From positions 14,865 to 78,864 of the forward strand of contig JAAZNU010000036.1 of the NCBI GenBank assembly GCA_012798135.1: a stretch of DNA of 64,000 bases, written 5' to 3'. The translations under genes were made by a program, and so were the position numbers. This document shows, one piece after another, positions 1 to 64,000 of this stretch. This DNA is from Veillonellaceae bacterium. GTDB lineage: Bacteria > Bacillota_C > Negativicutes > UBA1444. Position 1 is the stretch's first letter. Every line of letters begins with the position of its first letter. The notes beneath the pieces were generated by a model, which made no database searches, was not told the DNA's origin, and worked only from the letters and a program-made list of their open reading frames with translations.

Positions 1-1
1 G

Positions 2-232
2 GAAGCTCCCGTCGGCAATAAGAATCCCGGCGAAATGACGATCGAAGAATTGGATCTGTCGGTTCGTTCTTACAATTGTCTCAAACGCGCGGGCATCAAT
101 TTCGTGTCGGATCTGGCCCAGAAAACCGAGGACGAAATGATGAAAGTCCGGAATCTTGGCCGGAAATCTTTGGATGAAGTGAAGAAAAAGTTGATTGATA
201 TTGGCGTTTCCATGCGGGAAGAAGAAGACTGA
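2..232 (+). CDS. rpoA: RNA polymerase alpha subunit, C-terminal end (partial)
   Basis: The open frame enters from the left edge and ends at a TGA, leaving 76 codons of the alpha subunit. What remains is the C-terminal domain that contacts UP-element DNA and activators. The visible sequence has the family helix-hairpin-helix pattern ([19 protein letters not shown], then [15 protein letters not shown]). It is followed 16 bases later by rplQ, the usual rpoA-rplQ end of the alpha operon. The true start lies outside the window; the ATG at 35 is internal. Confidence 0.97.
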
Positions 233-248
233 GTAAGGAGGGTGGAGA

Positions 249-587
249 ATGGCTTACAGAAAGTTCGGACGGGATTCAAGCGCCCGTAAAGCTATGCTGC
301 GCGACGTTGTCACCGCTCTGTTTGAAAAAGAGCGGATCGAGACGACCGAAGCCAAGGCAAAGGAAGTCAGCGGGCTGGCCGATGAAATGATTACGCTGGC
401 CAAACGCGGCGATTTGCACGCCCGGCGCCAGGCGCTGGCGTTCATGACGGACGAAGCCGTGGTTCGGAAATTGTTCGACACAATCGCACCGAAGTACAAA
501 GAACGTCAGGGCGGCTATACCCGAGTTTTGAAACTGGGACCCCGCCAAGGTGACGCGGCGCTGATGGCGATACTGGAACTGGTGTAA
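249..587 (+). CDS. rplQ: 50S ribosomal protein L17
   Basis: Structural protein of the large ribosomal subunit, 112 aa, the normal length for bacterial L17. It opens with the family signature ([19 protein letters not shown]) and ends in the conserved beta region ([20 protein letters not shown]). The start is fixed by a strong AGGAGGG ribosome binding site at 236-242. It follows rpoA directly and is closed by an intrinsic terminator at 599-627, so it is the last gene of the ribosomal alpha operon. Confidence 0.98.
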
Positions 588-598
588 ATGGCTTTAGG

Positions 599-627
599 GG
601 CGACCGCAAGGGTCGCCTTTCTTTTTT
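599..627 (+). terminator. Intrinsic terminator after rplQ
   Basis: A 7-bp stem GGCGACC (599-605) / GGTCGCC (611-617) with a 5-base loop is followed by a T-rich tract at 618-627. It ends the rpoA-rplQ transcript and separates it from the ecf genes. Confidence 0.9.
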
Positions 628-660
628 AGGCCGCAGGGAAGGATGCGTGGGCTCGATACA

Positions 661-1485
661 ATGCTGCAGATAAACAATGTGTGTCACGCTTATCGGAATG
701 AGAATGGGGAAGAGCTGTGGGCTCTGGACCATGTGAGTCTGGATATTGCCGCCGGCGAATTCGTGGCGGTGATTGGCCGCAACGGGTCGGGAAAATCTAC
801 ATTGGCCAAACATTTGAACGCACTGCTGGTTCCCAGCGAAGGGACCTGCATCGTTGACGGACTGGATACCAGGGATGCCGCCCAGCTCTGGGATATTCGG
901 CAGCGGGTGGGCATGGTGTTTCAGAATCCGGATAATCAAATTGTCGCCTCGATTGTGGAGGAAGATGTCGCCTTTGGACCGGAAAATCTAGGCTTGCCTC
1001 CAGTGGAGATTCGACAGCGCGTGGAAGAAGCCCTGACCATGGTGGGCATGACGGAATATCGCCTGCACGGGCCGCACTTGCTGTCCGGCGGCCAAAAACA
1101 GCGGGTGGCGATTGCCGGCGTGTTGGCAATGCAGCCGCGTTGTCTGGTCCTGGACGAACCGACCGCCATGCTTGACCCCGTGGGTCGGGCGGAAGTGTTG
1201 GATGCTGTCTGCCGTTTGCATCGCGAGGAAGGAATTACTGTCGTCTACATCACGCATTTTATGGAAGAGGCAGTGGCGGCCGGCCGGGTCGTCGTGATGG
1301 ATGCGGGCAGGGTGATCTTGGATGGTGCGCCGGGAGAAGTGTTCCAGGATGTGGATAAGATTCGCGGGTTGGGGCTGGATGTGCCGGTCGCGGCGGATGT
1401 TGCGTCCCAACTGCGCCGCCGGGGGATGGACCTGCCGCCGGGAATCACAACGAACGAAGGATTGGCGGCGGCGTTATGTCTATAG
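661..1485 (+). CDS. ecfA1: ECF transporter ATPase subunit A1
   Basis: ATP-binding subunit of an energy-coupling factor transporter, which powers uptake of vitamins or metals captured by separate S components. Numbered from the ATG at 661 (274 aa), it has Walker A GRNGSGKST at 39-47, the Q-loop in FQNPDNQ near 88-92, signature LSGGQKQR at 141-148 and Walker B CLVLDE at 161-166. The in-frame ATG at 643 would add six residues (MRGLDT) that are not typical of the family, and its purine stretch sits very close to it, so 661 is preferred but not certain. It overlaps ecfA2 by 10 bases. The ecfA1-ecfA2-ecfT order next to ribosomal genes is classic for Firmicutes group II ECF modules. Confidence 0.95.
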   Translation: MLQINNVCHAYRNENGEELWALDHVSLDIAAGEFVAVIGRNGSGKSTLAKHLNALLVPSEGTCIVDGLDTRDAAQLWDIRQRVGMVFQNPDNQIVASIVEEDVAFGPENLGLPPVEIRQRVEEALTMVGMTEYRLHGPHLLSGGQKQRVAIAGVLAMQPRCLVLDEPTAMLDPVGRAEVLDAVCRLHREEGITVVYITHFMEEAVAAGRVVVMDAGRVILDGAPGEVFQDVDKIRGLGLDVPVAADVASQLRRRGMDLPPGITTNEGLAAALCL

Positions 1486-2348
1486 TGCTGGAAAATGTAA
1501 CCTACACATATATGCCGGATACTCCCTACCAACGGGAAGCATTGCGCAATATCAATCTGACCATCGCTCCAGGGGAATTTCTGGGAGTAATCGGCCACAC
1601 CGGATCTGGGAAGTCAACTTTGGTCCAGCACTTGAATGGCCTGTTGCTGCCCACTTCGGGAACAGTATCGGTCGACGGCATGAATCTGCAGAACAAGTCG
1701 ACCGACAGCAAACGAATCCGGCAGCGAGTAGGCATGGTGTTCCAGTACCCGGAGCATCAGTTGTTTGAAGAAACCATTTATGACGATATTGCATTTGGTC
1801 CGCGCAATCTGGGACTGAGCGCCGACGAAGTGGCGCAGCGGGTGGAATCGGCCATGGACCGGGTGGGATTGCCGCCTGCGGAGTATGCCACGCGATCGCC
1901 GTTTCGCCTGAGCGGCGGCCAGATGCGCCGGGTGGCCATTGCCGGCGTAATTGCGCTGCAACCGGAATACCTGGTGCTGGATGAACCGTCGGCGGGGTTG
2001 GATCCCCGCGGCCGGGATGAGATCTTTGAACAAATTCTGCAATTGTATCATAGCACCGGGATGGCGGTTATCCTGGTTACGCACAACATGGAGGATGTGG
2101 CCCGCCTGGCGAAACGTTTGCTGGTGATGAACCGGGGACGGATTGAATTTGACGGGGGGCCGGCGGAACTGTTCCATGATTCAGCGCTGCCGCTTCATGA
2201 TTTTGGCATCAGCCTTCCTTATATGACCGAATTACTCCGGTTCCTGCGAGGCCGGGGGCTTGCACTGGACGATACGCTGTTGGCGGCCGACGCCGTTGCC
2301 GCCGCGATTCAGGCTGAACTGGCATTGAAGAGGACTTCATCATGTTGA
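1476..2348 (+). CDS. ecfA2: ECF transporter ATPase subunit A2
   Basis: Second ATPase of the ECF module, 290 aa, forming a heterodimer with EcfA1 on the cytoplasmic face of EcfT. Walker A GHTGSGKST is at 40-48, the Q-loop glutamine near 90 (VFQYPEHQ), signature LSGGQMRR at 145-152 and Walker B YLVLDE at 165-170. The protein has the C-terminal extension usual for EcfA2. It starts inside the end of ecfA1 and its end overlaps ecfT by 7 bases, indicating translational coupling. No substrate-specific S component is present in the window, so the substrate cannot be named; several S proteins probably share this module. Confidence 0.95.
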   Translation: MSIVLENVTYTYMPDTPYQREALRNINLTIAPGEFLGVIGHTGSGKSTLVQHLNGLLLPTSGTVSVDGMNLQNKSTDSKRIRQRVGMVFQYPEHQLFEETIYDDIAFGPRNLGLSADEVAQRVESAMDRVGLPPAEYATRSPFRLSGGQMRRVAIAGVIALQPEYLVLDEPSAGLDPRGRDEIFEQILQLYHSTGMAVILVTHNMEDVARLAKRLLVMNRGRIEFDGGPAELFHDSALPLHDFGISLPYMTELLRFLRGRGLALDDTLLAADAVAAAIQAELALKRTSSC

Positions 2349-3139
2349 CAGATATCATGCTGGGACAATATTTTCCGGGAAATTCCTTCGTACATAAACT
2401 GGACCCGCGCAACAAAATCGTACTGACACTTGTTTTCATCGGCAGCATTTTCCTGGCGGCCAGTTATGACGGGTATTTGTTGTTGGGCCTGTTCCTGTGC
2501 CTGTCCACGGCGGTATCCGGAATTCCGGCCAAGATTATGCTGCGTTCGATCAAGCCGTTGTGGATTATTCTGTTGCTCACGGCGGGAATCCATATTTTTA
2601 TGACGCCGGGCACCGCCTTGTTGAGCGTTGGACCGCTGAGCATTACGCAGGAAGGGGTACGTCAGGCAGTTCAGATGTCGGCCCGCCTGGTTTTTCTGAT
2701 TATGATGTCCTCGCTGCTGACCTTTACCACCTCGCCCATCGCGTTGACGGACGCGGTGGAGCGTCTCCTGTCGCCGCTCAAATATGTCAAGGCACCGGTT
2801 CATGAACTGGCGATGATGATGACGATTGCCTTGCGGTTTGTGCCGACCTTGCTGGAAGAAGCGGACCGGATCATGAAAGCGCAGATGGCGCGCGGCGCCG
2901 ATTTCTCTTCCGGAAATCTCCTGAAACGCGGCCAGAATATGGTTCCCTTGTTGGTCCCTCTGTTTATCAGCGCATTTCGCCGTGCGGACGACTTGGCGAC
3001 GGCGATGGAAGCCCGTTGTTATAGGGGCGGGGAACACCGGACCCGGATGAAGGAGCTGCAGTTCGGTTTGCGCGATGTTGCCGCCGCATTGGTTTTTGCG
3101 GGCTTGGTGGCGGCATTGGGATGGCTGAAATGGGGATGA
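2342..3139 (+). CDS. ecfT: ECF transporter transmembrane subunit T
   Basis: Integral membrane scaffold (265 aa) that couples the two EcfA ATPases to the substrate-binding S component. Several hydrophobic segments are visible (for example around IVLTLVFIGSIFLAASY and LWIILLLTAGIHIF). The coupling-helix region carries one intact Ala-Arg-Gly motif (QMARGADF); the second appears as AMEARCYRGG, with Cys where Gly is usual. It overlaps both ecfA2 and truA, so the three ecf genes and truA probably form one transcript. Confidence 0.93.
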   Translation: MLTDIMLGQYFPGNSFVHKLDPRNKIVLTLVFIGSIFLAASYDGYLLLGLFLCLSTAVSGIPAKIMLRSIKPLWIILLLTAGIHIFMTPGTALLSVGPLSITQEGVRQAVQMSARLVFLIMMSSLLTFTTSPIALTDAVERLLSPLKYVKAPVHELAMMMTIALRFVPTLLEEADRIMKAQMARGADFSSGNLLKRGQNMVPLLVPLFISAFRRADDLATAMEARCYRGGEHRTRMKELQFGLRDVAAALVFAGLVAALGWLKWG

Positions 3140-3930
3140 CACCGGCTGGCGACCGCCGCAACCTGAAATTGATCGTGGCGTATGACGGCAGTGGTTATCA
3201 TGGCTTTCAGCGGCAGCTGAATGCGTTGACGGTCCAACAGGTATTGGAGGAGAAACTGTCGCTCCTGCTGGGTGAGACCGTCGCCGTGGCCGGGGCTGCC
3301 AGAACCGATGCCGGCGTCCATGCTTACGGGCAGGTGATCAGCCTACGTACGGCCGGCGCGATTCCGGTGGATCGGATTCCGGCGGCGACGCGGGGAATCT
3401 TGCCGCGTGATATTGCCGTCCTATCCGCGGCGGCGGTGACGTCGGACTTTCATGCCCGTTTTTCGGCGACCGGAAAAATCTATCTTTACCGGATTTTGAA
3501 CTCGCCGCACCCGGATCCGATCATGCGCAATTATGTCTGGCAAGTGGAGCGGGCACTGGACGACGGCCTTATCAATCTGGCACTGGAAATGTTGGTGGGG
3601 GAGAATCATTTCGGCGCATTCCAGGCCGCCGGCAGCTCCGCCCGAAATCCGGTGCGGACGCTTTATTCGGCCCGATGTGTCCGGCGGGATGAGCAACTGG
3701 AATTTCAGTTTCACGGCAACGGATTTTTGTATCACATGATTCGCAACATTGTCGGCACGGTCACGGAGGTTGGTGCCGGGAAAATATCTCTGTCGGACTT
3801 CGCAGCCATTTTTGCCGGCCGGGACCGCAAACAGGCGGGGGCTACGGCCCCACCGAACGGATTGTATCTTAAGGAAGTATTCTATGAAAAGCCTGCAAAA
3901 AACCTTGACAACCCCCCTGACTTCAAATAA
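3121..3930 (+). CDS. truA: tRNA pseudouridine(38-40) synthase TruA
   Basis: Isomerises uridines 38-40 in the anticodon stem-loop of tRNAs. The catalytic motif RTDAGVHA (61-68, catalytic Asp63) and the early substrate-binding segment AYDGSGYHGFQRQ are intact; 269 aa is a little longer than typical. The start overlaps ecfT by 19 bases; in-frame ATGs at 3130 and 3136 are alternatives that would shorten the N-terminus by 3 or 5 residues. The gene sits between the ECF module and rplM, a very common Firmicute order. The rplM promoter lies inside its last codons. Confidence 0.96.
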   Translation: MAEMGMTPAGDRRNLKLIVAYDGSGYHGFQRQLNALTVQQVLEEKLSLLLGETVAVAGAARTDAGVHAYGQVISLRTAGAIPVDRIPAATRGILPRDIAVLSAAAVTSDFHARFSATGKIYLYRILNSPHPDPIMRNYVWQVERALDDGLINLALEMLVGENHFGAFQAAGSSARNPVRTLYSARCVRRDEQLEFQFHGNGFLYHMIRNIVGTVTEVGAGKISLSDFAAIFAGRDRKQAGATAPPNGLYLKEVFYEKPAKNLDNPPDFK

Positions 3931-3933
3931 AAT
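3905..3933 (+). promoter_or_regulatory. Promoter for rplM-rpsI
   Basis: A perfect -35 TTGACA (3905-3910), a 17-base spacer and -10 TAAAAT (3928-3933) lie at the 3' end of truA, about 90 bases before rplM. This gives the ribosomal pair a transcript independent of the ecf-truA operon. Confidence 0.75.
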
Positions 3934-4024
3934 GAACTATGCGAGATTTGTCAGAGTATCCACTAGCCCCGGAACTTTGATGTGTCGCAACCCCTGGAAC
4001 ATGTTTTAACGAGGAGGAGCCCTG

Positions 4025-4462
4025 ATGGATACATTTATGGCAAAAGCCGCAGACGTCGAGCGCAAATGGTATGTCGTCGACGCCGCCGGCAAAGCGCTTG
4101 GCCGGGTTGCTGCGGAAGTGGCGAAGGTCCTGCGTGGCAAACATAAACCTATTTTTACGCCCCATATGGATACCGGCGATCATGTCATCGTGATCAACGC
4201 CGCCCAGGTCGTGCTGACAGGCAATAAAGCGACACAGAAACTCTATTTCCGTCACTCCGGATATCAGAGCGGCGCCAAGTTCACCGTTGCCGGCAAACTG
4301 TTGGCGACCCGCCCCGAACGCGCCATGGAAATGGCCGTTAAGGGAATGCTGCCCAAAAATCGGCTGGGTGCGGATATGTACAGAAAACTCAAGGTCTATG
4401 CCGGCGCGGAGCATCCTCATGCAGCGCAGCAACCCGAAGTCCTTGAAATTAATGTGCGATAG
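4025..4462 (+). CDS. rplM: 50S ribosomal protein L13
   Basis: Early-assembly protein of the large ribosomal subunit, 145 aa, with the family N-terminus [20 protein letters not shown] and the conserved [21 protein letters not shown] segment near the C-terminus. The start is set by AGGAGG at 4012-4017, seven bases upstream. A leader of about 90 bases separates it from its promoter. rpsI follows after a short gap in the standard rplM-rpsI operon. Confidence 0.98.
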
Positions 4463-4485
4463 CGATTGGTGAGGAGGAACAGTTG

Positions 4486-4884
4486 ATGGCAAAGACTCCG
4501 GTTATTTATTACGCGACGGGCCGGCGCAAGACTTCCACTGCCCGGGTTCGTTTGGTTCCGGGAACCGGTAAAATTTTGATCAATGGTCATGCCTACGAGG
4601 AGTATTTTGGGCTGCAGACACTGCAACTGGTGATCAAACAACCGTTGAACCTGACCGATACTCTGGCTAAATACGATGTTTTGGCCCGCGTGGACGGCGG
4701 CGGATTTTCCGGCCAGGCCGGCGCAGTACGTCACGGCATCGCCCGCGCCTTGCTCCGCGTGGACAGCGAATATCGTCCGGCGCTCAAGAAAGCTGGCTTC
4801 CTGACTCGTGATCCGCGCGAGAAGGAACGTCGCAAATACGGCCTCAAGAAAGCCCGTAAGGCGTCCCAGTACTCGAAACGTTAA
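4486..4884 (+). CDS. rpsI: 30S ribosomal protein S9
   Basis: Small-subunit head protein, 132 aa, whose C-terminal tail reaches the P-site tRNA. The tail [12 protein letters not shown] and the core motif [15 protein letters not shown] are canonical. The ATG at 4486 is chosen over the adjacent TTG at 4483 because AGGAGG (4472-4477) is eight bases upstream and S9 usually begins near MAK. It is followed by an intrinsic terminator. Confidence 0.98.
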
Positions 4885-4896
4885 TTGGCAGTTTCA

Positions 4897-4930
4897 AAAC
4901 CCGGAAAAGTATTTTCCGGGTTTTGTTTTT
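4897..4930 (+). terminator. Intrinsic terminator after rpsI
   Basis: Perfect 9-bp stem CCCGGAAAA (4900-4908) / TTTTCCGGG (4912-4920) with a 3-base loop, preceded by A's and followed by TTTTGTTTTT. Confidence 0.93.
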
Positions 4931-5023
4931 GTGCAGGATTCCCGGCTGGTCAGGTCAAATATAAATAATACGAAATTTTACGATGAACTCGACCAAGGGT
5001 CATTGCAACAGGGGGAATGAAAG

Positions 5024-5740
5024 ATGAAGAAACTGATTTTGGCTGGCTTGGCGCTATGCATTCTATTGACGGGAAGTCCGGCATTCGCCGGTCTGGGCGA
5101 TACTCGGGAAACCATCGGCCAGCAGTACGGCGACTACCGCTTGGTCCTTGATACCGACAACCAGCCCTGGACCAAGGAGCAGTGGGAAAAAAGCGGTTAC
5201 AAAAAAGCTCAGGCCGATACTTACACCTACCGGTTCCGGCGGGCGGACATCGGCATTGGCTTGGATGTAAAATATGAAGGGGACAAGCCCGGGTCGTTTG
5301 TGCGCATGCAGCGGTTTACGCCGGATATGCCGTTCCAGATCAAGGATTTCCAGAAGATGTTCCCGGAACTCTATCCGCTCGTTTCCTCGGCCGACTCCGT
5401 GGTGTTCGCCACCTACAAGGAATTGACCCGCAACCTGATGGAGAAAAATTCGCCGGTTTCGATGGGGGTGGCGGTGAAAACCGATCTTGGCGGTAGCCGT
5501 AAAGGATACTTCACCCTGCTGGCCTTCAACGTTCAGGATGAAGGACGGCTGATCAAAGACGCAAAATATATTGATGCGAACACGTATATCCGGGAATTTA
5601 CCATTGAGCGTACCTATCTCTCCGTTCTCAAGGATAACCTGAACGGGGAGTGGCAAGAAATGCAGAACTTCTTCGTGCCGAATGCCAAACCGTCGACGTC
5701 GCCGGCCAAGCCGGCCGCCAAGAAGAAATCCGGCAAATAG
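5024..5740 (+). CDS. Secreted protein of unknown function
   Basis: A 238-aa protein I do not recognise. The first 22 residues form a clear Sec signal peptide (MKKL, hydrophobic core, cleavage after AFA). The mature part is soluble-looking, mixed alpha/beta and rich in charged and aromatic residues (for example DTYTYRFRRADIGIGLDVKYEGD), and ends in a Pro/Ala/Lys-rich tail (PAKPAAKKKSGK) that could bind the cell wall or polyanions. A purine stretch GGGGG (5011-5015) eight bases upstream supports the start. It stands alone between the rpsI terminator and a convergent transglycosylase gene. No catalytic motif is evident, so only export is claimed. Confidence 0.8.
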   Translation: MKKLILAGLALCILLTGSPAFAGLGDTRETIGQQYGDYRLVLDTDNQPWTKEQWEKSGYKKAQADTYTYRFRRADIGIGLDVKYEGDKPGSFVRMQRFTPDMPFQIKDFQKMFPELYPLVSSADSVVFATYKELTRNLMEKNSPVSMGVAVKTDLGGSRKGYFTLLAFNVQDEGRLIKDAKYIDANTYIREFTIERTYLSVLKDNLNGEWQEMQNFFVPNAKPSTSPAKPAAKKKSGK

Positions 5741-5764
5741 GAAAATCTCATACGGACATACTGA

Positions 5765-5793
5765 GGCCCGGCAGGCAGTCGCCTGTCCGGGCC
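5765..5793. terminator. GC-rich hairpin between convergent genes
   Basis: A 12-bp stem, GGCCCGGCAGGC at 5765-5776 against 5781-5793, with one bulged base and a 4-base loop, lies between the stops of the secreted protein and the transglycosylase. Neither side has a good T-tract, so it may be a weak bidirectional terminator or a transcript-end stabiliser. Confidence 0.55.
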
Positions 5794-5832
5794 TTGCTTA
5801 CGCCGAAAGACGTTATGGGGTTGCGAAAACGC

Positions 5833-6552
5833 TCAGTTGTCGAACCGCAGCGGCGCATTACGGGCTTCGTCCGCCTGACGCTCTGTAATAAAGCTGTACT
5901 TGACCATGGCCGCCAAAACGATTCTTTGGCGCTGCCGGGCCTTTTCGAGGTTGACCAGCGGAGAATAGACCGAGGGAGCGGCCGGCAGGCCGGCGATGAG
6001 CGAAGCTTCGGCCAGCGTGAGATCACGGGGTGCTTTGCCAAAGTAGGTCTGGGCGGCCTCGTTGATTCCGTAAGCGCCCGAGCCAAAATAAATCGTGTTG
6101 ACATACATCTCCAGGATTTCCGACTTGGAGAACTGTAGTTCCATCAACCAGGTGAGCGGAATTTCCAGGGCTTTGCGGCTCCAGGTACGGTCTTGGGATA
6201 AAAACAAATTTTTGACCAATTGCTGTGTGATTGTGCTGCCGCCTTCCTTTAGTTCGCCGGATTGCAGATTGACGAGTACGGCCCGAAACACCGCTTCCAT
6301 GTCGATCCCGCTATGTTGGTGAAACCGGTTGTCCTCGACGGCGATCAGGGCTTGCTGAAAGGTGACGGGAACTTGCGATAGGGCGACATAGTTTTTTCGG
6401 TCCAGTTTACTGTTGACATAAGTGCGAAACGATACGGCGGACTTGGCTTTTTGCAGATAAGACGGCAACGGGTTTTCCCCGCCCGAGCTGCTCCAGCCGA
6501 AATATAAGCCGCCTGCCAGACACAGCAGCAAGATCCATTTGATACAACGCAT
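5833..6552 (-). CDS. mtgA: Monofunctional peptidoglycan transglycosylase (GT51)
   Basis: Polymerises lipid II into glycan strands at the outer face of the cytoplasmic membrane. From the ATG at 6552 the protein is 239 aa: a short cytoplasmic start, one transmembrane anchor (about residues 5-20), then a GT51 domain. The family motifs are intact: EDNRFHQHSGID with the catalytic Glu, GGSTITQQLVKN, RKALE and KSEILEMYVN. There is no transpeptidase domain, hence monofunctional. The start is supported by GGAGGA just upstream on the minus strand; a longer frame beginning at TTG 6606 is rejected. It is divergent from the Memo-like gene. Confidence 0.92.
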   Translation of the reverse strand: MRCIKWILLLCLAGGLYFGWSSSGGENPLPSYLQKAKSAVSFRTYVNSKLDRKNYVALSQVPVTFQQALIAVEDNRFHQHSGIDMEAVFRAVLVNLQSGELKEGGSTITQQLVKNLFLSQDRTWSRKALEIPLTWLMELQFSKSEILEMYVNTIYFGSGAYGINEAAQTYFGKAPRDLTLAEASLIAGLPAAPSVYSPLVNLEKARQRQRIVLAAMVKYSFITERQADEARNAPLRFDN

Positions 6553-6647
6553 GTATTCCTCCGAAAATTTACGATTTACAGCCGGAGTAGCAGGATTTAC
6601 AACCAAGGCTGTGGAAAATGCAAGTCAGTATGGAAACAAGGGGGGCG

Positions 6648-7517
6648 ATGTTCGTGACTTATTTGGCTGGTTGCGCTTTGTTTCCGCATCCGCCCATCAT
6701 GCTTTCCGAAGTGGGAGGACCGGAATCGACCCAGGTCCAAAAAAGCGTGCAGGCGGCGGAATCGGCGGCGCAGTTCCTGATGCGGAAAAATCCGGCCACA
6801 ATTGTTATTATAACGCCGCATGGTCCCGCATTCCAAGATGCCGTAGGGATTAACGTTTCGCCGGTTCTGCGCGGGAATCTGTCCGCCTTCGGGGCGCCGG
6901 AAGTTGCGGTTTCATTTGAAACCAACAGTTTGTTGGCGCAAAACATCATTAAACAGGCTGAGCGGCTGGGGGTCAGCTTGGCGATTTTGGATGAACCATT
7001 ATCTCAGCAGTATCGGTTTTCTCTGCAGTTGGACCATGGCGCCGTTATTCCGCTGTATTATTTGAACAAGGCGGGGTTTCGGGGGCAGGTGGTCCATCTG
7101 AGCGTAGGATTCTTGAGTTATCCGGAGATGTACGCTTTCGGCAAGGCTGTTCAAGGCGCGATCGAAGCAACCCGGCAAAAAGTGGCGGTGATTGCATCGG
7201 GCGACTTGTCCCACCGATTGATTCCCAGCGCGCCTGCCGGGTATAGTCCGCAGGGACGGGTGTTTGACGAACGGATCATCCAGTTGCTGCAGGCCATGGA
7301 TGTCAAGTCCATGTTCGCGCTGTCGCCGGATTTGGTGGAAGATGCCGGGGAATGCGGACTCCGGCCCATCTTCTTTTTAATGGGAACCATGGACGGGATG
7401 GACGCGGAGGCGACGATCCTGTCCTACGAAGGGCCGTTCGGTGTTGGCTACGGGGTTGCCACATTTACCGCGAAAGACCGCCGCAAGGTGAAGGAGGGGA
7501 ACTCGCGTGAACCGTGA
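6648..7517 (+). CDS. LigB/MEMO1-like protein (AmmeMemoRadiSam protein B)
   Basis: Member of the class III extradiol dioxygenase/MEMO1 superfamily. The conserved histidine positions are visible in order: FPHPPIML near the N-terminus, TPHGP, LDHGAVIPLYYL and SGDLSHRL. These would bind a metal in true dioxygenases, but in MEMO-type proteins the function is still uncertain. It overlaps the next gene (AMMECR1 domain) by 11 bases; the two together are parts A and B of the AmmeMemoRadiSam system, whose third part, a radical SAM protein, is not in this window. ATG 6648 follows a purine-rich AAGGGGGG rather closely; ATG codons at 6618 and 6630 are possible alternatives. Confidence 0.85.
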   Translation: MFVTYLAGCALFPHPPIMLSEVGGPESTQVQKSVQAAESAAQFLMRKNPATIVIITPHGPAFQDAVGINVSPVLRGNLSAFGAPEVAVSFETNSLLAQNIIKQAERLGVSLAILDEPLSQQYRFSLQLDHGAVIPLYYLNKAGFRGQVVHLSVGFLSYPEMYAFGKAVQGAIEATRQKVAVIASGDLSHRLIPSAPAGYSPQGRVFDERIIQLLQAMDVKSMFALSPDLVEDAGECGLRPIFFLMGTMDGMDAEATILSYEGPFGVGYGVATFTAKDRRKVKEGNSREP

Positions 7518-8028
7518 GGAAAGTTGGCCGGTGCATCTAGCGAAGGAAAGTTTGCGCTATTTTTTGGAGCATTCCCGCATCCTGCCGCAGCCAGCCGGCA
7601 CATTGCCGCCGGAAGCGGCGAAACGGGCCGGTGTGTTTGTGTCTCTGAAAAAGAACGGGCAGTTGCGTGGCTGCATCGGCACTATCCTGCCGACCCAGCC
7701 GGATGTTGCGCGGGAAATCATTCGCAATGCCGTGAGTGCGGCCACTGAGGACCCGCGCTTCGACCGGGTTGCCCTAGCGGAATTGGCGGAGCTTGAAGTA
7801 TCGGTCGACATCCTGGGTAATCCGGAACGGATCGATTCCATGGATAAACTCGATCCCGCACGCTATGGCGTGATTGTGCGACAAGGCGGTCATTCCGGCG
7901 TCTTGCTGCCCGATCTGGCCGGGGTGGATTCCGCAGCGGACCAAGTAGCCATCGCTTGCCGCAAAGCCGGAATTTATCCCGAGGAATCCGTTGAACTGTA
8001 CCGGTTTGAGGTCGTCCGTTACCATTAA
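7507..8028 (+). CDS. amrA: AMMECR1-domain protein (AmmeMemoRadiSam protein A)
   Basis: A 173-aa protein made almost entirely of the AMMECR1 domain. The family hallmark GLRGCIG-type motif appears as QLRGCIGTI, and other conserved parts are FVSLKKNG, AVSAATEDPRF and LEVSVDIL. The start is GTG, supported by AAGGAGGGG at 7490-7499. It is translationally coupled to the MEMO1-like gene. In many relatives A and B are fused; here they are separate overlapping genes. The biochemical role is unknown; association with a radical SAM partner suggests protein or cofactor modification (family knowledge, not visible here). Confidence 0.9.
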   Translation: MNREESWPVHLAKESLRYFLEHSRILPQPAGTLPPEAAKRAGVFVSLKKNGQLRGCIGTILPTQPDVAREIIRNAVSAATEDPRFDRVALAELAELEVSVDILGNPERIDSMDKLDPARYGVIVRQGGHSGVLLPDLAGVDSAADQVAIACRKAGIYPEESVELYRFEVVRYH

Positions 8029-8129
8029 AATTGCTGATATTGACGCAGCTATCCACAATAGGTCTGGTGCGACTGGTGTACTCCTGCAAAAACATTGCTG
8101 AACAAAATATACAATGTGCCGCAAAAGTG

Positions 8130-8159
8130 TTGCAAAAAAATGCACAAGTGATGTATAAT
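8130..8159 (+). promoter_or_regulatory. Promoter of the arg operon with candidate ARG box
   Basis: -35 TTGCAA (8130-8135), an 18-base spacer and a perfect -10 TATAAT (8154-8159) precede argC. The spacer and -35 carry TGCAAAAAAATGCA (8131-8144), which matches the general ARG-box pattern TGMATWWWWATKCA at 13 of 14 positions. A repressor such as ArgR bound there would block RNA polymerase. Confidence 0.7.
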
Positions 8160-8186
8160 AATCAGCAATGAATGGAGGCGGTGCAA

Positions 8187-9221
8187 ATGAAATTTAGTAT
8201 TTTGGGCGCCACAGGCTATACCGGTGAAGAATTGCTGCGGATTCTGGCGAATCATCCCCAGGCCCAGGTTCAGTACCTGACGTCCGAGAATCAGACGGGG
8301 ACGCCGATTGCACAGACTTATCCGCATTTGATCCAATTTTATCATGATACGATGATTTCCATCAAGGAAGTCGAACATATAGCCTCTAGCAGCGATGTCG
8401 TCTTTGCCTGCCTGCCCCATGGTCACGCGATGGCGATCGGCGAGCAGGTGACCCGGGCCGGTGCCCGGCTGATCGATATGGGTGCTGACTATCGGTTCGC
8501 GGATACGAGCGTGTATGAAAAATGGTACAAGCTGAAGCATGTTCACGCTGATTCCCAGGCGGTTTACGGATTGACGGAGCTGAAGCGTGAACATGTGAAG
8601 TCGGCCAAAATCGTGGCGAATCCTGGTTGCTATACGACAGCTTCGATTCTGGCGTTGACGCCGTTGGTCCAAAACGACCTGGTGGACCGGCGTTCTTTGA
8701 TTGTGGACGCGAAGAGCGGCGTTTCCGGCGCCGGTCGCAAAGCGGAAACGATGTATCTGATCTGCGAGGCCTTTGAAAATGTTCAGGCGTATGGCATCGC
8801 CAATCACCGGCATACGCCCGAAATCGAGCAGGCTTTGTCGGCCGTGGCGGGGGAAGCGGTCACCATCAATTTCACCCCGCATCTGATCCCGATGCCCCGC
8901 GGCATTCTGTCCACGTGCTACGCCAACCTGAACAGCGGTGTCACGCCGGAGCAGGTCGACCAGGCGTTCCAGAAGGCCTATGGCGGTGAGTTCTTCATTC
9001 GGCTGCTCGGCCGTGGCGGCTATCCGGCAACGAAAAATACCCGCGGCTCTAATTTCTGCGACATTGCCTGGCATATCGATCCCCGGACCAACCGGGTCAT
9101 CGTGGTGTCGGCGCTCGACAATCTGGTCAAGGGCGCGGCCGGTCAGGCGGTGCAGAATATGAACGTGATGTTTGGGATCGACGAAAAGGCGGGCCTGACC
9201 CAGGCGCCGCTGTATCCATGA
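8187..9221 (+). CDS. argC: N-acetyl-gamma-glutamyl-phosphate reductase
   Basis: Third step of arginine synthesis: NADPH-dependent reduction of N-acetylglutamyl phosphate to the semialdehyde. The 344-aa protein begins with the dinucleotide-binding motif GATGYTGEELLR (7-18) and has the active-site Cys148 in VANPGCYTT. The ATG at 8187 is chosen because GGAGG (8174-8178) lies eight bases upstream; an ATG at 8172 is upstream of that site. First gene of argCJBDFGH, directly behind the promoter with the ARG-box-like element. Confidence 0.97.
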   Translation: MKFSILGATGYTGEELLRILANHPQAQVQYLTSENQTGTPIAQTYPHLIQFYHDTMISIKEVEHIASSSDVVFACLPHGHAMAIGEQVTRAGARLIDMGADYRFADTSVYEKWYKLKHVHADSQAVYGLTELKREHVKSAKIVANPGCYTTASILALTPLVQNDLVDRRSLIVDAKSGVSGAGRKAETMYLICEAFENVQAYGIANHRHTPEIEQALSAVAGEAVTINFTPHLIPMPRGILSTCYANLNSGVTPEQVDQAFQKAYGGEFFIRLLGRGGYPATKNTRGSNFCDIAWHIDPRTNRVIVVSALDNLVKGAAGQAVQNMNVMFGIDEKAGLTQAPLYP

Positions 9222-9238
9222 TGGAGGGGGTACGCGAG

Positions 9239-10447
9239 GTGTTGAAAGAAGTTGCCGGTGGAGTTACGTTCCCCCGGGGATTCAAGGCGGCCGGCGTCAA
9301 GGCCGGCATCAAGAAAAATGGCAAGGAAGATGTGGCGCTGATTTTTAGCACAGTGGAGGCAAATTGGGCCGGCCGGTTCACGACGAACCGCTTTCCGGCT
9401 GCTCCCGTAATCGTTTCCCGCGCCGCCATGCAAAACGTTTCAGGACGAGCGGTCATATTGAACGCCGGTTGCGCCAACGCCTGCACCGGTGAACAGGGGC
9501 TGACCGATGCCAAAAATACCGCCAAGCAAGTGGCGTCGCTTTTGGACATCGCCCCGGAGGCGGTCGTGGTTGGTTCCACCGGCGTGATCGGCGTGCCGCT
9601 GCCTATGGAAAAACTGTCCGCCGGCGTTCGCCAGGCAGTGGCCGAACTGTCGGAGTTCGGCGGCGAAAAGGCTTCGCAGGCCATTATGACCACTGATACT
9701 TTTGTCAAGACTTGCGGCTATGTGGCAGAACTGGGTGGCGTATCCGTGCGTTTTGGCGGCATGGCCAAAGGGGCGGGAATGATTTGCCCCAATATGGCGA
9801 CGACTTTGGCTCTGATTACGACGGATGCGGCCGTGGTGCCTGAGGTGCTGCAAGCGGCCCTTACCGAAGCCGTGGGCGCATCTTTCAACCGGATCACGGT
9901 GGATGGCGATATGAGCACGAACGACATGCTCGTGGTGCTCGCCAATGGCATGGCCGGCAACCCGCAGATCGCCAGTCTGGAAGGACCGGAATACATGGAG
10001 TTTGCGTCGGCGTTGCGAGCGGCGGCCTTGAACCTGGCCAAAAAAATAGCACGTGACGGCGAGGGAGCAACGAAATTCATCGAAATCGAAGTGCGGGGTG
10101 CCGCCAATGAGGCGGATGCCCGGACAGCGGGGATGGCGATCGCCAACTCGCCGCTCGTCAAGACGGCATTTTTCGGCCAGGATCCCAACTGGGGCCGGAT
10201 CTTATGTGCAGCCGGCTATTCCGGCGCCGAACTGGATCCCTTGAAAACAACGCTGGCCATCGGCGGTGTACAGATCGTGGCGGGCGGTTTGGGTGCCCAA
10301 TTTGACGAAAAAGCTCTTCGTTCGGTCATGGCCGAGCGCGAAATCAAGGTGGTCATCGATCTGGGGGTCGGCTCGGCGGGCACGACAATCTATACCTGCG
10401 ACATGTCCTACGAATATATCAAGATCAACGGGGAGTACACGACATGA
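9239..10447 (+). CDS. argJ: Bifunctional ornithine acetyltransferase/N-acetylglutamate synthase
   Basis: Recycles the acetyl group from N-acetylornithine to glutamate and, in bifunctional forms, also makes N-acetylglutamate from acetyl-CoA. The self-cleavage region KGAGMICPNMATTLALITTDA-like sequence is present: the Ala-Thr bond in NMATTLA yields alpha and beta chains with an N-terminal catalytic Thr. From GTG 9239 it has 402 residues; GGAGGGGG at 9223-9230 supports this start over the in-frame ATG at 9218, which lies upstream of the site and overlaps argC. Presence of argJ explains why no argA or argE is found in the operon. Confidence 0.95.
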   Translation: MLKEVAGGVTFPRGFKAAGVKAGIKKNGKEDVALIFSTVEANWAGRFTTNRFPAAPVIVSRAAMQNVSGRAVILNAGCANACTGEQGLTDAKNTAKQVASLLDIAPEAVVVGSTGVIGVPLPMEKLSAGVRQAVAELSEFGGEKASQAIMTTDTFVKTCGYVAELGGVSVRFGGMAKGAGMICPNMATTLALITTDAAVVPEVLQAALTEAVGASFNRITVDGDMSTNDMLVVLANGMAGNPQIASLEGPEYMEFASALRAAALNLAKKIARDGEGATKFIEIEVRGAANEADARTAGMAIANSPLVKTAFFGQDPNWGRILCAAGYSGAELDPLKTTLAIGGVQIVAGGLGAQFDEKALRSVMAEREIKVVIDLGVGSAGTTIYTCDMSYEYIKINGEYTT

Positions 10448-11304
10448 GCGGCACGGCGGAACTCAACAACTGGCGGGGACGCACAGTCGTCGTCAAATAC
10501 GGCGGCAATGCGATGCTGGACGATTCCCTGAAGCAGGCGGTCGCCCAGGATATTGCCGACTTGTCTCATGCCGGCGTTCGGTTGGTGATTGTGCATGGCG
10601 GCGGGCCTGAAATCACCGGCTTGCTCAAGGCGATGAACAAAAAATCCGAGTTTGTCGCCGGCTTGCGGGTGACGGACGCTGAAACGGCAACTTTGGCCCA
10701 GATGGCGCTGGTGGGGAAAACCAATCCCGAACTGGTGAATTTCATCAATCGCGCCGGTGTCCGCGCGGTAGGTCTGAACGGCAAGGATGCCGATCTGTTT
10801 GAAGTTCGCCGCCAGCTGGCGACGGTTTACGAAAACGGCGTAGCCCAACAGGTGGATATCGGGTTTGTCGGCGAAGTGGCGTCGGTCCGGCCTGAATTGC
10901 TGCAGACTCTGCTGGACGGCGGCTATGTGCCGGTCATTGCGCCGATCGGCGCCGATGCGGCTGGACAGACCTACAATATTAATGCGGATACGGCCGCTGC
11001 CGCCGTCGCGGCGCAGCTGCAGGCCGATGTGTTCCTGTTGTTGACGGACGTGGAAGGCGTTTTTCGCGATTACCATGACAAGAACAGCCTGATCGCCGAA
11101 CTATCTTTTGAGGAAGCGACTGCGATGATCAAAACCGGTGTAGTAGACGGCGGCATGATCCCGAAAGTGCAGGCCTGCATGCGCGCCCTGGCGAAGGGCG
11201 CGCGCCTGGCCCGAGTGGTCGACGGCCGGCGGCCGCATTGCATCGTCGAATCCCTGCAACCGGGCAATGTTGCCGGAACGGCGGTAGTAAAAAACAAGGG
11301 GTGA
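10444..11304 (+). CDS. argB: Acetylglutamate kinase
   Basis: Phosphorylates N-acetylglutamate, the usual committed and arginine-inhibited step in cyclic pathways. The 286-aa protein shows the amino-acid-kinase pattern: VVKYGGNAM near the N-terminus, VIVHGGGPEI for the glycine-rich phosphate loop, and the C-terminal DGGMIPKVQAC region. The start overlaps the argJ stop as ATGA, so the two are translationally coupled. An N-terminal helix precedes the core, as in arginine-sensitive hexameric forms; this last point is inference. Confidence 0.97.
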   Translation: MSGTAELNNWRGRTVVVKYGGNAMLDDSLKQAVAQDIADLSHAGVRLVIVHGGGPEITGLLKAMNKKSEFVAGLRVTDAETATLAQMALVGKTNPELVNFINRAGVRAVGLNGKDADLFEVRRQLATVYENGVAQQVDIGFVGEVASVRPELLQTLLDGGYVPVIAPIGADAAGQTYNINADTAAAAVAAQLQADVFLLLTDVEGVFRDYHDKNSLIAELSFEEATAMIKTGVVDGGMIPKVQACMRALAKGARLARVVDGRRPHCIVESLQPGNVAGTAVVKNKG

Positions 11305-11310
11305 GTGTAG

Positions 11311-12504
11311 TTGGACAAAATGCAGGTGTTTGAGCAGGATCAGAAATATTTCATGCCGGTGTTCAGCCGCTATCCGCTGGTATTGTCGCATGGCGAAGGT
11401 CCATATGTGTTTGACACCGACGGCAAGAAGTATCTTGATTTTCTGGCAGGGATCGCCGTCAATGTACTGGGGCATGCCCATCCGGCGTTGGTCAGGGCGG
11501 TTTGTGAACAGGCTGGCAAACTGATCCATTGTTCCAACCTTTATTATACGGAACCGCAAGTTCAGCTGATCGAAAAGATCGCCAAACTGTCCAAACTCGA
11601 TAAGGTGTTCATCGCCAATAGCGGCGCCGAGGCCAACGAGGGCGCCATGAAACTGGCCAGAAAATATGGCAAAATGCAGGCCGCCGACAAGTTCGAGATC
11701 GTAACGGCCGAGCATTCTTTCCACGGCAGGACGCTGGCAACGCTGACCGCTACCGGCCAGCCTAAATATCAAGAAGGTTATGAACCGTTGCCGGGTGGAT
11801 TCCGGTATGTGCCGTTCAACGATAAAAAAGCGCTCGCTGCGGCTGTTTCTGACAAAACTTGCGCGGTGATGATCGAGCCGGTACAGGGCGAAGGCGGCAT
11901 TCATACACCTGCCGACGGCTATCTGCAATACGCGCGTGAACTCTGCGACAAACACGGCGCGTTGCTGATTTTTGACGAAATTCAGAGCGGCATGGGGCGG
12001 ACCGGCACGTTCCTGGCCTGCCAAGGCTACGGCGTGAAACCGGACATCGTGACCCTGGCGAAGGGACTGGCCGGCGGCGTGCCGATCGGCGCCTTTATGG
12101 CGACGGAAAAGGTGGCGGCAGCCTTTGCGCCGGGCGACCATGGTTCGACCTTCGGCGGCAATCCTTTGGCCTGTGCGGCGGCGTTGGCGGTATTGGCGGT
12201 TATTGAACAGGAAAATCTGATGGCTAATGCCGTGACGATGGGCGACTATTTGCTGGAAGAGCTGGCTGGGCTGAAACAGAAATATCCGGCGTTGATCCGC
12301 GAGATCCGGGGCAAAGGCCTGATGGTGGGGGCGGAACTGACCAAACCCGGCCGCGAAGTGGTCGACCGTTGCCTGAAGCAGGGCGTCATCATCAACTGCA
12401 CGGCCGGCAATGTGTTGCGGTTCGTTCCACCGCTGAATATCGAGCGGAACCATGTCGACGAAGTCATCGCCATCCTCGATGGCGTTCTGGCGCAATGGCA
12501 ATAA
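11311..12504 (+). CDS. argD: Acetylornithine aminotransferase
   Basis: PLP-dependent conversion of N-acetylglutamate semialdehyde to N-acetylornithine. The fold-type I features are clear in the 397-aa protein: SGAEANEGAMKLARK for phosphate binding, IFDEIQSGMGRTG, and the Schiff-base lysine in TLAKGLAGGVPIGA. The start is TTG at 11311, with AAGGGG about nine bases upstream; the ATG at 11320 has poorer spacing. It lies six bases after argB. Confidence 0.96.
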   Translation: MDKMQVFEQDQKYFMPVFSRYPLVLSHGEGPYVFDTDGKKYLDFLAGIAVNVLGHAHPALVRAVCEQAGKLIHCSNLYYTEPQVQLIEKIAKLSKLDKVFIANSGAEANEGAMKLARKYGKMQAADKFEIVTAEHSFHGRTLATLTATGQPKYQEGYEPLPGGFRYVPFNDKKALAAAVSDKTCAVMIEPVQGEGGIHTPADGYLQYARELCDKHGALLIFDEIQSGMGRTGTFLACQGYGVKPDIVTLAKGLAGGVPIGAFMATEKVAAAFAPGDHGSTFGGNPLACAAALAVLAVIEQENLMANAVTMGDYLLEELAGLKQKYPALIREIRGKGLMVGAELTKPGREVVDRCLKQGVIINCTAGNVLRFVPPLNIERNHVDEVIAILDGVLAQWQ

Positions 12505-12544
12505 TCGTCGGTGAAAGCCGACGGAAACAAAGGAAGGTATATCG

Positions 12545-13471
12545 ATGAGCATGAAAGGAAAGGACTTGCTGGCTCTTCACGATCTATCCCCGGCGGAAGT
12601 GGAGGAAATATTCCGCATGGCGGCCGAGTTGAAACAGAAAGTGAAGGACGGCGTCGAACACCCCCTGCTCAAAGGCAAAACTCTGGGCATGATCTTTCAG
12701 AAATCCTCCACGCGGACTCGCGTGTCCTTCGAGGTCGGCATGTACCAACTCGGCGGCTCCGCCCTGTTTCTCTCGGCCAACGACCTCCAGATGGGCCGCG
12801 GCGAGCCGATCCGGGATACGGCCCGCGTGCTGTCCCGCTATCTGGACGGCATCATGATCCGCACCTTTGCGCAGAAGGATGTGGAAGAATTGGCGGAATG
12901 GTCCTCCATTCCCGTTATCAACGGCCTGACCGACTCCCATCATCCCTGCCAGGTTTTGGCGGACCTGTTCACAGTCCGGGAGCATAGGGGAACTTTGAAG
13001 GGGCTCAAGCTGGCCTTCCTGGGTGACGGTTTCAATATGGCCAATTCCCTGATGGAGGGAGGCGCCAAGACCGGGATGCATGTCATGGTCGCCACTCCGC
13101 CCGGCTATGAACCGAAACCGGACATCGTGGAAGCCGCCAAGGCTGCGGCCGAGGAAACGGGCGGCAGCGTCCAGGTGTGCAATGACCCGCGGGAAGCGGC
13201 GCGTGACGCCGATGTGTTGGTGACGGATGTCTGGTCCAGCATGGGGCACGAAGCGGAACACCGGGCCCGGCTGAAGGCGTTCGGCGGTTACAGCCTGAAC
13301 AGTGCGCTGGTGGCGATTGCCAAACCTAAGGCAATGATCCAGCACTGCCTGCCCGCGCACCGGGGCGAGGAGATCAGCGACGAACTGTTCGAAGCACACG
13401 CGCAGGAGATTTTCGACGAGGCGGAGAACCGGCTCCATGTGCAAAAAGCGATCATGGCACTGGTGATGTGA
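12545..13471 (+). CDS. argF: Ornithine carbamoyltransferase
   Basis: Condenses ornithine and carbamoyl phosphate to citrulline. The carbamoyl-phosphate motif STRTR (in KSSTRTRVSFE), HPCQVLADL and the ornithine-binding HCLPAHRGEE are all present in a 308-aa protein of normal length. AAGGAAGG upstream supports the start. No carbamoyl phosphate synthetase gene is in this operon, so that substrate is made elsewhere. Confidence 0.97.
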   Translation: MSMKGKDLLALHDLSPAEVEEIFRMAAELKQKVKDGVEHPLLKGKTLGMIFQKSSTRTRVSFEVGMYQLGGSALFLSANDLQMGRGEPIRDTARVLSRYLDGIMIRTFAQKDVEELAEWSSIPVINGLTDSHHPCQVLADLFTVREHRGTLKGLKLAFLGDGFNMANSLMEGGAKTGMHVMVATPPGYEPKPDIVEAAKAAAEETGGSVQVCNDPREAARDADVLVTDVWSSMGHEAEHRARLKAFGGYSLNSALVAIAKPKAMIQHCLPAHRGEEISDELFEAHAQEIFDEAENRLHVQKAIMALVM

Positions 13472-13526
13472 CGGCAAACGAGGTAAAATATTAAAATAGA
13501 CTAGATTTTTTGGAGGGAAAACGATT

Positions 13527-14759
13527 ATGAGCAACACAGCGAACCCTAAAGCGGAAAAAGTGGTACTGGCCTATTCCGGCGGCCTGGATACTTCCGTCAT
13601 CATTCCCTGGCTGATCGAAAATTATGGTTACGAAGTTATCGCCATGTGCGCCGATGTCGGCCAGGGCGACGACCTGGAATTTGTCAAACAAAAGGCGATC
13701 AAAACCGGCGCCAGCAAGGTTTATGTGGAGGATCTGCGGGACGAGTTCATCACCGAGTACATCTGGCCCACGCTGAAAGCCGGCGCGATGTACGAAGGGA
13801 AGTATCTGTTGGGAACCTCGATGGCCCGGCCGATCATCGCCCAGGCCCTGGCCCGCATCGCCGAGAAGGAAGGCGCAGTCGCCATTGCCCACGGCGCCAC
13901 CGGCAAAGGCAATGATCAGGTCCGGTTCGAACTGACCATCAAGGCGTTGGCCCCGCATCTGAAGATCATCGCGCCCTGGCGGCTGTGGGATATTCGTTCG
14001 CGGGAAGACGCCATCGACTACGCGGAAAAACGCGGCATCCCCGTGCCGGTGACCAAAGCCCGACCCTACAGCATGGACGCCAACCTTTGGCATTTGAGCC
14101 ACGAAGGCGCCGACCTGGAAGATCCCTGGAACGAACCCAAACCGGACCTGTGCATGATTTCCAAGACGCCGGAAACTGCTCCCGATGCCGCGGAATATGT
14201 GGAAATCGGCTTTGAAAAAGGAGCGCCGGTTTCGGTCAACGGCAGCAAATTGAGCCCGGTCGCACTGGTGGAAAAACTGAACGAACTGGGCGCCAAACAT
14301 GGCGTTGGCATCGCCGACCTGGTGGAAAATCGTCTGGTGGGGATGAAGTCCCGTGGCGTATATGAGACCCCCGGCGGCGCAATTCTGTTCTATGCCCACC
14401 GCGAACTGGAAACCCTCACCCTGGACCGGGCCACGTTGCACTACAAGGAACAGATGGCGGTACGGTACGCTGAACTGGTGTATGACGGCATGTGGTTCTC
14501 GCCGTTGCGGGAAGCCCTGGACGCTTTTGTGAATCAGACCCAGCAGACCGTCACCGGTGTCGTGCGGGTAAAATTGTACAAGGGCAATATCATGAGCGCC
14601 GGCGTCAAATCGCCATACTCCCTCTACCATGAAGGCTTTGTCACTTTTGGCGAGGACGAAGTTTACAATCAGAAAGATGCCGAAGGCTTCATCAATCTGT
14701 TTGGTCTGCCGCTCAAGATTCGGGCGCTGATGATGCAAAAAGAGGCGAAACAGAAGTGA
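13527..14759 (+). CDS. argG: Argininosuccinate synthase
   Basis: ATP-dependent ligation of citrulline and aspartate. The N-terminal PP-loop motif [10 protein letters not shown] and the conserved [13 protein letters not shown] segment are visible; 410 aa is typical. GGAGGG at 13512-13517 gives a good start. It follows argF after a 55-base gap without a terminator and overlaps argH by four bases. Confidence 0.98.
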
Positions 14760-16171
14760 CCAAGCTGTGGGGTGGCCGGTTTACCCGGGACACTGACGCG
14801 AATGTGGAGGAGTTCACCTCCTCCATTTCGTTTGATCAGCGCATGTATCGACAAGACATTCTCGGCAGCATGGCGCATGCCCGGATGCTGGGTCGTTGCG
14901 GGATCCTGACCGCGGAAGAAACGGAACAGATCATCCAGGGACTTACCTCCATCCTGGCGGATATCGAAGCCGGCAATTTCACGTTTGAAATCGCCCTGGA
15001 AGATATCCATATGAACGTCGAGAAGCGCCTGACGGAACGGATCGGCCCGGTGGGCGGCAAACTGCACACCGCCCGCAGCCGCAACGACCAGGTGGCATTG
15101 GATACGCATATGTACATGAAGTCCGCCATCCAGTCGATCGCGACGCTGCTCCACGGGTTGGAGCGGGCATTGGTAGAGGTGGCCGAGGCCAACATTGATG
15201 TGATTCTGCCGGGATACACCCATTTGCAGCGGGCGCAACCGGTGCTGTTTTCCCATCATTTGCTGGCGTATTTTCATATGCTGGCCCGCGATTTCGACCG
15301 GCTGAAGGGAGTCTGGGACCGTACCGACATCATGCCGCTCGGCGCCGGTGCGTTGGCGGGAACCACGTTCCCAATCGACCGTCGGATGGTCGCCGGGGAA
15401 CTGAAATTTTCCCGGATTTACGCCAACAGTATGGATGCGGTCAGCGACCGGGACTATATTTTGGAATTTCTCGCCTTTGCCGCCATTTTAATGGTGCATT
15501 TGTCCCGGCTCAGTGAAGAGATGATCCTGTGGTCGTCGACTGAATTTGCCTTCATTGAGCTTGATGACGCCCACTGCACCGGTTCCAGCATCATGCCGCA
15601 AAAGAAGAATCCCGACGTTTGCGAGTTGGTGCGCGGCAAAACCGGCCGCGTGACGGGGCATCTGATGGCCATGCTGACGATTCTGAAAGGCCTGCCCATG
15701 ACTTACAATAAAGATCTGCAGGAAGACAAGGAAGGCGCCTTCGACACTATCGACACGTTGAAATTCAGTCTTTCGGTTTATGCCGACATGCTCCGGGGAA
15801 TGAAAGTGAATTCCCGGCGGATGCGGCAGATGTTGGACGATGATTTTTCCAATGCAACCGATATGGCCGATTATCTGGTGCGAAAAGGCCTGCCGTTCCG
15901 GGAAGCCCATGCCGTCGTCGGCAGGGCGGTCCGCCTTGCCATTGAGACGCAACGCAGTCTGACCGAACTCCCCCTTTCGGAATTACAGGCGTTGTGCCCA
16001 TTGTTTGGCGATGATATTTTGGCGGCGCTCCAGATCGAAACCTGTATCGAGGCCCGGAACTCGGAAGGCGGGACCGCGTCCGCACAGGTGAGACAAGCCC
16101 TTACAAGTTGCCATTCTATTATGCAATTGCAGCAAACAACGATTGACATGTATACAAAAAGCAATATATAA
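14756..16171 (+). CDS. argH: Argininosuccinate lyase
   Basis: Last step of arginine synthesis, cleaving argininosuccinate to arginine and fumarate. The superfamily signature [12 protein letters not shown], carrying the catalytic Ser loop, is intact, as are [12 protein letters not shown] and the [13 protein letters not shown] segment. The start is GTG overlapping the argG stop as GTGA. Length 471 aa is normal. The promoter for ilvE is embedded in its last codons, so the arg operon appears to end here in function. Confidence 0.98.
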
Positions 16172-16172
16172 T
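16143..16172 (+). promoter_or_regulatory. Promoter for ilvE
   Basis: Consensus -35 TTGACA (16143-16148), an 18-base spacer and -10 TATAAT (16167-16172) sit on the end of argH, only 35 bases before the ilvE start. Both hexamers are perfect, making this one of the best promoter matches in the window. Confidence 0.8.
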
Positions 16173-16206
16173 AGGATAAATTAAGCGGCAATAGGGGGGT
16201 AACGGT

Positions 16207-17280
16207 ATGACAGAGATCAGTATCCAAAAAACGACTAGGCCGGGTACCATGCCCGACGAGGACAAACTGGGATTTGGCACGCATTTCACGTACCACATGT
16301 TCGTGATGGACTACCAGACCGGCAAAGGTTGGCACTCGCCGCGGATCGTTCCTTATGAAGAATTCAGCCTGTTCCCGTCGGCAATGGTGTACCATTATGG
16401 ACAGGCGATTTTTGAGGGAATGAAGGCGTTCAAAACCCACGACGACCGACTGGTGGTGTTCCGCACCCGCGACTATCTGCAACGGTTCAACCGTTCCGCG
16501 GATATCCTCTGTATTCCCAATACGGATGTCGATCAGGTACAGGCAGGCCTGTTCAAACTGCTGGAACTGGATAAGCGGTTCCTGCCCGGGAAATTGGGCA
16601 CATCCATTTATATCCGGCCGTTCATCATTGCGACCGATCCGTTCGTCGGCGTCAAATCTTCCGACACCTACCGGCTGTTCATCATCCTGTCGCCATCCGG
16701 CACCTATTATGCGCAGGGCTTCAATCCTGTCGGCATCCGGGTGGAGGACAAGTATGTCCGCGCAGTTCCCGGCGGCATCGGCGAAGCGAAGACTCCCGGC
16801 AACTATGCGGCAAGCCTGCGGGCGCAGGTCGAAGCCAAGCATGAAGGCTACGCCCAGGTGCTCTGGCTGGATGGCATTGAACGCAAGTATATCGAAGAAG
16901 TCGGCACGATGAACATCTTCTTCAAAATCAATGATGAACTGATTACGCCGGCGCTTAACGGCAGCATTCTGGGCGGCATCACCCGCCGAACCGTTTTGGA
17001 ACTGGCCCGGGAATGGGGCATGAAAGTATCCGAACGCAAGATTTCCATTGACGAAGTCTTTGCCGCGGCTGAAAATGGCACCCTGCAGGAGGCCTTTGGC
17101 TCCGGCACCGCCGCTGTTATCTCGCCAGTGGGCGAATTGTCCTGGAAAGGCAAGAAGATCATCATCAACAACAATCAAACCGGTCCCACTTCCCAGAAAC
17201 TGTTTGACGAAGTTACCGGGATACAGTATGGCACTCTGCCGGATACGCGCGGTTGGGTCAATACGGTCACGAAACTCTGA
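16207..17280 (+). CDS. ilvE: Branched-chain amino acid aminotransferase
   Basis: PLP-dependent transamination of leucine, isoleucine and valine or their keto acids. The 357-aa length and sequence (FHSPRIVPYEEF-like start, FEGMKAFK, YIRPFI, and the Schiff-base lysine in GIGEAKTPGNYAASL) place it in the longer group of fold-type IV enzymes. GGGGGG at 16193-16198 precedes the ATG. It has its own promoter and an intrinsic terminator, so it is a single-gene transcription unit, perhaps with read-through from arg. Confidence 0.95.
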   Translation: MTEISIQKTTRPGTMPDEDKLGFGTHFTYHMFVMDYQTGKGWHSPRIVPYEEFSLFPSAMVYHYGQAIFEGMKAFKTHDDRLVVFRTRDYLQRFNRSADILCIPNTDVDQVQAGLFKLLELDKRFLPGKLGTSIYIRPFIIATDPFVGVKSSDTYRLFIILSPSGTYYAQGFNPVGIRVEDKYVRAVPGGIGEAKTPGNYAASLRAQVEAKHEGYAQVLWLDGIERKYIEEVGTMNIFFKINDELITPALNGSILGGITRRTVLELAREWGMKVSERKISIDEVFAAAENGTLQEAFGSGTAAVISPVGELSWKGKKIIINNNQTGPTSQKLFDEVTGIQYGTLPDTRGWVNTVTKL

Positions 17281-17295
17281 TCCCAAAGGGTTTCA

Positions 17296-17326
17296 AGCCT
17301 CCCGCAACTACGGGAGGCTTTCGTTA
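17296..17326 (+). terminator. Intrinsic terminator after ilvE
   Basis: Perfect 9-bp stem AGCCTCCCG (17296-17304) / CGGGAGGCT (17311-17319), 6-base loop, then TTCGTTATT. The T-tract is imperfect but the stem is strong. Confidence 0.85.
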
Positions 17327-17408
17327 TTGTACGGGGCTAAAAGGATTTTTTCGTCAAAGAACGAATAATGAATGACAGAGAGATTCGTTATGATGGGGTG
17401 TACACGCG

Positions 17409-18230
17409 ATGGACCTGCAAATTCGAAATTTCATACCGCCGTTTGGGTTGATCGATTTGCTCGACGTCCTCATCGTAGCGCTCGTATTATACAAGCTGTA
17501 CGACATGATCAAGGATACTCGGGCCGTAACCCTGCTGAAAGGCTTGCTGGTGGTGCTGGTGATGGCCCTGGTGAGCAACTGGCTGCACCTGAATGTTTTA
17601 TACTGGCTCATGGGCAAGACGCTGACCGTGGTCGCGGTTGCCCTGCCGGTCGTATTTCAGCCGGAACTTCGGCGGGCGCTGGAACACATAGGCCGGGGCC
17701 GTTTTTTCAGCAAATCCAAACGTCTGAACGACGAGGAAATGTCCCAGCTGTTCCGGGATCTGGCGAAAACGGCGGCCACTTTGTCCAAGACCCGGACCGG
17801 CGCCCTGATCGTGGTGGAACGGGAAACCGGTCTGAACGATTATGCCGAAACTGGCATCCGCATCGACGGGGTGGTGTCCACCGAGTTGTTGCTGAACTGT
17901 TTTATAGTGAACACACCCTTGCATGACGGCGCACTGATCATCCGCGGCAACCGGATTTTGGCCGCTGGCTGCCTGCTGCCGCTGACAGAGCGGTCCGGCC
18001 TGGACAAGGAACTGGGGACGCGGCACCGGGCGGCGATCGGTCTGAGTGAACAGACCGACGCCTTTGTGATCGTGGTCAGCGAAGAAACCGGTGTGATTTC
18101 CATCGCGTTGGGCGGCCGCCTGGAACGCCGGCTGGATTTTAATTCCCTGCAATCACGGCTGGAGGAACTGTTTGCCCCCAAGGCGCAGGGGTTGAGTGAT
18201 TACATCAATCGGAGGAATGGCCGGCAATGA
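17409..18230 (+). CDS. cdaA: Diadenylate cyclase (membrane type, DisA_N domain)
   Basis: Makes the second messenger c-di-AMP from two ATP. The 273-aa protein has three predicted transmembrane helices in the first 85 residues, then a linker and the diadenylate cyclase domain with catalytic DGA at 173-175 and RHR at 205-207. It is the first gene of cdaA-cdaR-(FAD enzyme)-glmM; the cdaA-cdaR-glmM grouping is conserved in Firmicutes, where CdaR and GlmM modulate the cyclase. It overlaps cdaR by four bases. Confidence 0.96.
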   Translation: MDLQIRNFIPPFGLIDLLDVLIVALVLYKLYDMIKDTRAVTLLKGLLVVLVMALVSNWLHLNVLYWLMGKTLTVVAVALPVVFQPELRRALEHIGRGRFFSKSKRLNDEEMSQLFRDLAKTAATLSKTRTGALIVVERETGLNDYAETGIRIDGVVSTELLLNCFIVNTPLHDGALIIRGNRILAAGCLLPLTERSGLDKELGTRHRAAIGLSEQTDAFVIVVSEETGVISIALGGRLERRLDFNSLQSRLEELFAPKAQGLSDYINRRNGRQ

Positions 18231-19147
18231 ATTATTTTCTGGGCCGGAATCTGCTGCCCAAGCTGTTGGCGATATTAGTCGCCCTGATCTTGTGGATTTT
18301 TGTCATGAATGAGCAAAATCCGCCGGTGGAGGGAACCTTTCAGGTATCGTTGGTCAGCCGGAATTTGTCGGGGAAAATGGTCGTCATGGAAGCGCCGGAG
18401 TCGGTGCGTATCAAGGTCCGCGGCTTGCGGAACGCGATCGCTGGCGCGGCCGGCCGGAATTTCCAGGCCTATGTCGATCTGAAAGGACTGACGCCCGGAC
18501 AGTATGACCTGCCGGTTTCGGTACAGTTGCCGACTGGCTATGAGCTGGTGGAAGTGGTCCCGGGCAAAGTCAGCGTTACCCTGGAAGCGCTTCAATCACG
18601 CCAGTTTCCGGTGGAACCGCGACTGACCGGTCCCGTTGTCGGCCAGATGACCCTGGGCAAAGTAGAAATTACTCCAAAAACTGTCACCATTACCGGCCCA
18701 CAGAGCGTATTGGATTCGGTTGGCAAGGTGTTGGCGCCGGTGGAAATTCGGGACCGGACGCCGGCGTTCGCGTTGGATGCCAAGCTGTTCATCGCCGGAG
18801 TTGACGGAAACGAATTGAAGACTTTGAAAGTGGAACCGGCACAGGTCAAAATTTCCGGCGTGCTGGAGCCGGGGACCATCACGAAAACTGTCGATGTAAA
18901 AACCGTCCTGACCGGCAATCTGCCGGATGGCGTTCTGTTGCGCCGGGTGTTTACCGAACCGGCGAAAGTGGAGTTACGGGGACCGAAGGCAATTCTCGAC
19001 CGGCTGACGGCCGTGTCGACGGAGCCGGTGGCGCTGACGGGAATCACCAGGGATGTGACCCGGGAAGTGCCGCTGCAACTGCAACCGGGAATCACGGTGG
19101 CGCGAAAAACGGTCATGGTACGGATCACAGTGGGGCAGGGACCCTGA
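18227..19147 (+). CDS. cdaR: CdaA regulatory protein, YbbR repeats
   Basis: A 306-aa membrane-anchored protein with one N-terminal transmembrane segment (LLAILVALILWIFVMNEQNPP) and an extracytoplasmic part made of YbbR-type repeats; three or four related beta units can be seen (for example VRIKVRGLRNAI, VEITPKTVTITGPQSVL and AKVELRGPKAIL). In Firmicutes this protein binds the membrane region of CdaA and changes its activity. Its ATG overlaps the cdaA stop, as expected for partners made together. Confidence 0.93.
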   Translation: MNYFLGRNLLPKLLAILVALILWIFVMNEQNPPVEGTFQVSLVSRNLSGKMVVMEAPESVRIKVRGLRNAIAGAAGRNFQAYVDLKGLTPGQYDLPVSVQLPTGYELVEVVPGKVSVTLEALQSRQFPVEPRLTGPVVGQMTLGKVEITPKTVTITGPQSVLDSVGKVLAPVEIRDRTPAFALDAKLFIAGVDGNELKTLKVEPAQVKISGVLEPGTITKTVDVKTVLTGNLPDGVLLRRVFTEPAKVELRGPKAILDRLTAVSTEPVALTGITRDVTREVPLQLQPGITVARKTVMVRITVGQGP

Positions 19148-19148
19148 A

Positions 19149-20768
19149 ATGAATCAACAAACGCCGCTGACATTGCGACTGGCCAATCTACGGGTTTCCA
19201 TTGATGCGCAACAATCTTTGGAAACCTTTGTTTGTGCGCGCCTGCGTATCGCTGACGAACAACTGCAAAATTTCACGGTCTTGCGCAAGGCGCTGGATGC
19301 CCGGCGGGAAGGCAATATTTCCTTTGTGTACACCGTAGAGTTCGCCGTACCGGCGGCAAACGGGAAATGGCTAAAAAAATGGCTGGTCGACAAGAACTTG
19401 ACCTTGGTGGAACCGGAACCTGTTCCGCGCTTCCAGCCGGGCAGCAGACCGTTGCCGGAACGGCCGGTCGTGGTGGGCTTTGGCCCGGCGGGGATGTTTG
19501 CGGCGCTGACCTTGGCGCGACATGGCTACAAACCGCTGGTGCTGGAACGCGGACCGGATGTGGAAACACGACAGCTGGCCGTGCGGAAGTTCTGGGAGCA
19601 GGGCCGGCTGGATGAAACCGCCAACGTGCAGTTCGGCGAGGGCGGGGCTGGCACGTTTTCCGACGGCAAGCTGACGACCCGGGTACATGACCGCTTGATG
19701 ACCGAGGCGCTGAATATTCTGGTTGAGGCCGGCGCGCCGCCGGAAATCCGGTATTGGTACAAACCGCACATCGGCACCGACCGCCTGCGGCAAGTCGTCA
19801 AAAACATCCGTCAACAGATCGAAGCTTTAGGCGGAGAGGTTCGCTTTGGCTGCCAGGTGACGGGTTTTCGTCAGGAAGCGGGAACGCTGACGGGCTTGAT
19901 TCTCAATGAAACCGAACTTTTACCCTGCGCGGTCGCTTTGCTCGGTATCGGCCACAGCGCTCGTGACACCTATCAGACTTTGCAGCGTAGCGGCGTGGCC
20001 ATGGAAGCGAAACCTTTTTCGGTCGGGGTGCGCATCGAGCATCCCCAGGAACTGATCGACCGGGCGCAGTACGGCGCCGCGGCGGGACATCCACGGCTGG
20101 GAGCTGCCGATTACGCGCTGGTCCACCATGACCGGGACACCGGCCGTACTGCCTATTCGTTCTGCATGTGTCCCGGCGGGGTCGTCATCGGCGCCGCTTC
20201 GGAAAGCGGCGGTGTCGTCGTCAATGGCATGAGCCATTACAGCCGTTCTTCCGGTTCGGCCAACAGTGCTCTGGCCGTGAACGTCATGCCGGCGGATTTT
20301 GGCGACGGAGTTCTGGCCGGGGTGGAGTTTCAGCGTCGGTATGAGCAACAGGCATTTGAACTGGGCGGGCGGTCTTATTTCGCGCCGGTGCAGACCGTGG
20401 GCGAGTTTTTGGCGGGGCGCTCGGGTGGCCGCGAGTTTCTCGTCCCCCCCAGTTATGGACCCGGTACCCGCAGCGTCAACTTGGGCGACTGCCTGCCGGA
20501 TTTTGTCACCGCCACACTGCGCCGGGCGTTGCCTGATTTTGGCCGAAAAATTCGCGGCTTTGACCATCCGGGCGCGGTGATGACCGGGGTGGAAACCCGG
20601 ACTTCGGCGCCGCTCAGGATTTTACGCGGCGACGATCGGCAATCGGCAAATGTGGCGGGACTGTATCCCATGGGCGAAGGCGCCGGCTACGCCGGCGGGA
20701 TCATGAGCGCCGCCCTGGACGGCATGAATACGGCGAACGCAATTGTGCGCGAATACAAACCCGAATAA
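19149..20768 (+). CDS. FAD-dependent dehydrogenase (COG2509-like)
   Basis: A 539-aa flavoprotein. An N-terminal region of about 95 residues precedes a Rossmann FAD-binding motif VVVGFGPAGMFAALTLAR; further conserved elements are FGEGGAGTFSDGKLTTR and the C-terminal GEGAGYAGGIMSAALDGM that closes over FAD. The family is widespread in anaerobic Firmicutes but has no established substrate. It starts two bases after cdaR and is followed by glmM, so it is embedded in the c-di-AMP/cell-wall operon; whether that placement is functional is unknown. Confidence 0.88.
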   Translation: MNQQTPLTLRLANLRVSIDAQQSLETFVCARLRIADEQLQNFTVLRKALDARREGNISFVYTVEFAVPAANGKWLKKWLVDKNLTLVEPEPVPRFQPGSRPLPERPVVVGFGPAGMFAALTLARHGYKPLVLERGPDVETRQLAVRKFWEQGRLDETANVQFGEGGAGTFSDGKLTTRVHDRLMTEALNILVEAGAPPEIRYWYKPHIGTDRLRQVVKNIRQQIEALGGEVRFGCQVTGFRQEAGTLTGLILNETELLPCAVALLGIGHSARDTYQTLQRSGVAMEAKPFSVGVRIEHPQELIDRAQYGAAAGHPRLGAADYALVHHDRDTGRTAYSFCMCPGGVVIGAASESGGVVVNGMSHYSRSSGSANSALAVNVMPADFGDGVLAGVEFQRRYEQQAFELGGRSYFAPVQTVGEFLAGRSGGREFLVPPSYGPGTRSVNLGDCLPDFVTATLRRALPDFGRKIRGFDHPGAVMTGVETRTSAPLRILRGDDRQSANVAGLYPMGEGAGYAGGIMSAALDGMNTANAIVREYKPE

Positions 20769-20796
20769 ACAGACAGAAGCATAGGAGGCTTTTTTA

Positions 20797-22137
20797 ATGG
20801 CAAGATTGTTTGGCACAGATGGAGTACGGGGCATCGCCAACACTGAATTGACGCCGGAACTGGCGTTCCGCCTGGGATGGGCCGCAGCCTGGTATTTTGG
20901 CCGGGAACAGAAAAAGCCGACATTCCTGATCGGCCGGGACACCCGAATTTCGGGGCAGATGCTGGAAGCGGCGCTGTGCGCCGGAATCTGTTCGGCCGGC
21001 GGCAATGTCGAGGTTCTCGGCGTGATTCCCACCCCGGGCGTCGCCTGGCTCACCAGCAGTTCCGACGCTGCGGCCGGCGTCGTCATTTCCGCCTCGCACA
21101 ATCCGTTTGGCGACAACGGCATCAAATTTTTCAGCGGTACGGGCTACAAGTTGCCCGATGCGGTCGAGGACGAACTGGAGGAAATCGTGGCCCGCGGCAT
21201 GGAGACACTGCCCCGGCCCACGGGAAAATCCGTGGGAACGATCGGTTACCGGCATGACCGGATCGCCGAATATCAGGATTTTCTCTGCGGCACGGTCAAG
21301 GAACCTCTGACCGGCCTGCGGGTGCTCATTGACTGTGCCAACGGCGCTGCCTGCGAAACCGCGCCGGCCGTTCTGTCCCGGCTGGGAGTGGACCTCGAGG
21401 TTTTACACTGTACGCCGGACGGCCAAAATATCAACGACCACTGCGGATCCACCCATATGGAATCCCTGCAGACAGCTGTGCGGGAACGAAAAGTCGATCT
21501 GGGCCTGGCCTTCGACGGCGACGCCGACCGTTGCCTGGCCGTGGACGAGAGGGGACAGCTGGTGGACGGCGACCAGATCATGGTGATTTTGGCCCATGAA
21601 CTGATCCGGCAGCGGACGTTGCGGAACAATACCCTGGTGGCGACCGTCATGAGCAATATCGGGCTGCATCAGGCGATGCGGCGGGTCGGCGGACAAGTCA
21701 TGGTCACCGCCGTCGGCGACCGTTATGTGCTCGAAGCCATGCAGAAACACGGCCTGACATTGGGCGGCGAACAGTCGGGCCACATCATTTTCGGCGAGCA
21801 CAGCACGACCGGCGACGGTCTGATGACGGCACTGCAACTTCTCTCTTCCCTGAAACGCAGCGGTTCGCGCCTGTCCGAACTGGGGGCGCTCATGACCCGG
21901 TTTCCGCAGGTGTTGGTCAATGTCGGTGTTCGCAGCAAAGCCGGCTGGCAGGAGAATGCCCGGATTGCCGCGGCGGTGAAAGCTGCTGAGTCGAAGTTGG
22001 GTGAAGACGGCCGGGTGCTGGTTCGCGCTTCCGGTACTGAGCCACTCATTCGTGTGATGGCCGAAGGGCCTGAACTGGGCGAGCTGGAGAAACTGGCCGG
22101 CGAAGTGGCGCAGGTGATCCGGGCGGAGCTGAATTGA
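20797..22137 (+). CDS. glmM: Phosphoglucosamine mutase
   Basis: Interconverts glucosamine-6-phosphate and glucosamine-1-phosphate for UDP-GlcNAc synthesis. The phosphoserine loop ISASHNPFGDNG places the catalytic serine at 100; the metal-binding DGDADR and the C-terminal phosphate-binding RASGTEPLIRVM are intact in 446 aa. AGGAGG lies just upstream. In other Firmicutes GlmM binds and inhibits CdaA, which fits its position in the cda operon. Confidence 0.97.
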   Translation: MARLFGTDGVRGIANTELTPELAFRLGWAAAWYFGREQKKPTFLIGRDTRISGQMLEAALCAGICSAGGNVEVLGVIPTPGVAWLTSSSDAAAGVVISASHNPFGDNGIKFFSGTGYKLPDAVEDELEEIVARGMETLPRPTGKSVGTIGYRHDRIAEYQDFLCGTVKEPLTGLRVLIDCANGAACETAPAVLSRLGVDLEVLHCTPDGQNINDHCGSTHMESLQTAVRERKVDLGLAFDGDADRCLAVDERGQLVDGDQIMVILAHELIRQRTLRNNTLVATVMSNIGLHQAMRRVGGQVMVTAVGDRYVLEAMQKHGLTLGGEQSGHIIFGEHSTTGDGLMTALQLLSSLKRSGSRLSELGALMTRFPQVLVNVGVRSKAGWQENARIAAAVKAAESKLGEDGRVLVRASGTEPLIRVMAEGPELGELEKLAGEVAQVIRAELN

Positions 22138-22162
22138 CCGGATCGCCGATTTCCTATACAAT
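22134..22162 (+). promoter_or_regulatory. Promoter of glmS
   Basis: -35 TTGACC (22134-22139), 17-base spacer, -10 TACAAT (22157-22162), beginning on the stop codon of glmM. Transcripts from here carry about 80 bases before the ribozyme cleavage site. Confidence 0.7.
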
Positions 22163-22241
22163 AAGGGCAAATATGTTTCCAGTGCCGACCAGACAGCCGG
22201 GAAAAGGAGGTGGCGGCGCGACCGGCGGGTACGAAACCGGA

Positions 22242-22392
22242 ACTATATAGCGCTGGCGCTTGCCCACAGGCAAGCGGACGAGGGGAAGGTTCATCGAGAT
22301 GTCAGCGGATGCCTTCCGGCTGTCTGCAGCCGCAAGCAATCGACAAAACCGCGGGGTGACCGGCGGGACAAAACGATTGTGGCAGACCCCGA
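22242..22392 (+). ncRNA. glmS ribozyme (glucosamine-6-phosphate-activated)
   Basis: The 5' leader of glmS contains the conserved ribozyme core. Recognisable elements in order: TATAGCGC around the cleavage site (cut expected between 22249 and 22250), GACGAGGGGAAGGTT, the GCGGATGCCTTCCGGC core, GCCGCAAGCAATCG pairing through CAATCG with the later CGATTG (helix P3), and GCGGGGTGACCGGCGGG in the 3' pseudoknot region. When glucosamine-6-phosphate is plentiful it acts as cofactor for self-cleavage, and the glmS mRNA is degraded. The order and spacing agree with the Bacillus element. Confidence 0.95.
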
Positions 22393-22418
22393 ATACGAAG
22401 TTTGGAGGAATAACATAG

Positions 22419-24248
22419 ATGTGTGGCATTGTGGGTTATGTGGGCCCAAAACAAGCCGCGCCATTTTTGCTGGAAGGCCTGCGTAAACTGGAGTACCGCG
22501 GGTACGATTCGGCCGGCATTGCCGTATACAATGGCTCGGAAATTCATGTTGACAAATGCATGGGACGTCTGGACAGCCTGGAAAAGAAAATCGAGGGAAA
22601 AATTCCGCAAGGACATCTGGGCATCGGCCATACCCGCTGGGCGACCCATGGCCGCCCGTCCGATACCAACGCCCATCCGCACGCCGACTGCCACGGCGAC
22701 TTCGTGGTGGTGCACAACGGCATCGTGGAAAACTACCTGAACATCAAGGAACGTCTGATGGAAAAGGGACACAAGTTTGTGTCGGAGACCGACACCGAAG
22801 TCGTGGCCCATCTGGTCGAGGAGTATTACGAAGGCGACTTTGTCGAAGCCGTGAAGAAGGTTCTGGCGGAGATTCGTGGTTCGTATTCGCTCGTTTTTAT
22901 CTCCCGGCACGAACCCGACAAAATCATCTGCACCAAGCAGGACAATCCGTTGGTCATTGGCCTGGGCGAAGGCGAGAATTTCATCGCCTCCGACATTCCG
23001 GCGATTATCCATCGCACCCGCCGGACCTTCATCCTCAGCGACGGCGAAATGGCCGTGGTCACGAAGGATTCGGTGTGGGTCACCAACCGTCAGGGAACGC
23101 CGGTTTCCAAGAAAGTCTTCGAAGTCAACTGGGATGCGGAGGCAGCTGAAAAGGGCGGTTACGATCATTTCATGATCAAGGAGATCGCCGAGCAGCCCAA
23201 GGCCTTCCGCGACACGATGACCGGCCGGGTGAACCGGGACGCCCACGCCATCAATTTCGACGAACTGAAATGGAGCCGGGAAGAAGTCGCAGCCATCAAA
23301 AAAATCATGATCACGGCCTGCGGCACGGCCTACCATGCCGGTTTGGTCGGCAAGTATTATCTGGAGCAGCTGGCGCGGATTCCGGTCGAAGTGGATATTG
23401 CGTCAGAGTTTCGTTACCGGAATCCGTTGGTCGATTCCAGCACGCTGGTCATCATCATCAGCCAGTCCGGGGAGACCAGCGATTCCCTGGCGGCGCTGAA
23501 GGAAGCCAAGCGGTTGGGCGCCCGCACACTGGCGGTGACCAATGTCGTCGGTTCCTCCATCGCCCGCGAAGCCGATCAAGTCATCTACACCTGGGCAGGC
23601 CCGGAAATTGCGGTGGCGTCCACCAAGGCCTATACGACCCAGCTGCTGGTGATGTTGATGGTCGCCCTGTATTTGGCCGGGCTGCGGGAAAGTCTGCCGG
23701 CGGAACGCCTGAAACAAATTGTGGCGGAATTGGAGCATTTGCCGCAAAAGGCGGATGAATTCCTGACCAACGGACAGGCGGTCAAGACCTTCGCCGAACT
23801 TTACGGATTCAACGAAGACGTGTTCTTCATCGGCCGGTCGCTGGATTATGCGGTGGCGATGGAGGGAGCGCTGAAGCTCAAGGAAATCTCTTATATCCAT
23901 GCGGAAGCGTACGCCGCCGGCGAGCTGAAGCATGGAACGCTGGCGCTCATTATCGAAGGCGTGCCGGTGATTGCCCTGGCAACGCAAATGGACGTCTATG
24001 AGAAAACGTTGAGCAATATCAAGGAGGTCAAGGCTCGCGACGCGGTGGTCATCGGTCTGGCGATGGCAGGCGACGATCAGATCAAAAAATACGTCGACCA
24101 TACCATCTTCATCCCGGCCACGGAGAAATATCTGGCGCCGATCCTGGCCGTCATTCCCCTGCAGTTGCTGGCCTACTATGCGGCGGTGACCCGGGGTTGC
24201 GACGTGGACAAACCCAGAAATCTGGCTAAGAGCGTAACGGTTGAATAA
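22419..24248 (+). CDS. glmS: Glutamine-fructose-6-phosphate aminotransferase (isomerizing)
   Basis: Makes glucosamine-6-phosphate from fructose-6-phosphate and glutamine, the first step of amino-sugar synthesis. The 609-aa protein starts MCGIVGYVG, with Cys2 becoming the N-terminal glutaminase nucleophile after Met removal; two SIS sugar-isomerase domains follow (SQSGETSDSLAALKEA marks the first) and it ends with the conserved PRNLAKSVTVE. GGAGG at 22404-22408 fixes the start. It is controlled by the ribozyme upstream and works with glmM. Confidence 0.98.
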   Translation: MCGIVGYVGPKQAAPFLLEGLRKLEYRGYDSAGIAVYNGSEIHVDKCMGRLDSLEKKIEGKIPQGHLGIGHTRWATHGRPSDTNAHPHADCHGDFVVVHNGIVENYLNIKERLMEKGHKFVSETDTEVVAHLVEEYYEGDFVEAVKKVLAEIRGSYSLVFISRHEPDKIICTKQDNPLVIGLGEGENFIASDIPAIIHRTRRTFILSDGEMAVVTKDSVWVTNRQGTPVSKKVFEVNWDAEAAEKGGYDHFMIKEIAEQPKAFRDTMTGRVNRDAHAINFDELKWSREEVAAIKKIMITACGTAYHAGLVGKYYLEQLARIPVEVDIASEFRYRNPLVDSSTLVIIISQSGETSDSLAALKEAKRLGARTLAVTNVVGSSIAREADQVIYTWAGPEIAVASTKAYTTQLLVMLMVALYLAGLRESLPAERLKQIVAELEHLPQKADEFLTNGQAVKTFAELYGFNEDVFFIGRSLDYAVAMEGALKLKEISYIHAEAYAAGELKHGTLALIIEGVPVIALATQMDVYEKTLSNIKEVKARDAVVIGLAMAGDDQIKKYVDHTIFIPATEKYLAPILAVIPLQLLAYYAAVTRGCDVDKPRNLAKSVTVE

Positions 24249-24260
24249 GAGTAGTAAAAG

Positions 24261-24296
24261 CGGGGCATCGGTGAAACCGATGCCCCGTTTTATTTG
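24261..24296 (+). terminator. Intrinsic terminator after glmS
   Basis: A perfect 12-bp GC-rich stem (24261-24272 with 24276-24287) with a 3-base loop, followed by TTTTATTT. Confidence 0.93.
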
Positions 24297-24572
24297 GCAG
24301 GCATACTTAGCCGAACCGCGCTGGAAAATGCCGATTGCGTTGGATTTGAACCGTAGAATTCGCCGGTGAAGCAGCAATGCTTTTCCGGTGAAAAGCAACA
24401 AGGATGTTGATTTTAGGGTCTACTGGCGCCGGATGAGCCGTTGGACCCGGCCCGGAAAAACGTCGCGGCGAGCCGATACGAATTTCGGTGAAAATCCCGT
24501 CAATCAAATTTCAGCGCGGTCCGACTGATTCAGTATTTTTGGCAATTTTACACAACACTTTCACTACAGGTC
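24297..24572. other. Gene-free stretch with repeated CCGGTGAA motifs
   Basis: No convincing gene is present. The motif YCGGTGAA occurs three times (24363-24370, 24385-24392, 24485-24492). The 3' part (CGGTGAAAATCCC, then GCGCGGTCCGACTG at 24514-24527) loosely resembles the end of a cobalamin riboswitch, but the CGCC core before ACTG is missing. It lies upstream of the promoter of the next gene and may be a decayed regulatory element. Confidence 0.3.
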
Positions 24573-24601
24573 TGGACAAAAATCAGTTCACTGTTTATAA
24601 T
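24573..24601 (+). promoter_or_regulatory. Promoter of the polyferredoxin-serpin pair
   Basis: -35 TGGACA (24573-24578), 17-base spacer, perfect -10 TATAAT (24596-24601). Its position rules out translation from the upstream in-frame ATG at 24488. A G/C hairpin (about 24611-24630) follows in the leader. Confidence 0.75.
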
Positions 24602-24652
24602 AAAAAATATCCCTCCCCGGGACGGGGGGGTATAAATAAGGCGGTGGTTTTT

Positions 24653-25270
24653 GTGTGGAAGAAGTACGCGTATTTTGTGCTGATTGCCTATTTGTTCGTC
24701 GGATTTTTTTTCTACCCCGTGTTGGGACTGATCGCGCTGGTCTGCATGTTGGCGCCGGTGGCGCTGGCGCCGTTCAAGGGACGGGCCTGGTGCGGCAATT
24801 ATTGCCCCCGGGGCAGCTTGTGGGATGAAGTGTTCGCCAAAATCAATCCTTCCCGGACTATTCCCGGTTGGGCCCGCGCTCCCGGATTCCGTTACGGGGT
24901 TCTGTTCACGATTTTCGGCTTGTTTACCTGGCAAATGGCGGGAGCTTGGCCGGATCCGGCAGCCATCGGCAAAGTATTTTTGCGGGTGATTTTCATCACG
25001 ACCCTGATCGGCATCTTTCTGGCGTTAAAATTTAGCCCGCGGACCTGGTGCAGCTTCTGCCCGATGGGTACGCTGGCCTCCTTGCTTTCGAAAGGGAAAA
25101 ATCCGATTCGTGTCGAAAATACTTGTGTGAGTTGCGGACTTTGCGCCAAAGCTTGTCCGATGGATCTGGCGCCCTACAAACATGGCGAATTGTTCGCCGA
25201 TCCGGACTGCATCAAGTGCGGCGTTTGCGTGGCCAAATGTCCGAAACGGGCGTTGAGCTTTCCGGGATAA
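24653..25270 (+). CDS. Membrane-bound 4Fe-4S polyferredoxin (NapH/CcoG-like)
   Basis: A 205-aa membrane iron-sulfur protein. Hydrophobic segments at about 5-40 and two more in the middle surround CGNYCPRG and CSFCPMG motifs of the NapH/RdhC type; the C-terminal cytoplasmic part has two ferredoxin motifs, CVSCGLCAKACP and CIKCGVCVAKCP. It probably passes electrons between membrane and soluble partners; the acceptor is unknown. GTG 24653 is chosen because it follows AAGGCGG and lies downstream of the promoter; GTG 24644 is an alternative. The serpin gene starts 35 bases later, so the two are likely co-transcribed. Confidence 0.85.
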   Translation: MWKKYAYFVLIAYLFVGFFFYPVLGLIALVCMLAPVALAPFKGRAWCGNYCPRGSLWDEVFAKINPSRTIPGWARAPGFRYGVLFTIFGLFTWQMAGAWPDPAAIGKVFLRVIFITTLIGIFLALKFSPRTWCSFCPMGTLASLLSKGKNPIRVENTCVSCGLCAKACPMDLAPYKHGELFADPDCIKCGVCVAKCPKRALSFPG

Positions 25271-25305
25271 GATTGTTTGACAATGTCGCGCGGGGAGGCG
25301 GAAAC

Positions 25306-26547
25306 ATGTTGCATCGATGGGGCCGATTCGGGATACTGGGGGCGCTGATATTGCTGTTGGTTGTCAGCGGGCCAAGTCTGGGGGAATGTTCCGACTGTCC
25401 GGAACAGGATGTGATCAGGGCCCGGGTCGCCAATAACAACGAATTTGCCTTTTCCCTGTATCAAAAGATTGCCGGTGCTGAAACGAATCTTGGGAAAAAT
25501 GTCTTTTTTTCTCCCTATAGTATTTCTACTGCTTTAGGCATGACCTATGCGGGAGCGCGCGGTGAAACGGCGGAGCAGATGGCAGCGGCGCTGCGGTTTG
25601 ACGCGGAACAGGAATCGTTGCACCGATCTTTTCGTGACTTGGCGGCTCGCCTGGACGGAACTGGCAAACCGTATCAGCTTAAGATCGCCAATACGCTCTG
25701 GGGGCAGCGGAATTATCCGTTTGAAGCAAAGTTTTTGTCCCTGATTGGCGAATTTTACGCCGGCGGATTCCAAACTTTGGACTTTTCGCAGGCGCCGGAG
25801 CCAAGCCGAATGACGATCAACCAATGGGTGGAACGGCAAACAGCCGATAAGATCCGGAATTTACTGCAGCAGGGCGACATTACTTCGCTGACGCGGTTGG
25901 TATTGACCAACGCGATTTATTTCAAAGGCGAATGGGAAACCCCGTTTGAGAAAAACCAGACCCAGCCGGCGCTATTTAAAGTCAGTCCTGGAAACACCGC
26001 CGAAGTCCCGATGATGGTGCGGACAGGGGAACTTCCCTATACAGAGACGGATATGCTGCAAGCGGTCGAGTTGCCGTATGCCGGCAAGGACCTGGCGATG
26101 GTCCTGTTATTGCCGAAGGATGACCTCGGCTCCCTGGAACAAAAGTTGTCACGGCAGCAAGTGGGGATATTGATGACCCAAATGCAGCCGACACGGCTCA
26201 GCCTGTTTTTGCCGCGGTTCAAATTCGACGCCCGGTATGCCTTGCAGAACAAGGACTACTTGCCGGCGTTGGGAATGGTCGATGCGTTTGACAACCAAAA
26301 GGCCGATTTTTTCGGATTGACAGGCCAAAAGGACTTGTATATCTCAGGAGTATTTCACAAAGCTTTTATCGATGTGAATGAGAGCGGAACCGAGGCGGCT
26401 GCGGCGACGGCCGTAGTGGTCGGACTGAAGAGCATGCCGCCGCCGCCGACCGTTTTTCGGGCGGATCACCCGTTTTTCTTCCTGATTCACCACAAACCCA
26501 CCGGATCGATCCTGTTTATGGGACGGGTCGCCAATCCGGCGCAATAG
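25306..26547 (+). CDS. Secreted serpin (serine protease inhibitor, family I4)
   Basis: A 413-aa serpin with an N-terminal signal peptide or signal-anchor (GILGALILLLVVSGPSLGEC); a Cys follows closely, so a lipoprotein is possible though the lipobox is poor. Family landmarks include NVFFSPYSISTALGMTYAGARG, LVLTNAIYFKGEWETPF and the C-terminal ADHPFFFLIHHKPTGSILFMGRV. The reactive-loop hinge GTEAAAATA (from Gly361) has the small residues needed for loop insertion, so it should be inhibitory. Counting from the hinge gives P1 Lys375 and P1' Ser376, suggesting trypsin-like targets. GGGGAGG at 25292-25298 fixes the start; a longer frame from 25048 overlaps the previous gene and is rejected. Confidence 0.93.
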   Translation: MLHRWGRFGILGALILLLVVSGPSLGECSDCPEQDVIRARVANNNEFAFSLYQKIAGAETNLGKNVFFSPYSISTALGMTYAGARGETAEQMAAALRFDAEQESLHRSFRDLAARLDGTGKPYQLKIANTLWGQRNYPFEAKFLSLIGEFYAGGFQTLDFSQAPEPSRMTINQWVERQTADKIRNLLQQGDITSLTRLVLTNAIYFKGEWETPFEKNQTQPALFKVSPGNTAEVPMMVRTGELPYTETDMLQAVELPYAGKDLAMVLLLPKDDLGSLEQKLSRQQVGILMTQMQPTRLSLFLPRFKFDARYALQNKDYLPALGMVDAFDNQKADFFGLTGQKDLYISGVFHKAFIDVNESGTEAAAATAVVVGLKSMPPPPTVFRADHPFFFLIHHKPTGSILFMGRVANPAQ

Positions 26548-26561
26548 GAGGTAGTCGCAAA

Positions 26562-26592
26562 GGGTACTGTTTTTGGCAGTACCCTTTTTTTT
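26562..26592 (+). terminator. Intrinsic terminator after the serpin gene
   Basis: Perfect 8-bp stem GGGTACTG (26562-26569) / CAGTACCC (26577-26584) followed by eight T's. Confidence 0.95.
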
Positions 26593-26639
26593 CAGGCGAA
26601 TGGCGGATTGGCGATGATTCGGGGAATAAGAAAAAATAT

Positions 26640-26681
26640 AAAGTCAAAAATATTGACTTTCAAAAAATGGTTTGTTACAAT
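26640..26681 (+). promoter_or_regulatory. hsp20 promoter with overlapping palindrome
   Basis: -35 TTGACT (26653-26658), 17-base spacer, -10 TACAAT (26676-26681). A perfect 8-bp inverted repeat AAAGTCAA (26640-26647) / TTGACTTT (26653-26660), spacer 5, covers the -35. This looks like a repressor site, but it matches neither CIRCE nor the direct-repeat CtsR box. Confidence 0.75.
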
Positions 26682-26727
26682 CAAGTCAGAGGCGAAAGCC
26701 AAAACCAAAAAATGAGGAGGGTTCAAA

Positions 26728-27156
26728 ATGGCAAACATTCGATTGTGGTCGCCGATGGACCACCTTTTCCGGGACTTTGCGGACATGACCAGGATGCTGG
26801 ACATGCCGAACGTACCCGTTCTGTTCAAAGGTGGGGAGCCAAAGGTTGACATCATCCAAAATGAAACGGATGTCATCGTCAAGGCGGATGTTCCCGGTGT
26901 CAAGAAGGAAGACATCAACGTGACGGTTACGGAAGACACGATCACCATCCGCGGGGAAGTCAAGTCGGACTACGAGGAGAAGAAGGAAGATTATTTCCAC
27001 TCGGAACGCTTCTTCGGAACCTATAGCCGGACATTGCCGCTGCCGACGCTGGTGGCTGGCGACAAGGCGACCGCCAAGTTTGAGGACGGCGTGCTGACAA
27101 TCACGGTCCCCAAGGCGACTAAGCCGGAAAAAGGGCACGTGGTGGATATCCAGTAA
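26728..27156 (+). CDS. Small heat-shock protein Hsp20
   Basis: ATP-independent holdase that keeps unfolding proteins soluble. The 142-aa protein has a short N-terminal arm and an alpha-crystallin domain from about residue 38 (DIIQNETDVIVKADVPGVKKEDINV) ending in the conserved KFEDGVLTITVPKA strand; a short tail follows. AGGAGG precedes the ATG. It stands between two terminators with its own promoter, next to dnaK-dnaJ-clpB, which would refold the clients it holds. Confidence 0.95.
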   Translation: MANIRLWSPMDHLFRDFADMTRMLDMPNVPVLFKGGEPKVDIIQNETDVIVKADVPGVKKEDINVTVTEDTITIRGEVKSDYEEKKEDYFHSERFFGTYSRTLPLPTLVAGDKATAKFEDGVLTITVPKATKPEKGHVVDIQ

Positions 27157-27171
27157 CGGGGTGTTGTTGAG

Positions 27172-27208
27172 AAACCGGTCTCTCTCCTGAAAGGGAGGCC
27201 GGTTTTTT
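27172..27208 (+). terminator. Intrinsic terminator after hsp20
   Basis: Stem AAACCGG (27172-27178) / CCGGTTT (27199-27205) with an inner imperfect stem, followed by a run of T's. Confidence 0.85.
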
Positions 27209-27263
27209 ATCGACAGGGCTATATGCGACGGAGATCGTCAAGACACAGGGTTATCCGACCATC

Positions 27264-27329
27264 AAGCGGCGGAACATGAGATAAGCGGAGGTTAAGCGAA
27301 GCGTCGAAGCGTTCTCATTTCCGCCGCTT
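27264..27329. repeat. Long inverted repeat upstream of dnaK
   Basis: Arms 27264-27281 and 27313-27329 pair over 17 bp with one bulged C (27275): AAGCGGCGGAA, then ATGAGA, against TCTCAT and TTCCGCCGCTT. The 31-base centre has no T-tract after it. It lies between the hsp20 terminator and the likely dnaK promoter and is not CIRCE. Role unknown. Confidence 0.7.
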
Positions 27330-27354
27330 GGATGGCTCGAAAAAATTTCATGAT

Positions 27355-27384
27355 TTGGGATTTTTGAATTGAATTCGTTATAAA
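27355..27384 (+). promoter_or_regulatory. Candidate dnaK promoter
   Basis: TTGGGA (27355-27360), 18-base spacer, TATAAA (27379-27384), about 50 bases before dnaK. The hexamers are moderate matches. Confidence 0.45.
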
Positions 27385-27432
27385 CCCGAAAAATAACTGC
27401 GCCAAGCGCAGGCAGAGAGGCAGGTTCTGACA

Positions 27433-29310
27433 ATGGGAAGAGCAGTGGGAATAGATTTGGGAACGACCAACTCGGTAATCGCCGTGTTGGAAGGGGAACG
27501 CCCCGAAGTGATCGCCAATACCGAAGGCGGTCGGACGACACCGTCCGTGGTGGCGTTCCGGGACAACAACGAACGGTTGGTGGGCCAGCTGGCGAAGCGC
27601 CAGGCCGTCATGAACCCCGCCAAGACGTTTTACTCCGTGAAGCGGTTCATCGGCCGCCGCTACGACGAAGTGACCGCCGAAATGAAACTGGTGCCGTATA
27701 AAGTGGTGACCGGGCCGAACAACACCGTGAAGTTCCAGGTGGATGACAAAGGCTATGCGCCGGAGGAAATCTCGGCGCAAGTGTTGCGAAAAATGGTGGA
27801 CGATGCCGCCAAGTATCTGGGCGAAAAGATCACGGACGCCGTCATCACGGTTCCGGCCTATTTCAACGACGCCCAGCGTCAGGCCACCAAAGACGCCGGG
27901 AAAATTGCCGGGCTGAATGTGCTGCGGATCATCAATGAGCCGACGGCGGCGGCGCTGGCCTATGGACTGGACAAGAAAAAGAACGAGACTATTCTGGTGT
28001 TCGACCTCGGCGGCGGCACCTTCGACGTGTCGATCCTGGAAGTGGGCGATGGCGTGTTCGAAGTGAAATCCACGAGCGGCGATACCCATCTGGGCGGCGA
28101 CGATTTCGATAAAGTGCTGGTCGACTGGCTGGCCGACGATTTCAAGAAAGCCAACGGGATTGATCTGCGCAGCGACAAGCAGGCGTTGCAGCGGTTGACG
28201 GAAGCGGCGGAAAAGGCCAAGGTCGAATTGTCGTCAGTCATGGAAACGACGATCAGTCTGCCGTTCATTACCGCGGACGCATCCGGGCCCCGGCATCTGG
28301 AAGCCAAGCTGAGCCGGGCCAAATTCGACGACCTGACGGCGGAACTGGTAATTCGTTGCCGTAAGCCGGTCGAACAAGCGTTGTCGGATGCTAAGCTGAC
28401 TGCCAAAGATCTTGCGGAAGTGATTTTGGTCGGCGGGTCTACCCGAATTCCGGCCGTGCAGAAAATGGTCCGAACCCTGACGGGCAAGGAACCGAACCAG
28501 AGTGTGAACCCCGACGAAGTCGTAGCGGTGGGCGCGGCGATCCAGGCCGGCGTTCTGACCGGCGAGCTGAAGGATGTCGTGTTGCTCGACGTGACACCGC
28601 TGTCGCTCGGCGTGGAAACCCTGGGCGGCGTAATGACGAAGATCATCGAGCGCAATACGACGATCCCGGCGCGGCGCAGCCAGGTATTCAGCACCGCGGA
28701 TGACAATCAGCCGGAAGTGGATGTGCACGTACTGCAGGGCGAACGCGAAATGGCCAAGGATAACCGGACGCTGGGCCGGGTGAAGCTGTCCGGCATCGCG
28801 CCGGCGCCGCGGGGCGTGCCGCAGATCGAAGTGACGTTCGACATCGACGCGAACGGGATCCTGACGGTTGGTGCCAAGGACAAGGCTACCGGCAAGGAGC
28901 AAACCATCACGATTTCGAATTCGAGCAATTTGCCCAAGACCGAAGTCGAGCAGATGGTCCAGGCCGCCAAGCAGCATGCCGACGAGGACAAACAGCGCCG
29001 GCAACAGGTGGAGGTCCGCAACGAAGTGGACACGCTCGTCTATCAATCCAAGCGTCTTCTGGCCGATCAGGCGGCCAGGCTGCCGGCCCATGTGAAAGGG
29101 CTGCTCGAAACCTCCCTGGAAAAAGCCCAAAAGGCGTTGGACGATAATGCGGACATCAGCACGTTGCGCAGCGTGAAGTCGGAACTGGAGCAGGCCTACG
29201 GACAGGCTTGCCAGTGCAAGCCGGAAAGCCAGGGCCCTTCGGTGGAAAATCCGGCCGGACCGAAAAAAGGCGGCGACGATGTCATGGACGCGGAGTACGA
29301 AGAAAAATAA
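27433..29310 (+). CDS. dnaK: Chaperone DnaK (Hsp70)
   Basis: ATP-driven protein-folding chaperone, 625 aa. The nucleotide-binding domain shows [15 protein letters not shown] at the start, [13 protein letters not shown] and [17 protein letters not shown]; the substrate domain follows [14 protein letters not shown], and the protein ends in an acidic DAEYEEK tail close to the EEVD-like end of bacterial DnaK. It leads a dnaK-dnaJ(CbpA type)-clpB block with no grpE or hrcA. Firmicutes usually have hrcA-grpE-dnaK-dnaJ elsewhere, so this is probably a second, stress-specific DnaK; that is inference. Confidence 0.96.
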
Positions 29311-29340
29311 TAAAGTGGAAGAAATGGCGGTGAGCAATCC

Positions 29341-30258
29341 ATGAAATATATCGACTATTATGAAGCGCTGGGCGTGTCCCGGACGGCGACGGAGAAAGAA
29401 ATCAAGTCCGCTTACCGCAAGCTGGCCCGACAGCATCACCCTGATCTGCATCAGGGTGATGCCAAGAAGGCGGCGGAAGAAAAGTTCAAAATCATCAATG
29501 AGGCCTACGAAGTGCTCGGCGATCCGGAAAAACGCGCCAAATACGATCGCTTGGGTATGAACTGGCAGTCGGGGCAGGACTTCCAGCCGGGACCCGACAT
29601 GGGTGGCTTTGATTTTCGTAATGTGAACATCAATGGCCAGGATTTGCATGGGTTCAGCGATTTTTTTGCCTCGCTGTTCGGCCAGGATTTGTTTGGCCGG
29701 CGCGGTGCCCGGACGGAACGGCAGCGGGGACCAATCCCCGGCGAAGACGTCGAGGCGGAGATCAATCTGTTGGTCGAAGAACTCTACAATGGCGGCGAAA
29801 AGGATATTCAAATCCAAACCGGCGGATCTTCGAAGACCGTCAAGGTAAAAATACCGCCGCGGATCTATCCCGGCGCGGTATTACGGCTGAAGGGCCTCGG
29901 CGGCGCCGGCTATGGCGGCGGTGGAACGGGCGACCTGCTGCTGCGGTTGAATGCCTTGCCACACCCGATTTGGCGCATTGAAAACCAGGTCGATGTGGAG
30001 ACCGATCTGACGATTTATCCGGAACAGGCGGTCGTGGGGGACAAGGTATCGGTCCCGACACCGGCCGGCCTGATTCAGCTGAAAATTCCGGCCGGGATCC
30101 ACAACGGTCAGAAACTGCGGCTGAAAGACAAAGGGCTGAAACGGAAAAATGGCAGTTTCGGCGACATGTTCGTGCGGGTGAAGATCGATACGCCGCTGGA
30201 ACAAAGCGCCGAGGAAGTGGAACTGTATCAAAAGATTTTTGAACTGCGAAACCGGTAA
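29341..30258 (+). CDS. cbpA: J-domain co-chaperone, DnaJ class B (CbpA-like)
   Basis: Delivers substrates to DnaK and triggers its ATPase. The 305-aa protein has an N-terminal J domain (DYYEALGVSRTATEKEIKSAYR, with the essential HPD in QHHPDL), a short Gly/Phe-containing linker (GFDFRNVNINGQDLHGF) and two C-terminal beta domains. The four CxxCxGxG zinc-finger repeats of class A DnaJ are absent. It starts 30 bases after dnaK and ends 19 bases before clpB, so the three act as one disaggregation machine. Confidence 0.94.
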   Translation: MKYIDYYEALGVSRTATEKEIKSAYRKLARQHHPDLHQGDAKKAAEEKFKIINEAYEVLGDPEKRAKYDRLGMNWQSGQDFQPGPDMGGFDFRNVNINGQDLHGFSDFFASLFGQDLFGRRGARTERQRGPIPGEDVEAEINLLVEELYNGGEKDIQIQTGGSSKTVKVKIPPRIYPGAVLRLKGLGGAGYGGGGTGDLLLRLNALPHPIWRIENQVDVETDLTIYPEQAVVGDKVSVPTPAGLIQLKIPAGIHNGQKLRLKDKGLKRKNGSFGDMFVRVKIDTPLEQSAEEVELYQKIFELRNR

Positions 30259-30277
30259 CGCGGGGGGAGGAAAGAAA

Positions 30278-32866
<2,589 letters not shown>

Positions 32867-32888
32867 GGATTCGACCGGCCGGCAGGGC

Positions 32889-32930
32889 GGGGCTGCGGAG
32901 ATCGGCGTGAATTCTCCGCGGCCCCTGTTT
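32889..32930 (+). terminator. Intrinsic terminator after clpB
   Basis: 13-base arms 32889-32901 (GGGGCTGCGGAGA) and 32913-32925 (TCTCCGCGGCCCC) pair with one mismatch, followed by TGTTTTG. Confidence 0.85.
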
Positions 32931-33005
32931 TGCGTTGGGTTTTTAGTTGGTGACAGGAACTTTTCGTTGCAGCGAGAATACTATATACTATGGAGTTGAT
33001 GAAGT

Positions 33006-33905
33006 TTGGATTTTAAACCGCTGGAGCTGGCGGACAAGCCTGTGTTTGACGCAATGCTGGGCCAACGCTACTACGAGAATTCCTGGTTTACCTTTACGAC
33101 CTTTTTTACCTGGCGTGATAATTTTTCCACCGCCTGGGCGCTTTCCGAAGACTCCCTGTATCTCCGGTTGCAGGCCAATGGCCTGGTTTATTTTTTGGCG
33201 CCGTTTGCTGCAGCAGGCCGGTCGTTCGCGGCCGCCGTCGATGCGGCGGTGCGGGAGAGCCGCTGCCGGAACGAACCCTTTCTGATGAAGGGACTGTCGC
33301 CGGCGATGTGGGCCGAACTGGACACGGCGTTTCCCGGTCGGTTTGCGATGACGGCGCAGCGGGATTATTTCGATTATGTCTATCGGGCGGAGGATTTGCG
33401 CACGCTGGCCGGACGGAAATATCATTCGAAACGGAACTTTGTGAACCGTTTCCTGGCCGAGCACACTGACTGGTCCTACGAACCGCTGACCGCAGCGGCG
33501 CGGGCGGACTGTCTGGCGGTGGAGCAGCTCTGGTGCCGCCAGCGCGACTGCACGGGTGACGGCATGGTGGGCGCCGAGTACCGGGCCCTGACCGAATCTT
33601 TGGATCACTTCGATGCCCTGCAGCTAAGGGGCGGCCTTATCCGCCTGGCGGGAAGACCAGTCGCCTTCAGCATTGGCGAACAGTTGAATTCGGATACCGC
33701 GGTCGTTCACATGGAAAAGGCGGATGCATCCATTCCCGGCCTGTATGCCCTCATCAACCGGGAATGCTGCCGCCAGGCCTGGGGCGACGTCGAATATGTC
33801 AACCGCGAGGAGGACATGGGCGAGGAAGGGCTGCGCAAGGCGAAGGAATCCTACTACCCGGTCCGGCTGGTGGAAAAAATCAAAATCAATTTGCGGGAGG
33901 GATGA
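33006..33905 (+). CDS. DUF2156/phosphatidylglycerol lysyltransferase C-domain-like protein
   Basis: A 299-aa protein of the COG4866 type, built of two GNAT-like acyltransferase folds related to the catalytic part of MprF (lysyl-phosphatidylglycerol synthase). The segment RKYHSKRNFVNRFLAEH and the late YVNREEDMGEEGLRKAKESY are typical of the family. It lacks the MprF membrane domain, so a soluble aminoacyl- or acyl-transfer role is only inferred. The start is TTG with GGAG ten bases upstream. yajQ follows four bases after its stop. Confidence 0.85.
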   Translation: MDFKPLELADKPVFDAMLGQRYYENSWFTFTTFFTWRDNFSTAWALSEDSLYLRLQANGLVYFLAPFAAAGRSFAAAVDAAVRESRCRNEPFLMKGLSPAMWAELDTAFPGRFAMTAQRDYFDYVYRAEDLRTLAGRKYHSKRNFVNRFLAEHTDWSYEPLTAAARADCLAVEQLWCRQRDCTGDGMVGAEYRALTESLDHFDALQLRGGLIRLAGRPVAFSIGEQLNSDTAVVHMEKADASIPGLYALINRECCRQAWGDVEYVNREEDMGEEGLRKAKESYYPVRLVEKIKINLREG

Positions 33906-33909
33906 AGGG

Positions 33910-34404
33910 ATGGCCCAGGACTGTTCATTTGACGTAGTATCGCAGGTCAACATGCAAAGCATGGACAATGCCGTGAATCAGGCGATGAAGGAGATCAGCC
34001 AGCGCTACGATTTCAAGGGAGCGGTGGCGGAAATCACTCTCGAGGGCAATAGCCTGAAGTTTGCGGCTCAGGATGAATTCAAGCTGGAAGCGATGCTGGA
34101 TGTGCTGCGCCTGAAGATGGTGAAGGCCGGCATCTCAGCGCGGGCCCTGAAACCGGGCAAGCTGGAGCAGGCCAGCAAAGGGACGGTTCGCCAGCAGATG
34201 GAGATACAGACGGGAATCGCCGCTGACAAGGCCCGGGATATCGTGGCCGGGGTCAAGGGACTGAAACTGAAGGTGCAGGCTTCGATCATGGGTGATCAGA
34301 TTCGGGTGGCCGGCGCGAAGAAGGATGACCTGCAGAAAGTGATCGGCTTCCTGAAAGCCCAGGATTATGGAATCGACCTTCAATTCATCAACATGCGGCC
34401 ATAG
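33910..34404 (+). CDS. yajQ: YajQ-family nucleotide-binding protein
   Basis: A 164-aa protein of the YajQ family (DUF520), members of which bind tRNA/GTP or cyclic di-GMP. It begins MAQDCSFDVVSQVNMQSMDNA and contains the typical EISQRYDFKGAVAEI and GLKLKVQASIMGDQIRVAGAKKDDLQ segments of the duplicated ferredoxin-like fold. GGGAGGG upstream sets the ATG at 33910; the frame is open further upstream but overlaps the previous gene. Target and ligand cannot be told from the sequence. Confidence 0.94.
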   Translation: MAQDCSFDVVSQVNMQSMDNAVNQAMKEISQRYDFKGAVAEITLEGNSLKFAAQDEFKLEAMLDVLRLKMVKAGISARALKPGKLEQASKGTVRQQMEIQTGIAADKARDIVAGVKGLKLKVQASIMGDQIRVAGAKKDDLQKVIGFLKAQDYGIDLQFINMRP

Positions 34405-34417
34405 AACGGGGGAACCT

Positions 34418-35185
34418 ATGAATTCAGAGTTGTTCAGCCGGCTGCGGAACTGGTTTGCGGAATATGCGGAGTCGTTTTATTCCGACGATGCCGACATCCA
34501 GGCGCATGTCCGGCTGAAGGAGGACCATACTGCCCGGGTTTGCGACTATATGGGGCAGTTGGCGGGTTCATTGCGGTTATCGCCGGAGCAGGAGACGCTG
34601 GCCCGCCTGGTAGCGCTGTTCCACGATGTGGGACGGTTTCGCCAGTATACGAAATACCGGACGTTCAACGATTTCCGATCGGAGGATCATGCCTGTCTGG
34701 GCGTGCGGATATTGCGGGAAACCGGCGTTTTAGCGGAATTGCCGCCGGCGCAACAGGCCCTGGTTCAAAAGGCGGTGCGCTATCACAACGGTCGTGAGAT
34801 TCCGCGGGATGATGCGGACACGGTATTTTTCGCCCGGATGATTCGCGATGCCGACAAACTGGACATTCTGGCGATGATCACCAGCGAGAACGCATTGCTC
34901 CGGATGTTGCCGATGCCTGAATACGGTGGGCAGCAAGTTTCGGCGCCGACGCTGGACTGCATTCTGGGCGGGCAGGTCGCCCGGTTCGAACATATCCGGA
35001 CGGCGGCGGACCTGCTGTTATTTCGGATGTCCTGGGTGTTCGACATGAATTTCCCCTGGACCTTTCAAATGGTTCAGCAACGACAATATCTGGAGAAGAT
35101 GGCCGCACAATTGCCGGATGCCCCGGCGGTTCATCAGGTGACGGAATTGTTGATGGCGCAGCGTGACCGCCGGGCACAGGGATGA
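34418..35185 (+). CDS. HD-domain phosphohydrolase
   Basis: A 255-aa soluble protein with the HD metal-dependent phosphohydrolase signature: an early His in LKEDHTARV, then LVALFHDVGRFRQY, a further His in VRYHNGR and the late Asp in MIRDADKLDI. The substrate may be a nucleotide or cyclic nucleotide, but nothing in the sequence decides. GGGGG at 34408-34412 precedes the ATG; an in-frame ATG at 34367 would overlap yajQ. It is the third gene of a tight DUF2156-yajQ-HD cluster. Confidence 0.85.
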   Translation: MNSELFSRLRNWFAEYAESFYSDDADIQAHVRLKEDHTARVCDYMGQLAGSLRLSPEQETLARLVALFHDVGRFRQYTKYRTFNDFRSEDHACLGVRILRETGVLAELPPAQQALVQKAVRYHNGREIPRDDADTVFFARMIRDADKLDILAMITSENALLRMLPMPEYGGQQVSAPTLDCILGGQVARFEHIRTAADLLLFRMSWVFDMNFPWTFQMVQQRQYLEKMAAQLPDAPAVHQVTELLMAQRDRRAQG

Positions 35186-35223
35186 GGTTTCTTAAGGGCT
35201 AATTATTTTGGAGGTGAAGTGGC

Positions 35224-36009
35224 ATGCCAAAGTTTTCAGCCAACCTGACCATGATGTTTCAGGAGGTTCCTTTTTTGAAGCGATTCGCCGCGTCGGCGAA
35301 AGCCGGCTTCAAAGCGGTCGAATTCATGTTCCCGTATGAGTACGCCATCGACGAACTGCAAAAAGTTTTGCAGGCCGCCGACCAGAAAATTGTATTGTTC
35401 AATTTGCCGGCTGGCGACTGGGCGGGCGGCGACCGAGGAATTGCGGTCGATCCGGCACGGACCGCCGAATTTGTTGCAGGGGTTGAGAAGGCGGTGAAGT
35501 ATGCCAAAATCCTGGGTGTGCCGCAAGTGAACTGCCTGGTCGGCAAGAAGCTGGCGGATATTCCGGCGGCGGAGCAACGCCGCACCATGATTGCGAATCT
35601 GCGCCTGGCCGCGGATGCCATGGCGGAGGTCAGCGTAAAACTGCTGGTGGAACCGTTAAATTCGCGCGATATGCCGGGGTTCACGCTGAACACGACTGCA
35701 CAGGCATTGGAAGTACTGGCCGAAGCCGGCCATGAAAATATATTTCTGCAGTACGATGTCTACCACGCCCAACGGATGGAAGGCGAGCTGGCGGGAATCT
35801 TGCGGAACAATTTGGCGAAAATCGCCCACATCCAGATCGCCGACAATCCGGGCCGGCACCAACCGGGGACCGGCGAAATCAACTACCGCTGGCTGCTGGA
35901 GGATTTCGACAATGCCGGCTATAAAGGCTATGTCGGGCTGGAATACATTCCGACGCCGGACAGCCTGAGCTCGTTGGAATGGATCAGCGATTACGGCTAT
36001 AGCCTATAA
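35224..36009 (+). CDS. hyi: Hydroxypyruvate isomerase-like TIM-barrel protein
   Basis: A 261-aa xylose-isomerase-like TIM barrel. It starts PKFSANLTMMFQEVPFLKRFAA, characteristic of the Hyi/OtnI family, and has the metal-binding acidic and His residues in VEPLNSRDMPGF, LQYDVYHAQRMEG and HIQIADNPGRHQPGTGEINY. Such enzymes convert hydroxypyruvate to tartronate semialdehyde or isomerise 2-oxo-tetronates. GGAGG at 35211-35215 supports the start. It is convergent with larA and shares a bidirectional terminator with it. The exact substrate is uncertain. Confidence 0.87.
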   Translation: MPKFSANLTMMFQEVPFLKRFAASAKAGFKAVEFMFPYEYAIDELQKVLQAADQKIVLFNLPAGDWAGGDRGIAVDPARTAEFVAGVEKAVKYAKILGVPQVNCLVGKKLADIPAAEQRRTMIANLRLAADAMAEVSVKLLVEPLNSRDMPGFTLNTTAQALEVLAEAGHENIFLQYDVYHAQRMEGELAGILRNNLAKIAHIQIADNPGRHQPGTGEINYRWLLEDFDNAGYKGYVGLEYIPTPDSLSSLEWISDYGYSL

Positions 36010-36031
36010 AAAATACAACTCAGGTCCGCTA

Positions 36032-36103
36032 AAAGAGAACAGCGCGGATTTATCGCCAGATAGCAATAAATCCGCGCTGTTCTCTTTCTTTTTCTTAATG
36101 ACC
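36032..36103. terminator. Bidirectional terminator, 22-bp perfect inverted repeat
   Basis: Arms 36032-36053 and 36066-36087 are exact reverse complements over 22 bp with a 12-base loop. A T-rich tract follows on the plus strand (36085-36095) and a short one on the minus strand. It lies between the convergent stops of hyi and larA. Confidence 0.92.
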
Positions 36104-37399
36104 GCCGGGCATCAACGGAACCGTGGTTCCGGCTTCCGTCATAACGGTGATCGAGAAATCGTCCTTGCCGAGTTTTTCGCGGGCGAGCCGCATGGCCTCC
36201 TCGGCGCTGGTCGCGGGAATGAAGCCGGCGTGACGGACAAAGTCCGCGTTTTCCGGTTTGGTCACGATGATGAGAGAAATGGTTTCTGCAATGTAGGCAA
36301 ACTTGAGGGCGATGAAGCCGGGAACGGTGAAGCCGGCTCGCAGGGCAATTTCCCGCTCGTATTTGTCCGTGTAGTTGAACCAGTCGCTGAAATCCGGCGG
36401 TTCCTTGATATCGCGGCACTCCAGAAAACAGATGGCCACGCCGCCCGGACGGGTCGCCGCGTAGGCATTGTCGATGGTTTTGGAGCCCTGATACAGATTG
36501 ATGTCGCGGGGGAAGCCACCAGCGGAGGCAATCGTCAGATCCGCCTGCTGCGTAATGGGGATGCCATAGATTCGCTCCACCTCTTTGCAACCTTCCAGCC
36601 AGGCTTGTTCCCAGTGACCGGCGAAGAATCGGGCGAATTTTCCGGTCGGCGTGAAGACTGCGTTCAGCAGGAAAGCAGGATTGAGGGCCGCGGCATGCTG
36701 CCGCATGTCGTCGTGCATCTCGTTGCCGGCCAACTTGCCGGAGACGCTGTTGGCGTTCAGCCCCTTGCCGATTTCCTTGTGCAGGCAGAAAGTATGGTTG
36801 CCCTGGATGCTTTCGTAGGCGCTCACGCCGGGCATGACCGATTTGCGGCCACCGCCGAATCCGGCCATCAAATGGTAGACGATGCCGCTGGTCAAAATAA
36901 CCTTGTCCGCTTCGGCGACCCGCCGGTTGACAATGATCGGCACTCCGCCGGAAGTTGTGCCAAGCTGTACCAGGTTGGCCTTGTCATGGGAATCATGCTG
37001 ATAAACTTTGACCCGGTGGCAGGTTTCGGCGCCGCAGACGGCGATATCCTCAGCCGGGGTATGGGGCCGGTGCGCGCCAAGCGTCACCACGATCGAAATG
37101 TCGGCGTCCGGTATGCCGGCGGCATTCAGCTCATCCAACACGGTCGGCAGAAACTGGTCATGTTTGATCCAGGCCCGGGTAATGTCGCCGACGGTGACGA
37201 CGACTTTGTCGCCGGCTTTCACGATCTGGGCGAGCGGCGGCGTGCCAATGGGATTGCGCAGCGCTTCGCGCACTGCAGCGGGAACATCGGTGACGGCTTC
37301 GACGGCCGTGCCCTTGATGTCATATAGAATCCGTTCTGTAGGCAGGACCAGTTCCTTGCTGCCTTCCCCGAACCCGAACTGATATTTTTGCGTGCTCAT
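36095..37399 (-). CDS. larA: LarA-family nickel-pincer racemase/epimerase
   Basis: Member of the lactate racemase family, which uses a nickel pincer nucleotide covalently bound to a lysine. In this 434-aa protein the key residues known from Lactobacillus plantarum LarA (His108, His174, Lys184, His200) occur with a constant offset of two: His110 in TLGAHRPHT, His176 in GIVYHLMAGF, Lys186 in GGGRKSVMPG and His202 in QGNHTF. Activity on a 2-hydroxy acid is therefore likely, though not necessarily lactate. It is the second gene of a dctP-larA unit; larB, larC and larE are not in the window. GAGGAG precedes the ATG. Confidence 0.93.
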   Translation of the reverse strand: MSTQKYQFGFGEGSKELVLPTERILYDIKGTAVEAVTDVPAAVREALRNPIGTPPLAQIVKAGDKVVVTVGDITRAWIKHDQFLPTVLDELNAAGIPDADISIVVTLGAHRPHTPAEDIAVCGAETCHRVKVYQHDSHDKANLVQLGTTSGGVPIIVNRRVAEADKVILTSGIVYHLMAGFGGGRKSVMPGVSAYESIQGNHTFCLHKEIGKGLNANSVSGKLAGNEMHDDMRQHAAALNPAFLLNAVFTPTGKFARFFAGHWEQAWLEGCKEVERIYGIPITQQADLTIASAGGFPRDINLYQGSKTIDNAYAATRPGGVAICFLECRDIKEPPDFSDWFNYTDKYEREIALRAGFTVPGFIALKFAYIAETISLIIVTKPENADFVRHAGFIPATSAEEAMRLAREKLGKDDFSITVMTEAGTTVPLMPGGH

Positions 37400-37436
37400 G
37401 TTTCACACTCCTCGTTTCCGCATATTTACTAGCAGT

Positions 37437-38465
37437 CTATTTCTTCTTGGCGTCTTCGATTTCCTTCAACCAGGCGCCGAAACGGGGCCCATATTTGTCA
37501 TACACCGGCTTGACGGCTTCCTGAAATGCTTTGGTGTCGACATCGGTGGTTATCTCCATGCCGCCGGCCTGAACCGCCTTAAGTTGCTCGGCCATCTGCG
37601 CCGCGCCCCATTTTCTCACATATTGGGCCGACTCTTTGGCGGCGGTCAGTAAAATATCCTGACTCGGCTTATCGAACGAGTCGAAGAAATTTTTGCTCAT
37701 GACGATGGTTGCGGGTGAATAGGTGTGTTTGGTCATGGAGAAATATTTCTGGGTTTCCTGTAACTTGAAGGCGAACGCAACATTGACCGGATTTTCCTGC
37801 CCGTCGATCGTTTTCTGCTGCAGGGCGGTCAAGGCTTCGGTCCAGGCCATGGGGACGGCGTTTACGCCCAACGCTTTGAAGGTGTCGATGAACACCGGGT
37901 TCTCCATGACGCGGACTTTGAGACCGGCGGCATCCGCCGGAGTCCGGACCGGTCGCTTGGAATTCGTGAGGTTGCGGAAGCCACGCTCGGCGAATGCCAG
38001 GCCTTTCAGATTGATGGCATCGAATTTGGCCAACATTTTTTGGCCGACCGGGCCGTCAAGAACCTTATAGGCCTCCGCTTCGTTGGCGAACAGGAAAGGC
38101 ATTTCAAAGACGGCCAGTTCCGGCAAAAAGTTGCCAATCGGACCGTTGGTGATGACCCCGGCGTGTACGGTGCCCATCTGCATTCCTTCGATCAGGGCCC
38201 GTTCATCGCCCAATGAAGCGTTGGGGAATACCTCGACCTTGATTTTTCCCTGCGACTTTGCCTCCACCAACTCTTTGAATTTGAGGGCGGTGATGTGGTA
38301 AGGGTCCTTTTCGTTGACCACATGGGCCAGCTTGATGGTTTTCACTTGCGGCTGCGCCGGCGCTGATGCCGGTTTGGCGCTGGGTTTCGCGGAACCGCAG
38401 CCAGCTGCGGCAAGTACGAACAGACAACACATAAAAAATGCCCAATATCGCTTTCGGTGAGTCAT
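37437..38465 (-). CDS. dctP: TRAP transporter solute receptor lipoprotein (DctP family)
   Basis: Extracytoplasmic receptor for a tripartite ATP-independent transporter of organic acids. The 342-aa protein has a lipoprotein signal peptide with lipobox LAAAGC (Cys23) and the DctP fold: FPNASLGDERALIEGMQMGTV, the conserved arginine-containing segment LKVRVMENPVF that clamps the substrate carboxylate, and GQENPVNV. It lies 37 bases upstream of larA on the same strand. No DctQ or DctM membrane component is present in the window, so its transport partner is elsewhere. The pairing with larA points to a 2-hydroxy acid ligand. Confidence 0.93.
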   Translation of the reverse strand: MTHRKRYWAFFMCCLFVLAAAGCGSAKPSAKPASAPAQPQVKTIKLAHVVNEKDPYHITALKFKELVEAKSQGKIKVEVFPNASLGDERALIEGMQMGTVHAGVITNGPIGNFLPELAVFEMPFLFANEAEAYKVLDGPVGQKMLAKFDAINLKGLAFAERGFRNLTNSKRPVRTPADAAGLKVRVMENPVFIDTFKALGVNAVPMAWTEALTALQQKTIDGQENPVNVAFAFKLQETQKYFSMTKHTYSPATIVMSKNFFDSFDKPSQDILLTAAKESAQYVRKWGAAQMAEQLKAVQAGGMEITTDVDTKAFQEAVKPVYDKYGPRFGAWLKEIEDAKKK

Positions 38466-38590
38466 GAATAAATCTTCCTTTCGTTTTTTGGTTTTTTATT
38501 ATCATGGCCATCGTTTGCGGTTGCGACCGAACTGTTGCTTGCCGCGTTTTCCCTCCCCCCGCCAGTGAACTACGTTTGGTTACAAAAATA

Positions 38591-38633
38591 CCCTGCAGAA
38601 AAGTTTCCTGTGAGAAAGAAAACTTCCGCAGGG
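38591..38633 (-). promoter_or_regulatory. Terminator-like hairpin in the dctP leader
   Basis: CCCTGC (38591-38596) and GCAGGG (38628-38633) close a long stem continued by imperfect A/T-rich pairing, and on the minus strand it is followed by TATTTTTG. It lies about 130 bases before dctP, within the presumed leader, and could act as an attenuator. Confidence 0.5.
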
Positions 38634-38681
38634 TTATACCCACGGAATCACAAACTCACTCTCTGAACAAGACAAAGTGAA

Positions 38682-38713
38682 ATGATATTGAACTTTGTAT
38701 ACAAAGTTATCAT
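38682..38713. promoter_or_regulatory. 18-bp perfect palindrome upstream of dctP-larA
   Basis: AACTTTGTATACAAAGTT (38691-38708) is an exact palindrome, flanked by ATGATA (38682-38687) and TATCAT (38708-38713). Its core TTGTATACAA fits the GT-n-AC type of site used by FadR-subfamily GntR regulators, which often sense lactate and other organic acids. A minus-strand TTGACA (38733-38728) lies just upstream of it relative to dctP. Confidence 0.65.
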
Positions 38714-38733
38714 CTTTTGTCGGTTGTTGTCAA

Positions 38734-38941
38734 GAGAGATTTACAGAAAAGTTTTTTTCGAGCAGACAACGACCCTAAAATCCCAACTGAAGAGACGAAA
38801 ATTTTTTTACGCGCTATCTTCTGGATAAAAGAATCTTCAAAGAAAAAAGTTCGATGATATAAAGTAGATACAGGATAAAAGATATTTATCCGAATCGACA
38901 GCAACGGGACACGGGAGAAAATAGAGGAAGAGGTGTGAAAG
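38734..38941. other. AT-rich intergenic region before the EF-hand gene
   Basis: About 200 A/T-rich bases between the palindrome and the EF-hand gene. No convincing sigma-A or sigma-28 promoter pair was found on the plus strand, although ATATAAAG (near 38860) could be a -10. A small minus-strand frame here overlaps the EF-hand start and is not supported. Confidence 0.4.
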
Positions 38942-39580
38942 GTGAGTATTTCGTCCGTAAACAGCAGCTTGGCATCCATGCTGCTCAACCCCTACAGCGG
39001 TGTCTCCGGCAATAAAAATGTCGGCAATTCGTCTCCTCAGGGAGCTTCAAATGCGCTGCCAGGAGTCGTTGCGAGCAACGCTGACGGGGATACGTTTCAA
39101 TTATCCGATGCCGGCAAGGCTGCGATGCTATCGACATCGGAAATGTACGACAAGATGGATGCGGATGGCGACGGGTCGGTCACCCAGGAGGAATTTGTGG
39201 CGGCCCGTCCTGACGATGTGACCGAGGAAATGGCAGCCAACCTGTATAACAGTTTCGACACGGATGAATCCGGGTCACTGACGAAATCGGAGTATGAAAC
39301 GGCCATGAACCAGGCGCCGCCGCCACCGCCGCCGCCACCGGGTGGAGGAGGCGGAATGGGGGCTTCGACGGAGAAGTCGCAGACATTCAGCGAACTTGAT
39401 ACCAATCAGGACGGTGTGGTGAGCGCGGAGGAATTGGCGGCGGCCCGCCCTGACGATGTGACCGAGGAAATGGCGGCCAATCTATTTAAAAGTCTCGATA
39501 CGGACGGATCCGGGGGACTGACGGCAACCGAATACGCCGCAAAAATGGGCGGTAATGCGGGAGCTGTGTCCAGCATATAG
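38942..39580 (+). CDS. EF-hand calcium-binding protein
   Basis: A 212-aa acidic protein with four canonical EF-hand loops: residues 73-84 (DADGDGSVTQEE), 106-117, 153-164 and 186-197. The pairs are separated by a linker of eight prolines and five glycines (126-138). The second pair is a near copy of the first, offset by 80 residues; the stretch AARPDDVTEEMAANL occurs in both. No signal peptide is visible. The N-terminus (SISSVNSSLASMLLNPYSG) resembles those of flagellar-type or type I-like exported proteins, so export by another route is possible. The start is GTG, supported by AGAGG. It is divergent from dctP. Confidence 0.9.
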   Translation: MSISSVNSSLASMLLNPYSGVSGNKNVGNSSPQGASNALPGVVASNADGDTFQLSDAGKAAMLSTSEMYDKMDADGDGSVTQEEFVAARPDDVTEEMAANLYNSFDTDESGSLTKSEYETAMNQAPPPPPPPPGGGGGMGASTEKSQTFSELDTNQDGVVSAEELAAARPDDVTEEMAANLFKSLDTDGSGGLTATEYAAKMGGNAGAVSSI

Positions 39581-39648
39581 GATGTGCATTCTTTTCCATG
39601 AATTCGTTTCCCGTTGCTTGATTTCTGTTTTGTAGTTGTCGATAACAT

Positions 39649-39685
39649 TCCCCCGCCGGCCATCGCCAACGGGGGACATTTTTTT
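39649..39685 (+). terminator. Intrinsic terminator after the EF-hand gene
   Basis: Stem TCCCCCG (39649-39655) / CGGGGGA (39670-39676) with an inner GGC/GCC pair, followed by CATTTTTTT. It also marks the end of the convergent glycosyltransferase gene. Confidence 0.85.
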
Positions 39686-39709
39686 GTTCGTATTGCTGCG
39701 ATTGCCAGA

Positions 39710-41644
39710 TCAGGCGGTTTCGGCAGCGACAGGACCATGCATCGTTCGGATCGCCGTGATTTTTTGCCGAATGGCGGGATCGTTGCATTGCTGATATGAC
39801 CAGTCAAGAAATTCGGCGGCAGCGGCACGGATATCGTCGCATTCCAGCGCCTGCGCGAAGAAGTCGGCGGCGTGGCTGAAATCTTTGACTTTGTAGCAGC
39901 AGAATCCCGCCCGGACATTCAGTTGCCCGGCCAGAATCGGAGTGAGGTCCGATCGTTGCAACTGTTCGAGACAAAAGCGAAAGGCAGGCGAGTAGACATG
40001 TTGCTGTAACAGTCGATCCACGGTTATCGGTATCGCATCAGTTTGTGGGAAACGGGCCGAAATGCGGAGGAGGGACAGCAACTGCTCTTCGTGAGCCAAG
40101 TTGATGCTATTTAAAACCAATGTGGAATAGGCCGAAAAGTCCGTTGTAGATAGTTCCGGCATCTCTTGAGGATGAAAATAGGCGAGGGCGATTCGGCGTA
40201 GCGAGGAATCGGCTGATTGGGAAATGGATGTCAGGCAAGCCGGTTGGTCGCCGAGGATACTGGCAATTGTGATGAACAGCTCGGCACCATCGGTCGCAGT
40301 CTCTCGGAACAGCGTTGCAAAACACTGAAATGCTAATTCGAAGTTATCACAAACCAGAAACTTCATGCCTATGAAATAATTTCCTTGCAATTGACCGGAT
40401 AATATCTTCAGATAATGGGCGAAGAGTTGCTTTTGATTCAAAATGGCCAAATTTCGCACCAAAAACTCGACGTCGGTTTTATCCTGGACATCATACATTC
40501 GATCGAGCAGTTGCACGATGTCGACGAGCTTTTGCCCCTTGACCAAGGAGATCAGCAACGAAAAGGCGGAACCCAAATGTTTTTCCGTTTGTAAAGCTAA
40601 AACCGTATGCTCGAAACATGGCGTCGGTTTGTTCATTTTATCGTAAATTAGGGCGATTTCCTCGTGAACTTTGCCGACGACTTTCGGAAATTCGTTGTCC
40701 AAGGTACTGTGAAAATTTTGGTTGGCAACCAAGGCCTGCTTCAGAAAATCCAAGGCTTGGCCATAGTGCCCCTGTTTTAGTTGATATACGCCGCTGCAGT
40801 GCAATATCTCCGGATGATCGGGATATTTTTGCAAGGCCTCTTTGACCATGGTGGCGACTTGGGCAGTTTGATACTCGTTCAGGAAGATCATACTTTTGAT
40901 GTAGAAAATATACGGCTTGTGATGGACTGTCGAAGCGAGAATTTCTTCATTGTTCTCCAGGGATTTCAATGCATATTGAGCGGCCTGCTCATACTGATGC
41001 AGCAGAATATGCGACTGGCTGAGATAGTAGTAAGTCAGGCAATTGGTGTGATGATCCGTCACTTCCTGTTCCAATAGCGGCAAATTGCGACGGGCCTTTT
41101 CCGGCAAGGTGCTTTGCGAATAGCCCGTATGGCGGATAGCCATCGTTGATTCCGGGATGTAGACGACAACCGGACTGCGCCCCTGTTTGAAGATCGCCTC
41201 GTGGATGCGGCCCTGATAACGGATGGACCTGGAATGGCGAAACAAACGGACAATCTGCGTATGGGCAATTGCCGGGCCGTCAAGTTTTTCCATGTGTTTC
41301 ATCAAAATGCAGACGGCATCAATTTTGCGGTTGCCGTGCACTTTGCGGACCACCGCAGGCAGATTGACAGATTTATCCGGTTCAAAATACTCGTCGGCAT
41401 CCAGAAAGACGATCCAATCGCCGCTGGCTTGATCCAAAGCGAAGTTACGGGCCGCGGCAAAATCGTCAGCCCATTGATACGAAAAAACTTTGGCGCCCAT
41501 GTTCTCGGCAATGTCCACGGTTTTATCCGATGAGCCCGTGTCCACAACGATGACTTCATCGACATATTTTTTTACGCTGTCGATGCAGCGGGCGATATTA
41601 TTCTGCTCATTTTTGACGATTGCACACAAGGATATAGTAGCCAT
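39710..41644 (-). CDS. GT2 glycosyltransferase with TPR-like repeats
   Basis: A 644-aa two-part protein. Residues 1-220 are a GT2 (GT-A) glycosyltransferase: SLCAIVKNEQNNIARCIDSV, VVDTGSSDKT and the metal/nucleotide-binding LDADEYFEP. The remainder is helical with TPR-like pairs (for example YYYLSQSHILLHQYEQAAQYALKSL and LKQGHYGQALDFLKQAL), suited to recognising a protein or partner. It lies downstream of a second glycosyltransferase gene and flagellin on the same strand, which points to flagellin glycosylation. No strong ribosome binding site is seen; it starts five bases after the previous stop and is probably coupled to it. Confidence 0.88.
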   Translation of the reverse strand: MATISLCAIVKNEQNNIARCIDSVKKYVDEVIVVDTGSSDKTVDIAENMGAKVFSYQWADDFAAARNFALDQASGDWIVFLDADEYFEPDKSVNLPAVVRKVHGNRKIDAVCILMKHMEKLDGPAIAHTQIVRLFRHSRSIRYQGRIHEAIFKQGRSPVVVYIPESTMAIRHTGYSQSTLPEKARRNLPLLEQEVTDHHTNCLTYYYLSQSHILLHQYEQAAQYALKSLENNEEILASTVHHKPYIFYIKSMIFLNEYQTAQVATMVKEALQKYPDHPEILHCSGVYQLKQGHYGQALDFLKQALVANQNFHSTLDNEFPKVVGKVHEEIALIYDKMNKPTPCFEHTVLALQTEKHLGSAFSLLISLVKGQKLVDIVQLLDRMYDVQDKTDVEFLVRNLAILNQKQLFAHYLKILSGQLQGNYFIGMKFLVCDNFELAFQCFATLFRETATDGAELFITIASILGDQPACLTSISQSADSSLRRIALAYFHPQEMPELSTTDFSAYSTLVLNSINLAHEEQLLSLLRISARFPQTDAIPITVDRLLQQHVYSPAFRFCLEQLQRSDLTPILAGQLNVRAGFCCYKVKDFSHAADFFAQALECDDIRAAAAEFLDWSYQQCNDPAIRQKITAIRTMHGPVAAETA

Positions 41645-41649
41645 CAGGC

Positions 41650-43383
41650 TTACCCGCCGATTGTTGCCGGGTGCGGCAACAAGGTTGTAGAGTCGGTGTG
41701 CTGTTCAGGCTGACTAGTCACGATGGATGACAACAGATTTTCCAACTGGGTGATTGCTTTGTCCTGACTAAATTGTCTGGCGGTTTCCAGCCCATGCTCT
41801 ATCAACATTTTTCGGGCCGATTCATTTTTCATCAAGAAAGACAGTCCGGCTGCCAAAGAACGGATATCGCCAGGATCGGCCAGTAGCGCGTTGACGCCGG
41901 TTTGGATATATTCGCGGATACCGCCGCAATCTGTTGTGACTACCGGAACCCCGGAAGCCATTGCTTCCAGGGGGGGCATGCCGAATCCTTCATACCAGGA
42001 GGTAAACAGGAACAGATCGGCATTTCGATAAATATTCGCCAAATCAATTTGGGAGGGCTGAATTACGATGTTTACCGGAAAATTGGCGCCCTGGACATTA
42101 GGCTTGGTTTGGCAAACCCAGGTCACGCTGAAACGATGTCCTTGCTGCCAAAGCAATTGTAGGGTTCGCAGGGCGACATCGAATCCTTTGAAACGTAATT
42201 TCGGATTTCCGACTAACAGAATATGGCTTTTAAACGAGTGACGGATGGGCGAAAATAATTCGCGGTCGACAAAATTAGGAATAAGCGCTGGGTTGATTTG
42301 ATAGCGCGTGGCCAACATTGTGTGGAGTGTTTCGGAAGCTGCGGCAAAATGGACATTGGCAGAATAGTGCTCATTTAGACGCTTTTGCAGGTCTGAATTT
42401 CTAAATAAGCTGTTGCAATCGCCAAACAGCCATTCATGCCCCTGTTCCCAGTACACCACCGGAACTTGAGCGTGTGATAACTCCGCCAATTGTTCGACCC
42501 ATCCGGCCATTGCAATGTCGCAGTCCTGTAAGTAGTGGTTGTACGATTTGTTTGGTGGAACCAAAATAGTCCGAGCGATTTTGACATCATACCAGTCGGG
42601 AAGTACTTTGGACCCCGGCTGATCCCGCAGTAAGGCAGATACTTTGTGCCCTCGCTTCTGCAGTTGCGTCATTTGTTCCAATACCATCTTTAAGCCACCG
42701 GTTAGTTGACGATGCGGCAATATATAGCTGATTTTCAGGGGCCGGTGCGGTTCATGGGCGACGAGTGGAATTGCCTTGCGGTTCTGCAGAGCCGGTTGCG
42801 GCGTGCCGGGGGAAAGGTGAAACAGTTGGGCGGCATTGTTGCCAATATCCAAACGCAAATATTGGAAATTATACTCAATAAAGTCAATGGGAGACCATTG
42901 ACTGATATGTCGTTCATAATGATTGCCGAGATACTCTGCTTGTTCCGCCGGATACAGCGGTGTGGAAATCAGCAGCGATTTTTTGGTGTGCGCTAATAGT
43001 TTTTTAATGAATGCGTGGCCGTCGTCCTTGGAAAAATGTTCTAAAACATCAATGAACAAAATACAATCATAGATCGGTAACTGATCAATGATCTCCATTG
43101 CGTTTCCATAATAAACATGATCGTAGACGAAATCGTGCAAAGGGTTGTTATATTGTTCATAGGCTTCAATGCCATCGATCTTCACTTGCCATTGTTTTTT
43201 ATGATAACGCTCGAAGGGAATGTCCAGAACATCTCGCAGTAGTAATCCATACTTGCCGAATCCGACACCCACGTCCAGGACCGATGCGGGTTTTTCAATC
43301 TGAATTTGATCCAGAATGGGCGGAATGGCCTGATACCAACTGGTTGGCACAATTTTTCGCCTCTTTTCCTGCTTTGAATCCAT
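41650..43383 (-). CDS. Methyltransferase-GT4 glycosyltransferase fusion
   Basis: A 577-aa bifunctional-looking protein. The N-terminal 200 residues are a class I SAM methyltransferase (SVLDVGVGFGKYGLLLRDVL as motif I, CILFIDVLEHF later). Residues from about 215 form a GT4 glycosyltransferase: ISYILPHRQLTGGLKMVLEQM, then RFKGFDVALRTL and EGFGMPPLEAMASGVPVVTTD. Together they could transfer and methylate a sugar on flagellin, whose gene lies just upstream. The ATG at 43383 has no ribosome binding site and sits 11 bases after a strong hairpin; a GTG at 43350 follows AAGAGG with nine-base spacing and may be the real start. Confidence 0.88.
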   Translation of the reverse strand: MDSKQEKRRKIVPTSWYQAIPPILDQIQIEKPASVLDVGVGFGKYGLLLRDVLDIPFERYHKKQWQVKIDGIEAYEQYNNPLHDFVYDHVYYGNAMEIIDQLPIYDCILFIDVLEHFSKDDGHAFIKKLLAHTKKSLLISTPLYPAEQAEYLGNHYERHISQWSPIDFIEYNFQYLRLDIGNNAAQLFHLSPGTPQPALQNRKAIPLVAHEPHRPLKISYILPHRQLTGGLKMVLEQMTQLQKRGHKVSALLRDQPGSKVLPDWYDVKIARTILVPPNKSYNHYLQDCDIAMAGWVEQLAELSHAQVPVVYWEQGHEWLFGDCNSLFRNSDLQKRLNEHYSANVHFAAASETLHTMLATRYQINPALIPNFVDRELFSPIRHSFKSHILLVGNPKLRFKGFDVALRTLQLLWQQGHRFSVTWVCQTKPNVQGANFPVNIVIQPSQIDLANIYRNADLFLFTSWYEGFGMPPLEAMASGVPVVTTDCGGIREYIQTGVNALLADPGDIRSLAAGLSFLMKNESARKMLIEHGLETARQFSQDKAITQLENLLSSIVTSQPEQHTDSTTLLPHPATIGG

Positions 43384-43393
43384 GAAACATTTG

Positions 43394-43427
43394 GGGCCGT
43401 GCCGAAACCGAAGTTTCGGTACGGCCC
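43394..43427 (-). other. 15-bp hairpin between flagellin and glycosyltransferase genes
   Basis: GGGCCGT-CCGAAAC and GTTTCGG-ACGGCCC (43394-43408 with 43413-43427) pair fully if one G-U is allowed, with a CGAA loop. There is no T-tract on the minus strand, so it may be an mRNA 3'-end stabiliser for flagellin or a translational control element rather than a normal terminator. Confidence 0.7.
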
Positions 43428-43476
43428 TTCTGATAGTACGCTTGCACTTAACCGGGTCGGGTGAGAAGTGTTTCGG

Positions 43477-44700
43477 TTATTGCAACAACTGCAGAACCTG
43501 TTGCGGCTGCTGGTTGGCTTGTGCCAACATGGCGGTGGCCGCTTGATTGATTACACTGAGCTTGGTGTACTCGGCCATCTCGGCGGCCATATCGACGTCG
43601 CGGATGCGGGATTCGGCGGAAGTAATATTTTCGCTGGACGTCGTCAGGTTGTTGATAGTGTGTTCCAGACGATTCTCCTCGGCGCCCATTTTGCCGCGGG
43701 CGGCTGAGACCATGGAAGTTGCGGTGTCAATGACCGAGATGGCGACTTCCGCGGCGCTCTGCGAAGTGACGGTCAGGTTTTTTACACCCAGCGAACCGGC
43801 ATCCATGGCATCGATGGAAATATTCAGGTTTTGGCCGGTGTTGGCGCCGATCAGAATAGTGGCGGAGCCGTCGGCCCGTAGATCATTGGCGGCGGTGGTT
43901 TGCGTAAAACTGGACAGTGTATCGCTGACAGTCGACCGTTTATCTCCGTCCGAATCCGTCACCGTATAGGTGATGCCATAAATGGCCGCGGTAGTGCCGC
44001 CGGTTGCGGCCGTGGCGGTCAAGGTGCCGGTCGTAGCCGTCGCCAAGGTGAAATCGCTGGTAGCGAGATTCGCCAGAGTTGTAGAGGTAGTGACCGTGAA
44101 GGAAGTGGTTTGCAGAGCACCATCTTTGACATAATTGAGGGTGATCGTATCGCCCGCTTCAATTCCCAGCGAATTGCCGCTGGCATCGGTCAGAGCGGTC
44201 AACGTGCTGGCCGCCAATGTGTTCTTGTTCAAGGAAGTGTTGGTGGATACATTAGCGGTGGCAGTCGCGTTGGCCTCACTCATGGAGCCGTCGAGCAAAT
44301 TTTTGGTGTTGAATTGGGTGGTCTGGGCGATCCGGTCGATTTCCTCGGTGAGCTCGTCAAACTCCGACTGGATATCGGTCCGATCGCTGTCGGTCAGGGT
44401 GTCGCTGGAAGCTTCGACCGCCAGTTCCCGCATGCGTTGCAGGATACTGGTGCTTTCGTCGAGGGCGCCTTCCGCCGTCTGCAGGAGCGAGATACTGTCC
44501 TGCGCGTTGGAGCTGGCTTGGTCGAGCCCACTGATCTGGCCGCGCATTTTTTCGGAAATCGCCAGACCGGCCGCGTCGTCGGCCGCCGTGTTGATGCGGA
44601 GGCCGGAAGACAATTTGGCCAGCGATTTCTGCATGGTCGTGTTGTTGGCGTTCAACGAGTTCAACGTGTTGAGGGAGGCCATGTTGTGATTGATAATCAT
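43477..44700 (-). CDS. fliC: Flagellin
   Basis: Filament subunit of the flagellum, 407 aa. The conserved ends are complete: MIINHNMASLNTLNSLN and LSSGLRINTAADDAAGLAISEKMRGQISGLD at the N-terminus, and SRIRDVDMAAEMAEYTKLSVINQAATAMLAQANQ at the C-terminus for D0/D1. The middle (about 150-290) is a short variable region rich in Thr, Ser and Ala, likely surface-exposed and able to carry O-linked sugars. AAGGAGGAAAG precedes the ATG, and a small hairpin (44731-44750) lies in the leader. It is transcribed toward two glycosyltransferase genes. Confidence 0.97.
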   Translation of the reverse strand: MIINHNMASLNTLNSLNANNTTMQKSLAKLSSGLRINTAADDAAGLAISEKMRGQISGLDQASSNAQDSISLLQTAEGALDESTSILQRMRELAVEASSDTLTDSDRTDIQSEFDELTEEIDRIAQTTQFNTKNLLDGSMSEANATATANVSTNTSLNKNTLAASTLTALTDASGNSLGIEAGDTITLNYVKDGALQTTSFTVTTSTTLANLATSDFTLATATTGTLTATAATGGTTAAIYGITYTVTDSDGDKRSTVSDTLSSFTQTTAANDLRADGSATILIGANTGQNLNISIDAMDAGSLGVKNLTVTSQSAAEVAISVIDTATSMVSAARGKMGAEENRLEHTINNLTTSSENITSAESRIRDVDMAAEMAEYTKLSVINQAATAMLAQANQQPQQVLQLLQ

Positions 44701-44773
44701 GATTCTTTCCTCCTTGAATTTTTTTACTCATGGGAGCGTCCTTACTCCCACTTTGGCTGGAATTTTTTGTTTC

Positions 44774-44800
44774 GTGACGGAACCGACAGCGTTTGATTTA
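44774..44800 (-). promoter_or_regulatory. Candidate sigma-28 promoter for flagellin
   Basis: Minus-strand TAAA (44800-44797), exactly 15 bases, then TCCGTCAC (44781-44774), compared with TAAA-N15-GCCGATAA. The -35 and the CCG core match but the rest of the -10 does not, so support is moderate. Confidence 0.4.
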
Positions 44801-44910
44801 CGTCGACCGAATCATTGGAATCACCTCTACCTTCCCCGGTTGTCTATTTGTTCGACTAGGGAAGTTAGAAGAAAATTTGAAAACGGAATCTTTTCACAAT
44901 ATTTTTTGAA

Positions 44911-44941
44911 TAAAAAAATCCACACGCCGGCCGACGTGTGG
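44911..44941 (-). terminator. Intrinsic terminator after the orphan response regulator
   Basis: On the minus strand CCACACG (44941-44935) pairs with CGTGTGG (44926-44920), followed by ATTTTTTTA. It separates the regulator from flagellin. Confidence 0.88.
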
Positions 44942-44968
44942 AAATCAAAACCAGATACAGTCATTAGG

Positions 44969-45625
44969 TTATTGCATGCAGTACCCAACCTCATGAATCG
45001 TTCTGACATGGAGTTCGGGCAATTTTTTGCGCAGATAGTGAATATACAGGTGGACATAGGGACGATAGACGGCGGACTGCTCGCCCCAGACTTTCTCCAG
45101 AATGCGATCGGTAGGAATCACTTGGCCGAAGTTACGAATGAGCAGTTCCAGGATCAGGGCTTCCTTCACGGTCAGTTTTACCGAAGAATGGCCCGTGTTG
45201 ACTTCGCTGCGGGCGGGGTCCAAGGTGAGGCCGGCCGCCGTCAGCAGTTCCTTCGTATCGGCAGGGAGCACCCGACGGGACAGGGCGCGCAAACGGGCCA
45301 ACAGCTCGCTGCTGGAAAAAGGCTTGACCATATAGTCGTCGGCGCCGCAGTCCAGCCCCTGAATCCGGTCTTCCACCGAGTCAAGCGCTGTCAGAAACAA
45401 TGCCGGCGTATCATAGCCAAGTTTTCGGTATTCTTTGAGCACCGACAGGCCATCGCGGAATGGCAAGATCCGGTCCAGCACCAAAATGTCGTAGACACCG
45501 GTGGCGGCCATTTCCAGTGCGGTTTCTCCGTCAGGAGCGATGTCGGCTACATAGCCGTTTTTCTTCAGCATGAACGAAAGGGCGGTGGCGAGCTTTTGTT
45601 CGTCTTCGGCTAACAAAACTTTCAT
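44969..45625 (-). CDS. Orphan OmpR-family response regulator
   Basis: A 218-aa two-domain regulator. The receiver domain has the acidic pair at 8-9 (AEDEQ), phospho-acceptor Asp51 (LVLDRILPF), a Thr in FLTALD and Lys in VKPFSSSELL; the C-terminal winged helix matches the OmpR/PhoB type (LTVKEALILELLIRN, RPYVHLYIHYLRKKL). No histidine kinase is adjacent. It lies between flagellin and flgD, divergent from the latter, so a role in motility or surface control is possible. A promoter (TTGTTT-16-TATAAT on the minus strand) overlaps a long inverted repeat just upstream. Confidence 0.92.
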   Translation of the reverse strand: MKVLLAEDEQKLATALSFMLKKNGYVADIAPDGETALEMAATGVYDILVLDRILPFRDGLSVLKEYRKLGYDTPALFLTALDSVEDRIQGLDCGADDYMVKPFSSSELLARLRALSRRVLPADTKELLTAAGLTLDPARSEVNTGHSSVKLTVKEALILELLIRNFGQVIPTDRILEKVWGEQSAVYRPYVHLYIHYLRKKLPELHVRTIHEVGYCMQ

Positions 45626-45685
45626 TAATCAAACCGGCTTTCCTACATCCCTGTTGTAATTTTCCCTCCTTAGCACTCCGTTTGA

Positions 45686-45713
45686 ATTATAGCTGGCGAA
45701 TCTTAGAAAACAA
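45686..45713 (-). promoter_or_regulatory. Candidate promoter of the orphan response regulator
   Basis: On the minus strand: -35 TTGTTT (45713-45708), 16-base spacer, perfect -10 TATAAT (45691-45686). The -35 falls in the loop of the adjacent 20-bp inverted repeat. Confidence 0.5.
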
Positions 45714-45745
45714 TTAATTTTTCTAAGATTCGCCAGCTGTTTTTT
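45691..45745 (+). terminator. 20-bp perfect inverted repeat with T-tract, between divergent genes
   Basis: Arms 45691-45710 and 45719-45738 are exact reverse complements (8-base loop), followed by GTTTTTT. In form it is a strong plus-strand terminator, yet no plus-strand gene precedes it. It may act on antisense transcription, insulate flgD, or serve as an operator for the minus-strand promoter it covers. Confidence 0.8.
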
Positions 45746-45917
45746 AATTATTCCGGCCAATCTGTGTCGCCTTGACTTTTCAAAGGAAACAATAATTTCT
45801 GTTGGCGCCGTTTTGCGGGGTTATCTAAACAAAATCTAAGATGCTTTGCAGAAACAACAAGTGTACAGAAGTATATGCATGTCACCAGGAAAAATTAAAC
45901 GAAAGGCAGGGAAAAGC

Positions 45918-46355
45918 ATGAGTACGACTTCCGGCGTATCCAGCACCGGCAGCACAACCACGACATCATCCAGTACCCTCAATACTTCCTACAGCGACTT
46001 GGCCAATTTTGAATCTTTTGTTGAACTTCTTTGTGTGCAACTACAGAATCAAGACCCGACCGATCCGGTGGAAAACACGGAATTGATTTCGCAATTGGCT
46101 CAGATGAGTACTTTGCAGCAACTGTCAAGCATGGGGCAGTCGCTGGAAGCCTATGAGGCGTATGGCCTGATTGATCAAGACGTCACTTATAACACGACGG
46201 ATTCGTCGGGCGATACCGTAACGGCGACAGGTACCGTAACGGCTGTGACAGTAAAAAGCGGCGAGGTGTATCTGACCATCGACGGCAACAGCGTCAGCTA
46301 CGACGATTTGGTCGGCGTCAACAGCGCAACCGCCAGTTCCACAAGCACTACCTGA
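45918..46355 (+). CDS. flgD: Flagellar hook capping protein FlgD
   Basis: Scaffold that caps the growing hook. From ATG 45918 the protein has 145 aa: a Ser/Thr-rich N-terminus, the conserved FlgD segment FVELLCVQLQNQDPTDPVENTELISQLAQMSTLQQL, then a short beta region. It is shorter than enterobacterial FlgD and lacks a full C-terminal FLG/Tudor domain, as in other Firmicutes. GGCAGGG precedes the start; the frame extends upstream to TTG 45846 but that part is not conserved. First gene of a late flagellar operon. Confidence 0.93.
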   Translation: MSTTSGVSSTGSTTTTSSSTLNTSYSDLANFESFVELLCVQLQNQDPTDPVENTELISQLAQMSTLQQLSSMGQSLEAYEAYGLIDQDVTYNTTDSSGDTVTATGTVTAVTVKSGEVYLTIDGNSVSYDDLVGVNSATASSTSTT

Positions 46356-46370
46356 GTATTGGCTTAAGCA

Positions 46371-46429
46371 TCAGCCGGACCCCTGTAGGGGAGGCTGACT
46401 TCTATTTCCGAACGACGGAAGAAATAGAG
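46371..46429 (+). other. Two hairpins between flgD and flgE
   Basis: A two-part stem (TCAGCC/GGCTGA enclosing CCCC-TGTA-GGGG, 46371-46398) is followed by a second hairpin with CTATTTC/GAAATAG arms (about 46402-46428). There is no T-tract; they may protect or process the mRNA so that the abundant hook protein is expressed separately. Confidence 0.6.
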
Positions 46430-46450
46430 TTGTCAGGAGGATGAAAAAAT

Positions 46451-48262
46451 ATGTCGGTATATGCGGCGCTGACAGCGCTGAACGCGCAACAGACCAAGTT
46501 GGACGTCATCGGCAATAACTTAGCCAACGTAAGTACCGTAGCCTATAAAAGCCAGAGCGTATCTTTTTCCGATTTGCTGAGTCAGACGTTGAGTTCGTCT
46601 TCGGCGGCCAGCACGAGTTCCAATACTGGTGGCGTCAATGCTCAACAGGTTGGCCTTGGCGTGGCGGTATCGGCGGTTACGACGGATGTGACCAGCGGCA
46701 GCATTTCCAGCACCGGCGTCGATACCGATGTGGCCATCAATGGTAGCGGTTACTTCATTGTGGAGGGCGAAACCGACGGAACTTATTATTTTACCCGGGC
46801 CGGTAATTTTAGCGTGGACGCCAGCGGGAACCTAACGGTAAACGGTTATAAGGTTTGCGGCTGGGAACCGGATACGGACGGCGCGATTGATACCGAAGAT
46901 GCCGTCAGCGCGATCAACCTGTTTTACAATGAAGACGGAACCAGCAAACAGGTGATCGCGCCACAGAAAACATCTTATGCGACCATGGGCGGAACTTTGG
47001 ATTCGACTGCGGACAGCCAAGGCGGCAGTATATTCTACATCGGCAGCGCGACAGACACGCTAACCCTAAGCGGTAAACTTAGTGCCAGCGATATCGCCAC
47101 AGGCATAACGCAGACTTTGACCACTTATGATGACGAGGGCAACACGTCCACCGCCACGTTGTCATTGGCCGGCGGTGCGGTTACGTCGGGAAGCTATACG
47201 AAGTCGGGCAGTTCGGATTCCGTGACTTTAAATGTAGTGACTTGGAGCGATGGAACCACGTTGGCTTTCGACGCCGATGGAAAAATCGTGACCGGCGAGT
47301 ACACCGCCAGCGGCGGAACCACGACGACGTTTGCCAGCAGTGGCACGCTGTCAACAGCTGGCGGCACATCGGTTGATGTCGATTATAGTGGTTTAACATT
47401 CAGTTCGACGGCGACTGCCAACGCAGTGACAGCAACGGCGGATGGCGGAATCGCTGCGGATATGGACACGGATTCGTCGGCGACGATATCGGTGTATGAC
47501 GCGCTGGGCAATGAATATGATGTGAGCGTGTCGTTTACAAAATGTTCGACGGGGACGGTTTATGATAAGGACGGTACAGCGCAGACAATAACCACCGTGT
47601 ATTGGGCGGCGGGCGATTCGTCCGACAGCATCAATGCTTCCGGCAGCGGTTATCTGGCATTTGATGCGAATGGAAAATTGGTGACAGGAACCTACTATAG
47701 CTCAGATCCTACGGTGACCGGCGCGGACCCGGAAAATTACACCTTTGATTCGGCCTATGACATCACTGTTTCCGCCAACACCGACTCCAGCGGCAATAAG
47801 ACGACGAATATCGATGATTTTTCGGTATCCATGAATATGGCGGCGGTCAGTATGTATACAACTGGGTCGATTGCCGTCAGCGCCAGCGACGGTTACACCA
47901 GCGGCACACTGACGGGATATTCGATCAGTTCCGACGGGACGATTACCGGAGTATACAGCAATAACCAGACACAAGTGCTGGCAGAGCTCGGCCTGGCGGT
48001 ATTTGACAATGCTGCCGGACTGGATAAGGTCGGAACCAGCCTATATGCGGTTAGTGCGAACTCCGGTCCGTTTTCCGGCGCAGTGGTGGCGGGAACCGAT
48101 GGAACAGGCACGCTGACTTCCGGGGCACTGGAATCATCCAATGTGGACCTGTCTGCCCAGTTCGCCGAAATGATGGTGGCGGAACGGGCCTACCAGGCGG
48201 CCAGCAAGCTGATTACCGTGACGGACGACATGATGCAGACTGTCATCAACATGGTGAGTTAG
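46451..48262 (+). CDS. flgE: Flagellar hook protein FlgE
   Basis: Subunit of the universal joint between basal body and filament. The 603-aa protein has the rod/hook N-terminal motif MSVYAALTALNAQQTKLDVIGNNLANVSTVAYKS, central variable beta domains very rich in Gly, Ser, Thr and Asp, and the C-terminal D0 helix VDLSAQFAEMMVAERAYQAASKLITVTDDMMQTVINM. It is longer than enteric FlgE (about 400 aa) because of inserted central domains. AGGAGG at 46435-46440 supports the start. It follows flgD with two hairpins between. Confidence 0.94.
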   Translation: MSVYAALTALNAQQTKLDVIGNNLANVSTVAYKSQSVSFSDLLSQTLSSSSAASTSSNTGGVNAQQVGLGVAVSAVTTDVTSGSISSTGVDTDVAINGSGYFIVEGETDGTYYFTRAGNFSVDASGNLTVNGYKVCGWEPDTDGAIDTEDAVSAINLFYNEDGTSKQVIAPQKTSYATMGGTLDSTADSQGGSIFYIGSATDTLTLSGKLSASDIATGITQTLTTYDDEGNTSTATLSLAGGAVTSGSYTKSGSSDSVTLNVVTWSDGTTLAFDADGKIVTGEYTASGGTTTTFASSGTLSTAGGTSVDVDYSGLTFSSTATANAVTATADGGIAADMDTDSSATISVYDALGNEYDVSVSFTKCSTGTVYDKDGTAQTITTVYWAAGDSSDSINASGSGYLAFDANGKLVTGTYYSSDPTVTGADPENYTFDSAYDITVSANTDSSGNKTTNIDDFSVSMNMAAVSMYTTGSIAVSASDGYTSGTLTGYSISSDGTITGVYSNNQTQVLAELGLAVFDNAAGLDKVGTSLYAVSANSGPFSGAVVAGTDGTGTLTSGALESSNVDLSAQFAEMMVAERAYQAASKLITVTDDMMQTVINMVS

Positions 48263-48302
48263 CGTCGTTTCTGTATCATGAAGAAAAAGGGTGGTGCGCC
48301 GA

Positions 48303-49793
48303 ATGTCTTCGATGATCGGCACTTACTATTTGGGTTATTCCGGCATGTCGGTCAATCAGACGGCGCTGGCGACGATCAGTCACAATTTGGCGAATGTGAA
48401 TACAACCGGCTATTCCCGGCAAAGGGTTAACACTTCGGAACTGGTAAACGTTGGCGGCGTTGTTGGGTCGGGTACGACAACGGAATCCGTTACCCGACTG
48501 CGGAATACGATGCTGGATCAGACGTATCGGACTGAAAATGCGGATTTGTCCTATTATGAGGCGAAAGATGAAATGTTGACCGCTGCGGAAGAGTTGCTGG
48601 GCGACTTTTCCACCACAACTTCGGATGACTCGGCTGACGAAACGGGAGTTCAGCTGGCCATGGAGGACTTCTTTGACAGTTGGGAGGAACTGGCTAAGGA
48701 TCTTTCCAGCACGAGCGCGCAGGATACCGTGCTGGAGACGGCGGCCAGTCTAGTGGACTTATTGGCGGAACTGGACTCCCAACTGCAGCAACTGCAGACG
48801 GAGTGTGCGGACCAAGTCTATGAATCCGTAAATTCTCTCAATGATCTGGCCACGCAGGTTGCGTCATTGAATGAACAAATCAGCCGAGCAGAAGCCAAGG
48901 GCTATTCGGCCAACGATTTGGAAGATCAACGGGACGCGTTGGTCGATGAAATGTCGAATCTGACGGATTTGACAGTGAATGTGCAGACGGATGGAACCTA
49001 TGAGGTTCTCATCGGTGGCGTTTACTTGGTCAGAGGGACGCAAACGCACACGCTGGTTGTTACGGGAGACGGAACGAGCAGCGATCCGCTCGCCGTTACC
49101 TGGGCGGAAACAGGGAAAGATGCTGAGCTTGCGTCCGGTAGCATTGAGGCTTTACTGGAAGAGGCCGATCAAAGTGCGGTGCGGAGCATTGCGGAATCCA
49201 ATTTGCCATATGATTTTGATCCGTCTTCGGCCGGCACAATCGGCGAATTGCGACAGAGTCTAAATGCCCTTATCACGACCATTGCTTATTCCGTAAATGA
49301 CTTGTTTTCGTCAGGAACCACTCTGGACGGGACAACAGCCAGCGGAGTACTGTTCTTTGTCAACGGCGACACCGACGACGAGACAGGGATGAATATTAGC
49401 AATATCCGGATCAATACGGAGTTGTCAGCGGATTCATCGTTACTGGCGGTATCCGCAAGCGGCGAGGCGAGTGACGGCGGGATTGCGACGGCAATCGCCT
49501 CGCTTGCGGACTCGGAGTTGCTGGCAGCCGATGGACTTTCCAAGAGCGTGGGCGATTATTATACGGCGGCGGTATCCTGGCTGGCGACGGAACGGGAAAC
49601 AACCGAGGGGTTGGTGGCGACGCAGGACAGTTTAGTGACGCAAACCGATACGGACCGATTGGCGATTTCCAGCGTTTCCATGGAGGAAGAGCTGACCAAA
49701 ATGATTACTTATCAGAGCGCTTACAGCGCTTCGGCCAAATATTTGAACCTTGTCGACGGGCTGGTATCGGATATCATTTCCTTGATCAGGTGA
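48303..49793 (+). CDS. flgK: Flagellar hook-filament junction protein FlgK, copy 1
   Basis: First hook-associated protein joining hook and filament. The 496-aa protein has the FlgK N-terminal motif (YYLGYSGMSVNQTALATISHNLANVNTTGYSRQRV), a coiled-coil region (ASLNEQISRAEAKGYSANDLEDQRDALVDEMSNL) and the C-terminal D0 helix (VSMEEELTKMITYQSAYSASAKYLNLVDGLVSDIISLI). It contains one Cys. ATG 48303 is preferred over the GTG codons at 48291 and 48294; the ribosome site AAGGGTGG is 10-12 bases upstream. A second FlgK paralogue begins 17 bases after it. Confidence 0.92.
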   Translation: MSSMIGTYYLGYSGMSVNQTALATISHNLANVNTTGYSRQRVNTSELVNVGGVVGSGTTTESVTRLRNTMLDQTYRTENADLSYYEAKDEMLTAAEELLGDFSTTTSDDSADETGVQLAMEDFFDSWEELAKDLSSTSAQDTVLETAASLVDLLAELDSQLQQLQTECADQVYESVNSLNDLATQVASLNEQISRAEAKGYSANDLEDQRDALVDEMSNLTDLTVNVQTDGTYEVLIGGVYLVRGTQTHTLVVTGDGTSSDPLAVTWAETGKDAELASGSIEALLEEADQSAVRSIAESNLPYDFDPSSAGTIGELRQSLNALITTIAYSVNDLFSSGTTLDGTTASGVLFFVNGDTDDETGMNISNIRINTELSADSSLLAVSASGEASDGGIATAIASLADSELLAADGLSKSVGDYYTAAVSWLATERETTEGLVATQDSLVTQTDTDRLAISSVSMEEELTKMITYQSAYSASAKYLNLVDGLVSDIISLIR

Positions 49794-49810
49794 GGTTCCG
49801 GAGGTGAATC

Positions 49811-51334
49811 ATGTCTTCGACATTTACCGGACTATATTCGGCGGCAACCGGACTATACGCCAGTCAGGCGGCAATGGCGGTCGCCACCAACAATATCAGC
49901 AACGCCAACACGGATGGCTATTCCCGCAAAACCATCACGCAGTCGGCGATTGGCCCGGCGGCGGTATATATCTCCAGCGCCAGCACCGGGGCGGGAACGA
50001 CGGTTACTTCGGTTTCCCGGGAACGGGATGCCCTGATTGATGCACAATATTGGGCTGAAAATAGTGTGGCGACTGCCTGGGGGACTAAATCTTCCGCCTT
50101 GGGCGAATTGGAGGATGTGTTGGCAGACATCAGCAACGACGATGGATTCGACTCGATCATGAGTGAGTTTACGTCAGCTTTGGAGGACGTCTCCACCGAT
50201 CCGGACAGCACTGATGCCCGAACCTGTCTGCAACAAGCCGGCGAAGCTGTTTGTGACTATTTGAACAGCATGGCGACTTCGCTGAACGAAATACGGGCAG
50301 GTTTTAATGACGACGTAAAAATGACGGTATCGGAAATCAACTCCTATAGCGAACAGATCGCCGCGCTAAATCAACAGATCCAGCAAGTACAAGTGGCGGG
50401 AACGGACGCCAGTGACCTCGAGGATCAGCGGGACTTGTTGATTGACAAGCTATCATCGCTGATCAATGTTGAAGTGACGGAAACGTCTGCCGGCACGTCG
50501 GTGACGGGAGAAGAAGTCGCCACGCTTGTGATCAGTATCGATGGCGGAACGTTGGTTAACGGCGGCAGCTATCGCACATTGGCCTGCCAAGAGGTTGTGG
50601 ATGCGACAAGCGTTCAAAATGGAATGTACGAGGTAGTCTGGAACGATACGCAATGCGCGGTGACACCGGAAAGCGGCCAACTGGGAGCTTTGCTCGAATT
50701 GCGTGACGGGACGGGCGAAGCTGGGGCGTATAAAGGTGTCGTTTATTATATGAACCAATTGGACTCTTATGCCCGAACCTTGGCCGAAGCCTTCAACGAG
50801 GGAACCGCCAGCTATTCAGGACATGCCGACGGATACGATTCGTCCGGCGACACGGGAGTCTGCTTCTTTACTTATGATGGAGTCGATTCGGCAACTTTGG
50901 AAAGCAATAGTGATGGCTATAGTGCGATTACGGCCGCCAATATTTCGTTGTCATACGAGGTGCAGAGCGACGTAGCGAATATCGCCGCATCTTCTTCGGC
51001 GGATCCGACTGAGACGGAGAATAATGAGAACATATTGGCGTTAATTGAACTTTGCGATTCGGACGAAGTTTTTGGGAATTGTAGTTTGGCGGATTATTTG
51101 ACATCGATGACGGCGACGCTGGGGACTGCCGCAGCCTACGCTACAACCCAGTCCGAGCGGCATGATGAAATCTTGTGTTCGGTGAATACGCGGCGAGCAT
51201 CGGTTTCCAGCGTGTCCACGAGCGAAGAAACAACCAACTTGGTACTGTATCAGGAAGCTTTTGCCGCTTCCTCAAAAGCAATCAGCATGTGGCAGGAAGT
51301 CTATGAAACCATGCTGGATATGGTGAACGGCTAA
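49811..51334 (+). CDS. flgK: FlgK paralogue, copy 2, cysteine-rich
   Basis: A 507-aa second FlgK-type protein: STFTGLYSAATGLYASQAAMAVATNNISNANTDGYSRKT at the N-terminus, the same coiled-coil module (NQQIQQVQVAGTDASDLEDQRDLLIDKLSSL) and a C-terminal D0 helix (STSEETTNLVLYQEAFAASSKAISMWQEVYETMLDMV). It is clearly diverged from copy 1, not a recent duplicate. It has eight cysteines, two of them 12 residues apart in the middle (ELCDSDEVFGNC) and two close together in RTCLQQAGEAVC; flagellar axial proteins are normally almost free of Cys. GGAGGTGA precedes the ATG. Whether it replaces or accompanies copy 1 in the junction is unknown. Confidence 0.9.
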   Translation: MSSTFTGLYSAATGLYASQAAMAVATNNISNANTDGYSRKTITQSAIGPAAVYISSASTGAGTTVTSVSRERDALIDAQYWAENSVATAWGTKSSALGELEDVLADISNDDGFDSIMSEFTSALEDVSTDPDSTDARTCLQQAGEAVCDYLNSMATSLNEIRAGFNDDVKMTVSEINSYSEQIAALNQQIQQVQVAGTDASDLEDQRDLLIDKLSSLINVEVTETSAGTSVTGEEVATLVISIDGGTLVNGGSYRTLACQEVVDATSVQNGMYEVVWNDTQCAVTPESGQLGALLELRDGTGEAGAYKGVVYYMNQLDSYARTLAEAFNEGTASYSGHADGYDSSGDTGVCFFTYDGVDSATLESNSDGYSAITAANISLSYEVQSDVANIAASSSADPTETENNENILALIELCDSDEVFGNCSLADYLTSMTATLGTAAAYATTQSERHDEILCSVNTRRASVSSVSTSEETTNLVLYQEAFAASSKAISMWQEVYETMLDMVNG

Positions 51335-51359
51335 AAGATATCGGAAGAGGGTGAGCAGA

Positions 51360-52448
51360 ATGATGCGAATCACGAATTCAATGATGACGCAAAGCGTAAT
51401 CCGGAATATTAACGCCAATATGAATCGATTGAATGAAGCACAGGAGGCAACCTCGACCGGCGTAGAGATTCAGGAAGCCTCCGATGATCCGGTGGCAGCC
51501 GCAAAAACCTTGCAATATCGCAGTGTCGTCGCCAAAATCAAACAGTATCAGTCGAATGCAGCCGATGCCACTTCCTGGATGAAAGTGACGGAGGATACCC
51601 TGGAATCGCTGACGGATGCGGTGCAACAGGTCCGTGATCTGACATCGCAGGCATCCAGCGATATTTTGGATGATACGGAGCTGGCGGATATTTCAGCGGA
51701 AGTATCGGAGCTGAAAAATACGATCCTGGAGTTGATGAATACGCAGTATGCCGGCCGGTATATTTTCGGCGGCTATGCGACGAGTGAGGCGCCATATGCG
51801 GAGACGACCGTTTCATATATTGATGCGGCCAGCGGTGAAACAACGACTTTATCCACCACTTCATTCAAGGACGGTTATTTGAGTCTGGGCGGCGTCGTGT
51901 CGAGCTCGGTGGACAGTGATGCGCTGCTGGCGCTGTATACTGCGAATTCCGCCAACATCTACGCCGACAGCGGGTCGCAGGAAATCACCTATAACACCGG
52001 TTACAGCAGTCAAACCGCCGTTAACGTGGAAGGGCAGACTGTGACCGGAACCGGCGGCGGAAATCTGTTTGATACGATCAACAAGTTGCTGCTGGGCCTG
52101 GATGGTGAAACTAGCTATAAGTCAGTGACGACGGACGCGAGCACCGGAGTGGCGAGTGTCACTACTACGGAATTTTCAATGGATGAGTTGCTGGATGGGA
52201 TTGACGCTAATCTGGCGAAGATTTCCACGGCGACCTCGGACCTGGGTGCGCGGATGAATTATGTGGAAACCTGTTCCTCTCGTCTGGCCAGTGATTATAC
52301 GACCTATACGGGGTTGCTCAGCGAAAACATCGATTCGGATCTGTCAGTAGCCACCACCGAGTACGCCACCGCCCAGACTGTCTATGACGCCTCGCTTTCC
52401 GTCGGCGCCAAGGTCATCACCAAGTCTTTGGTCGATTATTTGACCTGA
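51360..52448 (+). CDS. flgL: Flagellar hook-filament junction protein FlgL
   Basis: Second junction protein, flagellin-like at both ends. The 362-aa protein starts MMRITNSMMTQSVIRNINANMNRLNEAQEATSTGVEIQEASDDPVAA, the FlgL signature, and has the YAGRYIFGGY motif typical of the family in the middle. The C-terminal helix (ATTEYATAQTVYDASLSVGAKVITKSLVDYL) is normal. ATG 51360 lies eight bases after GAAGAGGG; the GTG at 51351 overlaps that site. It follows the second flgK by 25 bases. Confidence 0.94.
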   Translation: MMRITNSMMTQSVIRNINANMNRLNEAQEATSTGVEIQEASDDPVAAAKTLQYRSVVAKIKQYQSNAADATSWMKVTEDTLESLTDAVQQVRDLTSQASSDILDDTELADISAEVSELKNTILELMNTQYAGRYIFGGYATSEAPYAETTVSYIDAASGETTTLSTTSFKDGYLSLGGVVSSSVDSDALLALYTANSANIYADSGSQEITYNTGYSSQTAVNVEGQTVTGTGGGNLFDTINKLLLGLDGETSYKSVTTDASTGVASVTTTEFSMDELLDGIDANLAKISTATSDLGARMNYVETCSSRLASDYTTYTGLLSENIDSDLSVATTEYATAQTVYDASLSVGAKVITKSLVDYLT

Positions 52449-52482
52449 CATACAACCATGACACCAAGGGAGGTAACCGACG

Positions 52483-54402
52483 ATGTCCAGCAGCGTAAAC
52501 ACGTATACCACCAGTAGCGGCAGTACCGCCATCTCGGGCCTGATTTCCGGGCTTGATACCTCGTCGTTGGTTGATGATCTGGTGGACGCCGAAAGCACCA
52601 AACTGAACTCTTTGAAACAGCAATTGCAGCTGGCGGAATGGAAGCGGGAAGCGTATCGGGATATTATCACCGACCTGCAGGATTTTGTGGATACTTATTT
52701 TTCCAGCACGTCTTCGTCAAGTCTGATCAAACAGGCCAATTATTTGCAGTATGCGGTGACCAATAGCGATACCGGCGCTGTGACCGCCACTGCTGGAACC
52801 AATGCGAAAATCGGTTCGCATACGATCGAAGTAACGCAGGTGGCGACTGCGGCCACGATGAGCAGCACAACCGGTATTTCCGCAGACATTTCAGGCGGTA
52901 GCGTTCCTGACTTTACAAGTGCGGCTGGACAAAGTTTTGTTTTGACGGTGGATGGGACGGAATATACCGTGTCAATTGATTCCTCCGTGACCGATGTCGA
53001 TTCGTTGCAGGCAGCGGTGGATGAAGTTGTGGGCGAAGGCAAGGTTACGGTGGGGACCAACAGCAGCGGCGCGTTAACGTTCAGCGCGACTACCGACAGC
53101 GGCGTTACGTCCATTGCTATTGCGGATAGCAGCAGCAATGGCGCGCTGACCGCGTTGGGGTTTGATGATGATTCCATCACCAGCAACCGGATCTCCGAGG
53201 ATTCGACTCTGGCAGAAATTTCGGCGCAGTTAGGTACAGCGATTACTTTCGTTAGCAATTCGGAAACTGGGGACAATGAAGTGACTTTTTCCATTAACGG
53301 CACGTCGTTTAGCTTTTCGGAAGACGATACGTTGGGAGATGTGATCGACGAAATTAACGATGCCGACTGCGGCGCCACGATTGAATATGACGAACTATCC
53401 GATCAATTGATTTTGACATCGTCTACGACCGGTGCCGGAACCATCATGACTGCCGAGGATAGCAGCGGTACGTTTGTTGCCGGTTTGCTGGGGACGACAA
53501 CCGAAGGGACGGATGCCGTTATCAGCTATGACGGGACAAAATTAACCCGCAGCTCCAACTCCATCGAATTGGATGGAGTTACCTATACGATCATTGACAC
53601 AACCAGCGAAGCTGCGACCATTGGTGTAAGTCAGGATTCCGACGCCATTTATGATTTGGTAAGCAATTTCGTGGATGCCTACAACTCGTTGATCGAGACG
53701 ATTAACGACAAGCTGGCTGAGGAGTACGACAGCGACTATCTGCCGTTGACCGAAGACCAGGAAGACGAAATGAGCGACACGGAGATTGAAAAGTGGAATG
53801 CCAAGGCGCAAACCGGCCTTTTGGAAGGCGACGACACACTGTCTGACCTACTGCGGGAATTCAGGACTGCCCTGATGGACTCGGTGTCGGGATCATCGTT
53901 GTCATTAACCGCGATTGGCATTTCCACCGGCACCTATTCGGAAAACGGCAAGCTGTATATCGACGAGGACGCATTGCAGGCGGCGATCGAGGAAGATGCG
54001 ACCGCGGTGCAGGCGCTGTTTGCGCAAAAATCGACGTCGTATTCGAACAACGCCGCTGTGCGGACGATGACCTCTTCCGAGCGCGCTACCCGCTATAAGG
54101 AAGAAGGGTTGTCGCTGCGGTTTTATGATATTTTGTCGGATTATGTATCGACTTCCACGGATTCCGCCGGCAATAAAGGAAAATTGTTGGAATTGGCCGG
54201 AATCGACAACGATGGGAGCAACACCGAAAATTCTCTGACGAACCGGATTTCGGACTACGAAGAACGGATCGAAAAAGAGGAGGACCGGTTGGATACTCTT
54301 CGCGAATTGTGGGAGTCAAAGTTTTCGGCGATGGAATCGGCATTAGCCACGTTGAGCTCACAGAGCGCCTATATTGATTCGTTGATGGGATCGGATTCCT
54401 AA
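52483..54402 (+). CDS. fliD: Flagellar filament cap protein FliD (HAP2)
   Basis: Pentameric cap under which flagellin polymerises. The 639-aa protein has the FliD N-terminus (TAISGLISGLDTSSLVDDLVDAESTKLNSLKQQLQLAEWKREAYRDI), long variable beta domains, and the conserved C-terminal region (ISDYEERIEKEEDRLDTLRELWESKFSAMESALATL). It is longer than enteric FliD because of extra central repeats. GGGAGG upstream supports the start. The stop is separated from the next ATG by a single base. Confidence 0.95.
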   Translation: MSSSVNTYTTSSGSTAISGLISGLDTSSLVDDLVDAESTKLNSLKQQLQLAEWKREAYRDIITDLQDFVDTYFSSTSSSSLIKQANYLQYAVTNSDTGAVTATAGTNAKIGSHTIEVTQVATAATMSSTTGISADISGGSVPDFTSAAGQSFVLTVDGTEYTVSIDSSVTDVDSLQAAVDEVVGEGKVTVGTNSSGALTFSATTDSGVTSIAIADSSSNGALTALGFDDDSITSNRISEDSTLAEISAQLGTAITFVSNSETGDNEVTFSINGTSFSFSEDDTLGDVIDEINDADCGATIEYDELSDQLILTSSTTGAGTIMTAEDSSGTFVAGLLGTTTEGTDAVISYDGTKLTRSSNSIELDGVTYTIIDTTSEAATIGVSQDSDAIYDLVSNFVDAYNSLIETINDKLAEEYDSDYLPLTEDQEDEMSDTEIEKWNAKAQTGLLEGDDTLSDLLREFRTALMDSVSGSSLSLTAIGISTGTYSENGKLYIDEDALQAAIEEDATAVQALFAQKSTSYSNNAAVRTMTSSERATRYKEEGLSLRFYDILSDYVSTSTDSAGNKGKLLELAGIDNDGSNTENSLTNRISDYEERIEKEEDRLDTLRELWESKFSAMESALATLSSQSAYIDSLMGSDS

Positions 54403-54403
54403 T

Positions 54404-54823
54404 ATGACACGACAAGAATATCAACAAACTCTTCAACAAGAAAAAAAGATTCTGGACGAAATTATCGATAATACCACGAGGCAGATCCGTTTCATTCATG
54501 GACAGCACCGATCCTGGAACGGACTGCTGCGATTGCTGAAGGCCCGGGAACGATTGTTCCAACGCTTGGCGACACTGTTGATCCAGCAGGCCGACCGCGG
54601 GCATAAGTCGGAAGATGAGATAAGTGAATGCTTGCTGGCTGATATCCGGCGAGCGCGGCAAAAAATCCGGGAACTTCAACGCGAAGCGGTCGCGGCGGCG
54701 TTGGCTGAGAGAAACAACTTGGCCGGAAAGCTTGGCGGCATCCGGGTGACCCAAACGATCCGCAACACTTATATCGGTCGCTGGTACCAAGGTTTGTCCA
54801 GAGGATTCAGCCGGCAGGCATAG
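54404..54823 (+). CDS. Small helical protein, FliT/FlgN-like chaperone candidate
   Basis: A 139-aa, basic, strongly helical protein (KKILDEIIDNTTRQIRFI, then LLRLLKARERLFQRLATLLIQQ). I do not recognise it by sequence. Its position one base after fliD (TAATATG), its size and its helical amphipathic pattern match the FliT or FlgN export chaperones that often follow fliD. It has no signal peptide. It is the last gene of the flagellar operon, followed by a strong bidirectional terminator. The chaperone role is inference. Confidence 0.7.
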   Translation: MTRQEYQQTLQQEKKILDEIIDNTTRQIRFIHGQHRSWNGLLRLLKARERLFQRLATLLIQQADRGHKSEDEISECLLADIRRARQKIRELQREAVAAALAERNNLAGKLGGIRVTQTIRNTYIGRWYQGLSRGFSRQA

Positions 54824-54850
54824 AGTTTACTAGATGATTTCCATAATAGA

Positions 54851-54887
54851 AATGGCCACCCGTCGTGTAATCGACAGGTGGCCATTT
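54851..54887. terminator. Bidirectional terminator between the flagellar operon and spy-like gene
   Basis: 15-base arms at 54851-54865 and 54871-54885 (AATGGCCACC, one mismatch, GTCG) pair almost perfectly, with A's before and T's after, so it can terminate both strands. Confidence 0.88.
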
Positions 54888-54911
54888 TAGATGATGAGAT
54901 TAGTTGATTTG

Positions 54912-55421
54912 TCAGGGTGTAGATGGAGGTGCCGGTGGTGGATTTTGCCCTTCGGGTCCGGGAGCGCGACCAGGTCCGTGGGGCGGTCGCATTTCCTGCG
55001 CCAAAGCTTGGGCTTGTTCTTTCGACAGGCCGGTGCCTTCCATCAGATCTTTGACCAAATCCGGACGTTTTTTGCATCGCTGGATGCATTGCTGCTCCAT
55101 GTAGGAATCGCGTTCCCCTGGGGCCATGCTTTTGACCTTGTCCCATTCGGCTCTGCGCTCAGCGTCTTTTTGCTGGAAGAACAGCATGACGCGGTGGGCC
55201 TGGTCGGTATCGATGACTTTCTTTTCAACCAGTTTGGTTACCATCTCGTGTAGACGTTTGGCGGGATCTCCCGGCTGTGGCGGACGATCGGCCTGGGCGG
55301 CGTCAGGGCCGGAATCCGGTGCTGGCGGCGCTGCCTGAACCAAACCGACGACGGTGAGGGATGCGGCCAGGCTGCCGAGGAGCAGGGCACTCAAAATTCG
55401 CTTGTGCCATTTGATTTTCAT
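54912..55421 (-). CDS. Spy/CpxP-like exported envelope-stress protein
   Basis: A 169-aa exported protein with a signal peptide (KRILSALLLGSLAASLTVVGLVQA) and a mature helical part rich in charged residues, flanked by Pro-rich segments. Length, helical content and the segment GLSKEQAQALAQEM recall the LTxxQ helices of Spy/CpxP periplasmic chaperones, but similarity is weak. Cys residues in QQCIQRCKK could pair. GGGAGAG sets the ATG at 55421; TTG 55439 is upstream of that site. Its promoter region has the same direct repeat as macA, and the two-component genes lie directly upstream on the same strand. Confidence 0.72.
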   Translation of the reverse strand: MKIKWHKRILSALLLGSLAASLTVVGLVQAAPPAPDSGPDAAQADRPPQPGDPAKRLHEMVTKLVEKKVIDTDQAHRVMLFFQQKDAERRAEWDKVKSMAPGERDSYMEQQCIQRCKKRPDLVKDLMEGTGLSKEQAQALAQEMRPPHGPGRAPGPEGQNPPPAPPSTP

Positions 55422-55462
55422 AGTGTACTCTCCCTTCAATCCGGTTTCTTGAGTTCATCTTC

Positions 55463-55513
55463 AGTATGAAGGAAGATTGTTACAATATTATTACGATATG
55501 ATCGCGATTATAT
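55463..55513 (-). promoter_or_regulatory. Response-regulator box and promoter of the spy-like gene
   Basis: Reading the minus strand: CGTAATAAT (55495-55487) and TGTAACAAT (55484-55476) form direct repeats 11 bp apart; the second starts 16 bases before a -10 CATACT (55468-55463). The same layout occurs before macA. An 18-bp near-palindrome around ATCGCGAT (55496-55513) lies just upstream. Confidence 0.75.
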
Positions 55514-55514
55514 T

Positions 55515-57008
55515 TCAGTTTGGTTCCAGTTTCGGCAAATCGACATCGAACCAGAAACTAACGCCATCGGGTTGGTTTTCAACCCCGTAATGGTTGCCCT
55601 GCAATTCCTGAATGGCCCGGACGATCGACAGCCCCAGGCCATAACCGCCGCGTTCGCGCGTGCGGGCTTTATCCACTTTGTAAAAACTGGTCCAGATTTT
55701 AGCGAGGCTTTCCTCCGGGATCGGCTGTCCCGAGTTGGCGACAGAGATGCGGACATGGTCCGCATTGGTGGCGGGCCCGACCGACAGGCGAATCTTTCTT
55801 TCCCCGCCGGTGTGGTCAATGGCGTTGTTCAGATAATTGGTAAGAATCTGTTCGATCCGTAGTCGGTCGGCGTATACAGTGCAGTCCGGCTGATTCTGAC
55901 GCTCCAGGGAAATGGCTTTTTCGGCCAAAACCGGCTGGAATTTTTGGACCATCTCATCCAACAACGCCGACAGTGAAAATGTCGTTGGATTTAGCTGAAA
56001 CACGCCCGCTTCCATTTGGGACAGATTGAGCAGGTCGCGGACGAGGCGGTCCATTTTTTCCGCTTCGTCCATGATGACGCTGCAATAGTATTCGCGATCC
56101 GCGCTTTCCTGCACGACATTTTCCTTTAATCCTTCCGCATAGCCGAGGATGAGGGAAAGCGGTGTTTTTAGTTCATGCGAAACGTTGGAGACAAATTCCT
56201 TGCGCATCTTGTCCAGTTTGCGTTCCTTTTCCACATCCGCCAGCAATTGCCGGTTTTTTTCACTTAATTCGGCGATGGCGGAATCCAACTGGTTGGACAA
56301 ATGATTGATGCTTTTGCCTAACTCGCCGATTTCGTCCGCTTGGTCAATCGCGGCTTTCTGGGAAAAGTCCAACAATGACATGCGTTGGGCCAGACGATTG
56401 AGGTTGACGATCGGACCGGTGAAGCGTTTCGCAAAGAAGAACGCCCAGCAGCAACCGGCCACAATCGACAGCAAGCCGGTAAAGACCATGAACTGGGCAG
56501 CGACGGCGGCGCTTTCCGAAATCGGCGATAACGCCTGACGGATATGCAACATGTCGCCGTTATTCAGTTGCCGCTCGATGACCATGAAGTCGATCTTGAT
56601 ATCGGCGTCCCGCAGCATTTCCAGGTGGGTCCGGGCATCGATCGCTTTCCGGCTCTTGGTTACGTGGGGCGGCGGCGGCGGCAGCTGATAGGCAGGGCCG
56701 CCGTTCCGGGAATGGGGCTGGTGAATGAACGGGCCGAAGGAAGTATACCGGACCTGGCCGGTGTGATCGGTGATGACAATGCCGGCGCCCAAGGCATTGG
56801 CTGCTCGTTTCAGCTCCACGGAAATATCACCGGGGTTCCCCCGGTAGATTCCGTCAATATCGACACCGGCGGCGATCAGGGTATCTTCTTTTTGCCGCAG
56901 GTAATAACTCTCTAGGCCCAGCCGGGTCAGACCCAGTGACAGCAGCACGAAAAAAAGCAACAGGCCGCTGATGGCTAAAAACAGTCGGGTCCGAACGGAA
57001 GTTTTCAT
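55515..57008 (-). CDS. Sensor histidine kinase (HAMP-HisKA)
   Basis: A 497-aa membrane sensor. A transmembrane helix at about 8-29 leads to an extracytoplasmic domain (30-170) with an unusual Pro-rich loop (QLPPPPPHV), a second helix at about 171-193, a HAMP linker, HisKA with phospho-acceptor His278 (VSNVSHELKTPLS), and an HATPase with NYLNNAIDHT and GYGLGLSIV. It is encoded immediately after its response regulator, with a four-base overlap. The spy-like gene downstream and macA upstream share an operator-like repeat, so this pair likely monitors the envelope. Confidence 0.95.
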   Translation of the reverse strand: MKTSVRTRLFLAISGLLLFFVLLSLGLTRLGLESYYLRQKEDTLIAAGVDIDGIYRGNPGDISVELKRAANALGAGIVITDHTGQVRYTSFGPFIHQPHSRNGGPAYQLPPPPPHVTKSRKAIDARTHLEMLRDADIKIDFMVIERQLNNGDMLHIRQALSPISESAAVAAQFMVFTGLLSIVAGCCWAFFFAKRFTGPIVNLNRLAQRMSLLDFSQKAAIDQADEIGELGKSINHLSNQLDSAIAELSEKNRQLLADVEKERKLDKMRKEFVSNVSHELKTPLSLILGYAEGLKENVVQESADREYYCSVIMDEAEKMDRLVRDLLNLSQMEAGVFQLNPTTFSLSALLDEMVQKFQPVLAEKAISLERQNQPDCTVYADRLRIEQILTNYLNNAIDHTGGERKIRLSVGPATNADHVRISVANSGQPIPEESLAKIWTSFYKVDKARTRERGGYGLGLSIVRAIQELQGNHYGVENQPDGVSFWFDVDLPKLEPN

Positions 57009-57682
57009 TTATCCCCCTCAAACCGGTAGCCATAGCCCCGGATGGTTTGCACCAGTGCACTCTTGTCGCCCAGTTTGGCCCGGAGCCGGTTGATGTGGGT
57101 GTCGACCGTGCGCAGGTCGCCATAGTAATCATAATTCCAGACCTGATTCAAGATTTGTTCGCGACTGAGCGCCTTTCCCCGGTTTTCCGCCAGGAAGGCC
57201 AGCAGTTCATATTCCTTCGGGCTCAGGTCCACGGGCGAGGAATCGATGAAAACCTGGCGGGAAGCACTGTCGATCTTCAGACCGGCACTGTTTTCCATAA
57301 CAGTACCATTGTTTCCGTCCGCCCGTCGGAACAGGGCGTTGACCCGGGCGGTCAATATTTTGGGACTAAACGGCTTGGTGACATACTCGTCGGCCCCCAG
57401 CTCGAACGCAAACAGCTGGTCGACCTCCTCACCCCGGGCGGTGAGCATGATCACCGGCAGCGAGCCCTTTTTGCGGATTTCGCGGCAGACGCTGAGTCCG
57501 TCCTGTTCCGGCATCATGACATCCAGAATGGCCAGGTCCACCTTTTCATTTTCCAGTAGCGTCAGTGCTCTTGCGCCATTGTCAGCTTCCAGCACCGTAT
57601 ACCCTTCTCGCGACAGGAAATCGGCGACCAGTTTTCGGATGCGAAGTTCATCGTCGGCAATCAGGATTGTTTTATGTTGCAT
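57005..57682 (-). CDS. OmpR-family response regulator
   Basis: A 225-aa regulator with receiver domain (acidic pair IADDE, phospho-acceptor Asp54 in AILDVMMPEQDGL, Lys in VTKPFSPKIL) and an OmpR/PhoB winged helix (LSPKEYELLAFLAENRG, LRTVDTHINRLRAKL, VQTIRGYGYRFE). The ATG at 57682 follows AGAGGTGG; the frame extends upstream but is not conserved. Regulators of this type bind direct repeats with 11-bp phasing, exactly what is seen before macA and the spy-like gene. It has its own promoter and is divergent from macA. Confidence 0.95.
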   Translation of the reverse strand: MQHKTILIADDELRIRKLVADFLSREGYTVLEADNGARALTLLENEKVDLAILDVMMPEQDGLSVCREIRKKGSLPVIMLTARGEEVDQLFAFELGADEYVTKPFSPKILTARVNALFRRADGNNGTVMENSAGLKIDSASRQVFIDSSPVDLSPKEYELLAFLAENRGKALSREQILNQVWNYDYYGDLRTVDTHINRLRAKLGDKSALVQTIRGYGYRFEGDK

Positions 57683-57719
57683 AATCCACCTCTGAGTGAG
57701 AAAAATTAAAACCAACTTT

Positions 57720-57748
57720 AGCATAAAGAGCTTTACCGGGGAAGTCAA
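57720..57748 (-). promoter_or_regulatory. Promoter of the regulator-kinase pair
   Basis: On the minus strand: -35 TTGACT (57748-57743), 17-base spacer, -10 TATGCT (57725-57720), about 40 bases before the regulator start. Confidence 0.7.
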
Positions 57749-57785
57749 TCGAAAAGAAGGATTATTTAGCATGTGTATATAAAGC

Positions 57786-57818
57786 TGTAACAAAGTTGTA
57801 ACAATTCAACAGCATAAT
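57786..57818 (+). promoter_or_regulatory. Response-regulator box and promoter of macA
   Basis: Direct repeats TGTAACAA at 57786-57793 and 57797-57804 are 11 bp apart; the second begins 16 bases before a -10 CATAAT (57813-57818), and no normal -35 is present. This is the layout of an OmpR/PhoB-type activated promoter. Confidence 0.78.
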
Positions 57819-57878
57819 TAAACCAAGAAGTCGGAAACAGAGGGAAAATTCAATCTGAACGATAAGCGGGGGCTGGCA

Positions 57879-58961
57879 ATGAATACGATTCGGCAAAGTT
57901 TGATGAAACACAAGCTGGCGGTTTTTCTGACGTTGTTATTGTTGGTCGGCGGGGCAGGCGGCGCTTATTACTATCTGCAAAGCAAGACGGCACCGGCCAG
58001 TCAGGAGGTAACGGTCGCGGCGGGGCGGGGCGACGTGTACGCGACGGTTTCCGCCACGGGCACGATTTCCGCCGTGAATACCGTGGAAATCAGCTCCCGG
58101 GTCACCGGCCTGATCCAGGAAATGCGCGTGAAAGAGAATGATGCGGTGAAAGCCGGCCAGGTATTGTTGGTGCTCGACGATACCACGTTGCGGACGCAGG
58201 TGGCCCAATTCAAGGCGCAGCTCGACAATTACGCGACGATTTACCAGCGTAGCCAACGTCTGACCAAGGCCGGCGGCCAGTCCATCCAACAGCTCGACAC
58301 CGACCGGACCAACTGGGAGGTCGCCCAGCAAACCTATAACAATTATGTGTCGCAGCTTCAATACTATGTGATCACTTCCCCGATCGACGGAGTGGTCGCC
58401 GGCAAGCCGACCCCGGCCGGACAGACGGTGGCGCAGGGGATTTCCAGCCCGCAGGTGATCATGAATGTGGCGGATATGTCGAAGATGCAGATCAAAGTGT
58501 TGGTGGACGAGACCGACATCGGACGAATCCAGTTGGGACAGACTGTGACGTTCACGGTGGACGCCTATCCGGACAAAACGTTTACCGGCAAAGTGGCGCT
58601 GATTTCCCGCAGTGCGACGACCTCGTCGAATGTGGTGTATTATCCGGTCTATGTGGACGTGGACTCCGCCGAGGGGTTGTTGTTCCCGACTATGACGGCG
58701 CGAACGACGATCCAGGTCGGCGAAAGCAAAAACGTGCTGGTGGTGCCGGCTGCCGCCGTGAAAGAGGAAAAAGGCCAGAAATATGTTCAGGTCATGACGA
58801 ATGGCAAGGCCCAGAGTGTTACCGTCGAAACAGGGCTGAGCGACGACGAGAACGTCGAGATCAAAAACGGTCTGACTGCTGGCGACCAAGTGATCCTGCC
58901 GGTGGCCAAACCGACTGCGACCACGAATCAGCAGAATCAGGGGCCGCCGCCACGCTTGTAA
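57879..58961 (+). CDS. macA: MacA-like efflux periplasmic adaptor
   Basis: Membrane-fusion protein of the HlyD/RND-adaptor family, 360 aa. One N-terminal anchor helix (LAVFLTLLLLVGGAGGAYYYL), then a split lipoyl-like domain (ATVSATGTISAVNTVEISSRVTG and YYVITSPIDGVVAGKP), a short helical hairpin between them, a beta-barrel domain (ADMSKMQIKVLVDETDIGRI) and a C-terminal beta domain. The hairpin is short, as expected for Gram-positive-type or MacA-type adaptors. It sits behind the response-regulator box, about 100 bases before its permease partner. Confidence 0.92.
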   Translation: MNTIRQSLMKHKLAVFLTLLLLVGGAGGAYYYLQSKTAPASQEVTVAAGRGDVYATVSATGTISAVNTVEISSRVTGLIQEMRVKENDAVKAGQVLLVLDDTTLRTQVAQFKAQLDNYATIYQRSQRLTKAGGQSIQQLDTDRTNWEVAQQTYNNYVSQLQYYVITSPIDGVVAGKPTPAGQTVAQGISSPQVIMNVADMSKMQIKVLVDETDIGRIQLGQTVTFTVDAYPDKTFTGKVALISRSATTSSNVVYYPVYVDVDSAEGLLFPTMTARTTIQVGESKNVLVVPAAAVKEEKGQKYVQVMTNGKAQSVTVETGLSDDENVEIKNGLTAGDQVILPVAKPTATTNQQNQGPPPRL

Positions 58962-59063
58962 ACCGGGTGGATGGGGCAGAAAACATAAGCGTAACGCGGA
59001 AACAACGAACGAAAACAACGAACGAAAACCCGACAGTCAACTGGATAGTAAGGGGGTGGAGCC

Positions 59064-60281
59064 ATGTTCCGCGAAAGCATCCTGATTGCTTTGGAAGGTC
59101 TGAAATCCAATAAATTGCGCTCCATTCTCACCATGCTGGGGATTATCATCGGCGTCGGTGCGGTGATTGCCATGGTGTCGATCGGACTGGGCGTGCAGCA
59201 GAAGGTGCAGAACTCCATTGCCAGCCTGGGCAGCAACCTACTGATTGTCATGCCGGGCTCCAATGCGCCGCCGGGTACGGTCCGGCTAGCGGCGGGATCG
59301 AACATCACCCTGACGAATCAGGATGCCAAGGCGATTTCCAAGCAGGTGGGCGGGATCAGTTATGTATTGCCGGCAGTCAGTTCCCAGTATCAGGTGATCT
59401 ATGGCAACCAGAACTGGAAGACCAGTGTACAGGGAACGACGCCGGATTTTTTGACGGTCCGGAATTACGGCATCTCTGCCGGCTCGTTTTTTTCCCACAG
59501 TGACGATAACTCCCGGGCCCGGGTGGCGGTGCTGGGCCAGACCGTGGCCGCCAACCTGTTTGGCGCAGCCAGCCCGGTCGGCAAAACCATCCGGATCAAT
59601 CAGGCGCCATTTCGTGTGGTCGGCGTGCTCGGGGCCAAAGGACAGTCGTCGATGGGACAGGACCAGGATGACTTGGTATTGGTCCCGCTGGCGACGGCCC
59701 AGGACCGTCTGATGGGAATTACTTACCTGAATAATGTCAGCATCCAGGCGAAAAACGCCGAGGTCATCAACAAAGTGCAGGAAGACGTCACGACCCTGCT
59801 GCGGAGTCGGCATCGTCTGGCGGCGGGCGTGGAGAACGATTTTACAGTGCGCAATATGACGGCCCTGATGGCGACAATGACCGAAACGACCGGGACCATT
59901 ACCGTACTGTTGGGCAATATTGCGGCGATCTCCTTGCTGGTGGGTGGGATCGGCATCATGAACATCATGCTGGTTTCCGTCACGGAACGGACCCGCGAAA
60001 TCGGCATCCGCAAAGCCTTGGGCGCAACCTTCCGGAATGTGCTGATGCAATTCATCATTGAAGCGGTGGCCATCAGCGTGACCGGCGGTTTGTTCGGCAT
60101 CGCCGTCGGCATCGTCGGCGCCCGGGTCATCTCCTGGATCGCGGGCTGGAATACGATTGTGGCCTGGTGGGCCATCGTGGGCGCGTTCGGGGTGTCAGTA
60201 CTCATCGGTCTGTTCTTCGGCGTATACCCGGCCCGCAAAGCAGCGTTGCTCGATCCGATTGATGCGCTGCGATATGAATAA
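59064..60281 (+). CDS. MacB-type ABC transporter permease (no ATPase domain)
   Basis: A 405-aa membrane protein with the MacB layout: first transmembrane helix in NKLRSILTMLGIIIGVGAVIAM, a large extracytoplasmic domain (about 55-275), and three C-terminal FtsX helices (around ISLLVGGIGIMNIML, AVAISVTGGLFGIAVGIVG and VGAFGVSVLIGLFFGVYPA). The motif VTERTREIGIRKALGA, which contacts the ATPase, is intact. MacB normally carries an N-terminal ATPase domain, or a separate ATPase gene lies between adaptor and permease; neither is present here. It must use an ATPase encoded elsewhere or shared. Probable cargo: peptides or antibiotics, by family. Confidence 0.92.
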   Translation: MFRESILIALEGLKSNKLRSILTMLGIIIGVGAVIAMVSIGLGVQQKVQNSIASLGSNLLIVMPGSNAPPGTVRLAAGSNITLTNQDAKAISKQVGGISYVLPAVSSQYQVIYGNQNWKTSVQGTTPDFLTVRNYGISAGSFFSHSDDNSRARVAVLGQTVAANLFGAASPVGKTIRINQAPFRVVGVLGAKGQSSMGQDQDDLVLVPLATAQDRLMGITYLNNVSIQAKNAEVINKVQEDVTTLLRSRHRLAAGVENDFTVRNMTALMATMTETTGTITVLLGNIAAISLLVGGIGIMNIMLVSVTERTREIGIRKALGATFRNVLMQFIIEAVAISVTGGLFGIAVGIVGARVISWIAGWNTIVAWWAIVGAFGVSVLIGLFFGVYPARKAALLDPIDALRYE

Positions 60282-60365
60282 ATGTAACACTTTTACGCAA
60301 ATTATTACGACGAACTGTTGCATCCAGTCAGTGACCGGCAAAATTCAGCCGGTAAGCTGAATATG

Positions 60366-60434
60366 CGCGCTAATCCTTAGCGCCGCTGCACAAGCAAGCT
60401 GTACAGAAATAGATTTTTCTGACAGCTTGTTTAC
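60366..60434 (+). terminator. Hairpins after the MacB-type permease
   Basis: A small hairpin GCGCTAA/TTAGCGC (60366-60382) is followed by a longer stem 60395-60409 with 60416-60429 (CAAGCTGT...CAGCTTG, one bulge), then GTTTAC. The second is the likely terminator. The rest of 60282-60495 shows nothing I can name. Confidence 0.6.
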
Positions 60435-60495
60435 ATTTCGAACGATATTAAAAACAAATAATGTGCAAGTATACAAAACACATTGGCAAGGTGCA

Positions 60496-60524
60496 TAGAC
60501 AATAACGATTAGTCCGTGTATATT
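60496..60524 (+). promoter_or_regulatory. Promoter of the glutamate-synthase-like gene
   Basis: -35 TAGACA (60496-60501), 17-base spacer, -10 TATATT (60519-60524), about 50 bases before the gene. Confidence 0.6.
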
Positions 60525-60575
60525 ATACATTAGTTATTTTTTTGCGTTTTAACTGACTTGATGGAGGGGAAGAGA

Positions 60576-62210
60576 ATGGAAAAGGTAAATGACGTACTGG
60601 GAACAGTGAATCGGGGAAATCCGGTTGAGTCGGGACTGTGCTCGCTGTGCCGGGCGGATTGCCAAGGCAAATGCGAAACATGGCTGTCGAGCATCCGGGG
60701 ACGTAAATTACTTTATCCACGCGATTTCGGAACGGTGACCGCCGGCAGCGGCAACAACAATCCGCTGGGAGTTTCCTACAGCGCCCTGCGGATCATGGGA
60801 TACAATTACGGTGCGAACAATTTGCCGGCCGGCATCAGCAACTCCCAGGACGAATGCATTTTTTCCAATGTCAGCACCGAGTGCGAATTCGGCAACGAAG
60901 TCATGACCAAATGTCGCATGCCATTCATGACCGGCGCTCTGGGGTCGACGTTTATCGCCGCGAAATATTGGGAGTCCTTCGCGATCGGCGCGGCCCTGCT
61001 GGGCGTGCCCATTGTCATCGGCGAGAATGTGGTCGGAATTGACAAGGCTTCGGTCATCGAAAATGGCAAGATCGTCAAAGCGCCGGAACTGGACCGTCGG
61101 ATCGATTGCTATCTGCGTTACTTTGACGGATACGGCGCGATCCTGGTCCAGATGAACGTCGAAGATGCCCGTAATGGCGTGGCCCAGTATATTATCAACA
61201 AATATGGCGACAAAGTGATCATCGAACTCAAATGGGGCCAGGGAGCAAAATGCATTGGCGGGGAAATCCAGGTCACGGACCTGGACTATGCCATCTGGCT
61301 TACCCAACGTGGCTATCTGGTTGACCCGGACCCGAATATCCCGGAAGTTCAGGCAGCTTTCAAACATGGGGCGATCCGGTCGTTCGCCCGGCACAGCCGG
61401 ATGGGGTACACCCAGCTGTCGTCACCGGACCAGGTCCGGGAAGACTTCATGAACAATATCGCCTATCTGCGTAAACTCGGTTTCAAGCGGATTTCGCTCA
61501 AGACCGGTTCGTATGGGATGGAAGCCCTCGCCATGGCTATCAGGTTCGCCAGCGACGCCAAACTGGATTTGCTGACGGTGGACGGCTCCGGCGGCGGCAC
61601 CGGCATGAGCCCGTGGAACATGATGGAAAGCTGGGGCGTACCATCAATCTTGCTGCATTCCAAAGCTCATGAATACGCGACGGTTCTGGCCAATGCCGGA
61701 ACCAAAGTCGTCGACATGGCGTTCGGCGGCGGGATTTCCCGCGAGGATCTGATGTTCAAGGCATTGGCGCTGGGCGCCCCGTATACAAAACTGATCTGCA
61801 TGGGTCGTGCGCTGATGATTCCGGGTTTCCTGGGATCCAATATCGAAGGCGCCCTGAACCCCGACCGGAAAGCGAAAGTTTGCGGCAATTGGGATAAACT
61901 GCCCGAGAGCTTCAAGGAATACGGCTACACCGCGCAGGAAATATTCGCCGGCTATTATGACGTCGAGAAAAAAGTCGGCAAAGACGAAATGAAAAACATT
62001 CCCTATGGCGCCATCGCGATGTGGACATGCGCCGACAAGCTGAATGCCGGATTACAGCAGCTCATGGCCGGCGCCCGCAAGTTTACCGCGGCGGGAATTT
62101 CCCGGGCGGACATCGCCTCGGGCAACCGGGAAACTGAAAAAGAAACCAAAATTCAGTTCGTCACCGACATACAAAACGAAAGCGCCTATAAAATTTTAAC
62201 CGTCAAATAA
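60576..62210 (+). CDS. Stand-alone FMN-binding glutamate-synthase-domain protein
   Basis: A 544-aa protein matching the FMN/synthase domain of the glutamate synthase large subunit (TIM barrel: LTVDGSGGGTGMSPWNMMESWGVPS, VVDMAFGGGISREDLMFKALALGA). It has no glutaminase or GXGXG domain. An N-terminal motif Cys-x2-Cys-x3-Cys-x3-Cys (22, 25, 29, 33) suggests its own iron-sulfur cluster. The usual GQGAKPGxGG loop reads GQGAKCIGGE, so the reaction may differ from glutamate formation. ATG 60576 follows GGAGGGG. It is a single-gene unit with promoter and terminator. Confidence 0.85.
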   Translation: MEKVNDVLGTVNRGNPVESGLCSLCRADCQGKCETWLSSIRGRKLLYPRDFGTVTAGSGNNNPLGVSYSALRIMGYNYGANNLPAGISNSQDECIFSNVSTECEFGNEVMTKCRMPFMTGALGSTFIAAKYWESFAIGAALLGVPIVIGENVVGIDKASVIENGKIVKAPELDRRIDCYLRYFDGYGAILVQMNVEDARNGVAQYIINKYGDKVIIELKWGQGAKCIGGEIQVTDLDYAIWLTQRGYLVDPDPNIPEVQAAFKHGAIRSFARHSRMGYTQLSSPDQVREDFMNNIAYLRKLGFKRISLKTGSYGMEALAMAIRFASDAKLDLLTVDGSGGGTGMSPWNMMESWGVPSILLHSKAHEYATVLANAGTKVVDMAFGGGISREDLMFKALALGAPYTKLICMGRALMIPGFLGSNIEGALNPDRKAKVCGNWDKLPESFKEYGYTAQEIFAGYYDVEKKVGKDEMKNIPYGAIAMWTCADKLNAGLQQLMAGARKFTAAGISRADIASGNRETEKETKIQFVTDIQNESAYKILTVK

Positions 62211-62230
62211 TCGTTGTAACAGATCGGAGT

Positions 62231-62271
62231 TACGGCAGGGGGAAGCGGGTGTTCCTCCTGCCGTATTTTTT
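62231..62271 (+). terminator. Intrinsic terminator after the glutamate-synthase-like gene
   Basis: 14-bp stem 62231-62244 / 62252-62265 (TACGGCAGG... with one G-U pair), 7-base loop, followed by six T's. Confidence 0.93.
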
Positions 62272-62329
62272 GCGTGAAGCTGCCGATCCGGCCGGGTCGC
62301 GGGAAGCGGTGTCGGTTCAGCCTGAAGTG

Positions 62330-62338
62330 TGATATAAT
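62330..62338 (+). promoter_or_regulatory. Extended -10 promoter of the ASCH-like gene
   Basis: TGATATAAT is a consensus extended -10 (TG-n-TATAAT); the -35 region is poor. It lies about 45 bases before the start codon. Confidence 0.6.
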
Positions 62339-62380
62339 TCAAATAATTAGAACAATAAGCGTTATTAGGAGTGTGAGTTC

Positions 62381-62731
62381 ATGAAGATTCTCAATTTCTA
62401 TAACGATGTTCACGATTATCAGCTTGAAAAAAGGGAAAAGCACTGCTCGATCCGTTTGGGGGACAAACGACAAAAATATGCGGAAGGCGATGTCGTCTGG
62501 ATCACTTATGGCAATCGCTACGGAACACGCAAGAAAATTTTTACGGCGGCGATCGACCATGTGGATTATAAGGCAATCAAAGAGTTGACGCAAGAAGAAC
62601 TGATCAAGGAAAACCCGGCTGCTCCGTCACTGAAACAGCTGCTGGAGTTTTTGCGGAAAATCTACAACGCGACGATTACGCCGGAGGATTATGTTTCCGT
62701 CATCTACTTCAGTGAGGTCATGGAAGGGTGA
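62381..62731 (+). CDS. Small ASCH-like protein
   Basis: A 116-aa soluble protein. The segment SIRLGDKRQKYAEGDVVWITYGNRYGTRKKIFTAAI-like pattern resembles the ASCH fold (conserved rigid start, GD-v-v turn, then a beta strand), a PUA-related domain that binds RNA or nucleotides, followed by a helical C-terminal part. Resemblance is by pattern only, so confidence is moderate. AGGAG precedes the ATG. It has its own promoter and lies 114 bases before abfD with no terminator between, so read-through into abfD is possible. Confidence 0.65.
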   Translation: MKILNFYNDVHDYQLEKREKHCSIRLGDKRQKYAEGDVVWITYGNRYGTRKKIFTAAIDHVDYKAIKELTQEELIKENPAAPSLKQLLEFLRKIYNATITPEDYVSVIYFSEVMEG

Positions 62732-62845
62732 ACTGACATTGCGCGCCTGACCGGGCGTGTGTTGAGGCAGCCGATAAAGCCAACCGCGTCAGCCGGTGCA
62801 AACCCGATTCGCGATTCAGCCCAAACGGAAAAGGAGGACTTATCC

Positions 62846-64000
62846 ATGCCAATGATGACCGGAGCCCAGTATGAAGAGAGCTTGCGCAAGATGAACTTCA
62901 AAGTCTATCTGCAGGGCGAGCGGGTGGAAAATCCCGTCGACCATCCGATTATCCGTCCGTCGATGAATTCGGTCAAAGTTACCTACGAACTGGCGGAACT
63001 GCCGGAGTATGAAGACCTGATGACGGCGACGTCCCATCTCACCGGTAAAAAGATCAACCGGTTCTGCCATCTGCACCAGAGCACCGAGGACTTGGTCAAA
63101 AAAGTGAAAATGCAGCGCCTGCTCGGCCAAAAAACCGGCGCCTGTTTCCAGCGCTGCGTCGGCATGGACGCGATCAACGCCGTGGACAGCGTGACCTTCG
63201 AAATGGACCAAAAATTGGGCACAACCTATCATGAGCGCTTCAACAAGTTTCTGAGCCGGATGCAGGAGGAAGACTGGACGGTGGACGGCGCCATGACCGA
63301 TCCCAAAGGGGATCGGGGTTTGGCTCCCCACGAGCAGGCCGACCCGGATCTGTTCGTGCATGTGGTCGAGAAACGCCCGGACGGCATCGTGGTGCGCGGC
63401 GCGAAATGCCATCAGACCGGCGCGCTCAATTCGCACTGGATCTTGATCATGCCGACCATCAGCATGACCAAAGACGATGCGGACTACGCCGTCTCATTCG
63501 TGGCCCCGGCCGACGCCGAAGGCATCTTCTACATCTACGGCCGCCAGTCCTGCGATACCCGCAAGCTTGAAGGCGGCGAAATCGATGTCGGCAACAAGAA
63601 ATTCGGCGGCCATGAAGCGTTGATGGTGTTCGACAACCTGTTCGTTCCCTGGGAAAACGTGTTCATGTGCGGCGAGGTGGAATTCAGCGGCGCGCTGGTG
63701 GAGCGCTTCGCCGGGTATCACCGTCAGAGCTACGGCGGCTGCAAGGCCGGCGTGGGCGATGTGCTGATCGGCGCGGCGGCGTTGGCGGCCGACTATAACG
63801 GCGCGGCCAAGGCATCCCACCTGAAAGACAAACTGATCGAAATGATCCATTTGAACGAGACGCTCTATTCGTCCGGCATCGCCTGCTCGGCCGAGGGAGC
63901 GCCGACCGCATCGGGCACCTATCTGATCGATCTGATGCTGGCCAATGTCTGCAAGCAGAACGTGACGCGATTCCCGTACGAAATCGCCCGGTTGGCCGAA
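62846..64000 (+). CDS. abfD: 4-hydroxybutyryl-CoA dehydratase (partial, 3' end outside window)
   Basis: Radical flavin/[4Fe-4S] enzyme that dehydrates 4-hydroxybutyryl-CoA to crotonyl-CoA in 4-aminobutyrate or succinate fermentation. 385 codons are present of about 490 expected. The cluster ligands known from Clostridium aminobutyricum (Cys99, Cys103, His292, Cys299) are all found: Cys100 and Cys104 in GACFQRCVG, His292 and Cys299 in YHRQSYGGCK. The flanking regions (VKMQRLLGQKTG, VDGAMTDPKGDRGLAP, YGRQSCDTRK) are those of the dehydratase rather than of 4-hydroxyphenylacetate monooxygenases. AAGGAGG before ATG 62846 fixes the start. CoA-transferase and dehydrogenase partners may follow beyond the edge. 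Confidence 0.95.
   Translation, partial: MPMMTGAQYEESLRKMNFKVYLQGERVENPVDHPIIRPSMNSVKVTYELAELPEYEDLMTATSHLTGKKINRFCHLHQSTEDLVKKVKMQRLLGQKTGACFQRCVGMDAINAVDSVTFEMDQKLGTTYHERFNKFLSRMQEEDWTVDGAMTDPKGDRGLAPHEQADPDLFVHVVEKRPDGIVVRGAKCHQTGALNSHWILIMPTISMTKDDADYAVSFVAPADAEGIFYIYGRQSCDTRKLEGGEIDVGNKKFGGHEALMVFDNLFVPWENVFMCGEVEFSGALVERFAGYHRQSYGGCKAGVGDVLIGAAALAADYNGAAKASHLKDKLIEMIHLNETLYSSGIACSAEGAPTASGTYLIDLMLANVCKQNVTRFPYEIARLAE

What the first reader, a model, noticed from the sequence alone, without database searches (positions are those of the whole stretch)
55463..57818. A two-promoter regulon: identical 11-bp-phased repeat plus CATAMT -10 before spy-like gene and macA
TGTAACAA(T) repeats at 11-bp phasing occur before both genes (57786-57804 plus strand; 55495-55476 minus strand). 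In both, the second repeat starts exactly 16 bases before a CATAAT/CATACT -10, and no normal -35 exists. The genes between encode an OmpR-type regulator and kinase. Together they look like a self-contained envelope-stress circuit (sensor, regulator, periplasmic chaperone-like protein, export pump) in a Firmicute, analogous to Cpx/Spy in enterobacteria.
Basis: partly seen in the sequence, partly recalled or inferred. Interest (0 to 1): 0.72.

Follow-up and report, generated by a model that had tools for sequence, protein, structure and literature searches.

The report
Conserved two-promoter switch in diderm Firmicutes
A sensor-regulator gene pair in a Firmicute whose closest relatives have an outer membrane sits between two promoters carrying the same control sequence, and that sequence has been kept in dozens of related species, which marks it as a real local switch for a pump and a small secreted protein.

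Summary
TGTAACAA repeats at 11-bp phase lie before macA (57786-57802 +) and before a small secreted-protein gene (55495-55479 -), each with a CATAAT/CATACT -10 exactly 16 nt from the start of the second repeat; in the second promoter the first copy has two mismatches. Comparison shows the pair is real: in 38 Negativicutes loci around orthologues of the neighbouring kinase, period 11 / distance 16 occurs 53 times, against at most 10 in any of 104 other combinations. The element precedes the secreted-protein gene in 16 of 16 loci that have it, and is there in 2 of 22 without; 26 of 27 macA-adjacent loci score 9/12 or better. Most likely the adjacent OmpR/PhoB-type regulator binds the repeats in place of a -35. 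Corrections: the host looks like a Negativicute; the 'Spy-like' protein has no Spy match and relates to DUF2680 proteins; the macAB operon here lacks its ATPase gene; the box matches the WalR consensus, so other regulators could share it; macA copies away from the regulator lack it (0 of 5). The envelope-stress signal is inference. A new member of a known kind.

The parts
57786..57802 (+). box before macA: TGTAAC-N5-TGTAAC, 11-bp phase
   Evidence: conserved before macA in relatives
57813..57818 (+). -10 element CATAAT of the macA promoter, 16 nt from the start of the second half-site
   Evidence: spacing conserved
55479..55495 (-). box before the secreted-protein gene: CGTAAT-N5-TGTAAC
   Evidence: conserved
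55463..55468 (-). -10 element CATACT of the secreted-protein promoter
   Evidence: conserved
57005..57682 (-). OmpR/PhoB-type response regulator (Response_reg + Trans_reg_C), 225 aa
   Evidence: recognition helix RTVDTHINRLR
55515..57008 (-). sensor histidine kinase (HAMP-HisKA-HATPase_c), 497 aa; extracytoplasmic region predicted alpha/beta
   Evidence: model mean pLDDT 76.1, pTM 0.44
57720..57748 (-). possible ordinary promoter of the regulator-kinase operon: TTGACT-N17-TATGCT
   Evidence: one site, shuffles 0.7, so weak by itself; a TTGACN -35 found upstream of the regulator in 18 of 36 relatives
57879..58961 (+). macA: periplasmic adaptor (HlyD/RND_mfp), 360 aa
59064..60281 (+). macB permease part only (MacB_PCD + FtsX), 405 aa; no ATPase gene between it and macA

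Best explanation
This is a local two-component regulon. The kinase (55515-57008) senses an extracytoplasmic condition and phosphorylates the adjacent OmpR/PhoB-type regulator (57005-57682). The phosphorylated regulator binds head-to-tail to TGTAAC-N5-TGTAAC, two half-sites one helical turn apart, at two promoters that have a -10 (CATAAT/CATACT) but no -35. Bound there it takes the place of the -35 and recruits RNA polymerase, switching on the macA-macB operon and the small helical secreted protein. The regulator-kinase operon itself is probably read from an ordinary -35/-10 promoter. Shown by comparison: the promoter architecture and its conservation. Inferred: that this regulator is the one that binds, activation through contact with sigma, and that the signal is envelope stress.
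For: In 38 Negativicutes loci, period 11 / distance 16 occurs 53 times against at most 10 in each of 104 other cells; in 44 loci of the earlier set (43 relatives plus the window, mostly more distant) the same cell has 11, two of them the window's, and no other exceeds 4. Mean information is 1.23 bits per column in the 34-nt element against 0.29 and 0.23 in the 40 nt either side (40 sequences after collapsing at 80%, the window's two included). Box before the secreted-protein gene: 16 of 16 loci with the gene there; 2 of 22 without it (L177 and L175, both before a second two-component gene). Box on the macA side: 26 of 27 macA-adjacent loci at 9/12 or better (the other, L175, 8/12), and none in L155-L159, which have kinase and secreted-protein gene but no macA there. 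Genome-wide in 150 Negativicutes: 49 sites with up to 1 mismatch against 1 for the reversed pattern; 30 of 49, and 16 of 17 exact ones, lie within 6 kb of the kinase gene; sites in 23 of 42 genomes with the kinase and 6 of 108 without. In G470, where the secreted-protein gene sits about 566 kb from the regulator, it still has the box with the same spacing. The recognition helix RTVDTHI[NT]R[LV]R is found in 32 of 36 Negativicutes regulators listed (three have V for I, one gene is broken). In the earlier set a box of 10/12 or better occurs with xRLR helices in 7 of 21 loci and with other helices in 0 of 21; at 9/12 or better 10 of 21 and 2 of 21 (a split chosen after seeing the data).
Against: No binding or expression data. 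The box equals the WalR consensus, other OmpR-type regulators are present in all 12 genomes checked, and the looser pattern precedes unrelated genes in the phylum. Five macA orthologues that sit away from the regulator (L231-L234, L237; 65-68% identity) have no box of 10/12 or better (the best before an operon is 9/12 upstream of the TolC-like gene in L270). Of six secreted-protein homologues away from the kinase, only the G470 one has the box; those in G453, G460, G445, G428 and G530 score 7-8/12. Four macA-less loci of a more distant clade (L178-L181) carry box-like sequence on the macA side. Twelve of the 42 one-mismatch or exact sites in kinase-bearing genomes are elsewhere in the genome, and apart from G470 none of those read lies before macA or the secreted-protein gene. 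The half-site reversed (TGTTAC) also fits the WalR consensus, so orientation, and an effect on the regulator gene, are not settled. Sequences are related by descent, so the counts are not independent.
Confidence: 0.8

Rival explanations
1. The boxes are bound by a different OmpR-family regulator, above all a WalR-like one, and the neighbouring regulator controls something else or shares the sites.
For: The box matches TGTWAH-N5-TGTWAH exactly before macA and with one mismatch before the other gene. YycF-profile matches outside the locus exist in all 12 genomes searched, none over the curated cut-off. The looser pattern also occurs before a two-component operon and, by reading their sequence, before cell-envelope genes elsewhere.
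Against: Sites cluster at this locus (30 of 49; 16 of 17 exact), go with presence of the kinase (23 of 42 against 6 of 108) and with the local target gene (16 of 16 against 2 of 22), and keep a locus-specific spacer and CATAMT -10.
Confidence: 0.12
2. The boxes repress rather than activate: the regulator sits over the -35 region and blocks polymerase until the signal arrives.
For: Position over the -35 region suits repression too; the passages read in PMC4168254 note that sites overlapping promoters can be repressive.
Against: No usable -35 was found under the box (and reading), so basal transcription would be weak without an activator; the fixed 16-nt spacing in dozens of loci fits contact with polymerase better than steric block.
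Confidence: 0.07
3. The repeats are chance or a compositional accident in AT-rich intergenic DNA.
For: Single TGTAACAAT copies are not enriched in the window.
Against:: period, spacing and reversed-pattern controls all speak against it.
Confidence: 0.01

Closest known systems
CpxRA regulon of gamma-proteobacteria (spy/cpxP, efflux genes)
   Same: OmpR-family regulator, GTAAA-N5-GTAAA direct repeat, periplasmic helical proteins and efflux genes among targets (PMC12802237 passages).
   Different: Half-site GTAAC not GTAAA; CpxR (and Legionella-type CpxA) profile scores far below cut-off; secreted protein without a Spy/CpxP profile match; sites concentrated at one locus, where about 100 promoters are reported for E. 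coli CpxR.
WalRK (YycFG) of Firmicutes
   Same: Box TGTWAH-N5-TGTWAH (PMC9210968 and PMC4168254 passages); Firmicute OmpR-family pair.
   Different: Regulator 204.5 bits against a YycF cut-off of 340, kinase 231.6 against a WalK cut-off of 725; no PAS domain found in the kinase at E <= 0.001; targets are a pump and a secreted helical protein.
PhoBR / Pho box promoters
   Same: Two 11-nt direct repeat units bound head-to-tail (PMC4415409 passages); the regulator replacing the -35 and contacting sigma, and the like spacing of E. coli pstS, are recalled, not read (paper not held).
   Different: Half-site sequence; no phosphate genes among the five genes of the locus; PhoB 223.1 bits against a cut-off of 296.2.
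MacAB-TolC efflux pump
   Same: Adaptor plus MacB-type permease; most relatives have adaptor-ATPase-permease, several with a TolC-like gene.
   Different: ATPase gene absent between the two in the window; permease is a separate protein without the ATPase domain; MacA and MacB equivalog cut-offs not reached.

Membership tests
OmpR/PhoB-family two-component system | Response_reg plus Trans_reg_C regulator next to a HisKA/HATPase_c kinase | tested here: met
   adjacency seen in nearly all relatives mapped
OmpR/PhoB-family two-component system | phosphotransfer and DNA binding | not testable with these tools
   needs protein work
WalRK | NCBIfam YycF and WalK curated cut-offs | tested here: not met
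   204.5 against 340; 231.6 against 725
WalRK | binding box TGTWAH-N5-TGTWAH | tested here: met
   sequence match only: exact before macA, one mismatch before the other gene
PhoBR | NCBIfam PhoB / PhoR cut-offs | tested here: not met
   223.1 against 296.2; 186.6 against 334.2
CpxRA | CpxR equivalog cut-off | tested here: not met
   151 against 341
CpxRA | GTAAA-N5-GTAAA box | tested here: inconclusive
   GTAAC-N6-GTAAC as read from the TGTAAC half-sites, i.e. the same 11-bp phase or close to it and one base different per half-site (where N4-8 is also allowed)
Spy/CpxP (LTXXQ, Metal_resist) | profile match | tested here: not met
   no Pfam or NCBIfam hit at E <= 0.001, and neither family among the four Pfam hits at E up to 10; HMMER's filters drop most weaker matches
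Spy/CpxP (LTXXQ, Metal_resist) | fold | tested here: inconclusive
DUF2680 (PF10925) | direct profile match | tested here: not met
   no hit for the window protein
DUF2680 (PF10925) | relationship to DUF2680-bearing neighbours of kinase orthologues | tested here: met
   hhalign 99.5%, E 3.3e-22 over 87 columns against an alignment of 9 such neighbours, seven of them scanned and over the cut-off; seven of 10 neighbours scanned exceed it, though these helical repeats also hit unrelated families
MacAB | adaptor and MacB permease domains | tested here: met
   RND_mfp 195.1 against 94.9; MacB_PCD and FtsX
MacAB | cognate ATPase | tested here: not met
   none between macA and macB; the window's two ABC hits, at 715-2153, are only 35-36% identical to the relatives' ATPase; the rest of the genome is not held

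The most novel reading that the evidence does not exclude
Sporomusa-type Negativicutes (diderm Firmicutes) carry a dedicated envelope-stress response that arose independently of Cpx but settled on nearly the same half-site and the same kind of targets: a tripartite pump and a periplasmic helical chaperone or sensor-damper built from 1-3 copies of a DUF2680-like module.
Probability: 0.3. Interest if true: 0.68.

Novelty: new member of a known kind. Interest (0 to 1): 0.5.

Why it matters
How Negativicutes, Firmicutes with an outer membrane, watch over that membrane seems little described: four searches of the held papers (no paper, four listed, two listed, 12 listed of 1,031; titles and abstract starts only) showed none on such a system, and most subscription papers are not in that library.

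Tried and rejected
Chance repeats: rejected. A marker unique to this regulator: rejected, because the looser pattern precedes, by my reading of the sequences and no family search, acyl-CoA and CoA-transferase genes, M23-type peptidase genes and another two-component operon in the phylum. 'The box always travels with macA': rejected, 0 of 5 relocated macA copies kept 10/12 or better. Autoregulation through the macA-side box: not supported, since L155-L159, which lack macA, lack it; the reversed half-site is WalR-like, so it is not excluded. Spy membership by sequence or fold: not supported; among the 50 rows shown in each fold comparison no Spy or CpxP entry is listed. PF13801 in 12 relatives matched 2, not at this locus. 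Viral contigs (0 relatives) and plasmids (2 distant kinases) gave nothing useful. A de novo search for other 11-bp repeats in the earlier loci gave a few variants (TGTTCAC/TGTACAC in L068 and L078, a like one in L067; CTTCAT in L071), not pursued. The kinase's fold search returned mostly kinase cores, a WalK-YycH model first, and says nothing on its sensor. In one search the strand of several loci was guessed wrongly; one search repeats it with tblastn and is the one used. In one search the automatic macA-side hit for L150 was a chance 9/12; a 12/12 box lies further out because a 414-aa reading frame interrupts the regulator gene, and that row was corrected by hand. One search missed macA in L173-L175 and the secreted-protein gene in L173 and L174; these were added. 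Its stretch 3' of the kinase also ended just short of the L175 box listed, which is why 2 of 22 and not 1 of 22 is reported.

Full report
What is there. The window carries, on the minus strand, a response regulator (57005-57682), a histidine kinase (55515-57008) and a small protein with a signal-like N-terminus (54912-55421); on the plus strand, diverging from the regulator, macA (57879-58961) and a MacB-type permease (59064-60281). Among the 120 kinase relatives listed (of 7,654), most of those that carry an organism name are Negativicutes such as Sporomusa and Pelosinus, so the host is most probably a diderm Firmicute. No whole genome is held for the window.

The observation. The pair before the secreted-protein gene is CGTAATAA/TGTAACAA, so it is not identical to the TGTAACAA/TGTAACAA pair before macA. 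At up to 3 mismatches the double repeat occurs only at these two places (plus the reverse of one), against 0.21 expected.

Earlier, mostly distant set. Kinase matches at E <= 1e-80 were found in 39 of 299 genomes of the phylum. In 44 loci around such kinases (38 from these genomes, five from the scan, and the window), a box of 10/12 or better with a good -10 occurs 11 times at period 11 / distance 16, two of them the window's own, and at most 4 times at any of the 104 other settings. Examples: L060 before a protein that just reaches the DUF2680 cut-off; L073 before a DUF2680 protein followed by macA-like and macB-like genes; L043 and L049 with three and four half-sites. Most loci of this set have no such box: 7 of 43 relatives have 10/12 or better in the non-coding stretches scanned.

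Close relatives. A search of 150 genomes of the class of G385 found the kinase at E <= 1e-80 in 42; 38 loci were fetched. In these loci the 11/16 setting scores 53 and every other setting at most 10. The consensus is tTGTAACAAAAcTGTAACAATnnTCCTtCATAAT, with 1.23 bits per column against 0.29 and 0.23 in the flanks. The second half-site is better kept than the first. Four loci (L165-L168) have a decayed first half-site.

Presence follows the target gene. With the secreted-protein gene at the locus, 16 of 16 have the box; without it, 2 of 22 (L175 and L177, both before a second two-component gene). With macA at the locus, 26 of 27 have 9/12 or better and the last (L175) has 8/12. In L155-L159, which have the regulator, kinase and secreted-protein gene but no macA there, the macA-side box is absent. 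Against this, four macA-less loci of a more distant clade (L178-L181) have box-like repeats.

Genome-wide. In 150 Negativicutes, TGTAAC-N5-TGTAAC-N10-CATAMT with up to one mismatch gives 49 sites in 29 genomes, and the reversed pattern 1. Thirty of the 49, and 16 of the 17 exact ones, lie within 6 kb of the kinase; 12 more are elsewhere in kinase-bearing genomes and seven in genomes without it; sites occur in 23 of 42 genomes with the kinase and 6 of 108 without. These genomes are related, so the Fisher value overstates. In G470 the secreted-protein gene is about 566 kb away and still has the box, the spacing and the CATAAT. The one exact distal site, in G462, precedes an unrelated small protein. 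Five relocated macA copies lack a good box, as do five more distant copies of the secreted-protein gene, so membership seems tied to adjacency.

Not unique. A looser pattern (TANNNT as -10) has 41 sites in 29 of 398 genomes of the phylum, with one for the reversed pattern; of the 30 loci read around them, two lie beside orthologues of this kinase, and many others precede unrelated genes. [quoted passage not shown] Regulator and kinase reach no curated cut-off among the 25 best NCBIfam matches listed for each.

Mechanism. Two half-sites one turn apart are the head-to-tail mode described for this regulator class (Pho box passages of PMC4415409). With the second half-site starting 16 nt before the -10, the box covers the -35 region, and no -35 was found. 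That a regulator so placed contacts sigma region 4 is recalled from PhoB work, not read here. By contrast the regulator's own gene has TTGACT-N17-TATGCT upstream (by itself no more than chance), and a TTGACN -35 in 18 of 36 relatives.

The small protein. It has a signal-like N-terminus (by eye) and a helical module of about 85 residues, present up to three times in relatives. It has no Spy/LTXXQ match; its profile aligns with the DUF2680-bearing neighbours of clostridial kinase orthologues. The name 'Spy-like' should be dropped, though a similar role is possible.

The pump. Between macA and the permease there are only 102 bases here, where 21 of 24 relatives have 704-789 and, in those printed, an ABC-signature gene; L160 and L164 have 29 and 56 bases and no ATPase match, and L170 keeps a fragment. 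Whether the window's pump works with an ATPase from elsewhere is open.

Verdict. The promoter pair is real and conserved (near certain), control by the adjacent regulator is likely (about 0.8), and the envelope-stress role is a reasonable guess. The kind is known; no description of this member was seen in the papers searched.

Noticed in passing
58962-59063: The MacB ATPase gene expected between macA and macB (gap 704-789 bases in 21 of 24 relatives) is missing here; also absent in L160 and L164 and reduced to a 64-residue match in L170.
   Followed up: partly
L150:9567-12221 (coordinates as oriented): In G441 the regulator gene is interrupted by a 414-aa reading frame on the other strand, with the macA-side box still intact beyond it.
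   Followed up: no
L079, L080, L086, L087, L093, L108: TGTAAC-N5-TGTAAC-N10-TANNNT also precedes genes that read like acyl-CoA, CoA-transferase, dehydrogenase or solute-binding protein genes (by eye): a separate regulon for another regulator, or, in L086 and L087, for an orthologue of this one.
   Followed up: partly
L162, L163, L164, L152:10838, L242, L252: A second box type, like TGTAACAATTNAGTAAC with a TATNAT or TACTAT -10, lies before operons with a more distant (about 40%) macA, several led by a TolC-like gene.
   Followed up: no
L178, L179, L180: Arrays of four 11-bp-phased half-sites (TGTGAC/TGTAAC/TGTCAC or TGTGAC/TGTAAA) upstream of the regulator in macA-less loci.
   Followed up: no
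L153, L155-L159: The secreted protein is built of one, two or three tandem copies of an ~85-residue helical module.
   Followed up: partly
L171, L172, L174, L175, L176, L177: A second OmpR-type regulator or kinase lies close downstream of the kinase gene; in L175 and L177 the box precedes it.
   Followed up: no
56670-56735: The kinase's extracytoplasmic region has a proline-rich loop (PPPPP) kept in the alignment consensus of 91 relatives, next to the least confident part of the model.
   Followed up: no
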